A DNA stretch of 64,000 bases. It comes from Apoderus coryli (taxonomy: Eukaryota; Arthropoda; Insecta; Coleoptera; Attelabidae). This document shows, one piece after another, positions 1-64,000 of the stretch. A model generated the notes under the pieces. It saw nothing but the letters and a program-made list of their open reading frames with translations, searched no databases and was not told the DNA's origin. Each line of letters opens with the position of its first letter. The stretch's first letter is position 1. The stretch covers positions 7,047,135 to 7,111,134 of the forward strand of contig OU452202.1 of the NCBI GenBank assembly GCA_911728435.2, read 5' to 3'. Both the position numbers and the translations under genes were made by a program.

Positions 1-635
1 GAGTAGAAAAAATTATATAAAAATACTTATGGAAATAACAATGGCAAAGCAGTTCGATGATTTGAACATTGACTTTGCCTAAACTAAATAATGATTTATT
101 CTTCGAATAGTAAACTTTATGGAAACCATTGCCAAATCGAATGCAAGCAACCACTAGGTATTTAGAAAGTCATTGAAGATTCTGTATGCGATGTGGTTAT
201 TATGGTGAAAGCAAACGGATTATTACAGATTACAATAAAAGAATAACGTGTCATTGATCTAAAATTATGTGATTTAAAAAAGTATTATTTTTTGCTTAAG
301 TAAGATGTAGGACATCATCAAATACGCGTAAATTTTCTAATGTACCTATAGAAGCTCTTTAGTTATAGTTAATTTATTAAGGGTCCATAATTAATTATAT
401 TAGTAATTACCTTCATTTTTATTTATTATAATTGTTGAGTAAACTATATGAAGCTTTCCTATAAATTGGAGATATACCTACGCAGTTTAACATGGAGTCC
501 TAACCATCGATCATTAGTGGTCAATATTTTTAAACATATTTTAAAATAAAGTCAGAATACTTGGTTAAAATAAATGTTTGAAGAAATAGTCTGATTATCA
601 TAGTGGAGGAACAAAGACTATAATGAAAAATTGTA
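1..635. other. AT-rich stretch without a recognised gene
   Basis: No open frame here resembles a known protein on either strand. The sequence is AT-rich and shows no clear repeat or RNA fold. Its right edge is the left copy of the 17-bp direct repeat that bounds the ribozyme insertion. Confidence 0.6.
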
Positions 636-652
636 CTAATTAAATTTATGTA

Positions 653-821
653 AAAGAACACATATCTGTACCGTATGTAGTATATACCACAGAATTTATA
701 GAGTTTGGCTGTCAACTATTGACCGATCATCACTGATGAGTCGTGGATCGACGAAACGGCCGTCTGGTGAAAGTATAGTGGTTGACAAACTCTCGAAATT
801 AAGTCTTGTTTTGTTTCTATT
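653..821 (+). mobile_element. 169-bp hammerhead-ribozyme insertion (retrozyme-like), with 17-bp TSD
   Basis: The block is flanked by a perfect 17-bp direct repeat, CTAATTAAATTTATGTA, at 636-652 and 822-838, as expected of a target-site duplication made on insertion. It encodes no protein. Its core, from about 667 to 815, aligns along its whole length with a second unit at 48379-48536. The shared block starts near CTGTACCGT and ends near AAGTCTTRTTTTGTT. It contains one complete hammerhead ribozyme. Short non-coding elements of about 170-400 bp carrying type I hammerheads (retrozymes) are known from animals, and Penelope-like elements also carry hammerheads. Assignment to that class is inferred from size, ribozyme type and the target-site duplication. 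A satellite monomer is less likely because no tandem copy is present. Confidence 0.8.
701..792 (+). ncRNA. Type I hammerhead self-cleaving ribozyme, copy 1
   Basis: All conserved core positions are present. CTGATGA lies at 733-739. Stem II is GTCG (740-743) with CGAC (749-752), closed by a 5-nt loop. GAA follows at 753-755. A minimal stem III (AC 756-757 with GT 762-763) is closed by a GGCC loop. C764 is the residue before the predicted cleavage site, 764|765. Stem I is open. It has an inner helix (727-732 with 765-770, one G-T pair), an internal loop (717-726 and 771-780), an outer helix (711-716 with 781-786) and a further helix GAGTTT (701-706) with AAACTC (787-792). The internal loop of stem I and the stem II loop are placed for the tertiary contact typical of natural hammerheads. 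Self-cleavage is inferred and not shown. Confidence 0.93.
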
Positions 822-838
822 CTAATTAAATTTATGTA

Positions 839-1110
839 GGTATGCGATATATATTTCGAGGGTCTTCTAACACATCCTTAGTCACAGAATCGAAAATTGA
901 AAAAAAAAAACGAACATTATATAATGTGGAAATCAAATTCCATCAAAATTGTCAATGATGTAAGTCACACCATTCTTCTTCATTACACAAGTAAAAGAAC
1001 AATAAACAAATCACTGCTTTTCAGGTACTTATAAAAAAATCATTTAACATCTTCAAATAGAGTTTCTAATTCACTCTAGCTCTGACGGACCGCTTGAAAT
1101 AGTACGGATC
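839..1110. other. No gene recognised
   Basis: AT-rich sequence with an A10 run at 899-910. It lies between the ribozyme insertion and the 3' end of the RTE-like LINE. Nothing else stands out. Confidence 0.5.
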
Positions 1111-2145
1111 AATTCATCATCATCAGCATTTACTCGCTAACGAGTATGAATTACTCCAACTCAGAGATTTCTGTTGTAAATCGTAAGATGGCTAAACAGA
1201 CTGATCCTCGAGCCGCAAATCCTGTCCCAAAATTGACACACCCAATCACCACCACCCACCGGCTGTTATAGATGCGCTACCCCATCGATGCGTTCTCTCT
1301 CCTTTCGATGTTGTCTCTTCGCATCCTCATGTCGTCGACGCTGTTCCTCAAAAATTTGATGGCCCTTGTAAATAGTACGCCTCTATCTCGGTCTGTCGTT
1401 CGCGATCTGATGCCAGTTGTTCTTCACATCTAAGCCACACTTCTTCATGTTGGTCTTAAGAACATCCTTGTACCTCTTTTGCTGCCCTCCCTGATTTCGT
1501 GAGCCAACCTTAAGCTGTGGATAAAGGATTTTCTTTGGAAGGCGTTCCGTTGGCATGCGGATTACATGGCCAATCCATTGTAGCTGGTGCCTGACAATCA
1601 TAGCCTCAATGCTAGTTGTTTCAGCTTCCTCCAGGACGCTGATGTTTGTTCGTCGGTCATGCCATTTAATTCCAAGAATTCGCCTAGGATATCGTTGATG
1701 GTACTTTCCTACGGTTTGTAAATGCCTCCGATAAGTGGTCCATGACTCACATCTATACGTAAGGGTATGAACTATAATAGCATTATACACTCGCAACTTA
1801 GTTCGAACGTAGATGTTATGATTATCGAAGTCTCTCGTGTCAGACGGCCCAAAAATGCGCTTGCCCATCTTATACGATGCTGAATTTCATCATCGATATC
1901 TGCGTTCGACACGAGAATGCTGCCGAGGTAAGCCAAACTCTCGATGTTCTGAAGTCTGTCTCCTTAACTCGAATATGTGGTGGAACAGCGGCACAGATTG
2001 ATGCAGGCTGGTAGAGAATCTGTGTTACCTTTATATTCAGTTCAAGCCCGATACTCCTGTATGCGCTGTTAAATGCATTTAGTCTATATTGAAGATCTTC
2101 TTCTGTATCAGCTAGAACAACAACGTCCCAGCTTGCAGTCTACGA
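1111..2145 (-). mobile_element. RTE-like LINE, 3' part (RT C-terminus to 3' tail), broken
   Basis: On the minus strand this begins near 2145 with a degraded YADD-region remnant that reads VVVLADTEEDLQ. It continues through YLGSILVSNADIDDEIQHRI in another frame. The longest open piece (1868-1383) contains TKLRVYNAIIVHTLTY, ESWTTYRRHLQTV, HQRYPRRILGIKWHDRRTN and LQWIGHVIRMP. This is the thumb and C-terminal region of LINE reverse transcriptases of the RTE/BovB-like type. Near 1250-1150 a C-terminal finger (DWVCQFW..C) is decayed, and the copy at the end of the window keeps it better. The element ends in a TGATGATGATG-type tail at about 1113-1125, as RTE-type elements often do. Frameshifts and stops show it is a dead 5'-truncated copy. 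The clade call is from recalled similarity. Confidence 0.8.
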
Positions 2146-2194
2146 AGGTTGAATAATCCGCCGCCATCAAATCTGTAGACACCGTATCACATAG

Positions 2195-2745
2195 GTATAG
2201 GTAGTGACTTCGGGTGAATGAAGGCCTTTCAACATGTTTGCGTTTTGGATTTGTTACACTCCAGTAACGACATTTCTGTTTATTGATGTCACTACTGGGG
2301 TGGAAATGAGCCTCGTTAACAAACAACTCACTTCGTTAATGAACTGAGGCCTATACCTGGCATCCTTAGACCTTAATCCTTGAAGCAATTGGATTTTGTA
2401 AAGGTGCAGTTTAAGGTCTCTTTCCACAATTCGATGCAATGATAATAGGTATATGCCCATTTAAAACACTTGTGCGCTTACAAATGGAGACGATTTACAC
2501 ACTTTACGGATATGATCGTCCTTGATAACCTTTGCTACCCGGGTTTCGCGTTATCCAGTGTTGAAAGCGGTCTTCTCAAACTTTTTCCTCAATTTCCGAA
2601 TAATGGGAACACTTGGAGCATCATGTATATTATGCAAACCGCGATCACTGCAAAATTTCCTCCGTGCTATAATCGCCAAATCAACGTTTTTGTAACATTC
2701 TGGCAGATAGAAGGCTTAATAGAAGCGATCCTCAGCGACAGAATT
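2195..2745 (-). pseudogene. Mariner-like (IS630/Tc1/mariner) transposase fragment
   Basis: The minus-strand frames give, in order, an N-terminal HTH-like part (YKNVDLAIIARRKFCSDRG, then PSVPIIRKLRKKFEKT), a middle part (RIVERDLKLHLYKIQLLQGL) and the start of the DDE domain (NEAHFHPSSDINKQKCRYWS followed by TNPKR). In intact relatives the last block reads DEAHFHLxGxVNKQN, so its Asp is replaced by Asn here. Stops and one frame change separate the blocks, and the C-terminal half is missing. The fragment stops against the RTE-like LINE near 2150, which may have replaced the rest of the element. The + strand open frame across 2470-2859 is its shadow. Confidence 0.78.
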
Positions 2746-3930
2746 CCTAAAAAACAAACTACAGCCGACACCGCATCCCTCCGTTTGTTATCGCATGCGC
2801 AGAGAGCTGTATATAAACCTTCTTTGTACCTTGAACAAGAATATATTTACAAAATTTAAATTCCTTAAATATTTTTAATTTATAAAAGTTGGTGCATTTC
2901 TTAAGTGGATTTAGAATTTCAATAAAGGAAAATAAAAGTCCAATCTCGACGAAATAAGTTTAACATAATAATCGAAAAGCTTAGAGAAATGTTTTTATGT
3001 ATGCACACGTTTAAAATAGTGTTTTTGCAAGAAATTCACATGACAAAGAATGTTTTTTAATTTTTATTGAATAAGTTAATAATGAGCGTTGAGTGAGAGT
3101 TGATTTCCATATTTAAAAATAGTGTACATATATACTGTGCGCTAAAACTAGTTAGTAGGTACTAAAAGTAAACACGATTTATTGTTTAACTGTGTTAAAA
3201 ATTTGGTTGCTTAGTTTGCAGGGATTAATTAAATATAAGTGTTTTCTTAAACCACTACATGTGTAATATTTTTGAGAAAAGATGGGTATTTTTTAACAAT
3301 CGAGCTTTATAAATAAAACAATAGGTCCCATTTAAATTAGAGAAGTTGATACTCACTTCGCGAACACCCTGTCTACCCGTCGAACCCAAAATAGGTAATG
3401 TATTTAGTATGCAAATCTCCATTAGTATCCGAATGCCGATTTTCAAGTTGAGAACCCAACGGCCAGTTACAAAACTTCTAATATATGGTAGGTATACAAA
3501 AATCACCGTGTATATTATAACAATAATGTAATTAGGTGTAATTGAGTAAGTAGATTTGGGCAAAGTTATGGCACTAATGCTAAAAAATTGACAAGTAATT
3601 AAACGATAAGTTAATGATAAAGTAACTATTTAGATTAAATTGCAAAAATGTTTGAATAACAAAGTAAAACTAGGTAACACTTTTAAGTAATATACCCACA
3701 GAACTTAGTTGTACTTAAGACGTAACAAAAACGTCATTACCTACAGCTGATTGATGATCTTCATTACGTGAACAATTTATTTGTTCTTTTTAGAGCGCGA
3801 AATTACAATGTTACCTATTACGTAAAAATATCAGTTAAAATCAGTAATAACAAGATAATGTTCACCTCCATACAGTGCTGCTATTATTTATTATTACATA
3901 AACTAAATAAAAATCAAATTATTTGGTAGT
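2746..3930. other. Mostly AT-rich spacer with one unexplained GC-richer block
   Basis: No recognised gene. A TATA-like GTATATAAACC lies near 2809-2819, just after a GC-richer CGCATGCGCAGAGAG; it could be a promoter or a decayed LTR, with no further support. Minus-strand 3500-3355 has higher GC than its surroundings. It encodes ILNTLPILGSTGRQGVRE and ends at a good donor-like GTGAGTATC, but I recognise no protein in it. The rest, including the last 400 bases before the Nudix gene, holds nothing I can name. Confidence 0.4.
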
Positions 3931-3977
3931 GACAATGACAATCGTTAGTGACAATTCATCAAAGAAAATTACTTGTA

Positions 3978-4727
3978 ATGATCAAAAAATATAACAAAAA
4001 CGATATGTTCCTGATTTCACGCGTTGTACTTCGTATAAGTACAGGTCAAAGATACTCCAGTTCTTATTGCCCGGAACAAGTTTTTAGTGAAGAAAATTTG
4101 AGAAAAACTATAGCAAAATTCGCTAGTTTAAAGCCGATAATACGGGTGACTCGGCAACCACCCAAGAAAGCAGCTGTTTTAATACCGCTTTGTGTTGTTA
4201 ATCAAAAGGTGTCGCTACTATATACACTACGGGCGTCGCATTTAAAATCGCATAGGGGGCAAGTTAGCTTCCCTGGAGGTATGCAAGATGTAACAGACAA
4301 AAATTTGGAAGAAACTGCTCTTAGAGAAACCAAAGAAGAATTGGGATTACAAGAGAATAATATTCAGATATGGGGAAGTGGTAATATGATAGTGACGCGA
4401 CTAGAAACTTGTGTAACCCCGGTTATTGGAAGAATATTAACAGATATAAAATTAGATAAATTGAAAATTAATCCACGGGAAGTTGAAGATGTTTTTACAG
4501 TTTCATTAGAAGACTTGTGTGATCCAAATAATTTAAGATATACTCAATTTAAAGACTCTTACTCGACACCAACGTTTCTCGGTGGTAAATTCAGAATTTG
4601 GGGGTTAACTGGACTCATAACAAATATGTTTTTAAGCGCACTTTTGCCACATAAAGCATATTCTCACCAAATCAAATTCATCCCAAGTATAAAATGTACT
4701 AAAAGTATGAGCAAGAACCATGTATAA
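3978..4727 (+). CDS. Nudix hydrolase, mitochondrial CoA-diphosphatase-like (NUDT8-like)
   Basis: A single-exon open frame of 249 codons from the first in-frame ATG. A second ATG at 4005 would give 240 residues beginning MFLISRVVLRISTGQRYSSS, an Arg/Ser-rich start without acidic residues that looks like a mitochondrial presequence; either start is possible. The core has the Nudix box, GGMQDVTDKNLEETALRETK then EELGL, at about residues 100-124. It fits GX5EX7REUXEEXGU and supplies the metal-binding glutamates. Just before it, SHRGQVSFPGG is the signature of CoA-pyrophosphatase-type Nudix enzymes (NUDT7/NUDT8, bacterial NudL). Such enzymes split CoA, acyl-CoA or oxidised CoA into 3',5'-ADP and phosphopantetheine. 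There is no C-terminal peroxisomal tripeptide (it ends KNHV), which with the presequence favours NUDT8 over NUDT7. The frame is intact and an AATAAA follows at 4785. Confidence 0.93.
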   Translation: MIKKYNKNDMFLISRVVLRISTGQRYSSSYCPEQVFSEENLRKTIAKFASLKPIIRVTRQPPKKAAVLIPLCVVNQKVSLLYTLRASHLKSHRGQVSFPGGMQDVTDKNLEETALRETKEELGLQENNIQIWGSGNMIVTRLETCVTPVIGRILTDIKLDKLKINPREVEDVFTVSLEDLCDPNNLRYTQFKDSYSTPTFLGGKFRIWGLTGLITNMFLSALLPHKAYSHQIKFIPSIKCTKSMSKNHV

Positions 4728-4784
4728 TATTTTAATTGTAAATCATAAAGTAATTTGCTAAATAATTGTACGTAATATAGTTTA

Positions 4785-4790
4785 AATAAA
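4785..4790 (+). terminator. Candidate polyadenylation signal of the Nudix gene
   Basis: AATAAA lies 58 bases after the stop codon, in an AT-rich 3' region at a usual 3' UTR distance. It is the first canonical signal after the gene. Confidence 0.6.
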
Positions 4791-6590
4791 AACGGTTTGC
4801 AATACAAAAATATATTGAATTTTGTATTAGATGTTTCAAAAATTTTCGCGCATGAGTAATAGAGGTGGTTACATGACATTAAACAATTACTTACCACTCA
4901 TTTGGAATTAATTAAATAGGTATAAACAGCTCTGGTATAGGTAAATATTGTTTGTTTATCTGAGGTAAATAAATATATAAAAAAAACTTTGTTAACCTAA
5001 GCAGTTCGCGGGACAAGTGACAACTGACAGCCACGCTTGATTGGTCGGACGCAAGAAACGCACTGTAAAAGATGAAAGTTCGTCCGTTCCAGTCCGTTTC
5101 ACTTACGTTACGTCATGCGTTTACGTTCATTTATAAACAAGTGTACATAAATTCTACAGTTGATCTTTTTGCAGTGCGTCTCCGCTTACAGTCTGTCAAA
5201 CTATAAATCCAGCTTAAATCTTTATGTCAATATAGATTTAATTTAGGATGATTACTCATTCTACGGGTTACTGTTACTGGATATAATGGATTATAAATGT
5301 TTCATGTCATTCGTTTACACACATCCAACATGAACAATTATTAAAAAAAATTGACACAAAATTCTGTTTAAGACGCCAGGCACTAATTCCAAAATTTGGG
5401 AAGGAATTGTAAGTGTTCTATATCATGCAGTTCACAAGTTATTAAACCTTGAAGTCATTGCTAATTGTTAAACATAATATGGAGTATAACTGCCAATTCT
5501 GTTGACATTCCAGAAAAATGCATAGTTTACTGTTTTATTTAAATCCAATATTTCTCATGTATTTATTTATCTCAAAATGCATTATTTTATTAGAGCATTG
5601 TTTTGATAAATGAGAATATTGTATTATTTATGGTTATATTGTTTCTACAACTTTTTCCCAACACTAAAACACGCATGACAAAGAACTAAGCTTCCAATTT
5701 CTACACAAAAGATTGAGAACGTGTATTTCCCAGAGTGGCGTTATTTTGGCAGGTTAGGTAAAGTAGACGGAGGTTATTTCAAATTTTTCTTTTTATGTCC
5801 TAATATGCTGCTCAAAAGAGACCTGATACTGCGTACCTATATCAGCTAAAAATCTGGTCACTTTAGCTTAACGGTAGCCAAATTTTTGTTTACTAGGTAT
5901 ATCTTAATCGAAGCGGATTTTTCTTTCAGTCCATGAGGATGCAGTGAAACCAGGGACTTTTGTAGAACGGACCATTTCCACAATTACTTTCAGGAAATAA
6001 TCTGGTCGTATGTTTTTCTAATCAAACATACCTATCACTCGTGCTATTTTTGGCAGCGTATACTTTGAAATGTTTCAATGTTATTAGCGTGATAGGTATT
6101 GTTATACTAATGATTATCTTATTCGTAACAGTTTTAGCCAATCATAACGTCCGTCGCATCGCACCAGCAACCAGTTTGATATTTGTTACATTCAGATTTC
6201 GTTATCAAATTTGACAACGATTAAGTAGTTTTATTTACTGTGTTTAATTAAATAACATATATTTTTTCCTAAAGAGTTTATACTTAGTTGATATCTATTT
6301 TAATATACTCACAACATAATCTAGTCAAATATTATGGTACTAGTAGCAAAAAGACCCTATCTCTATCTTGATATCACCTGACTTAATCAATAATCATGTC
6401 ATTTGGCAGCAATAATACTGCAGTTCATAAAGTAACTACCTATAGAAATTTAACTCGTATGACGGTTTCGAAAATAATGTAAAGACCATTTGACACGGTT
6501 ACAGCATTGTCTTTATAAAGACGATAGTTATAGATTTAGTGTAAAATTTTGAACTAAATATATAAGTTTTTCTCGTTACTAATTCAGTTA
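4791..6590. other. Intergenic, with a CpG-containing block at about 5000-5220
   Basis: No coding region recognised. About 5000-5220 is richer in CG dinucleotides than its surroundings and contains ATTGGTCGG (an inverted CCAAT-like box), which could mark a promoter or non-coding first exon. No exon joins to it within the window, so this is only a suggestion. The rest is AT-rich and featureless. Confidence 0.3.
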
Positions 6591-6595
6591 GTTAT

Positions 6596-6631
6596 ACCAC
6601 AGCTAACATACAAATGTATGTTAGCTGTGGT
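6596..6631. repeat. Perfect 16-bp hairpin palindrome
   Basis: ACCACAGCTAACATAC (6596-6611) is followed by AAAT and then its exact reverse complement GTATGTTAGCTGTGGT (6616-6631). This would make a 16-bp perfect stem with a 4-nt loop. It could be the joined termini of a deleted inverted-repeat transposon or a small hairpin; nothing else supports either. Confidence 0.85.
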
Positions 6632-6839
6632 TACACCTTGTTCGAATGTTTGGTACATGAGCTATTTTCAGCACAGATCTAGGATCTGATGTCAAAAGTG
6701 ATTGTTATAACACTTTTCTAAACCTAATGTTTAATTAATTTTGGTCTAATAAATGAATGAATGAATCACGGAAATGTAGTACTTGCAATGGCTGCAGCTG
6801 CAACAATGAACGTTATTTTCTGACAAATAAAAAATCATT

Positions 6840-7270
6840 CACCGCATAAATTAGCGCATTTTCAGTCAGAAAATAGAACATCTTCTACTTGTTTTAGTTG
6901 CTATTTTGACCCCTTTTCCACTATTTACGAATGCCTTTGCAGGTATGTTTTTTATGATACATATCATAGGTTATGTTCTAACAAAGCTATAAATAACTAG
7001 TCAATATTTCTGCTATATATCGGAAATATGTTTTAAGTTTTTAACCCCTTTTACACTCTTTTCGAACGTCGATGTGATATAATTTTTTTTATGGTTAATG
7101 TGTTCGGATAAGTTTAAAAAGTATGAATTTTTAAACCCCTTGCCTACGCTCAATGTTTCCTAAAAGTTAATCAGCACCAAGACATAATCATGTAGTATTT
7201 TTCTACCAATTTTGGTTTAATTATATTAAGTGGTTTTAGAGTTATCGTCGTAGGTATCGAGTTATCGTTA
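6840..7270 (+). repeat. Dispersed repeat family R3, copy 1
   Basis: The block around CCTACGCTCAATGTTT, followed by AAAAGTTAA, CAGCAC and TTTGGTT..GAGTTAT, recurs in inverse orientation at 19735-20020. Both copies also contain a run like CCCCTTTTACACTCTTTTCGAAC. No coding capacity. It is probably a non-autonomous or decayed transposon, family unknown. Confidence 0.65.
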
Positions 7271-7330
7271 AACCAAATTCTTTAAAAGCTTTTATAATTA
7301 AAACTTCAATGAATATAGAGTGGAAATATA

Positions 7331-7900
7331 TTTTTTCTACGACTGTCTTTAAATGCCTCTATTATATATGATCAATCAAAATTTGAAAATCTAGTACATT
7401 GTAATCCTGTTTTTCATATCTAAAAATGCACGGGCAAATTTCCTGGTAATGACAAAAGGTTATCAAAAATCACCATAACAACGCCTACAATAAGATACAT
7501 AAACAAATCAAATTGACAGTTTAAATTATTTCGCTAATTTCGAATGTTTCAAAGCTATTTATACAATGAAAAACAGTGAGAGTAATTAGTAAATATAGTT
7601 TAACACCACCTAGTTAATTTAATACTTATAACTCCTCGTATTTAGGCTTACTCCAACAGGGCGAGTATAGATAAGTTTCGAAAAACAAGTATTTTCCAAA
7701 AAAGTATGTTTAATTTATTCAAAAGCACACTCGCATCCTGTATATTAAAACAGTCGTAGAAAAAGTATAGTGTGAAACTCGCATGAAATGACCATTTCCT
7801 ACTCATATGATTTGCAACACTCGCCTGCGGCTCATGCTGCAAACGATCATACTCGAAGGAAATATGTCATTTCATGTTCGTTGCACAATATACTACATAT
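7331..7900 (+). repeat. Dispersed repeat family R2, copy 1 (MITE-like)
   Basis: The longest copy of a family also found at 15670-16110 (same strand, internally deleted) and 24033-24295 (inverse). Shared marks are CTACGACTGTCTTTAAATGCC at the left, AAATTTCCTGGTAATGACAA, AGTTTAACACCACCTAG and TCATTTCATGTTCGTTGCAC at the right. TTCTACGACTGT (7335-7346) is repeated inverted as ACAGTCGTAGAA (7750-7761), so part of the unit is bounded by inverted repeats. There is no protein coding. Confidence 0.75.
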
Positions 7901-8432
7901 TTCGAAATGATTGATTAGAAACTGATCGGAAATATACAGCAATAAGCAGTTTTATGACACTTTCAAAAACATCAAAGCACTCTCAAAAAATGTGACATTA
8001 ATTTAGAGTATACAATTTAGCTAAGATATCCAATATACCTAATACTAATAGGGTCAAATTATACAAAATAAATTGTTGTGTAAATAATAACAAACTTTTT
8101 AATATTATGGAAGTAGTAGTTATACATAACTTGAACGCAGCAAAAAAAAATCAGTGTTCAAAAGGCGTCCACGATGGTTTCGAAACGGGGGCTAAAATAT
8201 GAAAAATGGATTTAAATTGAAATAGGTTTAAAAGGAATATCTCTGATCCTAAAATAATTTCAAAATTCGTGAGTATAGAGCGCCGCCGGCGCCGGTTGGA
8301 CTTTTTTAAAGAGGTCGTTATAAATGGCGTTCGGTGAAATCTGAGATCAAGGAGGCAATTTTCAAAAGTATAAATATTTTAACAAAATGCTGCCGTTTTA
8401 GATACCACAGGTAACGAAATTTAATACTAAAA
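7901..8432. other. No gene recognised
   Basis: AT-rich. A GC block CGCCGCCGGCGCCGG sits at about 8281-8295, isolated and unexplained. Nothing coding was found up to the TA that flanks the Tc1-like element. Confidence 0.5.
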
Positions 8433-8434
8433 TA

Positions 8435-9754
8435 CACTGCTCAAAAAAAAATAAATAAATAAATAACACTTTTGGATAACCCTGTAACTTTGTGGCTTGC
8501 TGTTATTAACAAATGAAAATTATATTTTCATAATGGATTTGCGCACTTTATTTTAGAGATTTGTTAAATAATAAACGTGATTATGCTTATTTATGCGAGA
8601 TAAGTATAATCTTCCACAGCAAATACAAAACATAAAATGATTGAAAATATTGTAGTTGTTGAATTCATTGTCTATATCTTAGTGAGATAGAAGTCTTTCG
8701 TGCTATAGCTTGCAAACCATTAACTCAAAATGGTGTAATAATTTGACAAGTAGCAAGAAATTTTAATCGCAGTCCGCCAGTCATCAAATGTGTGTATGAT
8801 CGCTATAGAGACTGGACGATATAAAAGACGAACCGGAGAAGGTCGAAAGCGCAAAACTACACAAATTCAAGACTGATATTTAGTAGTTTCTTCTTTGCGA
8901 AAACGAATAGCAACAGCAAAAGACCTTCAAAGTACACTTAGGACGACTCATAAGGTAACCATTTCTGATCAGACTGTTAAACACAGGGTACGGGAAGCAT
9001 ATTTAAAATCAAGAAGACCGGTACGAAAACCTGTTTTAACACGACATCATAAAACTATGCGATTAAACTTTGCGTGTGATTGCAACTTTGACAATGGAGA
9101 TGGTTCGGTAATTTGGAGGCAAAAACCGATCTTGTAGGGCCAGGAAGTATTACAGCTGCAAGATATATAGATATTCTGTCAGATTACGTTATTCCTGTAG
9201 CATATGGTATAAGCCCTTATTTTGTTTTCATGCAGGATAATGCATGGCCTCATACTGCTTAACGAGCATGAAATTCGTAAAATGGATTGGCCAGCGATAA
9301 GCCCTGATCTTAATCCAATTCAATACTTATGGGATATATTGGACAAACGTATTCGATGTCGTCCAAATCCACCTCAAACCCTTTATCAACTAACACAAGC
9401 CCTAGTCGAAGAGTGGGCAGTGTACCACAAGAAGACATTCCGAAGGCTCGTGAGAAGTACACCAAGAAGTCATTCGTGCTACTGGAGGAGACACGCGATA
9501 TTAACACATATTGGTTTTCAGATAGCGGAACATTGCCATTAAAAAATCTTTTCTTTTTGTTAATCGCACTTTTATTTATATTGTTAATCTTAGTTTAGGT
9601 ACGAATAAAGCATTAGTTGAAAGTTCTATTAATCGATTTATTAGAAGAAAATACATATGTGTCTTTTAGAATATAAATGTTCATCTGTATATAACTATCA
9701 TTTAATAAGTTACAGGATAATCCAAAAGTGTTCCTTTAATTTTTTTGAGCAGTG
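8435..9754 (+). mobile_element. Tc1-like DNA transposon, complete ends, dead transposase
   Basis: The element is 1,320 bp long and flanked by TA on both sides (8433-8434 and 9755-9756), the target of Tc1/mariner elements. Both ends begin CACTGCTCAAAAAAA and share AACACTTTTGGATWAYCCTG further in, giving a terminal inverted repeat of about 50 bp. The left copy carries a small (ATAA)n expansion that lengthens it. It inserted in intergenic DNA downstream of Clic. Its transposase is described separately. Confidence 0.92.
8740..9545 (+). pseudogene. Tc1-like transposase, inactivated
   Basis: Pieces run in Tc1 order across frames. There is an HTH region (RRTGEGRKRKTTQIQD, stop, then LRKRIATAKDLQ), the second HTH (VTISDQTVKHRVREAYLKSR) with RRPVRKPVLTRHHK, a damaged first catalytic region near 9075-9130, and YFVFMQDNAWPHTA for the second Asp. 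The third catalytic region is MDWPAISPDLNPIQYLWDIL, where SPDLNPIQ normally leads to WD.L. Stops follow the first HTH, QDNAWPHTA and other points. The usual VFSDESRF block is missing or scrambled. Intact Tc1 transposases have about 340 residues. Confidence 0.88.
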
Positions 9755-9756
9755 TA

Positions 9757-10424
9757 TCAATAAATATAATTAATCAAACATAATATGAAAACCTTTCACT
9801 TATTAATTTAAGTGAAAAGTTTTAAACTCTCCGCATTTTTCGGTTTTACGGGTTAATTTTAATAACAATGAATTTTTTCTAGTTTAGGCTTAATTTTACT
9901 CATTTTTCAGTTTATATTGTACACATACAGTACATTTACAATGCCAAAGGGGCACCAGTTTATATTACAATGACAACAAAAAATTACAATTTTAAATCCA
10001 CTATGCCACAAAATTATTTTTCTTTTACAATTAACGCCATAAAACTATAGTTACTGCACCCGCCACATGTGGCGCTTCTGTTAATACTTAAACTTAATTA
10101 ACATTGTACATAACATACTGGTAGTTGTTCTTTGCTGCAGTTCAGTTAGAAGTTTTTATATTAAAAATGATAACATGTAATGGCATTATCAGTGTTTGAT
10201 ATTCTATACAGAATTGTAATTATTATAAAGACTAAAAGTACCGTGGAGTGAGTTCACGAATAACATGCATACATATTAAAATCGTAAATATGAGAAAATT
10301 GTTTTAATTATATACGATTAAAGTCCATATCAACGTTAATATTGGAAAATAAAACAAAGATAATAAAAAAATATATCCATTTTAAGAAAAAAAAATAGAG
10401 GAATAGTTATTAATTTATTAAATA
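9757..10424. other. Intergenic, downstream of Clic
   Basis: AT-rich with no recognised gene. It lies between the Tc1-like element and the presumed 3' end of the minus-strand Clic transcript. Confidence 0.45.
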
Positions 10425-10430
10425 TTTATT
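10425..10430 (-). terminator. Candidate polyadenylation signal of Clic
   Basis: AATAAA on the minus strand, about 410 bases after the Clic stop codon at 10840-10842. Other AT-rich variants lie nearby, so the true 3' end is uncertain. Confidence 0.35.
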
Positions 10431-10839
10431 AATAAAGTTTTTGCACACAATGAATACATAAGAATCATAAACGTGGAAGTACTTCCAATAATATAATCAA
10501 TCATTTTATTGTGCAAAACAAAATACTTACAAAATACAAATAACATACCCTAACTATTACATAATAAGTGGTAAACATCTGTTAACTCCATTAATAAAAT
10601 TAATAAATGATCAGAATAATTACATCTTCAGTAAAAAGCTACTTTTTATATAAAAAAATAAAGAATCAGCGCTGATCTGCTTCCTATATACAAAAAAAAA
10701 ATAAAAGTAAAATTCTTTAGCATCACAATAGTAAAAAATATTTTTAAGAAAACATGTCTTCAGAATTGTTTAATTGACATGTATCTATACTTTTGTTTGT
10801 TGACATTCTACTTTACAGAATATTCGTAAAAAATTGTCC

Positions 10840-11002
10840 TTATGATTCTAAAATAGGAATGGATGTCGTATAAACTGGCGTTTCCAGTTCTATTCTCGCT
10901 GTAGTTCTTAGGCCCAACTGATTTTTGATATGACTAATTATATCCTGGTCAGCCGGACAGCTTTGTCTAAACGCTTCTAGTTCATACATGTTCGACATGT
11001 AC
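10840..11002 (-). CDS. Clic: Clic coding exon 4 and stop
   Basis: The acceptor ACTTTACAG lies above 11002. The exon encodes YMSNMYELEAFRQSCPADQD and then IISHIKNQLGLRTTARIELE up to SIPILES and TAA (10842-10840). CPADQDI is a CLIC hallmark near the C-terminus. This exon is too short to appear as a long open frame and was found by following the splice phase. Confidence 0.94.
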
Positions 11003-14000
11003 CTGTAAAGTTAATAGAATCTTACTAGTTACATACTACAAATATTATTGGTAAGAAACAACAAATTGATGTGACTTTCAGTGTATTATTTCGAGGGTTA
11101 TCTGGTGACTAATTGAACTAAAACGATGTGTACAGTGCTGTGATAGATAATGTTATGACAGAGACTAAGCGCTGGAACCTTTGCATAAACTCTCATTATA
11201 GCAATACTATTTAAGAACGAAGACAGGAGTCAAAATGGGGGGTACGCACGAACCCTCTACAGCGACCACACTCATACCTATTCAAATTTCACCCAGCAAC
11301 TCATCTCATGATCCTCGATGCACAAGTAGTATTCGGTATTTTCCCATAGGCCCACCCACGATATAGAAAAACTCCCTGAAATGTACCAAACCTCTTGCAA
11401 AAGTTCTGAACTTTTGCCAAAGTACACTAAATAAAGTATGTACTATATTTGGCGGTGCTCTATGCTATACCAACTGCAGGTTCTAGTCCGACAAGTTCTC
11501 CAGAGTCAGATTCTATTTTGCCAAGTCCACACTGTTCTTGATGAGCTTAGAGCCTTTATGGCTTCGTGGTTATTAGCAAAAATTTGTATTCAGTTCTCTT
11601 GTTCAAACACCTATGTACACAAATCCATGGCTAGAACTTCCGCGCATATGAACACAGCTATTGTCTTGGGTCTACTTCCAAAAACTTCGGCACCTGTACC
11701 TGAGTTTGTTTTTGATCAATCGGTAAATCAGCAATAATAATCCGCACTTTGTAACTCCCTCCCATTCAGGATTCATTGATCTCTGTTGGACGTATTAATG
11801 TCATAGTCTATCGTGAAATAATGTTAATCGAGAACGCCAATATAGAATTAGGCCTGCTGAGCTCAAAGAGGTAGTTTTAAACAGAATTGAAGCTTAAGCT
11901 GTAAACGCTTGGGATTCGGATTGAAAGTTTCCAAAAGTACAATTAATGGTAGAAATGCTTAAAAACTATTTGGGTGCTTAACGAATCTCTTTGTTAGAAT
12001 GTTTGTGTTTATTTCTAGTGATTCAAGAAGATCTAGTTTTTTATTTTTGTTCTCTGTAGATTTTTTGTTCAATAGATTTGTTTTCATTTCATTGGAGACA
12101 TTTTTATTTTCATATTGGTTGTATTGAAAAATTAAAATGTTAATTATTAATAACATTCTACGAGAACAGTTTCTCCATCCGTATCATGTCCAACAGGTGC
12201 AACAATCTTTTGCCAATGGACTCTGAAAGCCGTTTTGCCGTTTCATTGAGACAGTGAGAACCAAATACAAACTTTGATAAGAAACTGTAATTTACGGACA
12301 TAACGAACATGTGTATAACGATTACAATCCTCATGCCTTCGGGGAGAAACAGTTCCAGCATAAATTTAGAATTCATGCTGGGGCAGGTATGATTGACAAT
12401 TTCATTATGGGACCAGTTGTAATGCCAAATCAGTTAACTGGTGATCACTATCTACTCTTCTTGCAAAACCCTTACAACTTCGTGCCGAAATGTAGTTTAT
12501 GCACGACGACAGAGCGCCATCATGACAGTCCAGGGCTGAAAGGAATTTAGTATTTGGCAGTTTTTTATAAAAAAGAAAGTTGTAGGCACACTAGGTTGTA
12601 GAGCAGTATGTTGAATGTGTAGTAAAGAATTGCAAGGTCTAGTGGACAGACTAAGAAGTCATGGGAAACCTGCCAAAGAAAAACTAAAGACATCAGCACC
12701 AGCAGTGGTCTTGATCTTGAAACTCTTCATGGTGATTGTCAGTCACAGCCTGGACCTAGCCAGAGTGAAATTATCTAGTTGGTAAAGAAACAGAGAAGCG
12801 AGAACTGTGAAAAGGAGGCCGATCAAATCCAATGTATGCAATACTATACATTGGATATGACCGGCCTCTTTATGGTGGGATGTGCATTACTATGTGTATG
12901 TAGATGGTACTAGTTTACATATATCTACTGTTGTATATCTCATTGTGATTAAATGCAAACCGATATTGTAGATGGGCAAAGACTATGGTACTGTGACGAG
13001 CTCATAATAAGGGCGAAACGAATTGGTAGTATCTCTCGACCCATGCCTCGGTCTGGTTCTACTGTATTAGACTGAGGCCCTACTAAATTAAACAAACTCC
13101 CTTGTGTGGGTAAAACCAGTAATTTTGTCTGCTATGCCACGAAATTATTTTTCAGTTATATTTACGGACACAAATTCATTTTATAATTTAAATATACTGG
13201 TAATATTTAGGAGATAAATTAAGCGAATATTCTGATTTGGCTATATTGATACTTCTTACTTACCTCCGGGTTACCATGAAAAGATCATAGATTTGATTAT
13301 TAAATAAAGTTTATTGGTATTTGAAAAAATGCGTGGTAATTTTTTGTTCAAAAAATAGTTTAAGATACAAAAAACTGTTTTTCTTTATAACAAATTAACT
13401 CTTACAACTACAGTCAACTTAAAAAACTAAAATCATGGAGAATACCCAAGATAGGTGTATAAAAAATTATTTTACAAAAACCTGTGTATTAAATATAACC
13501 ACAAACTGGGTTTATTATTACTTTATTTGTTATAATGATGAAGAATTATGTGTATCTGTAACTATTAACATTCTATCTTGAAGAGAAAAAAAATCACAGC
13601 ACCATTTTAGGTTAGGTTTGCTTTTTTGATTACATTTTTGTGACTTATCTTATGAGGGGGTATTATAGATAGGTACTTAAAGTAACTCTCAGTACGCAAA
13701 ATCAAAAAGAATTGACGAAGACCAAAGACACATAATAGGCGATTCTACAAAATACCATAATATCAAATATATCATATTCACCTCCAAAGAGCGGTAAACC
13801 TGGTTGGAACTTCAAATTTCCTGAATGCTTTGGCTCCAATACGAATATGTTGCAATCTGGGCATAAGTTCACAGTCAAAACATGACATTGTATCTCCAGT
13901 CAAAAATCTGGTATTACGTTTCGCCAAAAAGTCATTAATTCTTTCCAAATGGGACAGTAACGGTTGACTGGCTTCTTTCGTATCAGGTGATTCAAATTTC

Positions 14001-17000
14001 GTAACATACATTTTAAATTTTGTGTACAAGTTTTCAATTAATGTAGCTACTTCTTTGTCCTAAAACAAAAAGAAATTAGTATTCTGTAAAAAAATAATAA
14101 AAACAAGATTTTTAATTAAAAAATGTTTAGTGATGGTGAGCTGAAATTACTTGAACTGACAGGTACACAAACAAATCTTTTGTTATTAAGGCATTATTTG
14201 TTCAGACAGAGACAACTCTCAAAAAATGCATTTGATGTATTTTTTTTTCATGTTATACGTGTTTGTAGCGGTTCGTAAATTATTTTAATAGACGCCCGCC
14301 TCTGCGAGATCCGGTTGTTTGAATTTGGCGCTGTGTAACATCTTGTGATCTTCCATCTTCAGTTATAACACCATGTTCTATTTCTGATTTTGTTATTCAT
14401 AAAAAAAACACATAAAACTACAGTCCACTCTTGCGTTTAGAACGAAATACAACAGACAGTGCTATTACATGTTTTTATGAACTGGGGCTTATAAACGGCG
14501 TAGCATAAGTCTTTTGCAATATAAGAAAAAGTTTCAACTATTTATATATGCCTAACTAGTCTCGTTCCCATACCAATTAATTCCAGGTAAAGCTTTCTAC
14601 TGGCGGATTATGTCACTAGAGATTATTCTGACATTTTAAATTCAATAAAGATAATTATTAAATAGTTCATTGTGATCGTGCTTTATATTCTTACAATTTA
14701 AATAAATGATAGTATACCATCTAAGTTGGAATAAAAAACATTACTCAATGGTTGAATCACTTTTGACACTTGCTTACGTCAATTCTGTCTTTTCAATCCA
14801 GGAATATATTTAAGGATATATGTTGGAAATCCTGCTCAATTTATTGCCGAATGTTTCTTAAAATAATTTTTCTAATCACTGGTTAATTCGTTTAGCAGGA
14901 AAAATTTCAACACTAATTAAATAATAATTATCTAACAAGCCCCCAATATTGACAAGTGTTTTAATTATTCTTAAGTTTACATAAGAGAATAATATCCAAG
15001 AACTTTACCTAATATTTAATAAAAAGCTAATAGAGCACGGATCACAGATAGTCCTCCGCCACGATAGACCATTGAGTGGTCGCAGTGGAGGGTCTGGGAG
15101 GACCCACTCATTTTGAACCTACCTGTCCACATAGTCATTCGATACGTATAATATTCACAAAAGTTAAAAAAAATATTAGATTCATTATTATATTATTGAA
15201 ATTAGACTTAATTTAAGAATGTACTAAGGGGGTCACAGCGCTAATATATTTTCATGATGGTGACACTTCCGGTTATACCGAAAATAAGTGTCAACTCGTT
15301 TATTTTAAGTTGAACACCCTATATATCAATATTTTGGATTCTACGTGAATTTCTACACGTAATTTGTGTATAATGTCCTACATAGCGATGTTTAACATTT
15401 ATGTCAAAATTGACGTTTGCAGGCCCAATACTAACCCTACCAATAATTAATAATTATGCATTTTTATAGGTCTGAACACTGAAAGGAACTTTGTATTAGG
15501 TTGTCTAAATCTGTACTTCTTGCAATATTTAGCATGTTTCTACAGTGGCGTTAATTTCACGAGTTTTGTGACTAATTATTCATGCAGAGCCATGACAGAA
15601 ATAGTAGTTATCTACTTAACATTAAATAGTAAATGTTCCCTAAAAACAATCACCAAAATTTTCATAAAAATCATACGACTGTCTTTAAATGCCTTTATTC
15701 TATGTTCAATCATGATTTGAAAATGTAGTACATTGTAATGCTGTTGTGTAACTAGTGGGAAATATTTATTACGCACGGGTAAATTTCCTGGTAATGACAA
15801 AAATAGCATCGGGCATGAAAAATCACCATAGCAACGCCGACAATACAAACACACCAAATTGACAGTTTAGGTATTTACAATAATAATTATAATTAAGTAT
15901 TTCGCTAATTTCAAAACACAAAAACAGTGATAGTGAATATAGTTTAACACCACCTAGTCAACTTAATACTTCTAACTTATCGTATTGAGGCTTACGGCAA
16001 ATGGGGTAAGTTTCGAAAATCAAATATTTTCCTAAAAATTATGCTTAATTTATTCAAAAGCATTAAAACAGTCATGTGTCATTTCATGTTCGTTGCACAA
16101 TATCCTTTTGAACTTTAGATTCTTTTTTTAACACATCAATTTATCTGTTGATAAATGTTCATAACAATAATTAATTAGCAATTAAGTATGATTGGATTGA
16201 ATTTCGTACAAGGTACCCAGTAAGGGTGGAGGGTATTTATAAATTCAATGAGAAAAAAGTAAAAGTTAGAATTTTTTTATTTTTGGGACAATTTGTAGAT
16301 AAAGTCTAGGAAAATTAAGTGGCAAACATTATGTTGTCCCAATGTTGACCATCGCGCTACTGGCACTCCTCTAACCGAAAACGGCAATTAGCCGCTACGC
16401 GCCTACACATCTCTCTGGAAATTGCGACCATTTCAGTGCGGATTTTGTGCTTCAATGCAGTAGAGTTCGTGGTTTGTTTGTATACACTTTATGTTTAAGA
16501 TATCCCCATAAGAAATAATCAAGAGGTGTAAGATCGGGGCTTCTAGGAGGCCAGTGGATGGTGTCTCGAAAGATCACTTTTTCTGGGAAAAGTTGATTGA
16601 CAACCGCAAGCGATTGATGTTGTTGAAACCTTCAAGCTCCTGCAGTTGTGGAGCCAAAAAGTTCCTTAACATATCGCAATACCGTTCACTGTTTACCGTA
16701 AGTGCTCGACATCGCCGGTCTTCAAAAGAATAAGGCCCAATGATGTCTTCACCATACATAGCAGCCCAAGCAATAACTTTTGGGCTATGTAGTGGTTCCT
16801 TGTTTCCATGACTGCATTTCCGAATTGATTGAGACGGATTTTGACGCACTGAAACTGGTACTTTTCAATCGTTTGTTGGGTCCGAACAGAGCGCGGGCGA
16901 CCTTTATTGTGAATTTCTATCTATCTAATAATCATTGCGATAGTAGGCACGTATGCAAAAAGCTTCCATGGTTATTAAATCTGCAAAGAGTAGCGGAACA

Positions 17001-20000
17001 GACCATCCTTACGATCCTCCTCCCATCCCATCCGCGCGTTACATGGACAGCGCAGATACAAAGACCCCCACCCTTTCTGGACACTTTGTATATGTTCAAA
17101 TATAAGTGGGATTTTGTAGGACTTATTTGAGTAATTAAATCTTCGTTCGTGATATCACATTTTGACGTTCCCCATAAATAATAAGTAAGTAATTTTACAT
17201 AATCTTCTCGGTAATATGATTGAATTGAGAACTACGACAATATAATAATTCGGGTATACATTTTCGAAATAGTCAACTCAATACAAAGTTACCTACATTT
17301 TATCAATTTGAAAAAAAATTAGTTTCAACTTTTTTTTAACTTAATTTTCAAGCATATTTTTGGACCACACTATACTAAGGAATCTCAAAATATAATACAG
17401 AATCGGTTAAATGTACCTTCTTTTACAAGAAGGCCTATAGAAATGCATTAATAGATTTAGTATTAGATTAAGGCTACTATTGAACCTTAAAGCGTCAATT
17501 TCGACATAAACATGTAAATATACTGAAATTCGTCTACAATTTCTCGTAGAATCCAAAAATGTAATATTATATTAAGTAAAAAATTTAAAACAAGCAAACT
17601 GATATCCTGATGTCCATGGACCTTAGTAAGTACACTCCCAAATTTTCATTTATCGCACTCTGTCGCAGAGGGACACCGTGTATACTTTAGTATAATATTT
17701 ATAAGTTCAATAGTAATTTATTAAGTAGTTTATAATCCGATTTTAAGATTAGACTTCTTCGGTACCTGAACAAATAAGTTATGTCCACCAGGAACAGCTT
17801 TCATTATGTGCCTTTCAATTTTCTCGTTTTCCAAAATAGCCATCCCTCTATCGATTAAAATTGGTGGAGGTGTGGCTTCAAAATTAGTTCGAAAGTCAGG
17901 TGGTGGTTTTTGCATATCCACTGTAGTCACTTTAAGGCTAATGGTTTTCAATTCGGCTAATAAGTAGAGTTCCATAAAATACTCCTGACAAAAGAGACAT
18001 GCACCCTTCCGCCTGCCATCTATTGTTGAGGCCTGAAAAAAAAAAAAAACACAACTGATTAGAATTCTATAAAACAAACATAAATTGTCTGCAGTTTAAA
18101 TTGTATCTTAAATTAATATATTCGGCCTCTAAGCCTTATCGGGGTGCATATTTTAATTTACTTATATTGAACCTAGTAGAACTAATATAAGATTTTACAA
18201 AAAAAATTTTCTTAATAATAACAAATGTTGCCATTTTTTTTCTCATTTCCATGTGGTATTATCCGGTAGAGCCTTCTAAATCATCTTATATTGAAACCTG
18301 TAGCCCCATCGCTTCATAATCCCATATTCTACACATAATTGTGTGATACAGAAATCAATTATTTAAAGAAAGGGTCCTGTAGAATTTTTACTTAAACTAA
18401 TTTGGGAAACAGGAATTCAAGACTTTATGATTTCCCATGGTGTGTCCGACCGTGTACTACCCGGTATACATTGTGGACTGATAAAATGATTATATCAATG
18501 TGAAATATCCAATTTTTTAAACAAAAAATAATATTATGCATATCCAAGCACGACATACCCATAAAAACGATCTTGATTGGTAATATAAAGAGTAAAAAAA
18601 ATGGTTGGATTAAACAATAAAATAAATAAGCTAGATTGCATTCCGCAGATTGTGGTAATAATTTTCGACAGATAGATAGATTAGTGTAGATACATTGTTT
18701 TATACATCATTATTGGATGTTGAAAACTATTTCCCATAATGCTATCGGTAATGAAGATGAAATCAAATTTGTATTGTCCGCAAATAAGAGTTCAATTCAC
18801 TTTTATTATGCCAATTTTTATTTCACATTACCCCCGCACAGGGAAAGTATTGTGAATGCGCCAAAAAAAATCGGTTGTGTCGCCCCAAAACTTTCCCGAC
18901 ATGATATACCTAATATAATCAAACATGTATCACCTGGGTAGTTAAATTCATATCATAGTCACATAATACATCACAGACACTTAACTATATACATATATAA
19001 ACAATATGGTAAAAGACAATGATAATATATATAAGCATACGAAGCGAACGCTCTATCAATGTGTTATAAAGTACTCAAGTACCTATAATATTCTTACAAG
19101 AATATATATTCCAACTACTTAACTGATGAAATTTTAAACGCAATTTTCTCGAGAATTATGGGGGCAAATATCAAAACTGACCTATCGCTGTAAAGCAGAT
19201 AAAAAATTTTTTACAATGATGGATCACGCGACCCCTACTGATATATGAAAATTTAGAGGTTGTGTCCACCCCTATCACAGGGCTTAAGCGATTTCAACCA
19301 AAATCTAATGGCTTCATCCTAGAACTGCGCCAAACTCATATACCAAAATTTAGCTCAATTGGTTAAAGCGTTTAGGCGCTATCGTGGAAGAATACATACA
19401 GACACACATACATACATACACACAGACAGACATGGTTATATCCGTCTTTATTTCAATTTTTTTTGCGTGTTCACAATAGTTTCCCTGCGCGGGAAAGTAA
19501 AATTTGAGATAAAGATGGATATAACTATTTTGAAGTTCCCTAAGACGATTAAGACCATTTCCAGATGGAACTTGTCGGGAAAGTTTTGGGGTGACACAAC
19601 CGATTTTTTTAGCTCTCCATATCGTATAATATGTAATATATTATGTAGATGTATATGGAGATTATTAGTTACATGATTCATTCCACAGGAAATACGTGTT
19701 TTCGGTCATTTTATGCGTATAAATAAGCAGTCTTAAAAAATGACTGTATACACAATAACTCAAAAACCATTTAACATATTTTAACCAAATTTGGTACAAA
19801 AATGCTACAGGATATAAGTAATACGTGCTGTTTAACTTTTGATAAACATTGAGCGTAGGTAGGTAAGATAGTTTTTAAACTTAAAACAAATATTGAATGA
19901 TTTTTCATAGATGTAATAGAATATAACCTACAAAATTTAACATAAAAAAAGATAACAATGTCGTTCGAAAAGTGTGTAAAAAGGGCTCAAAAACTAAAAA

Positions 20001-23000
20001 AAAACATTTAGACTGTAAAAATGATATATTTAGCCTTTTAACTAGTTGAATTGGTGTTAAAAATACACGAAAAAATATTAATGTAATACTTATTTTTAAT
20101 TGATGTTTTCATTCCTTAAGATAACTTCTACTTTTCAAAGTAAGTAATTATTATATCTTATCGTAATATAAATGTATGATGAAAATGAAGGCAGTGTAGT
20201 ACGCAGATGCTAAAAAATACGATTAAGTGATACCCATACATATAGGTCGGTTTCATTGCGTTATGTATTCCACAACAGATCTGAATTATTATATTATAAC
20301 GAAAACTTGCTTTATACAAGTCAATCAATTTTCAAAGAATATGTTGTCGTTAACAGTATGATTCCTTCTTTTCCGATACCCTGTATATATTTCATTTTAG
20401 AGTTAAAGGGATTCTAGAATTTCCAAACAATGGCCTCAATGACCACAAATTATATATATTTTTTTTACAAATTTAGAATTATCGTGATTCACGTGGTCCC
20501 CTATATATAGAATGAATTCATTGTTTCTTGGAAATAGTCTTAATGCAATACGAATCCATAAGATGTTCCTCAATATCAGTACGGCTTCAGGATTAAAATT
20601 TAAAGAGATAACTATATTTATGTCGTAATGTTTAGTAGTTATTTTATTATCATAAAACAGAAGATATTTCACAGTTGCAAAAAATGTACTTACATACAAG
20701 GGTCTAAAATAGGTGGTTAAAATTTGTGAGCGAATTGGGGACGTCTAATCATGAAAAAAACCAAAATTGTAATTCTTCGAAAAGCCTTTATTTAAAAAGA
20801 TACAGGGTACAGAGGACTGCCTGAGGACGATTTTTTTGTAATATTTTCGAAACGAGTAAAGATGAATTAATCAACTGTAGCACATTTATTCACCTAGTTA
20901 AATGTCGTAAACTGACATGAAATTGAAAAAAAATGTGGTAAAATAAAGTTTTCTACATAAAAAAGGAATACTTGTGTAAAGTAAAAAGAAAATAAATAGC
21001 AGGTATCTTTAGTTTTTGTGACATCATTTTGTGTTTGGAGAAACCACATTTGGTATAAACTATAACAAGTTGCTTATGAGGTTATTAAGGCAAACGCGTT
21101 TAAAATTCTGATTTTGAGTTCAGTTTATTTTTATACACAGATAATAAAGTATTCACAAAACGTCAAATGCAAAGATGTTATATAGGGTCAATGTTGGTAT
21201 CTAAATTACAATCGTGTACCTAATAGGTGTGTATGTCCTACTATAATAACCATTTTTCAGTATCAAGGCTAACATAATAATATATACCTAGTACCATAGT
21301 GAAAATGATATTACATGCAATGCTGACTAATTATCGTGAATTCAGATTGGTGTTCTAGTTGTAATATTATTAGTTTCGCAGATAAAACATAAACGTTTTC
21401 ACATTTATAATTATTATGAAGTTCCTTCGAGGCAGAGCTGGGCCGTTAGTGGCATTTAACATTTAATAATAGATTTATATTGATAACATTGATTTGATTC
21501 TTATTCAATAGGGAAAGAAAATATGGAAGAAGCTAAATAAATAAATACTCATCAAGTAATACAAACATCCTTTGATGTCAATTCAACTTGCCAAAGAGAT
21601 TGTTGAAAAACGTTGGTCTGAAATTGGGAAACACACAGATGTCCCATTGGACGATTTCCTTGAAGCACTCGAACTGACTTTAACATCAACATATTTTCAG
21701 TATGAAGATAATTACTACCAACAAATTGAAGGAGTTGCTACTGGCTCATCAATTTCAAGTGCAATTGCTCAGTTGGTGCTTGAGGATTTAGACACTACCA
21801 TCATTCCATATTTACCTTTCAAACCCCTATTTTATTACACATATGTAGATGATTGCATCACTATTAAACCAAACACACAAATAACATCAATGCACAACAC
21901 TTTAAATTCATACCATCCAAAGTTGCAATTCACTACTGAAATAGAGAATCAAAAACAATAAATTTTTTAGATCTTACATTAATAAACAACAATTCTGAAC
22001 TAAAAACCAAATGGTATTCAAAACCTACATGGTCTGGTAGATATACTAACTCAAACCATCCTATATTCCAGAAAAAAAGTGTGGTTATTGCTCGCTGATA
22101 TAGTAATAAAATACAGATCCAGAATATAGAGACGAATGTATTAATAAAGCGAAAAATACATTAAACAAAAACAACTGAAGCCCCACTTTCAACTTTTGGA
22201 ACACCAAAATTTTGGAAATGGAACACACAAAAAAAAAAGAGGATACCTACCAACAGAAAATTTCATTACATCATTTGTCAATGGCGTCCTTGCCATTCCG
22301 GGTTCGAGAATTTTAATAAAACAAACAAACCGTTAAATAATTTTGAGAACTTTTATTAAAAAACGAAATATGATAGAATGGACTATTTTTTCAAATTAAA
22401 AAAAAGAGAATTTTAAAAATGATATACATAAAAAAAATAAAAACAGCGTTAATGACAGAACTGACATTCAACATCTAAGCAGTATCTACCACAATATTAT
22501 AAAATAAAAATAGTACTCACACCCCCCTGTATTTGTTGTAATAAATGTATACCTTTTAAACATCTCACCTGTTATCTATCAAACTTATTGTATAGTTTTG
22601 CGACATTATAGGAAAACTAGCGTTCAAACATAGCAGTACGGTGAGCAGGTGGAGTTATCGCCATTCTATGCCTGAAGTTTGAAACAATATTGTCACGCCT
22701 GAATTGCATTTTATTGTAAAGGTAATCCAGTATCTTCTTATTTATTACTTTGTTGTTTGTTAAAGACGTTGTGAGAGTTTTACTTTACTGTACAAGAGTT
22801 TTAAATTGAAAAACTTTTTTATACAGGCACTCACATGTTCCCTGAATCTCAGGTCCGTGTCCATTCTCACGCGCAAGTTCCGAGCCATAGACATATTCTC
22901 CATATGCATATTACCAACCCTTATTGAATCTAGATCTCTGTAACGGCTTCTTATTTGATTTGTACCAAAGACCTTGTCTTTGTCAATCTCTAAACAGTGG

Positions 23001-26000
23001 CTATGCGCAGCTTTAACTAGATTATCAATATCACCATTAAACAGGTTAACGGCTGGTTGTAGTTGGTGAGGATCGCATACAAGAGTGTCATCTGCATATA
23101 AATGAGCTGAGGAATGCTTAACACCGCAGAGAAGTTTTGATGTATAGGCAGTATAAAAGTGGATAGTATAGAGCCTTGCTAAGAGACTTTTTTTCTTGTG
23201 ACACTCTTCCCTCCTTGAGGACCACAACCTGCCTCCTACCCGATATAGAGTACTGAATCAATCCCCTAGCACATCCGCCAAAGAATGCCTTCGAATAATG
23301 CAAAAGCACCAGAGCCGCCAACTGTCCACTGCCCTAAATATACCATCTGTTATCTCAAGCAAGGCCGTACAACAGCTATAGTTAGATCAAAAACTGAACT
23401 GAATACTTGGCAGAAGACAATCACACTTTTATCTGGTCAAATAAGATACGCCCAACGATCTTGGAGATGGCAGGCAGAATATTAATAGGTCGCACATCCC
23501 CCACCACCTTTGGGCAAGGTTTTTTGGAACTAGAATTACATGAGCAAGTTTCCATCCATCAGGAAATACAGACGATTCAATACATGAATTAACCAAGAAA
23601 TTTAAATAAATTTATTCTGAATTAACAGTAAATTATATTTTTTACTTCAAAGAGGTATCTTTTCATGGTCCTTCAGTTTTTCCACATATTTTTTCTTCAA
23701 TTCTAAGTCAGAAATTTTTTAATTTGTACAGTTGTTCAAAAAGTAATTTGAGATTAAATTTTCATATATTACAAATAAATAAAATAGGTTCGAACAAAAT
23801 ACTCTCAACGATAATATGTGGTGGAACAATTATGTGACACAAATTCCAATGTTTATAAAGCCACATTTTAGTGCAATTTAAATGACTGTTTAAGCTCTAT
23901 TATTTTTGTTTCGCATGAATATTTTTACACTGTACCTACATACTTAAACATGTGTATAAATTTGCGTCAGGATTTCATTCTTTAGGTGATATCAAGTGTT
24001 TATTAATATTGTCGTCTATCTACTTTGGTATAGTATATTGTGCAACGAACATGAAATGACATATATTTCCTACGAGTATGATCGTTTGCAATATGAGTCG
24101 CAGGCGAGTGCTACGAGTAGTAGGAAATGGTCATTTCATGTGAGTTTCACACTATACTCTTTCTACGACTGTTTTAATGCCTTTGAATAAATTAAACATG
24201 ATAATTTTTAGGAAAATATATGTTTTTCGAAACTTACCCCTGTTGGCGTAAGCCTAAATACGATAAGTTAGAAGTATTAAATTGACTAGGCTAAAAATAA
24301 GTTTAGTTTGTATATTCAGCATAATTATATCACAGGACCTTTAGATATTTATTATCCTAACCATAAGTTAATCTTAACATAAACATAAGCCAATGTATAA
24401 CGTTTTCCAATAACTTAACGCCACACTATAGAATATGTGATAGTGTTAAGAAATTCAAAAAGCTTGTTAGATTAATATTAAAAATAGAACCTATTTGAAT
24501 GATTATATAGATAATTTTTAGTTTCAAGAGTACTGACATCATTCCTTTTTGTGTTCATGTAAATTTGTTTGTAATTTTGATATTGCATTTTTTGTAAGTT
24601 TATCACATGTACATAATTAGAAATAAAGAGTAAATAAATAAAAGCGTGAGACCTAAAAGCTCCAAATTCAGTTAACATAATTTTATGTTTGGATAAAATC
24701 ATTTTCAAAAACCAGTTTCACTCCTTTAAAATACACTAACAAAAAATAATATACTTATTTAACCTGACATAACGAATTTGTTAGTATTTGATAGGATGAT
24801 CGTATCGTATGATAATTATATTGCAATTTTTTAAATTTATATGGGCTGAGATAATAGCTAAGCAAAAATGTATTTTTGTTAATGATGCGTTAATATTGAC
24901 CTCCCTAATTTATTATTAAGCAGTTATAAAATTGCAACATAAACGTTTAAGGTTTTATGAAATACCTAATACAAAAATTAATAAAATAGGTATTTGGCTG
25001 CTTATATATAAATATAAATGTTAAACTTAAAGGTAATACGTTTCTTAAATAAATATTATAAAACTGAAGTTATTTCACATATATATTTAAGAAAAATGTT
25101 CTAATTTTAATACAATATAAGTTAATCAACAATGTTATATATATATATACAGTTAATATAATATTGTGTAAGGATACAAATATTGTCTCATAATACATTA
25201 TACTGATAAATTAAGTACCTTATCTTTATAATAATCTCACTGTTTTAATTTATATACGTATGGTTATTTCGAAATAAAAAAAGTAATTTTTAGGCGAGTG
25301 TTACAAAAAATTACGATTAAGTTAAAGTAATTTTGTGACATATCGGACAAAATTACTGATTTTAAACATATGATTGCCAACCCAACCCAGTACTAGTAAT
25401 ACTACAAAAAATAAATTTGTCAATCTCACCGCGCGTACCACGTAAATGAAAATTACTTTTAGCGATTTTTACATAATTAATAACTCAAATATAAAGGTGC
25501 AATGCTTTTAATACACAACAATATAACGTAACGAAATGTCAAATAGGGTCAATTGGATCATAAGAATAACATAGAACATATTTGTTTTAATTAATAAATA
25601 AAAATACAATTAAATATGATTAAAAAACGGTTAAAGGGCAGCAGGCTCTCGTAAAATAATTTTTGAGATTCAAAAAGAGATATGCTCGTCATCATAATTG
25701 TCCTAAATTTCCACATTCTATACGACAAAGCGTTTCTGAGCAAATAAGTATTAGTAGTTGAAACACTAACCTTTAGTAAGAAAAAGAAATTCAAATTAAA
25801 AAATATCTAACCAAAATACAGTGAAGTCCGCTTATAACGAACCTGTTTATAACGAATTCCCGGTTAATACGAACCTTATATGAAAAAAGCATTTATAAAC
25901 ATCGATACTTTTTACTCCCGCATAGGGAAAGTATTGTGAACGCGCTAAAAAAATTGAGATAAAGACGGATATAACCATTTTGAAGTTCCCTGAGACGATT

Positions 26001-29000
26001 AAGACCATTTCCAGATGGAAGTCTGTCTGTCTGTGTGTATGTATGTATGTATGTATTCTACCACGATAGCGCCCAAACGCTTTAACCAATTGAGCTAAAT
26101 TTTGGTATATGAGTTTGGGGCAGTCCTAGGATGAAGCCATAAGATTTTGGTTGAAATCACGCAAGCCCTATGATAGGGGAGGACACAAACACTAAATTTT
26201 CATATATCAGTAGGGGTCGAGTAATACATCATTTTAAAGAATTTTTATCTGCTTTACAGCGATAGGTCACTTTTGATATTTGCCCCCATATTCTCGAGAA
26301 AATAGCGTTTAAAACCAGTTAGTTAGTTAGAATGAATATATATTATAACAAATAAAATACAATTTTTATTACCAGGTTTCTGTTGGGTCATTGGTAGGGC
26401 GTTCGCTTCGCATGCGGAAGGTTACGGGTTCGAGTCCTAGCTCTGGCAATACTTTTTTTTTTCATTTTTGAATAAAGTAGTTAGTAATTCAATTATAATG
26501 ATAATAATTATTAAAATTATGTTTCGTTACGCAGGTCATATATTTTTGATTATATTATAACTTGTTGGGAAAGTTTTGGGGTGACACAACCGATTGTTTT
26601 GCCGGTTATAACAATCTCGCTTATGCGAACTTCCGAATTTTGCGAACCTATTTTTACTGATTTTGTGGAGTGAAACAGAGTTAGATTTGTAATAATTTAA
26701 ATCTTCAGAAATCTACTGTTGGCACGATATGGAAAAAGACACAACACATTTTATGAGTGTATACAAAAACAAATTTTAAGAAGTTAAAAACATCTGTGCA
26801 TCAAGAGGTTGGCAAAGGGCTTCTTAAGAGGTTTACCCAAAAAAGACTAGAAAACGTCCCTATAAGTGGCAGTGTTTTGCAAGAAAAAGCTAGTGAAATG
26901 GGATGATAGGGAAATTTGCTAATCCTAGATGTTTCAAAAACGAAATTCTACCCGTAAAATACAAGGCACACAGCAAAGCTTGAATGACATCGGATAAATC
27001 TGAGTTAAGGGAATGCGGATAAAAAACTAAAAATGGACAACAAAAATGTTACTTCTCGTTAACAATTATTGTTCAGCACATCCCGCTGTTTTAGACCAAA
27101 CCAAGTTGATTTTTATGCCACCAAACAGAAGTTCGAAGCTTTAGCCTATGTATCAAGGAGTAATACAATCCCTAAAATGTCATTACAGGAAATTTCTTCT
27201 TATGAAAATGTTGGACGCAATTGACAAAAATAAAAGTTTTGCTACATTTATTCATTTGATTTGGTAAAAAGTGACCGGAGAAACCATTGCCAACTGCTTT
27301 AAGCATGAGCGATTTCTAAGAAAAGGTGAATATGATTCGGATGATGATCTGCCACTTAACCAATGGTTAGAAAAACATCAGCAATAACCAGAATCTCATC
27401 ACGAGTATATGAATCTGATAAAAATATGCAAAATTTAGTGGAAGAACTAATTAACAGAAAATGTTGTGAATTCAGTTTTAACGAATACGTGAGCATTGAT
27501 TATAGCAAGAGAAATGTTGACCGATGAACAAATTATAGACGCCGTAACCTCAAAGTGATAATGAGGAAGATAATGACTTTGGTGAAATCGATTCTGCTAA
27601 AGACAGTAATGTTTACATTCCAACCATCCCTAAAGTGGGAAAAAAATGTCGGACACTCGTGATTTTCTAGAATCCGCGCCAAGTTCCTGAAAACTACATT
27701 AACAACGCATATTTTTGTGGCACAAATGTACATACAAAAATAACAGATTTTTTTAAACAGTTAAGTTGAGTATTTATAGGACAACCTATGTATGTATTTA
27801 TGGATTTTGATACTATTGCATTTTTTAAAATTTATACTTAATAATATAAAATATTTGTTGTAAAATTTATTCATTACCGGATATAACGAACTTCGGATAT
27901 AACGAACCATATTCTGTTCATTTTTTAAGTTCGTTATATGCGGACATTACTGTATACAGGGTTATTCACGGCATACGACACGGAATAGTGTGGCTAGACA
28001 ATTTAATTTCCTAAAAGTTTTCTTCATGGGTTCGATAAAAATGATTTATGGCTACATATTAAAAGTATTGTGAATCTATACAGGGTGTCCTAAATATAAG
28101 AAATGAACCATAGTTCTGTTTTTTTAATGGAATGCCCTGTATATGAATATATTTTTAGATTCCTCGTTCAAAATAACCCTAACTTTCATTAAACCTAACA
28201 GTTTTTTAACTATTTTAATTTTTATAAAAATATAGACATTAGGTACTTATTTGAATGAAAAAATTCACACCTCTTCGTTTGTTCTTTTTAAGCCAGTCTG
28301 GGCTGATAAATATACACACTCATCACTTGTTACGCCAAATACAAAAAACCCCCAATACAAAATACAGGGTGTCCAATAATATAAGTTATATGAACGTAAT
28401 GTTAAATTCTAAATAACTTGTTTATTTCAAATGGAACACCTAGTATATGAGGTCAGAATTAGATGCACAAAGTAATTGTCTATCAAATATTATAATACTT
28501 TCCTATGGATAACTCTTGACGTTTTCGTGGAAAATGCACATATTCATAATATTAGGCGAATTTTTAATTGACCACCTTGTATTTGATGATGATGAAATTA
28601 ATTATCTATTAATGACTATAACGTTTTCCTATAGATATGTATATTTTTAATTTTGCATGGAAAAACCACATATTGGTAGTAATAGGAAGAATTTTTCAAA
28701 ATTATAATGAGAATTTGACAAACCATATATTTAAACAATAACATAATAAATAAATACATTTTTAACTTAAATTAAATAACAAGATATACATAAATACTAA
28801 TAAATTTTACAATAAATGTTCAAAATGATTGGACTCTAGGCACATTTGAATCCTTTTCTTAAATCCTTCAACCACTTTAACCTCGTGTAACACTTCTAAA
28901 TGCTTAGTTTATTTGCTCCTTGGCCTCCTCTATTAAAAAAGTTTTCATTTTCGATGATTTAGTTCCTGCCCATGTACAAAATTCAACGAGATTTAAAATC

Positions 29001-32000
29001 AATATTAAAAAGTTCTTGATGCAGTTGCACTGTGTTTGGGTGGTATCTTTCGTTAAACTGCCTTAACAGGCTCTCGAAGACCGCTTTTTTTGGGATGATT
29101 TTGCGTCGGAAACCTTTGAGCGTAAAATTGCGGTGCCAGTAAAGCGTTTTTGGACCATTCTCCCAGAATAAAAATTATGTCTATTCTTTCTCCTTTGGAA
29201 TAGGTTCGCAGCTTTGATTAATTGAATTAAATCAAATATCATAGATAAAACTGTTTTATGAAAAATTCCCAACTCTTAGGTAAGAATTTTCAAGAGAATA
29301 TTTAACAGTAAATATCAAATTAAAAAAAAAATATTCTGTTTTCTCAAATTCTCATGCCGGACTTGATAAATATTATAATTTTTAAAATTCTTCCTATTAT
29401 TACCAATATGTGTGCCTCTTCCATGCAAAATTAAAGATATACATATCTATAGGAAAACTTTATTTAAACTTTAATTTTGCATCATCAAATACAGAGTGGT
29501 CTACATGAAACTAAGAGATTCAATTAAAAATCGCCTAATATTGTGAATATGTGCATTTTCCACGAAAACGTCAAGAGTTATCCATAGGAAAGTATTATAA
29601 TATTTGACAGATAATTACTTTGTACATCTAATTTTGACCTCATATACCGGGTGTTCCATTTGAAATAAACAAGTTATTTAGAATTAAACTTTACGTTCAT
29701 ATAACTTATATTATTGGACACCCTGTATATAGTATTGGGGGTTTTTTATATTTGGCGTAACAAGTGATGAGTGGGTATGTTTATCAGCCCAGACTGGCTT
29801 AAAACGAACAAACGAATAGGTGTGAATTTGTTTTCAGTGAAATTATGTCTATATTTTTATAAAAATGAAAATATTTAAAAAACTGTCAGGTTTAGGTGAG
29901 ATGTACTTTAATGAAAGTTAGGTTTATTTTGAACGGGGAATCTAAAAATATATTCATATACAGGGCAAAACACAAATATGGTTCACAATATTTTTAAAAT
30001 GTAGCCATAAATCATTTTTATCGAACCCATGGATAAAACTTTAAGGAAATTAAATAGTTTAGCTACAATATTCCGTGTCCTATGGCGTGAGTAACCCTGT
30101 ATAATAGAACGACGAAACTGTTTAAGAGAGTTAATACTTCTGTAATAATAATTACTAGATACTCATTAACATATTTACTTCTTTTCTTGACCTAAGTAAA
30201 ATATGTAATTTAATAATATTCTATATACTTACCTAATAATAAAAAAAAATGTAAACAAAATTTATATTCAGCACAGTTCAAATTAATGATATCACATTTA
30301 CCTAGATTTTATTTTTTTTTTCATGTTAAATAACAGTTGATAGTATTACGTAAATAAATATTTCTCACAAATCTCATACATAATTCATAGACCTTTTTTT
30401 TTATTAATATTATTCTGAAAGTGAAAATAGTTGTTTGGATTCCTCGGCAATTTATTAAAAATAATATGCTAACACGACATCAGTTTGTTATTTTCGTTTG
30501 TTTTTTGTATTATTTCTTGCACAATAGAAATAAATCACTTGGTTTCAAATAATATGTCCCTCAGTATATGTATACTTATGGCTTTTAATAAATTTTTACG
30601 ATTTCATTTAACTTTAGTACCCAAAGAACGGTAAATCAAGTTTTATAAAAAGCATCTAAATACAAAGAGATGTTTGAACTTAAACAATCTTTAATATTAA
30701 AAAAAATAATATAAACAATTTGTTGTTTGATTGTAACTGATAGCTAAAAGAATCCATATTTCATAAACATATGTTATTTGAATAATTGTTGTAACATTCT
30801 TCAATTAAATATTATGTGCTGCATGAATATTAAATATAGAACGAAATAAAAATATATTAAAACATGTCACCGAACCTGCCGAGAAGAAAGTTCCACTCGT
30901 TGAAGTGGAACGTAGATGTAACTTTTATTCCGATATCTGTATGTATTTATATTTACGCTCGAGCGGAAAATTATAGTAAATAAATAATTGATAAATTTGT
31001 AATTTATAAAATTAAAGTTTTCAAATTATGTAAATGCAAATAATAAATATTAAACAGGAAATATACAGGGAGTTACCAAACAAATGCAACAAACTTTAAG
31101 GGGTGATTCGTTATTCAAAATAAATGGGATTTTGTAAAGTTCACCCTTGCGGAGTTGTCGAACCGTAACTCGGATCGTAATAATAGCGAAAAATTAGTTT
31201 TTATTTTTTAAAATAACGAAAAGCAAGAGGGTGCTTTGAGGAAGTATTAAATACTTATCCATACTACCTACTATTATCAAGAATAAGTTAGTATTTGACA
31301 TATTTTTCACTTTTAAAAAATAATTAGGCGGGGTTGAAGAATATTTATTTAGAAAACGCGAATCTTAGAAACGTTGTTTTGTATTGTCGGGAAGATATAA
31401 ATTATTCTCTCTCTTTTTCGAAAAAAAAAATGGGTTGGGCCTCGGGTTGACGATGTAAAGTTTCATAACACAAATTTATTGGAAATGATAGTGGAATTTG
31501 CTTGAAAACTGTATCTACCCTTGAATTGTGAAAATGCTTGAAAATGACGACCAGATCCCGGAAACGAGTGTTTTTTCAAAAGGATGGTGCTCCGCCAAAC
31601 TATGCAGTGCCACCGCCGATGAGAGACTTTTTGAATCAATATTCCTCGCCTCCTTTATACTTTTAAATAACAGTTTCGTGGCATCATTTAACAGTGTTAT
31701 TTGTAAAACTAAATAACCTACTCCTCCTTCGTCATCGAATTGTGATAGCAAGTGTAACCCGCGAAATGCTTCAGAATATTCGATAAAATGTTGAACGAGT
31801 TTATCATTGCATAAAAGTAAACGGGACGCAAGTTGTTCACTTAATCAAAGAAAGCAATTTAGAGAAAACTTATTTCTGTCGATTTATTTTATAAAAAATG
31901 CGACCAAATTGAGATAAAGACGGATTATATAACTATTTTGAAGTCCCTTGAGACGATTAAGACCATTTCCAGATGGAAGTGTGTCCGTATGTATTCCACG

Positions 32001-35000
32001 ATAGCGCCTAAACGCTTCAACCAATTTGGTATGAGTTTGGGGAGTCCTAGGATGAACCCATTAGTTGTTGGTTGAAATCGCGTTAGCCCTGTTATAGGGG
32101 TGGACACAATCCCTAAATACTTTAATAGCAGTAGCAGTCGAGTGATACATCATTTGAAAGCATTTTTATATGCTTTACAGCAGTTACTTTTGAAATTTAC
32201 CTTCATAGTTCTTGAGAAAATTGCGTTTAAAATTTTACCAGTTCGGTAGTTGGTATCTAGATCTCTTAATATAAAGGACGTCCCAAAATTAACACAAGAT
32301 TTGAATTTGCCGCCATTTATGCAGTAAAGTGTTGGCAACCCAAAACAAATCGACAGCTGACAGTTTAGGGTTAGTAAAAATGGATCGTTACACAATAGAA
32401 CAACGTGTCTTCATTATTGATCAATATTTCAAAAATAATGAAAGCTTGGCGGTCGCAGTTCGAAAATTTCATACAGAATATGGTCGAAATAGTGTTTTAA
32501 CTTCGTCAACTGTGAAGAGACTAATAAAAAATTCAGGGAGACGCCAAACACACTGGTCGTCCAAAAACAAGCCGTTCAAATGTTAATATCGAAGCAGTGC
32601 GTGAGTGTTTCGAGCAAAATCATCCTAAGCGACGAAGCACATTGTCACCTTGATGGTTTTCTTAATCGCCAAAAGTGCCGCTTTTGGGGTTCTTAGAACC
32701 CACATATGGTTGTCGAAATTACTGCATGAGGTCGTGTACTCTCTAGTTTCGGTGATCAGAATTGACCCCCTAAATCTCGTGTGATTTAACATCATTAGAT
32801 TTCTTTTTATGGGGTTATTTATAATCACAGGTCTACGTCAACAAGCTCTGCTGTTCACGTATTGGAAGACCGGAAGACCCCGTGCAGTTTGAACTCAGGA
32901 AAACATGGAGTATTGAGGAAACTACCGAAACCTCTACGAGAAGACGTTGCCAGCAATTAGGAATGTCCGGCGAACTCTGCAAATAATTTTACGGCAGTTG
33001 CACTTAAATTTTGTATGGAAACAAAATTCAATTGGTACACGAGTTAAAACCAAATGATTTAGAAAACTACCTCCAATATGCTCGTCGCTTTCATGAATTA
33101 GCTAGAGCGCAGAATGATTTTATTCACAATCAAATGAGCGATGACGCTCATTTCCACCAAAACGGACATGCAAATAAGCAAAACTGCAGGATATCGGGCG
33201 CAGAAAATTCAAGAGCAATTGTTCAACAGGAAATGCATCCGGTTAGACAGTATGGTGCGGTGTAATCTCGCCAGGAATAATTGGGCCATACTTTTTTTAA
33301 AACTGTGAAGTTAATGTGGACTTTTCCTGTGGAGTTACCTTAAAGGTAAAGTTTATGTAAATAAACCAAGAACGATAGATCAACATAAAGCCAACATTCA
33401 AGATGAAATTTGGATGATATCCTAACTAGAGTCATGGAAAATGTCCTAGAAAGAACACGTCAAGTCTACGCTCAATATGATCGCCATTTGAAAGACATTA
33501 TTTTTTAAAAATAGTGTAAACTAATTTTCACACCATGTATTTAATGGTATAAAAATAAAAATCACTAAATATTATAAGTACAAAAAGTTATTCATTACAA
33601 AAATCATAACGAGACTTATGCGCCTTATATAATAAACATATTTCTACTAAAGTTTAGTTTTGTCACAATCTAAATACAGTCCTTGTATGGAATAGGTAGA
33701 GAAGGCTATATTTATATTCACTTTCTAATATTAACTTGTGCCATTTAATTTAATGATTCATCTTTACCTTTAAGGAGAAAATGAACTTTTATAGCATACC
33801 GATCCTTAATATTTGATGTGTGCATAAATAAGGAGGCTCGGTATGACTGAAAGTGATAACGGCATTGAGGAAATATGAATTAAATAATAACCATTGTTTA
33901 GATATTAAAACATTACTTTCGAAGTTGAATTCTCAAGTTTTTTGTTAACAAGCATGAAATGATTTGTATGTAATATATATACAGGGTGTTTCAAAAACTG
34001 GCGGCAATATTTAAGGGGGCGAATTTACATGTCATTTTAAATTATACTTATTTGTTGATTCTCACACCTACCTCATACAAATTTGAAATTAGTTTGTTAA
34101 TCAGGATTTTCAAGTTTAATTGATCCGGATTAACGGGTCGCTACTATCTACCCATATACACAACCAAATATGATAAACCGGGAACATACTCTTAAATATC
34201 CCGATATCGACAACAAATTAAAAAATAACACATTTAAGGCTTGTAATATTATTTTATGTAATGTATAGAAACTTACGTACATAGCAAGCAATAATATATT
34301 GTTTAACCTACTTGTACAATTTATAGAAGTTAGTTCCATACGTCTCACATAGGTATTTATTATAGCAAATGAATAAAGAAAAAAATACTACTATACCTAA
34401 TACCCAATAACATAAAAAAGGTAAATATGTCAACAGATACGTGTTTAGCAACATCGTTACATAAATAATACAAAATGAATACCTACCTTAATCAATTTAA
34501 GATTAGTTTTAGGTATAGTTAGTACAGACGTTAGTATAGTTGTTTTCACGATATATGGTTTTGGCTTATCAACTGTAATAAACTACCTTTTTTAATCCTA
34601 TTCTGTAGAAAATCACCAGGTAAAAAATGCAAATGTGCTACAGGTCTGTAATAATATACAGGAGATTCTTAAAAACAATTCATGTATTTTTTGCCATTGA
34701 ACGCATGTCCGCAAATGCTTCGTTATCGAGATACAGGGTGTCCAAATTTAGGGGTCAAATTAGCTTTTTTGTGCATTTCTCAAAAACTAGCTAACCGATT
34801 TTGACAAAATTTGACATGCATTTGTGGACGGATAACCTAAAATCCTATGGATTATTTTGACTGTCATTAACTGTTCATTGGCGTAGATATAGGGGGCATT
34901 TGAGTAAATTTTACATATAAATTAATTAAAGACAACTTTAAGAAGCTTCATTATTGTAAATTATTACTGTTTTATAAAGAGGAACTACAAAAAAGTTAAT

Positions 35001-38000
35001 TACGTCGATGTTGTGGTTTCTACCATATTTATGGAAACCGATAAATTCAAGCTAGTTAATGGTAGATTTAAATCAAAATAACGTTTACCAGAAAACAAAA
35101 TGAAAAATCAAAGTTGCCGTAGGAAACGATTTAATAATAACAAATTACTTAACAACAAATTTTATGGCCTCTCAGTACAATTAAAAATTTAACAATAAAA
35201 AAACTAAACTCGAAATTAAAATATGAAAATTCATAACAAGTAATCAAATTGCCCCTCATTGACAGTAATGCACATTCAACATTTTTCAACTAATGGATTT
35301 CTAATAAGGATATCATGATCGTTTCTTATTCTCTTAGTAGCTTCATGAACTCTCTCCAGTAGTGGGTTTTAATTTATAATTGGTACACTGTAAACTAATT
35401 GTTTCTTCTACCCCCATAAAAAGAAGTCGAGCGGATTCCGATACGGTGATCTTGGAGGCCACTCAATGGGATTTCCCAAGCCAATCCAATTGTTTCCAAA
35501 CAGTTGATTTAAAACTTGTGTTACTTGTCTACTACGATGCGCAGGGGCTCCGTCATGTTGATACCACATGTTTTAAACAATAAACAATTGTAGAAAATGA
35601 CTGTATTAATTTGAGTTTAAAGCCCATTAATTACGAACAACGGCAATAATTCATTGTTCAAATGCCACCTCAAATATTGAAAATTTCGCGACTTAATAGA
35701 GAAAAACATTCGCAATATTAAAAACAACTACGAAATCATAAAACAATTTTAACTAATTTAAATTTGTTGCTGTCAAAGTATTTTTTATTGTTGCGACATT
35801 CGTTTTCCATAGCAACTCTGATTTTTCATTTGGTTTTCTGGTAAACGTTATTTTGATTTAAATCTACCATTAACTTACAATTTATCGGTTGGCATAAAAA
35901 TGGTAGAAATCACAACATCGACGTAATTAACTTTTTTGTAGCTTATAAGTTGCTCTTTTTAAAAAAGTAATAATTTAAAATAATAAAGGTCGTCAAAGCT
36001 GTCTTTAATTAATTTATGTGTAAAATTTACCCAAATGCCCCATATATCTACGTCAATGAACAGTTAATGAACGCCAAAATAATGCAGATTATTTTAGGTT
36101 ACCGGTCCCCAAATGCATGTAAAATTTTGTCAAAATCGGTTAGCTAGTTTTTGAGAAATGAACAAAAAAGTTAATTTGACCACTAAATTTGGACACCCTG
36201 TATCTCGATAACGAAGCATTTGCGGACATAGGTTCAATGGCGAAAAATGCTTAAATCACTTTCAGGAATCTCCAGTTTTGGTTTGTTGCAACCATAATGA
36301 ATCACCCTGTATAAATGTTTTAAAATTATTGCAAGCCGTAACACAAATGAACACTTCCACCTGGCCGAGGACAAAATTACCTGCTTTCAGAAATTATAAT
36401 AAATATACAATCCGGTCCTTTTACATTTATGGTAGGCATTCTTGGGTTTTATGATGGGCAATATCGGAATCCAACTTAGTCAAAACGATTTATCCTGAAT
36501 TCCACTATACCAACATTTATCAAACTTTAATAAATAATAATAGATATTGTCCAGGTGGCGTTTAAGTTCTTCTGGAATATTTGTTTTGTGTTTAAAATAT
36601 TATTCTTTCCAGAGAAAGATATCCAACAGGACTATTTTTCGTATTATAAATTTATAATGTGTAATTTAACATATTAAATAATAATTTGCATTTCATTTCC
36701 TTTGGTTACATAGTGAATTTGTCATAATCAATAATTGAAGCCAGAGGTACATTTTATTTGAATAACATCTGCCATATTTTTAATGTAGTAGCCAGGCCAG
36801 ATGGCACATTGTTTCAAGGGGTCCACACTAATTATTATTCATTAAACAAAATACTGTATACGGAAGGGTCAAATTTTTTTAGTATCTATAGATACTTTAA
36901 TGGGTATTAATAAATAAGTTGCGTGGTTCAAGTTTAATTTGAAATCTTTGGGGCAGAGAAAAAATGATGACAGTCGGATATCAATTCGTTTTTAAAGAAC
37001 TGGCTTTAAGTTTTTACATTTTACAAAAAATATACGTATTTATTATATAGGTATTTTTATAAATAAATGAAATGAAAATAAGTCATTTGTATTTCTGATT
37101 GTTAGAATAAACGAAAAGAGAAAGTTCTATTTTTTTTCTATTAGTTTTTCATCGGTAACAACTGTTGAATACCTAGCAAAATATCATTTAAGTATATAAA
37201 AATATTACTAGGACTAAAATAATATATTATTGTAATCCAGTTCTGATTTCAAATCATAAAATAAACTCATGCGTAGAGCATTCTGTAAGATCTAAAGTGG
37301 CATTTTAAATATTATACAGGTTGTCAAGAAATGACGTGTACAACGGAATAGCACAAATTCCTTGGCCGAAAATATGATGATTTAGCTCAACTTCTCTATA
37401 ATAGTCGCTAGAGGGCTTGAAAAGTTAATATTTGTCGATTTTATTAAGTTTTTAGATACGCGTTTGCACCAATAAACTACAGTTTTTTATTGCAAAACCC
37501 AATGTTGAAAATTACAGCTTAGTCACAATAAATTATCTACCCATTCTTGTAACCCTCGTATAATCAATACCAGTTTGTTTTCTGTGAATAGCAAATTTAA
37601 TTTTGAAACTATTTAATCTCTTACTAAATTTTCGTATGCCAAAGAGTTTAGAGACAAAAAAATATTTTCTAAATCCCTACAAGCCTGAATCAATACTTAA
37701 TTATTGTCATATCATATGCCGAACAAGTAGATATGTTGGTAATTTGGATTTTGTGAGCGTTAGAGTCTACAGGGAAAGGTTTCCTAATCCTATGGTGCCA
37801 AATCACCAAACCTTTGCTTAATATTGCTAGACGGCTTCGTGATAGTTCAAAACCACGAACTCTTGATTGAGTAAGTCAGAGTACCTACTCAAGTACTTAC
37901 TACAAGAACAGCAGATACGGAGGAACAAATTTTAGACAGAGTTGGGACTGGAATTAGCGGTTCCCAAATCAGTAGTTAATGAGGTTTTGAAGGAACAACT

Positions 38001-40481
38001 TATACATCCATACCATGTTCAAAAAATTCAAGACTTATTACCTATTGATCCAGAACCCCACCCAATTTCAATAGGAACATTTTATTTACCGATGAAGATT
38101 CGTTTGCAAGACCCGGTGTAACTAATTTACATATAATGAACATTTTTACTCTAATGAAAGTCCCCAAGCAACAAAAGTTACTCATTACCAACTTTAATTT
38201 AAAGTTAACATGTGGGGAGTAATTACTTATTGACAATTTCCTAATAGGTTCAGTTATTTTACCGAATAACTTAAATGGAAATAATTATTTAAATTTTATG
38301 CAAGAAACATTACCGATTGTACTAGGGGATTTCCACTGTTACTACGACGGAATATGTGGTTTATGCATGACGGTGCTCCGCCATATTTTTTAGCAATACG
38401 TCAGTATTTAGAAACGATTTATTGAAAAACGCAAAAAAACCTTCACTTTTACAGCCCTCTAGCGCCCAAACCAAACAATGTTGTATACAGGGTTATTTGT
38501 AAAGAGACCTGAATATTTCAGGACGTGATAGCAGGAGTCATAAGAAGCCAATTTGACTATATAAGTAGTACCCTGGTCCAAATTGGACCCTTTTGGAGAT
38601 AAGTATTAGAATTTTTATGATTTTTTGGGAAAGTGTCACCTTGAAGTCGAATATTTATAATATTTTTTTAATTTTAAATATTCACATACATTTTTTGGTA
38701 CAGATTGTTGAAAAAATATCTACGTGTTTTTAGCTATCCAAAAAGATGAAATACCTAGTTGGCTCCAGTAATTACCAGATTTGTTGTACTTTAAATTTTA
38801 CTTTTACTTAGCAAAATTTAACATAAAAACACCAAGAAATCTTCAAAACGAGACCAAAATTAAAAAATATTATAAATATTCGACTTCAAGGTGACACTTT
38901 CCCGAAAAGGGTCCACTTTGGACCAGGGTACTATATAGTCAAGTTGGCTTCTTATGACTCCTGGTATCACGTCGTAAAATATTCAGGTCTACTTACAAGT
39001 AACCCTGTATACATAAATTAAGCTAAATCTTCGGCCAAAGAATTTGTGCTATTCCGTTATACACATCACTTCCGGACACCCTGTAGATTTCAACATCGAA
39101 CCCATGGTACTTATTATAGGTACCTACAACATATTTAAAAAAATGTATCTACACTAGAATTTCTGATGTTACCTAGGTACTTATGTTATTTCTAAGAGAA
39201 ATTGGAAAAAGATTAGTTAAATACTAATACGCCCATTTATCGTAGTACATTTCCAACTAAATGATAAAAACTAATGCATATACCTAGTTAAGCTGCTGAA
39301 TTAATCAAATTAATATCAAAATCGATACGTCTTGGATTTCATTGAGTATAAAACAACATTAAATATCAATAACATTCTTATAATATAATAATAATTTCGA
39401 AGCATTATAGTAAGAGGTACTTAGGTAAGTATATCCTATAAGAATTTTCATGAAAACTGTCCAGAATATACAGGTGCTTCATATGTGATTATGTAGGTAA
39501 GTCGCTAACTAATAATAAAATTTTTGTGGATTAAATAATGAATAAGTAAGTATTCGACAAATAAGAATGTATTTAATGCTTCATTCTTTAAGATCTAAAT
39601 ACCTAGGTAATAAGTATATTATACGACTGAAAGGATATGGGTCATATAATTGAAGACATACTTATATTTGGAAAATACCGAGGAAAATACGCAATATTCT
39701 CGATAATAGCACTCTGTAATATTTATAAATCCCGATTTAGATAATATCTATTTTTAAATTCTTACTCGAATTCTTATTAGGTACACCTAAACAAAATTGA
39801 TATATACCTACCTAACTACCTATGTCAACAAAAATACTACGTAAGTAAGTATCGTTCTCGGTAGAATTTGACATTTCATATGAAATTTAATTCCCTTATT
39901 AATTCTAAAAAATCTCAACATCTTATACTCCTTAAAATCATCAAATATGAATCAAAACAGATAGATACCCACCAGTTGCCCATAGCGGGAATAATTATTA
40001 TGAAGATATCATACACAAAAATTGCAGAATAAAAAAATAGCAAGAAATATATATCTAAGTACCTATGCCGAATTATAAAATAATTAAATGATACCTCTTG
40101 AGGTACATATGTATACATATTTCATATGTAACTGAATGTATTAATACTTTGTAATCAAGGTCATAAAATGGATAGATATTAAGTAGTCTTCTTTTATCTA
40201 GATTTACTTAATAAATAATTAACTAATTTGTTCAAAAAATGAAAATATTTCCATGTGTACATTAACACAGTAGAATAAAAATACTAGTTAGGGTCGGGTA
40301 AGTAACATACTTAAAAACAAATACCAGATGAAAAAAAAAACACTTGTGAATTTGTTTTTGGTCACGCCCAAAAATTGCTTTAAACTAACTAAATTTGTTT
40401 TAAACTCACTCTTATAATCAACTCTATTTCTGGAACGTCACCATTTTCAACATGTCCATTTTCCGCTACTTCATCAGCCAT
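10840..40481 (-). CDS. Clic: Chloride intracellular channel (CLIC) gene, whole coding span, four coding exons
   Basis: Joined exons 40481-40410, 18032-17766, 14059-13782 and 11002-10840 give 780 bases, 259 residues plus stop, the usual insect CLIC length. All borders are GT/AG and phases agree (0, 0, 2). CLICs are soluble GST-fold proteins that can move to membranes; C. elegans EXC-4 is needed for tube formation and vertebrate CLICs act in ion flux and cytoskeletal regulation. Exon 2 encodes the thioredoxin-like N-domain with CLFC (Cys36 and Cys39), PPPDFRTNFEATPPPILID and the PGGHNLF block. Exons 3-4 encode the helical C-domain with NTRFLTGDTMSCFDCELMPR and the CLIC-typical CPADQDI. The match to fly Clic is strong throughout. 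Introns of about 22.4, 3.7 and 2.8 kb are filled with transposon relics. No break was seen in the coding frame. Confidence 0.96.
11240..11735 (-). pseudogene. LINE RNase H domain relic (I/R1/LOA-type), in Clic intron 3
   Basis: The minus-strand reading from 11735 gives TDxSKTNSGTGAEVFGSRPK, then FICAEVLAMDLCT, NNHEAIKALSSSRTVW and VRAYPP. Intact LINE RNase H domains read YTDGSKT..GTGAGVF, FQAEVxAI and SDSQAALKAL, so the first Asp and the Glu region are recognisable and the SDS Asp is replaced. Several stops interrupt it. Only some LINE clades (I, R1, LOA and relatives) carry this domain, so it is a different family from the other LINEs here. The + strand frame at 11438-11737 is its shadow. 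Confidence 0.72.
12165..12545 (+). pseudogene. DUF4817-type mariner-like transposase fragment, in Clic intron 3
   Basis: + strand frames give LHPYHVQQVQQSFANG, then YNDYNPHAFGEKQFQHKFRI followed by HAGAGMIDNFIMGPVVMP, then NQLTGDHYLLFLQN. Relatives read LHPYHVQRVQ, WADENPHA.., FQHRFSINVWAGIIGDFLIGP and LPNRLTG..YL.FLQ. The HTH part and C-terminus are missing, and a frame change lies near 12300. No ends were identified. Confidence 0.8.
12816..12867. repeat. 22-bp-arm hairpin (20 of 22 pairs)
   Basis: AGGCCGATCAAATCCAATGT plus AT (12816-12837), an 8-nt loop, then the near-complement ending ACCGGCCT (12846-12867). Two mismatches interrupt the stem, and a few more pairs (AAAG with CTTT) follow outside it. 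It could be a miRNA-like hairpin, or the joined ends of an inverted-repeat element. Confidence 0.8.
12868..13781. other. Clic intron 3, remaining sequence
   Basis: No further element recognised. AT-rich intronic DNA up to the exon 3 donor. Confidence 0.5.
13782..14059 (-). CDS. Clic: Clic coding exon 3
   Basis: The acceptor TTTTAG lies above 14059 and the donor GTGAAT begins at 13781. The exon encodes DKEVATLIENLYTKFKMY and on through RNTRFLTGDTMSCFDCELMP to FTALWR, the helical domain of CLIC. It ends after the second base of the last Arg codon, which the next exon completes. Confidence 0.95.
14060..15329. other. Clic intron 2, left part
   Basis: Mostly AT-rich. 15050-15112 is GC-richer and partly self-complementary (CCTCCGCCAC near AGTGGAGG, ACCA near TGGT, GGTCTGGGAGGACC). 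15233-15325 resembles an outward-facing mariner end (GTTGAACACCCTATATA on the + strand). No gene recognised. Confidence 0.4.
15670..16110 (+). repeat. Dispersed repeat family R2, copy 2
   Basis: Matches 7340-7900 in order: CGACTGTCTTTAAATGCC, AAATTTCCTGGTAATGACAA, CACCATAGCAACGCC, AGTTTAACACCACCTAG, TCATTTCATGTTCGTTGCAC. The part between ATTAAAACAGTC and TGTCATTTC that is present in copy 1 is deleted. Confidence 0.75.
16330..16850 (-). pseudogene. Mariner-like transposase, C-terminal half
   Basis: The minus-strand frames give EPLHSPKVIAWAAM, EDIIGPYSFEDR, VNSERYCDMLRNFLAPQLQE, then after damage IHWPPRSPDLTPLDYFLWGY followed by LKHKVYTNKPRTL, KHKIRTEMVAISREM and VAANCRFRLEEC. The last catalytic Asp (SPDLTPLDYFLWG) is kept, but the QQDGA..H block is lost in the garbled stretch near 16600. 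Stops follow TNKPRTL and LEEC. It belongs to the DEAHFHL-type family seen at 2.2 and 33 kb. Confidence 0.85.
17766..18032 (-). CDS. Clic: Clic coding exon 2 (thioredoxin-like N-domain)
   Basis: The acceptor is a pyrimidine-rich T run ending CAG just above 18032. The exon encodes 89 residues, ASTIDGRRKGACLFCQEYF through PGGHNLFVQ, and ends at CAG before GTACCG. It contains the CxxC redox motif, where human CLIC1 has Cys24 with CPFS, and the cis-Pro region PPPILID. Confidence 0.95.
18033..18831. other. Clic intron 1, 3' end region
   Basis: AT-rich. No element recognised before the short R1 copy at 18832. Confidence 0.5.
18832..18902 (+). repeat. Repeat family R1, short two-module copy
   Basis: Consists only of the two end modules of the larger R1 repeat joined directly: CCCCGCACAGGGAAAGTATT..GCGCCAAAAAAAA and TCGGTTGTGTCGCCCCAAAA followed by CTTTCCCGAC. 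It is either an internal deletion derivative or the basic form of the family. Confidence 0.7.
19131..19612 (+). repeat. Repeat family R1, copy A
   Basis: Contains TTTCTCGAGAATTATGGGGG, TGACCTATCGCTGTAAAGCA, CTAATGGCTTCATCCTAG, GGTTAAAGCGTTTAGGCGC, a CATA/CAGA microsatellite (about 19394-19435), a palindromic TTTCCCTGCGCGGGAAAG and the end module AAGTTTTGGGGTGACACAAC. Inverse copies lie at 25914-26330 and 31908-32250. The chance frames across it are not genes. The transposon class is unknown. Confidence 0.8.
19735..20020 (-). repeat. Dispersed repeat family R3, copy 2
   Basis: The inverse of 6840-7270: on the minus strand CCTACGCTCAATGTTT, AAAAGTTAAACAGCAC and CCAAATTTGGTTAAAATATG occur in the same order as in copy 1. 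Non-coding. Confidence 0.65.
20021..21570. other. Clic intron 1, no gene recognised
   Basis: AT-rich sequence without recognisable coding or repeat structure. Confidence 0.5.
21575..22170 (+). pseudogene. Penelope-like element (PLE) reverse transcriptase fragment
   Basis: The open part (to a stop at 21959) contains FLEALELTLTSTYFQYEDNY, YQQIEGVATGSSISSAIAQL and YYTYVDDCITI (YVDD at 21842-21853), then LQFTTEIENQKQ. After a frame change FLDLTLINNNSELKTKWYSK, PTWSGRYTNSNHPI and QKKSVVIA follow. The order Q..GVA.GS..S..IA, YVDD, FT.E.E, FLD, wY.KP..SGRY..S.HP is typical of Penelope-like reverse transcriptases and not of LINEs or LTR elements. The GIY-YIG endonuclease and the N-terminal half are not found, and no hammerhead motif flanks it. 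It is a relic in Clic intron 1. Confidence 0.85.
22490..23600 (-). mobile_element. Jockey-like LINE relic (RT and C-terminus), in Clic intron 1
   Basis: From 23590 downward on the minus strand: FPDGWKLAHVI with VPK-like remnants, LVLLHYSKAFF (normally LLDFSKAFD), a damaged GSILGPLL region read as YYPLLYCLYI, HLYADDTLVCDPHQLQ with an intact YADD (about 23098-23087), KNLRVRMDTDLRF-type downstream sequence, and RHRMAITPPAHRTAMFER with FSYNVAKLYNKF at the C-terminus. At least three frame changes break it. The order and motifs fit LINE reverse transcriptases of the jockey/CR1 group. Confidence 0.83.
24033..24295 (-). repeat. Dispersed repeat family R2, copy 3
   Basis: An inverse, partial copy with GTGCAACGAACATGAAATGA at the left, GGAAATGGTCATTTCATGTG, CTACGACTGTTTTAATGCC and TAAGCCTAAATACGATAAG. 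The frame at 23996-24190 is chance reading of this repeat. Confidence 0.75.
24296..25816. other. Clic intron 1, no gene recognised
   Basis: Very AT-rich, with a (TA)n run near 25137-25149. No coding or transposon signal recognised. Confidence 0.5.
25914..26596 (-). repeat. Repeat family R1, copy B, nested in the Tigger-like element
   Basis: Starts with ACTCCCGCATAGGGAAAG and ends with AAGTTTTGGGGTGACACAAC CGA. It carries the same internal modules as copy A in inverse order, including CACGATAGCGCCCAAACGC and a GTCT/GTAT microsatellite (26021-26056). Unlike copy A it also holds a tRNA-like unit at 26376-26462 between its main body and the last module. The Tigger sequence resumes on both sides, so this inserted later. 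Confidence 0.8.
26376..26462 (+). ncRNA. tRNA-derived Pol III unit (tRNA pseudogene or SINE head)
   Basis: Contains an A-box-like TGGGTCATTGGTAGGGCG, an anticodon arm TTCGC-TTCGCAT-GCGGA that would read CGC (Ala-like), a perfect B box GGGTTCGAGTCC, and 26 bases on a T10 run that would terminate Pol III. The acceptor stem, D stem and T stem do not pair properly (only about two of the T-stem pairs hold), so this is not a working tRNA gene. A SINE head or tRNA pseudogene fits better. Confidence 0.65.
26650..27770 (+). pseudogene. Tigger/jerky-type (CENP-B-like) transposase relic
   Basis: Frames in order: LQKSTVGTIWKK (HTH), GKGLLKRFTQKRLENVPISG with SVLQEKASEMG (CENP-B-type HTH, usually ..VPISG..LxEKA), then a deleted first catalytic part. 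MLLLVNNYCSAHPAVLDQTK is the second-Asp block, normally LLVDN.. so Asp is Asn here. LIFMPPNRSSKLQPMYQGVI and QSLKCHYRKFL follow, then IANCFKHERFLRKGEYD and LTDEQIIDAVTS. Stops and frame changes are frequent. Confidence 0.87.
27957..30099 (-). mobile_element. Mariner-like element with about 770-bp terminal inverted repeats
   Basis: Left end CAGGGTTATTCACGGCATAC; right end, inverted, CAGGGTTACTCACGCCATAG. TA flanks both (27955-27956 and 30100-30101). The arms run from 27957 to about 28722 and from about 29345 to 30099, matching along their length (for example GGACACCCTGTAT, CCAGTCTGGGCTGATAAA, CTTGACGTTTTCGTGGAAAA). About 620 bp between them hold a shrunken transposase. The element sits directly against the Tigger element, only the two TA duplications (TATA) lying between. 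Confidence 0.9.
28815..29255 (-). pseudogene. DUF4817-type mariner-like transposase, internally deleted
   Basis: The minus strand reads KIDIIFILGEWSKNALLAPQ then FYAQRFPTQNHPKKSGLREPV, the DUF4817 helix-turn-helix found at the N-terminus of many insect mariner-like transposases. After a short gap it reads QELFNIDFKSR and, near the end, VVEGFKKRIQMCLESNHFEH then LL, the usual C-terminus. The whole catalytic middle is missing. Confidence 0.75.
30102..31063. other. Clic intron 1, no gene recognised
   Basis: Very AT-rich. A small inverted motif GAAGAAAGTTCCACTCGTTG with AAGTGGAACG occurs near 30880-30912. Nothing coding. Confidence 0.45.
31066..31870 (+). pseudogene. Mariner-like element relic with transposase C-terminal part
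   Basis: Begins with a mariner-type end (TA then CAGGGAGTTACCAAACAAAT). Frames from about 31560 give RKRVFFQKDGAPPNYAVPPP then MRDFLNQYSSPP. After a deletion that takes the SPDLTPLD block come LNNLLLLRHRIVIASVTREM and VERVYHCIKVNGTQVVHLIK, the tail of the protein. The intact form of the first block is WFQQDGAPPHYA. No right end was found before the R1 copy at 31908. Confidence 0.7.
31908..32250 (-). repeat. Repeat family R1, copy C (partial)
   Basis: ATTGAGATAAAGACGGAT, GACGATTAAGACCATTTCCA, CACGATAGCGCCTAAACGC, GAGTCCTAGGATGAACCCA and TGAGAAAATTGCGTTTAAAA occur in the same order and orientation as copy B. The microsatellite and both end modules are shorter or missing. Confidence 0.78.
32278..33004 (+). 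pseudogene. Mariner-like transposase relic A
   Basis: GGACGTCCCAAAATTAACAC near 32277 looks like an element end. Then ATG at 32380 opens MDRYTIEQRVFIIDQYFKNN, ESLAVAVRKFHTEYGRNS, SSTVKRLIKN (HTH). After a deletion ILSDEAHCHLDGFLNRQKCR then FWGS follow, and the C-terminal piece carries ISFYGVIYNHRS (from LDFFLWGYL). The DEAHxHLxG..N.Q..R block holds the first catalytic Asp. Stops and two frame changes make it dead. Confidence 0.8.
33005..33515 (+). pseudogene. Mariner-like transposase relic B, joined to relic A
   Basis: KIQLVHELKPNDLENYLQYA opens the piece. Then come FIHNQMSDDAHFHQNGHANK and QNCRISGAENSR (DEAHFHLNGxxNKQNCRxWGxENP in relatives), SPGIIGPYFF, and after a deletion KVKFM.INQERSI-type frames whose neighbour frame reads GKVYVNKPRTIDQHKANIQD then EIWMI and RQVYAQYDRHLKDIIF. 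It is closely related to relic A but overlaps it in content, so two copies are joined here rather than one element. Confidence 0.8.
33982..34080 (+). repeat. Isolated mariner-like terminal repeat
   Basis: TA followed by CAGGGTGTTTCAAAAACTGG then CGGCAATATTT is the usual outer end of the mariner-like elements in this window. No partner end or transposase follows, so it is a solo or truncated end. Confidence 0.5.
34081..34656. other. Clic intron 1, no gene recognised
   Basis: AT-rich DNA between a solo mariner end and the next long-repeat element. Confidence 0.45.
34659..36309 (-). mobile_element. Mariner-like element with about 480-bp inverted repeats
   Basis: The right end (TA at 36310-36311, then inverted CAGGGTGATTCATTATGGTT) is complete. 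The left begins CAGGAGATTCTTAAAAAC after TA (34657-34658), having lost about 35 bp of the terminus. Inside, GCAAATGCTTCGTTATCGAG, AAAACTAGCTAACCGATTTT, AACAACATCGACGTAATTAAC-type blocks and GTAAACGTTATTTTGATTTA match inverted between about 34660-35130 and 35800-36276. The centre carries a transposase relic. Confidence 0.87.
35345..35585 (-). pseudogene. Mariner-like transposase fragment (second and third catalytic blocks)
   Basis: The minus strand reads MWYQHDGAPAHRSRQVTQVL then NQLFGNNWIGLGNPIEWPPR, SPYRNPLDFFLWG, a stop, and KQLVYSVP. Relatives read WFQQDGAPAH, W.GR.GPIEWPPRSPDLTPLDFFLWG, so the Asp of SPDLTP is Tyr here. Everything N-terminal is gone. The + strand frame at 35380-35583 is its shadow. 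Confidence 0.83.
36312..37314. other. Clic intron 1, no gene recognised
   Basis: AT-rich sequence with no coding or repeat signal I can name. Confidence 0.45.
37600..38440 (+). pseudogene. DUF4817-type mariner-like transposase, broken
   Basis: In order: VRVYRERFPNPMVPNHQTFA then IARRLRDSSKPRTLD (DUF4817 HTH); EEQILDRVGTGIS; VVNEVLKEQLIHPYHVQKIQ then DLLPIDPEP; LFTDEDSFARPGVTNLHIMN (first-Asp block, normally FTDEA.FTRDG..N.HN); IDNFLIGSVILPNNLNGNNY then LNFMQETLPIVL; and MWFMHDGAPPYF (second-Asp block, normally WFMHDGAPPHF). The C-terminus with SPDLTPLD is missing. Stops and frame changes occur at several places. Confidence 0.85.
38488..39007. mobile_element. Foldback MITE nested in the mariner-like element
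   Basis: 520 bp flanked by TA (38486-38487 and 39008-39009). The arms of about 210 bp match inverted: CAGGGTTATTTGTAAAGAGA at the left with CAGGGTTACTTGTAAGTAGA at the right, then AGTCATAAGAAGCCAA, CCTGGTCCAAATTGGACCCT, GTGTCACCTTGAAGTCGAAT. The unpaired centre is about 100 bp. There is no coding capacity; it was probably moved by a Tc1/mariner transposase. Confidence 0.9.
39084..40409. other. Clic intron 1, 5' end region
   Basis: AT-rich, with many TAGGTACCTA-like short words, and no recognised element up to the exon 1 donor at 40409. Confidence 0.5.
40410..40481 (-). CDS. Clic: Clic coding exon 1
   Basis: Encodes MADEVAENGHVENGDVPEIE then LIIR, 24 residues with an acidic start as in fly Clic. 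The ATG is at 40481-40479. The exon ends at AGA and is followed by the donor GTGAGT (40409-40404). Phase 0. The presumed 5' UTR continues upward past 40560. Confidence 0.9.
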
Positions 40482-40620
40482 TTTACGAAATTTTCACAAA
40501 AATGCACAAATGTTAACCACCACTAATTTTAATCCACAAAACCTCGATTATAACTGAACAGAACACTGAACTAAACTGAAACTGAGGATATGATAGTTAA
40601 TAGTGAAGTTAGTTTTTACC
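40482..40620 (-). promoter_or_regulatory. Clic: Presumed 5' UTR and promoter region of Clic
   Basis: Minus-strand sequence just upstream of the Clic ATG. TCAGTTTCAGTTTAGTTCAG at about 40563-40582 holds initiator-like TCAGTT words. No TATA box at a fixed distance was found. The start site is inferred from position only. Confidence 0.3.
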
Positions 40621-40930
40621 CAAAGAGGTTAGATGCATAGAAACGTCATAAATCATAAAGCCAGCTACTCGCTACGACAGTTCTTTTCACAAACTCAGTG
40701 TTTGAAATTGGTCGATTATTTTATAATCGCTATAATTATTTAAAGATGTATGGAAGACGATATATTTATTTGTGCTTGACGAATATATAATCGATAGTAT
40801 TGTTCTAATAATAATTAATGTCTGCGAAAATCTGTAACAAACAAAAATTACATATAGGTACTTAGTTGAAAACTTGCAAATTCATTACCTATGTAATTAG
40901 CGTTAACGTTATTACTGAGTGTACGGTGTA

Positions 40931-40956
40931 CGCAAGGCGCATTAATACGCCTTGCG
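40931..40956. repeat. 9-bp perfect GC-rich palindrome
   Basis: CGCAAGGCG, an 8-base spacer CATTAATA, then CGCCTTGCG. The flanking GGTGTACG words repeat directly on both sides. It lies about 450 bases upstream of the Clic ATG and could be a paired binding site or a transposon scar. Confidence 0.75.
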
Positions 40957-42480
40957 GTGTACGTACTTGCTGTGGGTATCCGTATCACTCTATTAACTGC
41001 TAAAGTAACAGATTACTTGCGTTAACATCGTAATAGACTCTAGAGATTTTTTGAACAACTCACGTTAAAATAACGTGACTTTAAATTTCCAATAATTGGT
41101 ATCTAGGCCACATGCGCAGAAATTACCGTAACGATATTTGAATAGCGGGACACGGTATTTGTGTGCGATTAGCGTGATAACTACCGTATAACGCTAAATA
41201 AAAAGAACTTCTGATTGACTAAAAGCTTTGACGAGCAAAGTCCCTAGTCCAAGACTGAAAGCAATTGAAGAATCAGCTGACAGAATTATAGTTTAAAAAT
41301 TAATCAAGCTAATCTTAAATTAAATTACGGGCTACACTTATACTGCTCCTTAGTTAAGAATTTATTATAAAATTATTGATACAGATAAAAACTAAGCTGG
41401 CTGTATGGTACTAACGTGGCAAGAGGCCATAAAGTTAGTACTCGCTTCGGCGGTACTAACTTTTTAAAAAAAAGTATTTTGTATTTTAAAAATTGTAATT
41501 ATACTCTAATTATAGTTTTTGTTTTTTGCTCTTGCTCTGTCAATAATGAAGGAAAAACGTAGAAGATTATTATTATTAATAAAATAATAACGTCTTTTAA
41601 ATTCAGACACCGAGCACAAAAAATGGATTACAAATATCTTAAAATGTTGCAAAAACTGTTTTATACAAGACACTTTTAAATAATATCTGCACTAATCATT
41701 GACATACTTTTACGTATTTTAGCGTTCCCATAACTATTAATGTCAAATGACAAAAAGTCTTTATTCTTTGAGCCCATACTATCATTGTGTTCTAGGGCGT
41801 TCATATGTTTATATTGGATGGTTCAGCCCAATGACATATTATACTAGAAATGGACCGACCATATACACAAACAAAGACTAATGTACACATTAATCTTTGA
41901 CATAAATATTCCATATTCCATATTGTGCATCAGTGATGAGGAAAATATTAGAAAGAGAGGTTTGAAAGAAAGACGGAGCTAAAGTGGGTAGAAAAAGCAA
42001 CAAGTGCATTGTACTTATATGGAGGAACGTATTAATTTGTTGAAAAAAATAGTTTTCCATTAAAATTACTTGGGAATTGTCAATAATTTCGAAAGAGATG
42101 GCATTAATTCGTCAAATTATGATGAAAATAACTTACCAATAGTAAGAAAATTCTATAAAATTTAAAAATATTGGAAGAATATGCTCTAGAAAAAAAAAAC
42201 ACAAAATTTATGAAAATATTTAATTATTATTCAGTTTTGGTATTTTTGCTGACATTTATGAAATTAACATGAAAGAATATGAATGAATAAAAAAATGCCT
42301 ACATTAATGGTTTTAGACGATTCGATAATATACAGGGATGTTATCTTTAAAAATAAAAGTTATATAGGTTGCTTTAAACTGTACATTTTAAAATTATTTT
42401 TTCTGTACATGATGGCTTCCATTGACTCTACTGTGGGGTCATTTTCAGTATTACCCGACTGGGAAGCTTGTCTAGAGAAT
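40957..42480. other. Intergenic, no gene recognised
   Basis: AT-rich. Short words GGTACTAACTTT recur around 41400-41465. No coding region was found. Confidence 0.4.
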
Positions 42481-42483
42481 TTA

Positions 42484-42637
42484 GAAAATACGGATTTTTT
42501 ACAACCTATTTGTAACAAAAACAAAACAAAAACAAAATGTATATAAAGAAGAAGAAATATTTGCTATAAATCCGGAACATAAGGTTGGCGATTTTTATAG
42601 TTTTGTTACAAATAGGTTGTAAAAAATCCGTATTTTC
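42484..42637. repeat. Perfect 37-bp inverted repeat with an 80-bp spacer
   Basis: Left arm 42484-42520 starts GAAAATACGGATTTTTTACA. Right arm 42601-42637 is its exact reverse complement over all 37 bases. The identity stops abruptly at both outer ends, and no target duplication is visible. Open frames on both strands across it share the same short peptide because of the inversion and are not genes. Confidence 0.92.
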
Positions 42638-43147
42638 CAATTTGATGGGAGTAGGGAAAGGGTAAATAATAAACAAAACTGAGAAAAGCAATAACTTATT
42701 TATTGTCCTTTAAATAAAATTTATATTTTGTACATATTTCTAATTTTTTCGTCATTTACCGTATTTTTACAAACATAATATATTCGCTTTGTAAAATAAC
42801 AGTTGAAAATAGCTAATAGAAAATCTAAAATGAATCCAGACCCTTTGAATATAAAACAGAACGGTCTGTTGTATTTACAAAGCAAATATTCCTAATTTTA
42901 ACTTGTTCTACGCCAATGACCAAGTCGTAGACCTTTAAATATCATTAAAAAATATGACTTTTAATTTCCAAATTTTACGGATATATGACAAATCCTCTTG
43001 ATTTAAATTACTTACTAGTGAAACGTCACTCCAGAATTTTTATTTTTAGGTGTTAGGGAACAACCACAGGCTGCACAACAAACCTTTTTTGTTATTGTCT
43101 CTGAAATATTTTCTACCACTATTTTACGTATTTACACTGGTGCTATT

Positions 43148-43678
43148 AGGGAGTTAAAGTTGTACATGAGACGAGACGTATCTATGCTGACGTAACGGAA
43201 ATTATTTAAGATAATTGAAAAATCTAGGACCAAAAATGAGTTAAAGTTTGATTAGCAACGTAACGCATTTCTCATAGGTTATGTTTATATTTGTTTAACC
43301 CGTTCGGATACCACCGGTCATACAATCGAGGATTTCCGGTAGAATGCGTTCTCGTCCTCAGAAAAATAAATATGTATTTATTATTGGAAACTACAACCAC
43401 GATTTCAAAAGAATTATACTACGCCACTGGCTTTTGTTTACAACACTTCTTCTGTCATTAAAAAGGTAAATATTGACCTTTATGTTATGAAGCCAAACTT
43501 GAAATTAGATGACATTTCTATTTTTATTTATTTTTCTGAGTTCTCGTCTGAATGACACGCAAGAGACCGTATCGATACGGGATACGTATCCGCAAACGAG
43601 ATGAAAAATTCGTTTGCGCATGCGTAGCTGTCAATAGATACGTATACGTTCTTGTCTCATGAACAACTTTAACTCCCT
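43148..43678. mobile_element. MITE with ATT target duplication (Harbinger-like size)
   Basis: 531 bp. Ends AGGGAGTTAAAGTTGTACAT at the left and, inverted, AGGGAGTTAAAGTTGTTCAT at the right. The arms continue imperfectly through GAGAC..ACGTAT. ATT flanks both sides (43145-43147 and 43679-43681). Three-base target duplications are usual for PIF/Harbinger elements; that assignment is an inference. No coding. Confidence 0.8.
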
Positions 43679-43690
43679 ATTGTTATTACA

Positions 43691-44138
43691 AGGGTTATTC
43701 TTTCGTACTGATTGATCTGAACAAATGAATGTGATTAAACTGAATGTGATTATACTGAACTGAATATTTGGCGAAACCGAAAGATCATCTTTTTTGTGAT
43801 TGGCTTTCACTTAACCTCGAAAACAACCAACTCTGCTCTGAAAACTAGTAAAATTATTTCTTCCATAATATTATTATCCATGTTTTAAACTTTTACAATT
43901 TATTGGTTTGATTCGAAATCATATTCCAATTATTATCTCTCAATATTCAATACTTTTAGAGGTTAACTATTAACTGAACGAACTAACCGATACCTAGAGG
44001 TTGATCAGTTAGCGGCAAGGGGGGTAGGAATTTTAATCAGTTTGGTAGAAGTGACCGATGTCGAAAGAATACGCACAATCGTGAACGAACTGACAATTTT
44101 CAGATTGTTCACTTAGTTCAGTACGAAAGAATAACCCT
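43691..44138. mobile_element. MITE with 21-bp perfect terminal inverted repeats
   Basis: 448 bp bounded by AGGGTTATTCTTTCGTACTG A (43691-43711) and its exact reverse complement (44118-44138). It starts 12 bases after the previous MITE. Internal short repeats of GAATGTGATTA occur. The target duplication is not clear. Non-coding. Confidence 0.8.
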
Positions 44139-44954
44139 ATTATTGTAGCATAATAATTGGACACTCATAAAAACACAAAATTCGCTTATATTCACTAACT
44201 AAAGGACTCAACCAAAACAACGAGTCACATGTGGCTGTTGAACATTACCGTTTCCGTCGCACATTGTATTTACCACAGTCAGCGCAAAGCTCCTTCATGT
44301 CACTTTATAATCAAAGGGTTGAGCCACTAGACCGCAAACCACAAGCGGCGATGGTAGACCTACACAAATAATTAATGAACATTAAATATTAAATTATTTG
44401 TGGCTAATGACAACTGTGATAGTTGATCGAAGTTCCTTTTACAACAAAAATGCAAGTGATAGGCGGTGGATTTCACATATATATTTAGAGTCCGAAATTA
44501 GAAAATTTTGCTACTTATATAATATCGAAATATTCATATCGATGCGTTTAATATTGCGACATTTTGAAACACTTTTGGTCGGAGAAAATTAATTAAATAT
44601 TTGTTCTGGTGGTTGTATACGTAAATGAATCGCATATAGTTTTCGATATATCAGTTGCATCTCTCACAACACTTCACATCTCATTTCTCATTCTCATATT
44701 ATTTCGCATCGGCATTAACTGAGAAAAAGATAAAGAGCAACATATTTATCATCTGTCATCTGTGAATAACACATAACACTTAGACAAGTAAAGAGAGTGG
44801 ACCCGTAACTGTGCCGGTCGTGGTGTTACCACCTAGCACATATCCCTTAGAATCAGAGGCGTAACATACATAACTTATGTGATATATTTTTGAAATTTTA
44901 TTTAATTTTGATGATTAATAGTTTTAATAAAAAAAGATATGTGCATGTGGATAT
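44139..44954. other. Intergenic, no gene recognised
   Basis: AT-rich with a GC-richer block at 44790-44840 that I could not assign. The + strand frame at 44398-44592 has no recognisable similarity. Confidence 0.4.
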
Positions 44955-45330
44955 ATTAATAATAATAATAACAATTCTTTATTTCAAATAAATGTACCTA
45001 CATATCCACAATCACACGAGCATACAAATAAATGAAACGACGTCAAAAAAGAGAAAAACAAAAAAAAAATTGATACTCCTAACTACATATCTAAATAATC
45101 CGCCAATTGATATGGTTCTAGTTCCACTAGTAATTTCCTAACTTTATTCTTAAATATCTTCACTCCATTTATTTCTTTGATACTGATTGGTAGTTTGTTC
45201 ACAAATCTAATTATCATATTATATAATGCTGATTTTTCGGTGAGTGATAATCTGTGAGTGAGAGGTACTGCAGTAGACACAACACCAATACATAACGTTT
45301 TTATTGTCCTTTAAATAGAATGAGTTTTGT
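44955..45330 (-). mobile_element. LINE 3' tail (CR1/jockey-like C-terminus)
   Basis: The minus strand reads TEKSALYNMIIRFVNKLPIS then IKEINGVKIFKNKVRKLLVE, like the conserved C-terminus of many LINE ORF2 proteins (SLFYRGIKLFNSLP..IK....FK..LK..L). It is followed by AAATAAAG and a short (TTA)n tail at about 44958-44973, the expected 3' end. The rest of the element is missing, consistent with 5' truncation on insertion. Confidence 0.72.
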
Positions 45331-46136
45331 TAATTGATTTCGAGAATGGGATTTAATTTTTGAGACTGTAGTTTTGTTATGAAATATACACGAACATTAA
45401 GATATTTGACAAAAATAGATTTTATTAAAAAGTATATTATGTGATTTGCTGGGCTATCTAGTGCATGTTGTTCTAAAGATTGAAATAATTAAAAAGCTAA
45501 AGTGACAAAATAATGTCACTTTTAAAGCAAAAATGTGTAAAAAACAAATTTTTTGGAAAAATATAATGTCTACGCCCCTGATAAGGTAAACATCTATAGA
45601 GGTTTCTATCAAAAAATAATGCGTTATCATGTTGATTTTAAATGAATTGTTGTATCAAACAGATTTAATTAGGTAAACTAAAACCTGTTATACTACATAC
45701 TAAAAGATAATAGCCTAAAGATTACTTTTAGTTATTAAAAACTAATAAAAACTAGAAGCGACTTGATACATCATTCTAAGTTTTACCTATGAAACGAAAT
45801 TCTGGACTCCTTTTGTTCACTGCGACTTGGGCATCCAAAAGCCACACAATGTACCATTTTATTAATATATAAAATAAATTTCTATTCCCAATTTCACAAA
45901 TAAAATCATCAAAAATGCAAACGTAGTTTTCTGTTTTTCAGCACATAAAAAATGGCCGCCGCATTAAAAGCGTAACACTTGCCATGCATTCAGATATACG
46001 AACGTGCGGTATTCCCTCTCTTTTCTAATCTAAGACATAACACATGTTATGTGGTGATTTGTTGTTTGTTGAGTTGAAAAGGTGTGTAGGAAGATTGAGG
46101 CTCGTCTATTTTATTTAAAAACAATATTCTATAAAA
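45331..46136. other. Upstream region of the CCDC115-like gene
   Basis: No coding region was found. 45940-46080 is less AT-rich and is the likely promoter and 5' UTR, inferred from its place just before the gene. Confidence 0.4.
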
Positions 46137-46285
46137 ATGGAGAATGAAATTAATTTAGATAAAATATGTAACACGCTCGATAAACTCACATTAGATGCTT
46201 TAACACTAATGCAAGAAGAAATTGAAATAAAATTAAATGTTGAAAAAGCCATGATAGATGGTGAATCTCACCTAGCAAAATCAAG
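46137..46285 (+). CDS. CCDC115-like, coding exon 1
   Basis: ATG at 46137-46139 in the context AAAAATGG. It encodes 49 full codons and two bases of an Arg codon. The exon is too short to show as a long open frame; it was found by extending upstream from exon 2. Confidence 0.9.
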
Positions 46286-46693
46286 GTAATTATAAACACC
46301 TGATCATCATACATGCATATCTAATTGATTCTAATTACAATCACTAGGTATATACTCGGTCAGAATAATGTTTCTGCTCTACAATTACCGGCTGAAAACA
46401 GTGCAGCATTTACAGCATCAACCAAAGTTTTTACCACTGAGAGAACCCCTTATGAGTCAATTCAATTTGATTTGCATAATGTAGTGCCGACTGATACAGA
46501 AGAGAGAGTTAGTAATCCTATCAGGTGGTTTGGATATTTTGTTCCACAGAATCTTTCATTAGCACAGAAAATGTACAAACAAGCATTACAATGGTTAACT
46601 CAAGCAGCGACTGTACAGAATAAGCTACGGGAAACTTTAGTTTGCATTGATAATTTGGAAGAACTTAAAAATGAAATTAAAAGTAAAGAATAG
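46137..46693 (+). CDS. CCDC115/Vma22-like V-ATPase assembly factor (two exons)
   Basis: Exons 46137-46285 and 46348-46693 join to 495 bases, 164 residues. The donor is AG|GTAATT and the acceptor CTAG|GT; the 62-bp intron splits an Arg codon. Exon 1 encodes a helical start (MENEINLDKICNTLDKLTLD, then MQEEIEIKLNVEKAMIDGE and HLAKSR). Exon 2 continues YILGQNNVSALQLP and ends with NPIRWFGYFVPQNLSLAQKM then YKQALQWLTQAA. Human CCDC115 has KARYAMG at the first junction and PLNWFGILVP..LRQAQ at the end, so both halves match. The family acts with TMEM199/Vma12 at the ER in assembling the V0 sector of the V-ATPase. Human CCDC115 has 180 residues, so this is near full length. The frame is intact. Confidence 0.92.
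46348..46693 (+). CDS. CCDC115-like, coding exon 2
   Basis: Starts after the acceptor TAG (46345-46347), completes the split Arg codon, and runs to TAG at 46691-46693. The most conserved block, WFGYFVP, lies near residues 110-116 of the joined protein. Confidence 0.93.
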
Positions 46694-47890
46694 ATATTAA
46701 TGTTTTGTAAATTAGCGTGTATGTATAAATATGAATCACATAGACAATACCTACTTTATCGGTTAAGTTGTTTTTCACTATTCTATGTTGCAGGAGGTTG
46801 ATATTAATTTGCTCATAATTTGAGTACTTAACGGCAACAAATATCTGTAATATGCTTCACGAATACTAAACTTATGTTCCTATGCAACCATCGGACTTTA
46901 ATTAGAATGGATTATTGTAATATGGGCTGCTCATGGGTCTAACTAAACTTGTGAGTTGTTGGGAGCATTAAATTTTCCGTTGTTAATTCTAGAAAACCAT
47001 GAGTAGGACGACAGGGTGAGATGGCATAAGACTGATAATTGAGTAGATCCTGCCACGCTTCTCGTGTTCGTTTACTCAATTTTTATAAACTAGTAGTAGT
47101 ACTATAGCGAGGCACGGCTGAATTACCACAATGTTTTCAAAAATTGCTTGATTATTGGGGTTACAACATTAATAGTAGAGTAAAGGTGAATATCAATGGG
47201 TGCGTGCGAGGAGCCGCATTAGTTGCGACCGCTCAGCCTCAACAGTCTGTATCATAGAACATAAAATAATGTTAATATCGTCTGAATTTTAGCTAGCGCA
47301 AGTGTTTAAACATTTGATTAAGTGAGAAATTAACCTCAAAATGTTTTTAATTTAAGTAATGTTATTCTGAGTTTTTTGTACCTCGTAAAAAAGGTGCAAG
47401 TGAGGTGAGTGGCATGTAATCATGTTACATCTGAGTTGTAGATAGTTAACGCCTAAAGAAAAGAATCAATTCAATTTGTGCTAATGTTATATTTTTTTAG
47501 GCAATCTCTAAAACACGTGACGGCAGACATAACCACAGACCTCAGCTTATACCCGAGAATATTATTCTCCGCTTATACCGTATCATGGTCTTTAGACAAT
47601 GACCGTACCAATGAATTGGAATGATTTCCGCATGTTACAAATGTGGGTTTCATATTTAGTGTTGACCCACAGTTTCTATCAAAGATTTATAATATAAGAT
47701 TTTGTGTACATTAATCTTTAAAATCAGTAAATACTATTTATAGTATAGTGCAAAACAGAAGAAAGTCTACAGGCATATACGGTACAATAACTCTCGTTAG
47801 GTAGGATATCGACCGGTTCAAAATAAGTCGTGTTCGCGCAGTGACGTCATCTGTGCAAAGCAAATAAAACGTATTACTTATGAAACTATT
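46694..47890. other. Intergenic, no gene recognised
   Basis: AT-rich 3' flank of the CCDC115-like gene. Some moderately GC-rich blocks (47190-47250, 47510-47600) have no open frame that I can identify. Confidence 0.4.
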
Positions 47891-48154
47891 TTAATTATTT
47901 TTCTCTTTCTGTTTCTGAGACATTAAATAGTTCTTAGTATAGGAAATTTGTGGAACATTAAACCGTTGAAAAATCCGTTCAAATTCACTGATGTAAATTT
48001 CTTCATAGATGTAAATTTGCTGTTCCTTTGATTCTTGTCTTTTCTTTATTCTTTTTCTCCGATCAGTACTTACTGAGTTTGAATTTATTTTATTAGGCAC
48101 AGAACCAGGGTTTAGTTTTAGACGACATGGTAAATTCATTAAATCAAAAGTCAT
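47891..48154 (-). pseudogene. Possible THAP-protein linker fragment
   Basis: The minus strand reads MTFDLMNLPCRLKLNPGSVP then NKINSNSVSTDRRKRIKKRQ and a Lys/Glu-rich tail ending at a stop at 47891. In THAP proteins the domain is followed by ..LL.LP.RR.LKP.AVPS, which this resembles. The THAP zinc-binding part would lie upstream, where the LINE now begins. It could also be a chance basic frame; support is one motif only. Confidence 0.35.
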
Positions 48155-48378
48155 ATGCGGTCGGGTCCATTTTATTGGGATTCCGCAAAAAACTGTGATT
48201 TACAGCAGCTTCAAATTATACACATTGGTGAAGATGGTGTTTTCAGAGCACTTAAATCGGTTAAAGCTCGACATACTTCGGGTCCGGATGGTGGGCCGGC
48301 CTTTGTCATCAAGGACTGTGCCTCAGTCCTTCGCTAAATCGATTTCAACTATATTTAATTTGTCATTGAAATATAATC

Positions 48379-48536
48379 TCTGTACCGTGTGGGGTATACA
48401 CCACATTATTTACGAGAGTTTGGCTGTCAATTTCTGACCGATCACCACTGATGAGTCGTGGATCGACGAAACGGCCGTCTGCTGAAAATATAGTGGTTGA
48501 CAGACAAACTCTCGGAATTTAAGTCTTATTTTGTTA
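48379..48536 (+). mobile_element. Hammerhead-ribozyme unit, copy 2, inside the LINE frame
   Basis: Aligns with the first unit from CTGTACCGT to AAGTCTTATTTTGTT, about 158 bp, with only scattered differences and a 4-base length change (AGAC) in the 3' arm of stem I. The LINE coding sequence stops at SLKYNL and resumes at about TSEFLETVKKGD on the other side, so the unit lies within former coding DNA. No target duplication is evident here, and about six LINE residues appear lost at the junction. Confidence 0.85.
48414..48513 (+). ncRNA. Type I hammerhead self-cleaving ribozyme, copy 2
   Basis: CTGATGA (48448-48454), stem II GTCG/CGAC (48455-48458 with 48464-48467), GAA (48468-48470), stem III AC/GT with a GGCC loop (48471-48478), and C48479 before the predicted cleavage site 48479|48480. 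Stem I: inner helix 48442-48447 with 48480-48485 (one C-C mismatch at the third pair), outer helices CTGTCAA (48424-48430) with TTGACAG (48497-48503) and GAGAGTTT (48414-48421) with AAACTCTC (48506-48513). All core residues match the consensus. The outer stem is longer than in copy 1. Confidence 0.93.
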
Positions 48537-49620
48537 CAACAAGCGAATTTCTGGAAACTGTCAAAAAAGGTGACAGGCAGGATATTAGAAACTACCGGCC
48601 TATCGTGATGCATGAAGTTTTGTTTAATCATGTCAAGCGGCTCATCACACCTATTCACCACGGATTTTTTTTTTGGGCGATCCAATGCTACTAATCTCGT
48701 AATGTTGAGCTAGTTTTTGGCAGAAAGCTTGGATAGGTCGACGTTATTTATACGGATTTTACCAAAGCCTTTGACAGGCTTGACTACCGAATTCTGCTGC
48801 AAAAGCTTTCGGAAATTGGTTTATCTGTGGATCTTTTAACATTTCTGTTTACTGATCTCCATGAACGTATCTTGTATGTGGAGTACCGTGGTTTCAAGTC
48901 CGGTATTATCCGTGCAATATCTGGAGTGCCGCAGGGTTCTGTGTTGGGTCCCCTCTTATTTATGTGTTTTATTAATAACATTGTAAATGGCGTGAAATGT
49001 CGCTCCCTACTCTTTGCTAATGATTTTAAGGTTTATTCACTGATTACCTCAACTTCTGACTGTCTTCAATTGCAGAATGATCTGAATGTCCTGCTTGACT
49101 GGTTCACTCAAAATAAGCTTGACCTTAATTTGGATAAGTGCTGTTCTGTAACTTTTACTCGTAAGGTAAATCCAATAAGATTTGTGTATAGCATTGACTC
49201 TGTTCCGCTTAAAATATGCGATGAGGTTAAGGATCTGGATCTTTGACGCTAAACTTAGTTATGTGGGGCATGTGGTTGATGTGGTTTCGTCTTCCTTTAA
49301 GAGTCTGGGTTCTGTTATGAGAAATACCAAGCATTTTGTGTCACCTAAAACCCTTATTTTACTGTATAATTCCTTCGTTCGATCGAAAATGGAATATGCG
49401 TCTGTTGTGTGGAGTCCTGGTAATGAGTTGCACTCGAACAGCTTAGAGAGGATTCAGCGAAGAGTTGTGGTTTAAGTGTGAAGGAGTGTATCCATCCATG
49501 GGATTTCCCCATAATGAACTTCTGGGTCGTTTTAATTTGGTACCTCTTGATAGGCGTATAGAGAATATGCCTCACTCCTGTTCCTATTCAAGATCGTGAA
49601 TGGCATCATTGTGTAACGGT

Positions 49621-52600
49621 GAAATTCGGGCAAATAGAAGTATTTCACTAAATCATATTCAAAACAGCTAATTCGTGTTATAATTCATCCTAGAACCACT
49701 CTATTTCACCCGAGTTATATACTTACCATTAAACATATTTTTCTATGTTCTGTTTTGCCTTAATAAAACACCTTTTTATACTTATTATTCTATCATATTT
49801 ATTCATCTAGTGTACAGACCATTATCACACTTTATTTCATGCTAGGTGTCACTGTAGCCCTATTATTTCCGCCCCATACCGTGGTTCTGTGTTCCTGAAA
49901 CATGCCGAGTTCCTTTAGAGCGTTAAAAATGTTAATATTGTAAATAAATATAGGTACTTACCAGTTGAATGTGTCCTAGGCTATTCTGTGTACTGTTTTT
50001 AGATGGTTTGGTAGCCGTGTTTACGTCCTGTGAGCTGGTGCAGCCCTATTTTTAAGTCCATGTCCGTTTCTAGCTTTTACATCAAGTTTTTGCACTAATT
50101 CCTAATCCTATTTTGATCATCGCCCTCCTACGAGTAGTAGAGGACTAAATTAACTTATCTCTAACGTATTTGAAGCCCTACCTTTTACCGACTACCCATA
50201 TTTCTTTTGTTTTGGCACTCCGGTACTTAGTCAATGTTTTATGCTCGAATTTTCTGTGAAATCATTGTTTTCAACGCTTGATCGACAGTGGGATGATTGT
50301 TTGCTTTGTCTTCTGTAGTTCACCAAGTGGTTAGACCCAAATTATCCTAAAATTGCGGTAGAAATTACTTATTTCACGGGTTAAGCATATCACAATATAC
50401 TTTGTAGGTTATGTTGTTATCATCTTGCACATAATGCTGTTATTATATAAAAATGCTGTGTGATGGCATACTTACCGTTATTTTATCTACTGTTGGATAG
50501 TATTACCAATGATGATTAACCGTTTTTACTTGTTAATTACATATTAATTAATTTATTATTCGATGTAAACATATGTTTTGCAGATTGCCAAAGTTTATAT
50601 GTCATTCGCTATGTCACTTGATGAATTTGCAGGCATATTTCCAGTGTTACCAACTCTCTCAGCATAAAGCTTCTTATATACCTGCGTTATATATTATTGG
50701 AAGACGTAACAGAGATAGCGAGTGTTTAGAACGGTTTGACGTTATATAACCGCATAATAAGATTTATCAGTGGCGTTGCGTTTGTTACTTTTCGTCATTA
50801 TTAATATTGGTTATAGGGTTTAGTCAAAAGTCGATAGTAATTCCCTAGCATCGATATTTTTAGGCAGTTTCCTGTCAAAGTTAAGTCCTTTTAGGGTCAT
50901 TTTAATTTGTGAAACTTAGGTTTGCAAGACTTGAGGATGTCCTTGCCATTTTTGGGTTTACAAGTCATTTTCTATTGATGGTCTTGTTGAGTACGACAGC
51001 CTATTCGGCCATTTTGGGTGTTCCATATATAAAAATTATTGGAGATAATTTTTAACCCATTCTGGGGAATATTTGAGGCCGTTGTGGCATATAAAAACTT
51101 CGTTGAGAGTATTAGTTGAAGGTTTTAACTGCTTGGAAAGCAGGATTAAGTTCGTCTCGGCACCACGTGAGTAAAATGAATTACTAATTAACAATTTACG
51201 CAGTACTTATTATTGGTACCGATTTTAGCATCAACTATTCGTTCTCTTTAATATAAATTGAGAATTATTTCAACACCTATTTCTACCAAGAAAACCCTCC
51301 CAACGCGTGAGGTCAGTATAATTCACTGTAGTTCTTTCAATTACTAAAAGTACATTACTTTTAGGGTTTTTCTTACGGGTTTATTTGTTAACTGGCGACC
51401 AATAGATGTGGTTGGTTGCGACCTTTTGCTTGGTTTTATCTGACTCCTGCCAGCGGATGTTAGCCTTTCTGTCGGTAACGGTAGTAGAGTCTTTGGTATT
51501 TGGAGTACCTGATAAGTATTGCTTATCCACCAGCCTGACTATGGTTATTTTGGATTGGATGTATGTGAACATGGCACTGGGCAATGTTTTCGTCAACGCC
51601 TTGTTTTCGAAGAGTTGTAACTATAGGTGTAGTATGCTGCCAAACTGTGAGTTAATTTGTTAAATTTATTAGTGACCTTCAGTCTGTTATTTAATTATGA
51701 AGATTTAGATTGAACCGTTTAGTTTATAGATATAATTTTGTGTAACCGATTAGTTCTGGCCATCAGCCAATGTGTCTTTAGATTTCAGTCGATTTAATAG
51801 TCAAAAGAGTAATTTTCTTAGTAATGATAATTTGAATATTTGATATTTACCTTTTTCTGTAAGATATCTCTACCAATTGCCAATATTGTGTATCGATGAT
51901 AATAGTTACGATTTATGTACTTATATGAAAGCTTTTCGCAACGGCCTTCAGCCGTGTTAGCGTGTGTTACTTGCGTTTGTATTTAATAGCGGCGGGTTGT
52001 GAACTCTGGTGTGAGCTTAACGTGTACACGTCGGGTATACAGGGTGAGTCCGTTATATAGTGTTGTGTTATAACTATGTCGCAGTGTTTTGATAAACGTA
52101 GGCGCGTTTAATTTATTTCGCCGAAAGTTATCTCAATTACTGTGCTAGCGGTATTTTACTATTTTCGCTAAAGTTATACATGATTGTCATTTCACATAAA
52201 TAGTATCACATCTTAAACGTATTCCTTAATTGTCAATATTGAATTTTTGAAACTTTGACCGATCTACTTGCCGTATGTTCTGGAAATATAACCTCATTTA
52301 AAATTAATTAATTAGGTATTTATTATTTGTTAAATTGACTGATTTTATTTCGGTGTTTTATTTAATTTTGGTAAGCATACTTAGCCGTTTGGAAGTTGTA
52401 GTTATTCCCTGGAGAGAGATTAGTTTGTGTCTAATGGTTTTTCATGATTTAGAGTTACGATACGGTTTAGGTGATCCCGGGATGTAAAACTCAAATCATG
52501 TGGCGCCCTTAAAAGTAGAATTTCCATCGTACGACCACGGCCTTCACGATTGTTAGCTGCCGGCCATCTCGCGAGGATCATCTATCTTGAAAATCTCATA

Positions 52601-52995
52601 AGTAGTTCGGGATATAACGTAGCCTTCCTGATACAATAATGCTTGAAGCCTGAATATTATTAAATATAGAGAAAAAGCGCCACAATTGACTCTCATGACT
52701 TACTTTCAATGATACCTTTTCATACTACAAATACGAGAAGGTTCTAGCTTTTACTTGCCTACCGCACGTACCAACTTGTTGCTCTTTTCGCCATTGTTTG
52801 AGATGTGTTCTGTTTGTGACTCGGTGAGTAACGATATTGATGTGTTTTTTAATACTTACCATTTCTTATATTAAAAAAGTGTATTTTAGATAAATATTTG
52901 TTGTTAAACCATTCTTATTGTGACTTTGTTTATTTTTTCCGATTGTAATATTTGTATTATTTATAATTTTGAAACGTTATGTATTTATGTTAATT
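49621..52995. other. Long unassigned stretch, T/G-rich on the + strand
   Basis: No gene recognised. Much of it has more T and G than A and C on the + strand, and ACGGCCTTCAGCCGTGTTAGC (near 51940) has a relative ACGGCCTTCACGATTGTTAGC (near 52536). This may be non-coding transposon DNA or an untranslated region. The frames at 51381-51663 show no known motif. Confidence 0.35.
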
Positions 52996-52999
52996 TTAT

Positions 53000-53263
53000 C
53001 GTTTTGTAATGTACCTGCCCTGTAAATTGGATTTGTTTCTGTCTGGGTAGATGTAATCCAAATAAATAAATTCATGTTCCAAATCTCTTTCAAAATCACT
53101 TGGCTCGAAATGTTTGGAGCAGACACGGGAATTAGATATGTTAAATGTATTTGTACCACAAACGTTAATCCATTTTACCCTCAATTCACTATCGCGAGGG
53201 AAACCAAAAAAATAAGTTTTTACTACTATTATTCGAGTTGCAACCAAATACAGCGGAGTTCAT
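53000..53263 (-). pseudogene. THAP-domain fragment with frameshift
   Basis: From the ATG at 53263 the minus strand reads MNSAVFGCNSNNSSKN, then shifts frame at a T7 run (near 53210) into YFFGFPRDSELRVKWINVCG, SRVCSKHFEPSDFERDLEHE. THAP domains are C2CH zinc fingers that bind DNA: Cx2-4C, then FPxD..L...W, then CS.HF..DF. The second Cys, Trp and the C-S-K-H-F pair are here, but the first Cys is missing (Ser or Ala in its place). THAP domains occur in host genes and in P-element-type transposons; which applies here is open. It could be an exon of a decayed gene. Confidence 0.75.
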
Positions 53264-53797
53264 TCTAATAATCATAAAATAAAAACACTAACACAGAACA
53301 AATACGAAACACATATTATAAAATTTTTACGTTCATTGAAAATAATTTTTGGCAACGTGTTATTTTCTAAGAATAATCTAACTATAATCGGATGGACATC
53401 ATATGGTATGGCGAAGACTTAATGTGGAATTTAAACAAGAAAAATTGTGTTCGACAGTAAAACACGGTGGCAGAATATTGTGACCATGATCTGTTCAATA
53501 GTTTTTCTTAGATTAATAAAATAAAAGAAGATCTATCAAATTAGATAATCATTTTTAATAAAACCTCAAGTGGATGAAACTTTTTGCAGTCACTGTATTA
53601 GACACGGCCAGTATACGACACGAGCGGAACACGTTGGGAGTTTAAGCATCAAGATTTACATGTGCAAAGCCAGCGTTTTCTTTTAAATATTTATCATCAG
53701 TTAAGGTCTGAAAATAATGAACTGACGAATACATATATTATAACAATTTTACGTTCTATAGAAAATGCTACTGACTAAGTGAGTAAAATTTGTTGTT
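53264..53797. other. Intergenic, no gene recognised
   Basis: AT-rich DNA between the THAP relic and the first copy of the direct duplication. Confidence 0.45.
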
Positions 53798-54475
53798 AGT
53801 TTATAATATCAGAAAATATTATTATAAATGTATCTTCTTATATGCATATCAAGTATTAACAATAGTATTAATTGAAGCGCTTGGCGGAAAAAGGTAACAA
53901 GCCACACTTCTCATAAAAATGAGAAAACTATCTTTGACTGTTGTTCTTAATGAAAGAAAGTGATCTGTGTTTAATCTTTCGTAATTAGATAATAATAGGT
54001 GTTTTGTAGTAGTTTGTAAATTTCCTTTTGCGATTAAAATATTATATTGAATATTTTGCACAAAAGGCAATAAGCAACATCCGTATTTAAAATTGCGACA
54101 TGTGGCTTGTTACCTTTTGCCGCCAAGCTCTTCAATTATTATAAAGGTATGTTCCTTGCTGTTCGAACACGGACTAGGTACGTGTGCATCTATGTCAAAA
54201 CTTCTAAATACAAAAACTTTTCTTTTTCAGCGTAGGTTTATATGTTGCCGTGTTGGAGCGGTAAGGAAAAATACAGTATACTTTTATACAAATGAACATA
54301 CAATTGTTGTTAATACATAAAGGATTTTGAAAATATCGTAGGGCATGTATTGTTATCAAAACTTAAAAGGGTGCGCCTATGGACGGCTGCGTTCGGTATT
54401 GAGATTACAAAGGGATATAGAGTTGTGGTTTTTTATATCATTTTAAACTAACTTTAGAAACACTATACAAAGACT
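53798..54475 (+). repeat. Direct duplication, copy 1 (interrupted by a MITE)
   Basis: Matches 55006-55470 in the same orientation: ATTATTATAAATGTATCT, AACAATAGTATTAATT, AAGGTATGTTCCTTGCTG, GGTTTATATGTTGCCGTGTT, GGGTGCGCCTATGGACGGCT, AACTTTAGAAACACTATAC. The difference between copies is roughly one base in ten. No coding capacity is recognised; a pair of decayed LTRs or a segmental duplication are both possible. Confidence 0.88.
53874..54133. mobile_element. 260-bp MITE with AATT target duplication and visible empty site
   Basis: Ends GAAGCGCTTGGCGG (left) and, inverted, GAAGAGCTTGGCGG (right); the arms continue through AAAAGGTAACAAGCCACA. AATT flanks both sides (53870-53873 and 54134-54137). 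The second duplication copy reads AACAATAGTATTAATTATTA without the insertion, which fixes the borders and the 4-bp duplication. The transposon superfamily is not known to me. Confidence 0.9.
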
Positions 54476-54599
54476 GTCTTTTTGGTTCTACATACTGAGA
54501 CATAGCCACTACTAAAGCTTAAGTTTTTGGTAAAATAGAACTTATCCACGAAGACTTTCTTATAATAATTTTTTACAACTTAGTGAGGATCCAAAAGCA

Positions 54600-54765
54600 G
54601 GTACATCAAAAATGGTAGGCACCCAGGAAAACGTCTATGCAGTGAGCAAGCATATCAAGAATGACATGTGACGTATCGCGAGATTGAGGCGTCATTGGGG
54701 ATTTCAAAGACGTCTGTTAAGAGAGTGTTGTTTGAAGAATTCTTTAAAAAATAGCTTCCGTTGGA
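54600..54765 (+). pseudogene. Mariner-like HTH remnant
   Basis: The + strand reads HVTYREIEASLGISKTSVKR then VLFEEFFKK before a stop, like the second helix-turn-helix of mariner transposases (TY.dI..sLgIs..sV..IL.e.L..kK). It is short, lies between the duplication copies, and no catalytic block or end follows. Confidence 0.6.
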
Positions 54766-55005
54766 TAAGGCACCTGTTAACTGAGGGAAGCACCTAGGAT
54801 GGTTACTTCGTGTCAAAAATCCTAAATCGCGTCATCGCAGGAAACTATAAAAACATATACAAGCTTGTCAATGGTGATGATGATGGTGATGATCGTGGAT
54901 TTACTCCTATGAATTCGACAATAAACGCCAGATGTATGTTTCCGAGAAAAGTTATCCGTTTTCAAAGTGACTCCAAATATATGGTCTCAACACCAAATTA
55001 TGTAT

Positions 55006-55470
55006 ATAATATCAGCAACATATTATTATAAATGTATCTACTTATAAGCATAACAAGCATTAACAATAGCTAATTATTATTATTAATTATTCTACTCCAC
55101 TTCGATATGGACTACTTCTTTCGAATTAACAATAGTATTAATTATTATAAAGGTATGTTCCTTGCTGGTGGAACACGGACTAGGTACGTGTGTATCTATG
55201 TCTAAACTTCTAAAAGCAAAAACAGTCTTTTTCTGCGTAGGTTTATATGTTGCCGTGTTGGAGCGGCAAGGAAAAATACAGTATACGTTTATACAAATGA
55301 ACATACAATTGCTAATACATAAAGGATTTTCAAAATATCGTAGGACATGAATTGTTATGAAAAGTTAAGAGGGTGCGCCTATGGACGGCTGCGGTCGGTA
55401 TTGACATTACAAAGGGATATCGAGTTGTGTTTTTTTATATCATTTTAAACTAACTTTAGAAACACTATAC
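55006..55470 (+). repeat. Direct duplication, copy 2 (empty site for the MITE)
   Basis: Second copy of the block at 53798-54475. It lacks the MITE and has about 70 extra bases (55053-55125) before AACAATAGTATTAATT. Small frames that start inside it are chance readings. Confidence 0.88.
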
Positions 55471-57370
55471 CCCCTTTGTGCAAAACCTTATCGCTAATGC
55501 TCTTTTTCTTTGTCGATGTCAACATTCGAAACCGATTTTTTAAACAAATTGGGTATTTATTTTTATATCAATAACATAATATACGAAACTAATACGAAAT
55601 TCGGAATAATATAGTGCCATATCGGACAGAAAATTATGTAGATATGCAAAATAATGGATTATAGAAATCGGCAGTCATTCATTTAATTTGTATTATCAGA
55701 ATGGTCAGCATATTATAACCCGAGAGGTACCTATATGTTTAATTATTGAAATCAATCTTATACATTATTGATAGTATACCTACTGAGCAGTGGAGTGTAC
55801 TTTAAACAAATCTGTTTGTGTTAGCCTATTAGTGGAGTTTTTACATTAACTATTTTCCACCATCTCACTATGATTTTTATAAAATCAGCAGTATCATGAG
55901 CTCCAAGACGTTTCAAAGCTTCTACTGCAAAAGAATTACCAACTTTTAAGCATAATTTTACATTTGAATTTCCCGCACAGGGAATAACCATACTAATACT
56001 TATAAAGTTAATAAATTTACATCTCATTGTGAGGTATAGAAAAAAAAACTTGTGGGATGCAAAACATCCCAGGTATTATAATAAAATAAGAAAGATGATG
56101 CATGGACTGAAATCTCTTCCGAAATAAAGTACCAGCTGAGGAATGTAAAAAAAAAAAGAAAAGATAAATGCCATATTATCGGCATTAAGAAGGGCATTAG
56201 CAAATATGACAAAAAGTATCCAGACTGGAGCAGGTAATACATAAACAGTATAAAATTAATTAGTGAAATGAAAAATATTATTATATCAATTGTAGAGGGT
56301 GATCTTTTATTGCGAGAAAGTTCAATATCTGTTTTATATTTAAATAAAAAATATATAGAAAATGAAATTTCTAGTATTAATTATATTCATAAATAATTAT
56401 TTTAGTTTGTAGGTCTCTACAGTTTACAGGGCCCCCATAAGCGGGCGACACCTTCAAAGGTGCGGCAAATCAGCAAATGCCGGTTACTTAAACGTATAGT
56501 TCTTTCGAAATAATCAACAAACCATGTATTTCATGCTCGGTTTATAATTTAAAATAACGAAGTTAACGGGGAACATATATCTCTGGATCAGAAAAGAAAT
56601 AAAAATAATTTAAAAGTAGCATGTTGATTTTTTAATAAAAATTAGTTCATATCATTAAATCACTAGGATAATTTAGAGTTATATTTCTATGTTTGCCGCC
56701 AAATATTTAAAAATAGCTGGTGTATGTAGGTATGGGATTAAGTGACACTAATGATACTTTTGGGGTTTTCAGCAGTATTTTTGAACTCCATGATGATACA
56801 TTGCAAAGAAATTGTAACAAGTAATACAGACAATTACAAGATGATAACAGAAAATAAAACAATATGCCTCTGATTTGTTTAGTGAAATTAAATCTTTAAA
56901 ATTATTTGATTTGCAGCCAAAGATCCCTTTTCAATTTTAGAGTTCCTCCTACAAAATTATTTAATAGCCACATTTCCAAATGTTTCGGTGGACTTAAGAG
57001 TTCTCCTAACGCGACCAGTGTTAGTAGCTTCAGGAGCCAATTTTATTTCGCACGCGGCCGGCCAATCGCCTGTACAGTTACTATAATTTTCGGAGTTATT
57101 AAGTTAATCAAATACTCGAAATCGGTGGGTGACATTCTTCGCCGCAGTCACTAATTTACTAAAATCGGAATGCCGTTATGTTCGCCATAATGTTCGCGAC
57201 AAGGTACGATCCTCTTGATTGTATTTTTTTTAAATATCTTCATGTTCGCAGCGATGTTCACTTCGATGTTCGCTACGACGTTTTGTTGCAAGTTTGTAGT
57301 AAGGCTAGAGAATGACTTGTCTGCTACGGTACTCTTGGCCAGTTGTACTGCCTGTAGCCGCAACAGTGCG
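55471..57370. other. Intergenic, no gene recognised
   Basis: AT-rich for the most part. 56430-56490 and 56990-57080 are GC-richer but hold no frame I can identify. Minus-strand and + strand frames near 56900-57470 have no known motif. Confidence 0.4.
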
Positions 57371-57374
57371 ACAA

Positions 57375-58140
57375 CTAAATGAACGACTTTGATCTCGTTA
57401 TACGTCGCACCAGAGGGCATCCATGTCTTTGAGCGTCGTTTAGGATGCGAACCCACCATCTTACCCACGCATCCATTGACACCCCAGCAACAGATTGCAG
57501 CAGTGCTGGAGTCTCCAATAGTTGCCTTTCGGTCGGACTTCAGTCTCTGTCTGGGGCCGTGTGATTCCTGATGTGCAGCAGCATTACTACGTTAAAAAAT
57601 CTATAAAAGGTGCCCTAAACATAGTCAGTAAACCCATCCGCCTGTCTGGATAACCGCGTCCTGAGAGTGCAGCATTTGCGGTCGAGATAATAAAAGTAAT
57701 TGAAAAAAAATAATTTTGTGGCGTAGCGGACAAAATTATTTTTCATACACACACAAATTCATTTTATAATAATAGTAATACAGTTAAACATTTAATCTTC
57801 GGGACATGGAACGTCTGCACACTCATGGATACTAACACCAGTAATAGACCAGAACGATGTACGGCAATTATAGCCCGTGAACTAAAACGATTCAGCATTG
57901 ACATTGCTGCATTAAGTGAAACCGGAAGATGGTGGCTATACTTTGTTTTCGAAAGGAAAAAAATGACAATCAACCCCGTATCTATGGTGTCGGATTTGCC
58001 ATTAAAGCGTACGCGCCAATCATGGACACCGACGAAGAATTAAAAGGAGAATTCTACGCCCAACTTGATAGAGTGCTTGTTTTATCGGGTAGTCACGCAT
58101 TAACGCACAGTGTCCAAATTAATACTTTGTTACACAACCG
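57375..58140 (+). mobile_element. RTE-like LINE, 5' region and endonuclease part
   Basis: 57375-57590 (ACGACTTTGATCTCGTTATA, AGGATGCGAACCCACCATCT, CCACGCATCCATTGACACCC) matches 63485-63730 and looks like the 5' untranslated region of the element. From about 57790 comes the apurinic-like endonuclease start: FGTWNVCTLMDTNTSNRPER then CTAIIARELKRFSIDIAALS followed by ET. After a frame change, DNQPRIYGVGFAIKAYAP and ELKGEFYAQLDRVL follow. The block resembles the endonuclease of BovB/RTE elements (as in CFDP2-like proteins). It breaks off near 58140, long before the RT. Confidence 0.8.
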
Positions 58141-58701
58141 TACATGATTACTTATTTTACAGTAGTAATTACAATTAGGGATTACTGATATCCGTAATAG
58201 GTATAAAACGAATAGGTATTGCATATATATATGACTATATGATGGTAATGGATGTGGTTAGCTTGCAGGCGGGTAGACGACTGACTCCACAAAACAAAAG
58301 GGTATGTTTTGTGACTGACTCCACGTAGTTGGTTCGTCTTCGTTCGCTGCGCACACCGTCATGCGTAGCCGATGTGCTATTTCCGTTTTGGCGGTTCTTC
58401 AAATCCTCAACACTCCCTTGGCTAACCTGTTTCCTGGAGACATAATAAACATGTGTTTAAGCGTTTGTTCCCTTCTAACATGTTCCGCCCTTACTGTATC
58501 ATACTATCATTGACATTTTTATTTATATCACTTACAATACAGAAAAGGCAGCTGTTTTTTTACAAATGTTAGAACGTTTCAGACTAGTACTACAAATCGC
58601 AATAACCAGTATACTTTCCGCTATCCCCTAATGATCTGAATACGATACACAATCAAATTTCATCCGCACTCAAATCATAATCTCTAAATTTGGATGGCAT
58701 T
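58141..58701. other. No gene recognised
   Basis: Contains ACGACTGACTCCAC twice near 58275-58330 and a GC-richer block after it. No coding similarity was found. Confidence 0.4.
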
Positions 58702-58705
58702 TTAA

Positions 58706-60485
58706 CCCATTTGATCCCATTGTACTTGTTTGGGTACAGTTTATAAATTTCGTCGCTACTGACAGCTATCGCTTGAAATCTAAAAGAAACCCACATGACA
58801 GGCTTCTGTAATGTATAGGAAGTCAACTATTGCACTTTACGCGAAAGCGGGTGCTGTTATAAATTGACAGTCAGGTTATAATTTTGTCAATAAATGCGTA
58901 CATGTCCTGGTTTTAGTTGTGCCGATATTTTCATTAGAAAGCTGTTATTATTCAGTGTTCTGAGATCATATACACATTCTAAGGTATGTATTCAAGGATA
59001 TAATGAATATAAAAGTAGTATATTTTACTGCATTTAGTTGCAGTATAACATGCTAGGTTGATGTACTCATATGAGTACAGTGGGCACATAAGTGGTCAAA
59101 TAATTATGGCGGTTTGTTGTTACAAATCGAATATTGTGATGGATGCTGATGACTATTCACTTACAACCCCTAAAGCTTTCTATGGCAAACTTCACACAAG
59201 ACTTGATATACTGCTCTTGATGAAGTTGAAAGTTCCAGTCAGCAACATGCAGATATTGTTCTAATCCCGCGTGATGTGGACACTCAAACCGATGAAGAAG
59301 ACATCGACGAAGATGATGTACAACATGATTTTCCTGGAGAAGTTGAGGTCCATTATGACAGTGAGGAAGATTATATTCCATTTTCTGAATTTGTGACTAG
59401 AGCAGCTCAGAGATCTTCAAATCCTCCAAAACAAAACAAAAATGAAAACAGACAAAGAACCTGAACCAACAAGGACTGAAGATCTTATAAATCTAGAAAT
59501 GTACAAATCCCTTGGGTATAATGAGCATCTGAACAATCTAAAAGAATATGTAGATAATGAAATTCCAGTAGAAACATTTGAGAGACTCTTCGATGAGGAA
59601 ATGTTTACGCATATTGCAGAGCAGTCGATGTTCTATGCTGCTCAAAACATGATCACGATTTTTCTGTAACTGAAGAAGAAATCAAAGTATTCTTAGGTAT
59701 TCTAATGTTTAGTGGTTACCACAAGCTGCCGAGGGAGCGTTTGTTCTGGAGCTGAGATGAGGATTTAGCAATACCGTGTATACCTTAGGCTGTTTCGAAA
59801 TCGCTATTATAAACTTAAAAAGTACCTGCATTTTTCCGACAATTCGAACCTGGATAAAAACGATAAAATGTATTAAGTTAGACCTCTAATGACGATGTTC
59901 AATAAAAACTTCCAACTGGGCACCTTTCCATCCTGATCTGTCTATAGATGAGGCATTGGTGAAGTACTTTGGTCACCATTCCGCAAAACAATTTATTAGG
60001 GGAAAACCAGTGCGGTTCGGTTACAATGAGTGGATGCTTTGCTTTGCTGGATATTGTTACAACTTTGACGTTTATTGCGGTGCAAAACGATCTAGCGTTT
60101 CAAGTAAGAGCCAAACTAAGTCCACATTACTCCTTTGATCAGAAGTTGTATTAGAACTTTTGGCATGTGTTGCTCAACCATCAGATCACACGGTACATAC
60201 CTATTGTTTGTCATTTGTACGTGGGACCTAAGCTTGGAAACTTTTTTTGTAACCGAGGTGTGCATAGTTTCATTTCAAAAAATATAATTTCGTCGCATCC
60301 TAATCATGAGTATCATAGCTGTCACTTGTGCCCATTGTACTCATATGAGTACGCCTATTTTTTTCCTTTCATATTTGAAATATTTTGAAAATTATATTAT
60401 TTCTGTGTCCTAGGAACACAACTCTTTAAATAAACATAATTTATATTGATTTTTTCATAAAAAAACTTCCATGGGCACAAATGGG
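58706..60485 (+). mobile_element. piggyBac-like DNA transposon with TTAA borders
   Basis: TTAA lies at both borders (58702-58705 and 60486-60489), the strict target of piggyBac. The ends match inverted: CCCATTTGATCCCAT at the left, CCCATTTGTGCCCAT at the right. A second inverted pair lies inside: TACTCATATGAGTACAGTGG then GCACATAAGTG (59064-59094) and its mirror at 60322-60351. The total is 1,780 bp, shorter than active elements (about 2.5 kb) because the transposase gene is internally deleted. Confidence 0.9.
59100..60240 (+). pseudogene. piggyBac-like transposase, broken
   Basis: An acidic N-terminal part (TQTDEEDIDEDDVQHDF, YDSEEDYIPFSEF) is followed by LFDEEMFTHIAEQSMFYAAQ, EEIKVFLGILMFSGYHKLPR (PGBD-like) and SIDEALVKYFGHHSAKQFIR then GKPVRFGYNEWMLC, the conserved core around the first catalytic Asp. 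A later piece reads LELLACVAQPSDHTVHTYCL near the region where FDNFFT with the second Asp should be; it is damaged. The third Asp and the C-terminal Cys-rich domain are missing. Stops are frequent between 59650 and 59960. Confidence 0.88.
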
Positions 60486-60589
60486 TTAATATTACGCTTT
60501 TTTTTACACAATCTTTAGAATTACTACTTACAATTTTATGATTTTTGGGGTTTTAACCCGTACTGGTTCAGTTAGATCCTTAAGCCCTA

Positions 60590-62790
60590 AGCTGTCGCTC
60601 TGTCACCTACAACTTTAGAGTTCAAATTAGAAATATTATCACAGTCATCATTATAAACATTAAAATCACAGTCCCTTTTACTTAAATTCTGATTAGAACT
60701 ATCGTCATTCATACTACTACTTTGCGTACAATAACTTGGTCGGGTGCGCTCAATTCCGGCGTGCGTGCCTCTTCCAACATCGTCCGTCCGTCAACCGACA
60801 CAAATACGTATTTTTACCTATGATCTTCTCCACTGTCGCCTTTGTCCATGATCGGATGTTTTTTTTCTGTATAATCGGCCACCATAACGATTTCGTTAAT
60901 ATTAAATTTCCGTGCTTTAGTAACTTCGTTTTTTACTCCACTGTTGCCCCTCTCCTTAAGAATAGTTAATCTCGTCCGTATTTGCCGATCCAACATGCGT
61001 TTCGCCGGTAGTTCAATGTGGTGTAGTCCTATAGGAAAATAAAAACTCTGAAACCAAAGTATTAATACTTTTGTTTTTATTTACAGGATCGCTTATATGT
61101 GCTTTGAGATTGTTTTTAAATATTTTTACAGCTGACTCCGCTAAACTATTTGACTGAGGGTTATACGCCGGTGAGGTAATATGTTTTATTCCGTTTCTCT
61201 GGAAGAATTGTTGTAATTTAACAGCGACAAATTGTGGTCCATTGGTACTAGGCAAACCAAACCTTGAAATTGCGGCCTTTAACTTCTCTTCTACCTCATC
61301 CGCCGTTGTTCTTCTCATTACACGTACTTCTGGCCACTTTGAAAAAGAATCTATTATTATCAAAAAGTTTTGCTTATTTAACTCCAATAGATCCATATGA
61401 ACTCTGTCAAATGGTGCCTGCGCCTCTGGCCATGTCGTATTTTGGAGTTTCAGTGGAGTCTGCATATTCTGCAAGCAATGCATACAAGGTTTACACATTT
61501 TTCTATCTTTTTATCCAACTCCGGCCAATACAAATACGATCTTGCTAGATTTTTAGTTTGTCATACCAAAATGATGTGAATGGAGCTCCTCTAACAACTT
61601 CTGACGAAGCGGTTCTGGTACTACTATTCGGTGTCCCAAAATAAGCACCTCATTCTCCACCGTAAGCTCGCACTTCTTCTTTAAATATGGTTTGTGGCAT
61701 ACTTCTACAACTCTTGGCAATTTTCCCGTCATGATCCATTCCACAATCTCGCTAAACGTCTTGTCTTCGGTAGTTTTGCGTTTTATCTCGACGTTATTGA
61801 TAGGCCATTCATCAACTCGTTGTGAAATTCAAATACTCGCATTTTTTGACTTCGGACCTGAAATCAATATTAATTGGAGCTCTTGACAAATAACATATGC
61901 TGCCCATCGCTGCAATCTAATTGCATACATCTGGGGAATACCCGTTTTCTCTCCAAATATTGCTGTAAGAGCTTTGCGCTGTCTGTTGTTAAAACAAAGC
62001 GTTTGCCGTACGAATATTGATAAAATCTGCCGCCTCGCGATGACAGATAGGCCAACACATTTCCGCTTTCGTAAATGTACGAGATATGAAGCAAATAGGT
62101 CTCTCATCCCCACTTGGCAGCCGATATTCCCGTATCCGATGCATCCGTTGTCAAAATCACCGGTAACATCGGATTGTAATGGACCAGCACCATATCTGAT
62201 GCTATAAGTTCTTTTATTTTAAAAAAATATTGTTCCGTGGTCCTATTCCAGTCGATTTGATCATTTTTACTACATTTTAAGAGATTGATAATTGGTCTTA
62301 AAATATCAGATATGTTTGGTATGAATTTACTATAATAATTAACCATGCCGAGGAATGATCTTACCTCTTTTAAAGTTCTCGGTCGTGGAGCGTCGATACT
62401 TGCTCGCACCTTCGATTCTGACTTCTTTAATCCATCCCCCGTAATTCTATGTCCCAAAAATTCCAGTGATTCTTTAACAAATTCGCATTTGTCGAATCGT
62501 ACTGTCAAACCTGCTTCTTTCAGTTTTTCCAATACTCTTTCCAATGTTTGAATGTGTTCTTTATGACTTGTTCCTGTAATAAGAATGTCATCAAGATATG
62601 CACACACGTTATCCATGTCAACAAATAGTTGGTCTATGTATTTTTGAAAAATAAAACTAGAAACCGTCACACCAAATGGCAATCTATTCATCTTGAACAA
62701 TCCTGTGGACGTTGACAATGTCAATAACATTTTGGACTCCTCGGTAAGCTCGAACTGATTATAAGCGTTTAGGTCCTGCCCGCTATATCT
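60590..62790 (-). pseudogene. Ty3/gypsy pol relic (RT, RNase H, integrase)
   Basis: From 62790 down: YNQFELTEESKMLLTLSTST, NRLPFGVTVSSFIFQKYIDQ, CAYLDDILITG (YLDD at 62598-62587), EFLGHRITGDGLKKSESKV, VRSFLGMVNYYSKFIPNISD; then RNase H pieces (RPICFISYIYES, YGKRFVLTTD, AIFGEKTGIPQMYAIRLQRW); then integrase: HHFGM and CKPCMHCLQNMQTP (HHCC finger), FDRVHMDLLELNKQNFLIII, NGPQFVAVKLQQFF, YNPQSNSLAESAVKIFKNNL, FSYRTTPH and the C-terminal LDRQIRTRLTILKE. Frame changes at about 62110 and 61830-61500. The catalytic Asp before NGPQF is deleted. Gag, protease and LTRs were not found. Confidence 0.93.
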
Positions 62791-63479
62791 ATTATCTTGT
62801 CATGAATTGATCAAGCAAAGATTAATATGAAACAGGTTACATCCTGACAAACAAATGTTTAAATAAAAAAATTATTATTTTAGATTATATTAATTTTGTT
62901 TTTGTAGTGTAGGTATATTTGCATAGCATACACTTGCTACAAGCAATGTGTAATACGTATTAAAATCTAGTAGGTAGATAGAACATTTAAATTGCAAAAA
63001 TACAATAATAATAGGAGCGCTTTTTTATGTTTGATGTTTTTGTTTATGATTTCTTCTTGTTTAGAATAATTTATTTATCCCACTATCTATGCCATTAAAA
63101 TATTTGTTATGTCGCATCTTATTTCACCATACAGTATGTCTCTTGTTTACCTATACTGCCAATGGCGTATCTAGCAGTGTTCCGCGTGGTCAGAAAACGC
63201 CCTATGGCCCCGAAGGCGCCCGGTGCTCGCTAATGTCATAATAAGTATTTAAAAAACGAAACGGTTAGCAAGAGAGTCTTCAGGATCATGCACGACGATA
63301 CTTATGCAAATGTAAATAAGTTAGGCATTAAAACTGAGCCATTGTAGCTTTGCTACTCCCAAAGGCTTAATTACATACCAAAGAATTTATCTTAGAGAAA
63401 ATGCGAAAAATTAACAGAACCTATTAACTACGTACGTTAATCAGTAATTATATTTAGTATTTACTATTAAATATTATTT
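62791..63479. other. Intergenic, no gene recognised
   Basis: AT-rich, with a GC-richer stretch near 63176-63230 (CCCCGAAGGCGCCCGGTGC). The gypsy reading stops abruptly near 62790, so this may be the site of a deletion or an insertion break. Confidence 0.4.
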
Positions 63480-63921
63480 ACTAAATGGACGACTTTGATA
63501 CATCTCGTTATACGTCGCTCCAGAGGGCCTCAATTCCATGCGCTTAAGCGTCGTCTAAGATGCGAACCCACCATCTTACTCACGCATCCATTGACACCCC
63601 AGCCACAGATTGCAGCAGTGCTGCAGTCTCCAATCGTCGTCGTAGACACTATGCCATTGGGTTGGACTTCAGTTTCTGTCAGGAGTCGTGTGATTGCTGA
63701 TGTGTAGCAGTATTACGACGTTAAAAAATCTCACGTACAGGCGTATTTCAATGAAGGAGAAGTCTAAACGCGACCATCGAAAATGGTGGTGATTGGGTGT
63801 GTCAATTTTGTGACAAGGTTTGCAGCTCGAAGATCGGTCTGTTTAGCCATCTTAGAGTTCACAACAGACATCCCTGAATTGGAATAATTCATACTCGTTA
63901 GCGAGTGAATGCTGATGATGG
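63480..63921 (+). mobile_element. RTE-like LINE deletion derivative (5' region joined to 3' end)
   Basis: 63485-63730 matches the 5' region at 57375-57590, up to GTTAAAAAATCT. From about 63740 the sequence jumps to the 3' end of the same family. GGDWVCQFCDKVCSSKIGLF then SHLRVHNRHP is the C-terminal finger, followed by TACTCGTTAGCGAGTGAATG and CTGATGATGGATG. The last part is the same as the inverse copy at 1111-1250. The endonuclease and reverse transcriptase are missing entirely, making a short SINE-like derivative of about 440 bp. Confidence 0.82.
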
Positions 63922-64000
63922 ATGCTACTCCCAAAATTTTAAATAAATGTTATTCTTTACCGTGTGCTGGTTATTCGGACAGAATAATGATGTTATAGCT

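Follow-up and report, generated by a model that had tools for sequence, protein, structure and literature searches.

The Locus

The window, i.e., the whole 64,000-nt stretch of Apoderus coryli DNA analyzed here (contig OU452202.1, 7,047,135 to 7,111,134), holds two related copies of a short non-coding repeat with a hammerhead ribozyme motif, set among open reading frames and retroelement fragments. The features on which the argument draws are listed below; U denotes the reference unit of the repeat family, and A and B the two sites at which its inserts end, as described in later sections.

636..652, no strand: target-site duplication, left copy, 17 bp, exact repeat
649..656, minus strand: tentative 8-nt site-B stub, read by eye, may be chance
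653..821, plus strand: insert of 169 bp between the repeats
660..815, plus strand: stretch aligning to U156-317 of the 332-nt unit, 88% identical
727..770, plus strand: Rfam Hammerhead_1 match including inner stem I, 32.1 bits, below gathering
733..764, plus strand: hammerhead core, type I, predicted cleavage 764|765
822..838, no strand: target-site duplication, right copy, 17 bp, exact repeat
21560..21961, plus strand: Penelope-type reverse transcriptase (RT) fragment, candidate partner family, weak Pfam RVT_1 match
48376..48551, plus strand: second copy, U158-332, ends at site A, adjoins a LINE-like RT fragment
48442..48485, plus strand: second-copy hammerhead, 24.0 bits, with one broken pair in stem I

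The neighbors include a NUDT8-like Nudix hydrolase ORF (3939-4727, plus strand; 70% identical to that of the beetle Anoplophora glabripennis, its best named match, which points to a phytophagan beetle as host), the LINE-like RT fragment beside the second copy (RVT_1; 48737-49246, plus strand), and integrase core and RT/RNase H fragments of an LTR-type retroelement (61013-61510 and 62104-62799, minus strand). A 167-aa open frame (1383-1886, minus strand) resembles the end of a LINE protein, and a Pfam search of this frame returned no match. The RT fragment at 21560-21961 we take, from its motifs, to be Penelope-like.

The first copy is sharply delimited. The 17-bp repeats on its two sides are identical and enclose a 169-bp block; they form the sole exact repeat of at least 15 bp with copies 50-400 bp apart in the whole window, and 40 runs of order-2 simulation produced no repeat of 17 bp. 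The borders that a sequence-only reading of this DNA had assigned to the block are exact. Its other structural claim, an intact type I hammerhead at 733-764, holds as well: the conserved positions of the core are present, cleavage is predicted after C764, and a structural pattern scan of the window found the motif once vs 0.07 expected, with no further hammerhead passing besides this copy. In the covariance search that the same reading had proposed as a check, the match to Hammerhead_1 (RF00163) has an E-value of 5.2e-6 over 701 bases searched and 4.8e-4 over the whole window; a gathering-threshold Rfam search of the window returned no match because the score of 32.1 bits lies 2 bits below the cut-off of 34. 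The predicted fold counts against the motif: in a nearest-neighbor model, which has no tertiary contacts, the minimum-energy structure of this copy lacks the hammerhead, and the hammerhead-containing structure is 8.7 kcal/mol weaker.

The ends of the first copy are less regular. On the 3' side, it stops 15 nt short of site A. On the other side, TGTAAAAG (649..656) is the reverse complement of U151-158, with its first 4 bases common to the target duplication; this could be a site-B stub, an assignment that is tentative because the match is only 8 nt long. Around the second copy, a target duplication was searched for and not found, a result that counts against the insertion model set out below. 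Comparison of the two copies shows no difference in 36 columns of the core and 22 differences in 124 columns outside it (Fisher p 0.0023). A compensatory change in the 5' hairpin is not claimed because the predicted folds of the two copies disagree there.

The Repeat Family

A genome search with the block yielded 41 places (best 40 of 1,364 candidates scored), which, together with the second window copy, lie in 39 regions, the first set, chosen by likeness to the window copy. In these regions, the block is part of a larger, 332-nt repeat arranged in head-to-tail arrays, with four units in locus L024; a real unit from this array (L024:581-912; GC, 46%; cleavage after U261) serves as the reference U1-U332. 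The idea that both window copies are full-length 169-bp elements was dropped, 332-nt units having been found in head-to-tail arrays. The exact 32-nt core occurs 1,983 times in the 428-Mb genome (990 + 993), and its reversed control not once. The first 100 core places listed, all on contig 1, were merged by eye into 68 clusters, of which 3 were already in the first set, and 44 further regions were analyzed as the contig-1 set. Neither set samples decayed copies because they were chosen by likeness to the window copy (first set) or by an exact core (contig-1 set).

The exact cores comprise at least two retrozyme families, with units of 332 and 336 nt; some tandems reach six units or more. The second family, to which part of the contig-1 set belongs and which is represented by the reference W from L085, has the core in common with U and is ~69% identical to it where the two align. 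Three of its arrays, L085, L072 and L097 (contig C1), look younger, with near-identical units and weaker target duplications.

These findings recast the sequence-only reading. Its proposal that a hammerhead-bearing, non-coding sequence inserted here and duplicated its target site is supported, and the sequence belongs to the retrozymes. Its further suggestion of a short form present singly at each site, as opposed to arrays, gives way to a 332-nt unit in tandem and inverted arrays; the borders at 653 and 821 are not common to the other copies fetched from the genome, an outcome that it had itself named beforehand as refuting. Four traits of metazoan non-LTR retrozymes are present, viz. a type I hammerhead, tandem units of ~150-450 bp (the window copies themselves being single half-units), GC below 50% (in U) and, where duplications occur, a length of more than 4 bp. 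The element is almost certainly a retrozyme, and its sequence is best explained as a copy of about half a unit.

Published metazoan non-LTR retrozymes are similar in their type I hammerheads, small non-coding tandem units (170-400 nt), low GC and duplications longer than 4 bp; the two-fixed-end, head-to-head inserts of the beetle are a point of difference, the words "inverted" and "head-to-head" being absent from the main text of that paper (PMC7229834). Long duplications around metazoan hammerhead repeats are already in print, e.g., one of 15 bp in Nematostella (PMC4918200). Plant LTR retrozymes are likewise hammerhead retroelements thought to move through circular RNA, but have type III hammerheads, LTRs and 4-bp duplications (PMC4918200).

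A third comparison is with schistosome Sm-alpha and Sj-alpha, interspersed non-coding repeats that also contain a type I hammerhead and are called SINE-like (PMC8490949). If the beetle element were of this kind, it would be copied from a defined linear RNA, as proposed for Sm-alpha; it is interspersed and non-coding, with a hammerhead inside and a T-run near its end, all of which would fit. A tRNA is reported for the schistosome repeats (PMC4918200), whereas none was found in the beetle window, and tandem and two-ended inserts are not what such an element would leave. Pol III promoter boxes, sought by pattern, gave no A box and, as the only B-box-like string, GGATCGA. With neither a tRNA nor an A box, an Sm-alpha-like SINE is disfavored and very improbable.

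Anatomy of the Inserts

Many inserts consist of two opposite arms that meet at a variable inner junction, each with the 3' end of its unit facing outward. The 83 loci contain 89 insert structures. In 44 of them an outward 3' end could be assigned on both of the opposite arms, and 43 of these pair an A end with a B end. L056 is the exception, scored A/A, with a B-site stub seen by eye outside the aligned part; at its left end a short B-site piece is followed directly by the A-side stem, as if the enzyme had jumped between hinges. L023 and L042 (contig C23, ~52 kb apart) hold the same insert in the same flanks; the flanks being identical, the two are one insertion within a segmental duplication, and the 44 two-ended inserts therefore represent 43 independent ones.

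Both sites are narrow. In the first set, 33 of 35 A ends fall at U330-332 and two at U327, and all 25 B ends at U156-161; in the W family, A ends lie mostly at W334-336, with a few down to W321, and B ends mostly at W152-161. The first set (42 structures, 39 loci) comprises 20 A/B, 13 A only, 5 B only, two with A and an unassigned end and two with neither, and not one A/A or B/B; the contig-1 set (47 structures, 44 loci) comprises 23 A/B, 14 A only, 8 B only, one A/A and one with neither, again with no B/B. A large share of the structures, 23 in the contig-1 set and 20 in the first set out of 89, is not two-ended as scored, which counts against a two-site model; "A only" and "B only" include decayed inserts, inserts truncated at the edge of the locus, and some whose stub at the other site is short (the script required 9 nt to score one).

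The arms have a fixed polarity: where opposite cores lie less than 600 bp apart, the order is minus-then-plus in 13 of 13 clusters (first 100 places listed, judged by eye). The outer 3' ends stay clear of the cleavage site: across the 89 structures, also judged by eye, none falls 5 nt or less from it. No motif common to A and B was found in both families: in U the best match to A elsewhere in the unit is at B, which does not hold for W. All four sites are preceded at 15-17 nt by a Y-AA(A)CA string, a post hoc choice that is no more than a lead.

Target Duplications and Microhomology

Target duplications flush with the insert accompany most two-ended inserts of the U family. At a score of at least 5, 30 of 35 have one (null, 0.10), and at a score of at least 8, 29 of 35 (null, 0.018); 28 of the 30 are 10-13 bp long, within a range of 8-13 bp. 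In the W family, the corresponding numbers are 6 of 14 (null, 0.025) and 3 of 14 (null, 0.005), and the finding of a flush duplication in just 6 of 14 inserts counts against the model. The six unit bases that follow A agree with the target at 130 of 210 positions vs 84 in shuffles (none of 2,000 as high), an excess that may stem from short-homology priming or from a start that lies a few bases further on; B shows no such excess (40 of 150 vs 43). The presence of microhomology at A and its absence at B also count against the model.

Satellite DNA reshaped by recombination, with the inverted arrays made at the DNA level, would account for units that are tandem and similar. This account is scarcely tenable: whole inserts are flanked by flush duplications, both families end at the same two sites, and the arms occur in minus-then-plus order only. 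The inserts were very probably made by target-primed copying from two preferred sites.

Penelope-Like Elements of the Same Genome

Which enzyme could copy from two sites? The beetle genome has many relatives of the Penelope-type RT in the window (best 150 of 1,639 candidates scored), with frames of up to 815 aa. Pairs less than 4 kb apart, picked by eye, are arranged minus/plus in 11 cases (two of which resemble one duplicated locus), plus/minus in none, and plus/plus and minus/minus in one each. Each of the four two-ended Penelope loci read has a 36-nt tail at one end and none at the other, and their duplications are 12, 16, 14 and 8 bp; the short end of L100/L101 is ambiguous by 10 nt, which fall inside the duplication. 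This two-site asymmetry, common to the Penelope copies, supports Penelope-type two-site, target-primed copying of the retrozyme RNA. Judged by their sequence, the retrozyme inserts would themselves pass for Penelope-type insertions, with head-to-head arms, two alternative 3' ends each used once, and duplications; the retrozyme is not filed as a Penelope element because its 332-nt unit is far shorter than an 815-aa frame.

Published Penelope systems point in the same direction. Penelope is described with head-to-head inverted pLTRs, a 31-bp tail and 8-10 bp duplications (PMC3846280), and in experiments with purified Penelope protein from Anolis, both strands of AT-rich DNA were cut and extended, and copying began at two positions inside the RNA that delimit the tail (PMC11167929). 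The retrozyme shares with Penelope-like elements the tandem and head-to-head inserts, AT-rich targets, short duplications and two alternative 3' end sites, with and without a tail (PMC11167929, PMC3846280). It differs from them in size and spacing: Penelope-like elements encode an RT and an endonuclease, whereas the retrozyme unit is 332 nt, and the A-B spacing is about half a unit in the retrozyme vs about 36 nt in Penelope-like elements. A search within 1.5 kb of 12 Penelope RTs turned up no hammerhead, and comparison of the retrozyme with the Penelope loci revealed no significant similarity in common; both results count against a partnership. The enzyme is nonetheless probably Penelope's.

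Twin priming with inversions is known from LINE-1. If a LINE with its own endonuclease copied the retrozyme by ordinary twin priming, inverted arms would follow as they do in LINE-1, duplications of 10-13 bp would fit too, and the window does hold LINE-like RT fragments. The second start site would then be expected to scatter; it is fixed, and Penelope copies of the same genome have the same paired end sites, which makes a LINE an unlikely source.

The Template

The units within an insert are more alike than units of different inserts. In the U family, median divergence is 2.1% within the same arm (42 pairs) and 2.0% between opposite arms (44 pairs) vs 5.0% between inserts; in the W family, it is 0.3% (38 pairs) and 0.7% (33 pairs) vs 3.5%. 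In L072, the arms run to 2.4 and 2.5 rounds, with no difference in any comparison, and L054 likewise has none; L085 has 3.7 and 2.5 rounds with 0-2 differences, and L097 has six units, up to the locus edge, with 0-1. Against one template per insert stand the 20 of 157 within-insert pairs that are no closer than the median to other inserts, and L019 and L034, in which segments of one insert are 14-16% apart.

These data bear on the form of the template. The main rival keeps the same two-site Penelope-type priming and lets uncleaved, linear, multimeric transcripts of arrays be copied. Tandem RNA would also give tandem cDNA, which counts against circularity, and a homogeneous source array could also give identical arms; in the published Penelope model tandem loci yield multi-copy RNA, and mutating the hammerhead does not abolish insertion in vitro (PMC11167929). 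That hammerhead cleavage is not needed by the Anolis Penelope in vitro (PMC11167929) likewise counts against circularity. However, the two arms of an insert, as in L072 and L085, can each run past one unit with no or almost no differences, a product that a single circle gives directly, and published retrozymes of other animals accumulate as circles (PMC7229834). A linear multimer is possible, if rather unlikely; the template is probably a circle.

When folded as circles, both reference units are predicted to have a pair of long arms, and A and B lie in the stretches that connect these. Across eight real units, both references included, and with 12-nt windows, the A window is predicted to reach at least the 90th percentile of single-strandedness in seven (71st in L097) and the B window at least the 82nd in all eight; the cleavage-site window is at or below the 20th in all eight. 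An alignment of 29 hammerhead regions (from 62 distinct) has 25 predicted pairs, four with changes on both sides; its consensus does not form the catalytic stems, and its conserved core is partly built in because of the way the regions were selected.

Proposed Mechanism

The overall explanation that we favor, at a probability of roughly 0.7, is that the window feature is a half-unit retrozyme made by Penelope-type two-site priming on an RNA circle. Transcripts of tandem copies would self-cleave at the hammerhead and close into circles of 332 or 336 nt with a two-lobed fold; cleavage in vivo and circle formation are assumed here by analogy with published retrozymes. A Penelope-type protein would cut both strands at an AT-rich site with a stagger of ~12 nt, and the two target 3' ends would start reverse transcription at two preferred positions inside the unit, A and B, which would form the hinges of the two-lobed fold. 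A single cDNA would span part of a round or several rounds, and the pair would be joined in head-to-head orientation at a position that varies; half-units, the window copy among them, would be small products of two-site copying.

Metazoan retrozymes have been proposed to have circular intermediates, and Penelope has been named a strong candidate (PMC7229834). The mobilizing enzyme and the priming of animal retrozymes are left open in a paper that describes their repeats as lacking any conserved motif from which an autonomous partner might be deduced (PMC7761336). We lean, if only slightly, toward a more specific reading, in which the two paired start sites at the fold hinges of the circles play the part of the two that Penelope RNA has, and genomic retrozymes are fossils of dual target-primed, rolling-circle copying by a Penelope protein. 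If this reading is true, the mobilizing partner of animal retrozymes is identified; if the template is a circle, retrozymes represent natural rolling-circle reverse transcription in an animal genome. The insertion scars give these questions a testable answer, with start sites predicted to within a few bases in two families, and with a candidate partner in the genome. No paper on retrozymes with two-site or twin priming was among the literature matches listed, "twin priming" being absent from the best 20 of 33 and "head-to-head" from the best 12 of 14; most subscription journals lie outside the scope of this search, and novelty is not proved by it.

Hammerhead Motifs in Viral and Bacterial Sequences

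The exact core has no match in viral contigs. A looser hammerhead pattern picked out five viral stretches and one bacterial stretch; in BLAST against the element, one of the six does not match at all and five match around the core only. The viral contig motifs (L001-L005) include one that is common to L002-L005, and the remaining motif, L006, comes from a bacterial bin.
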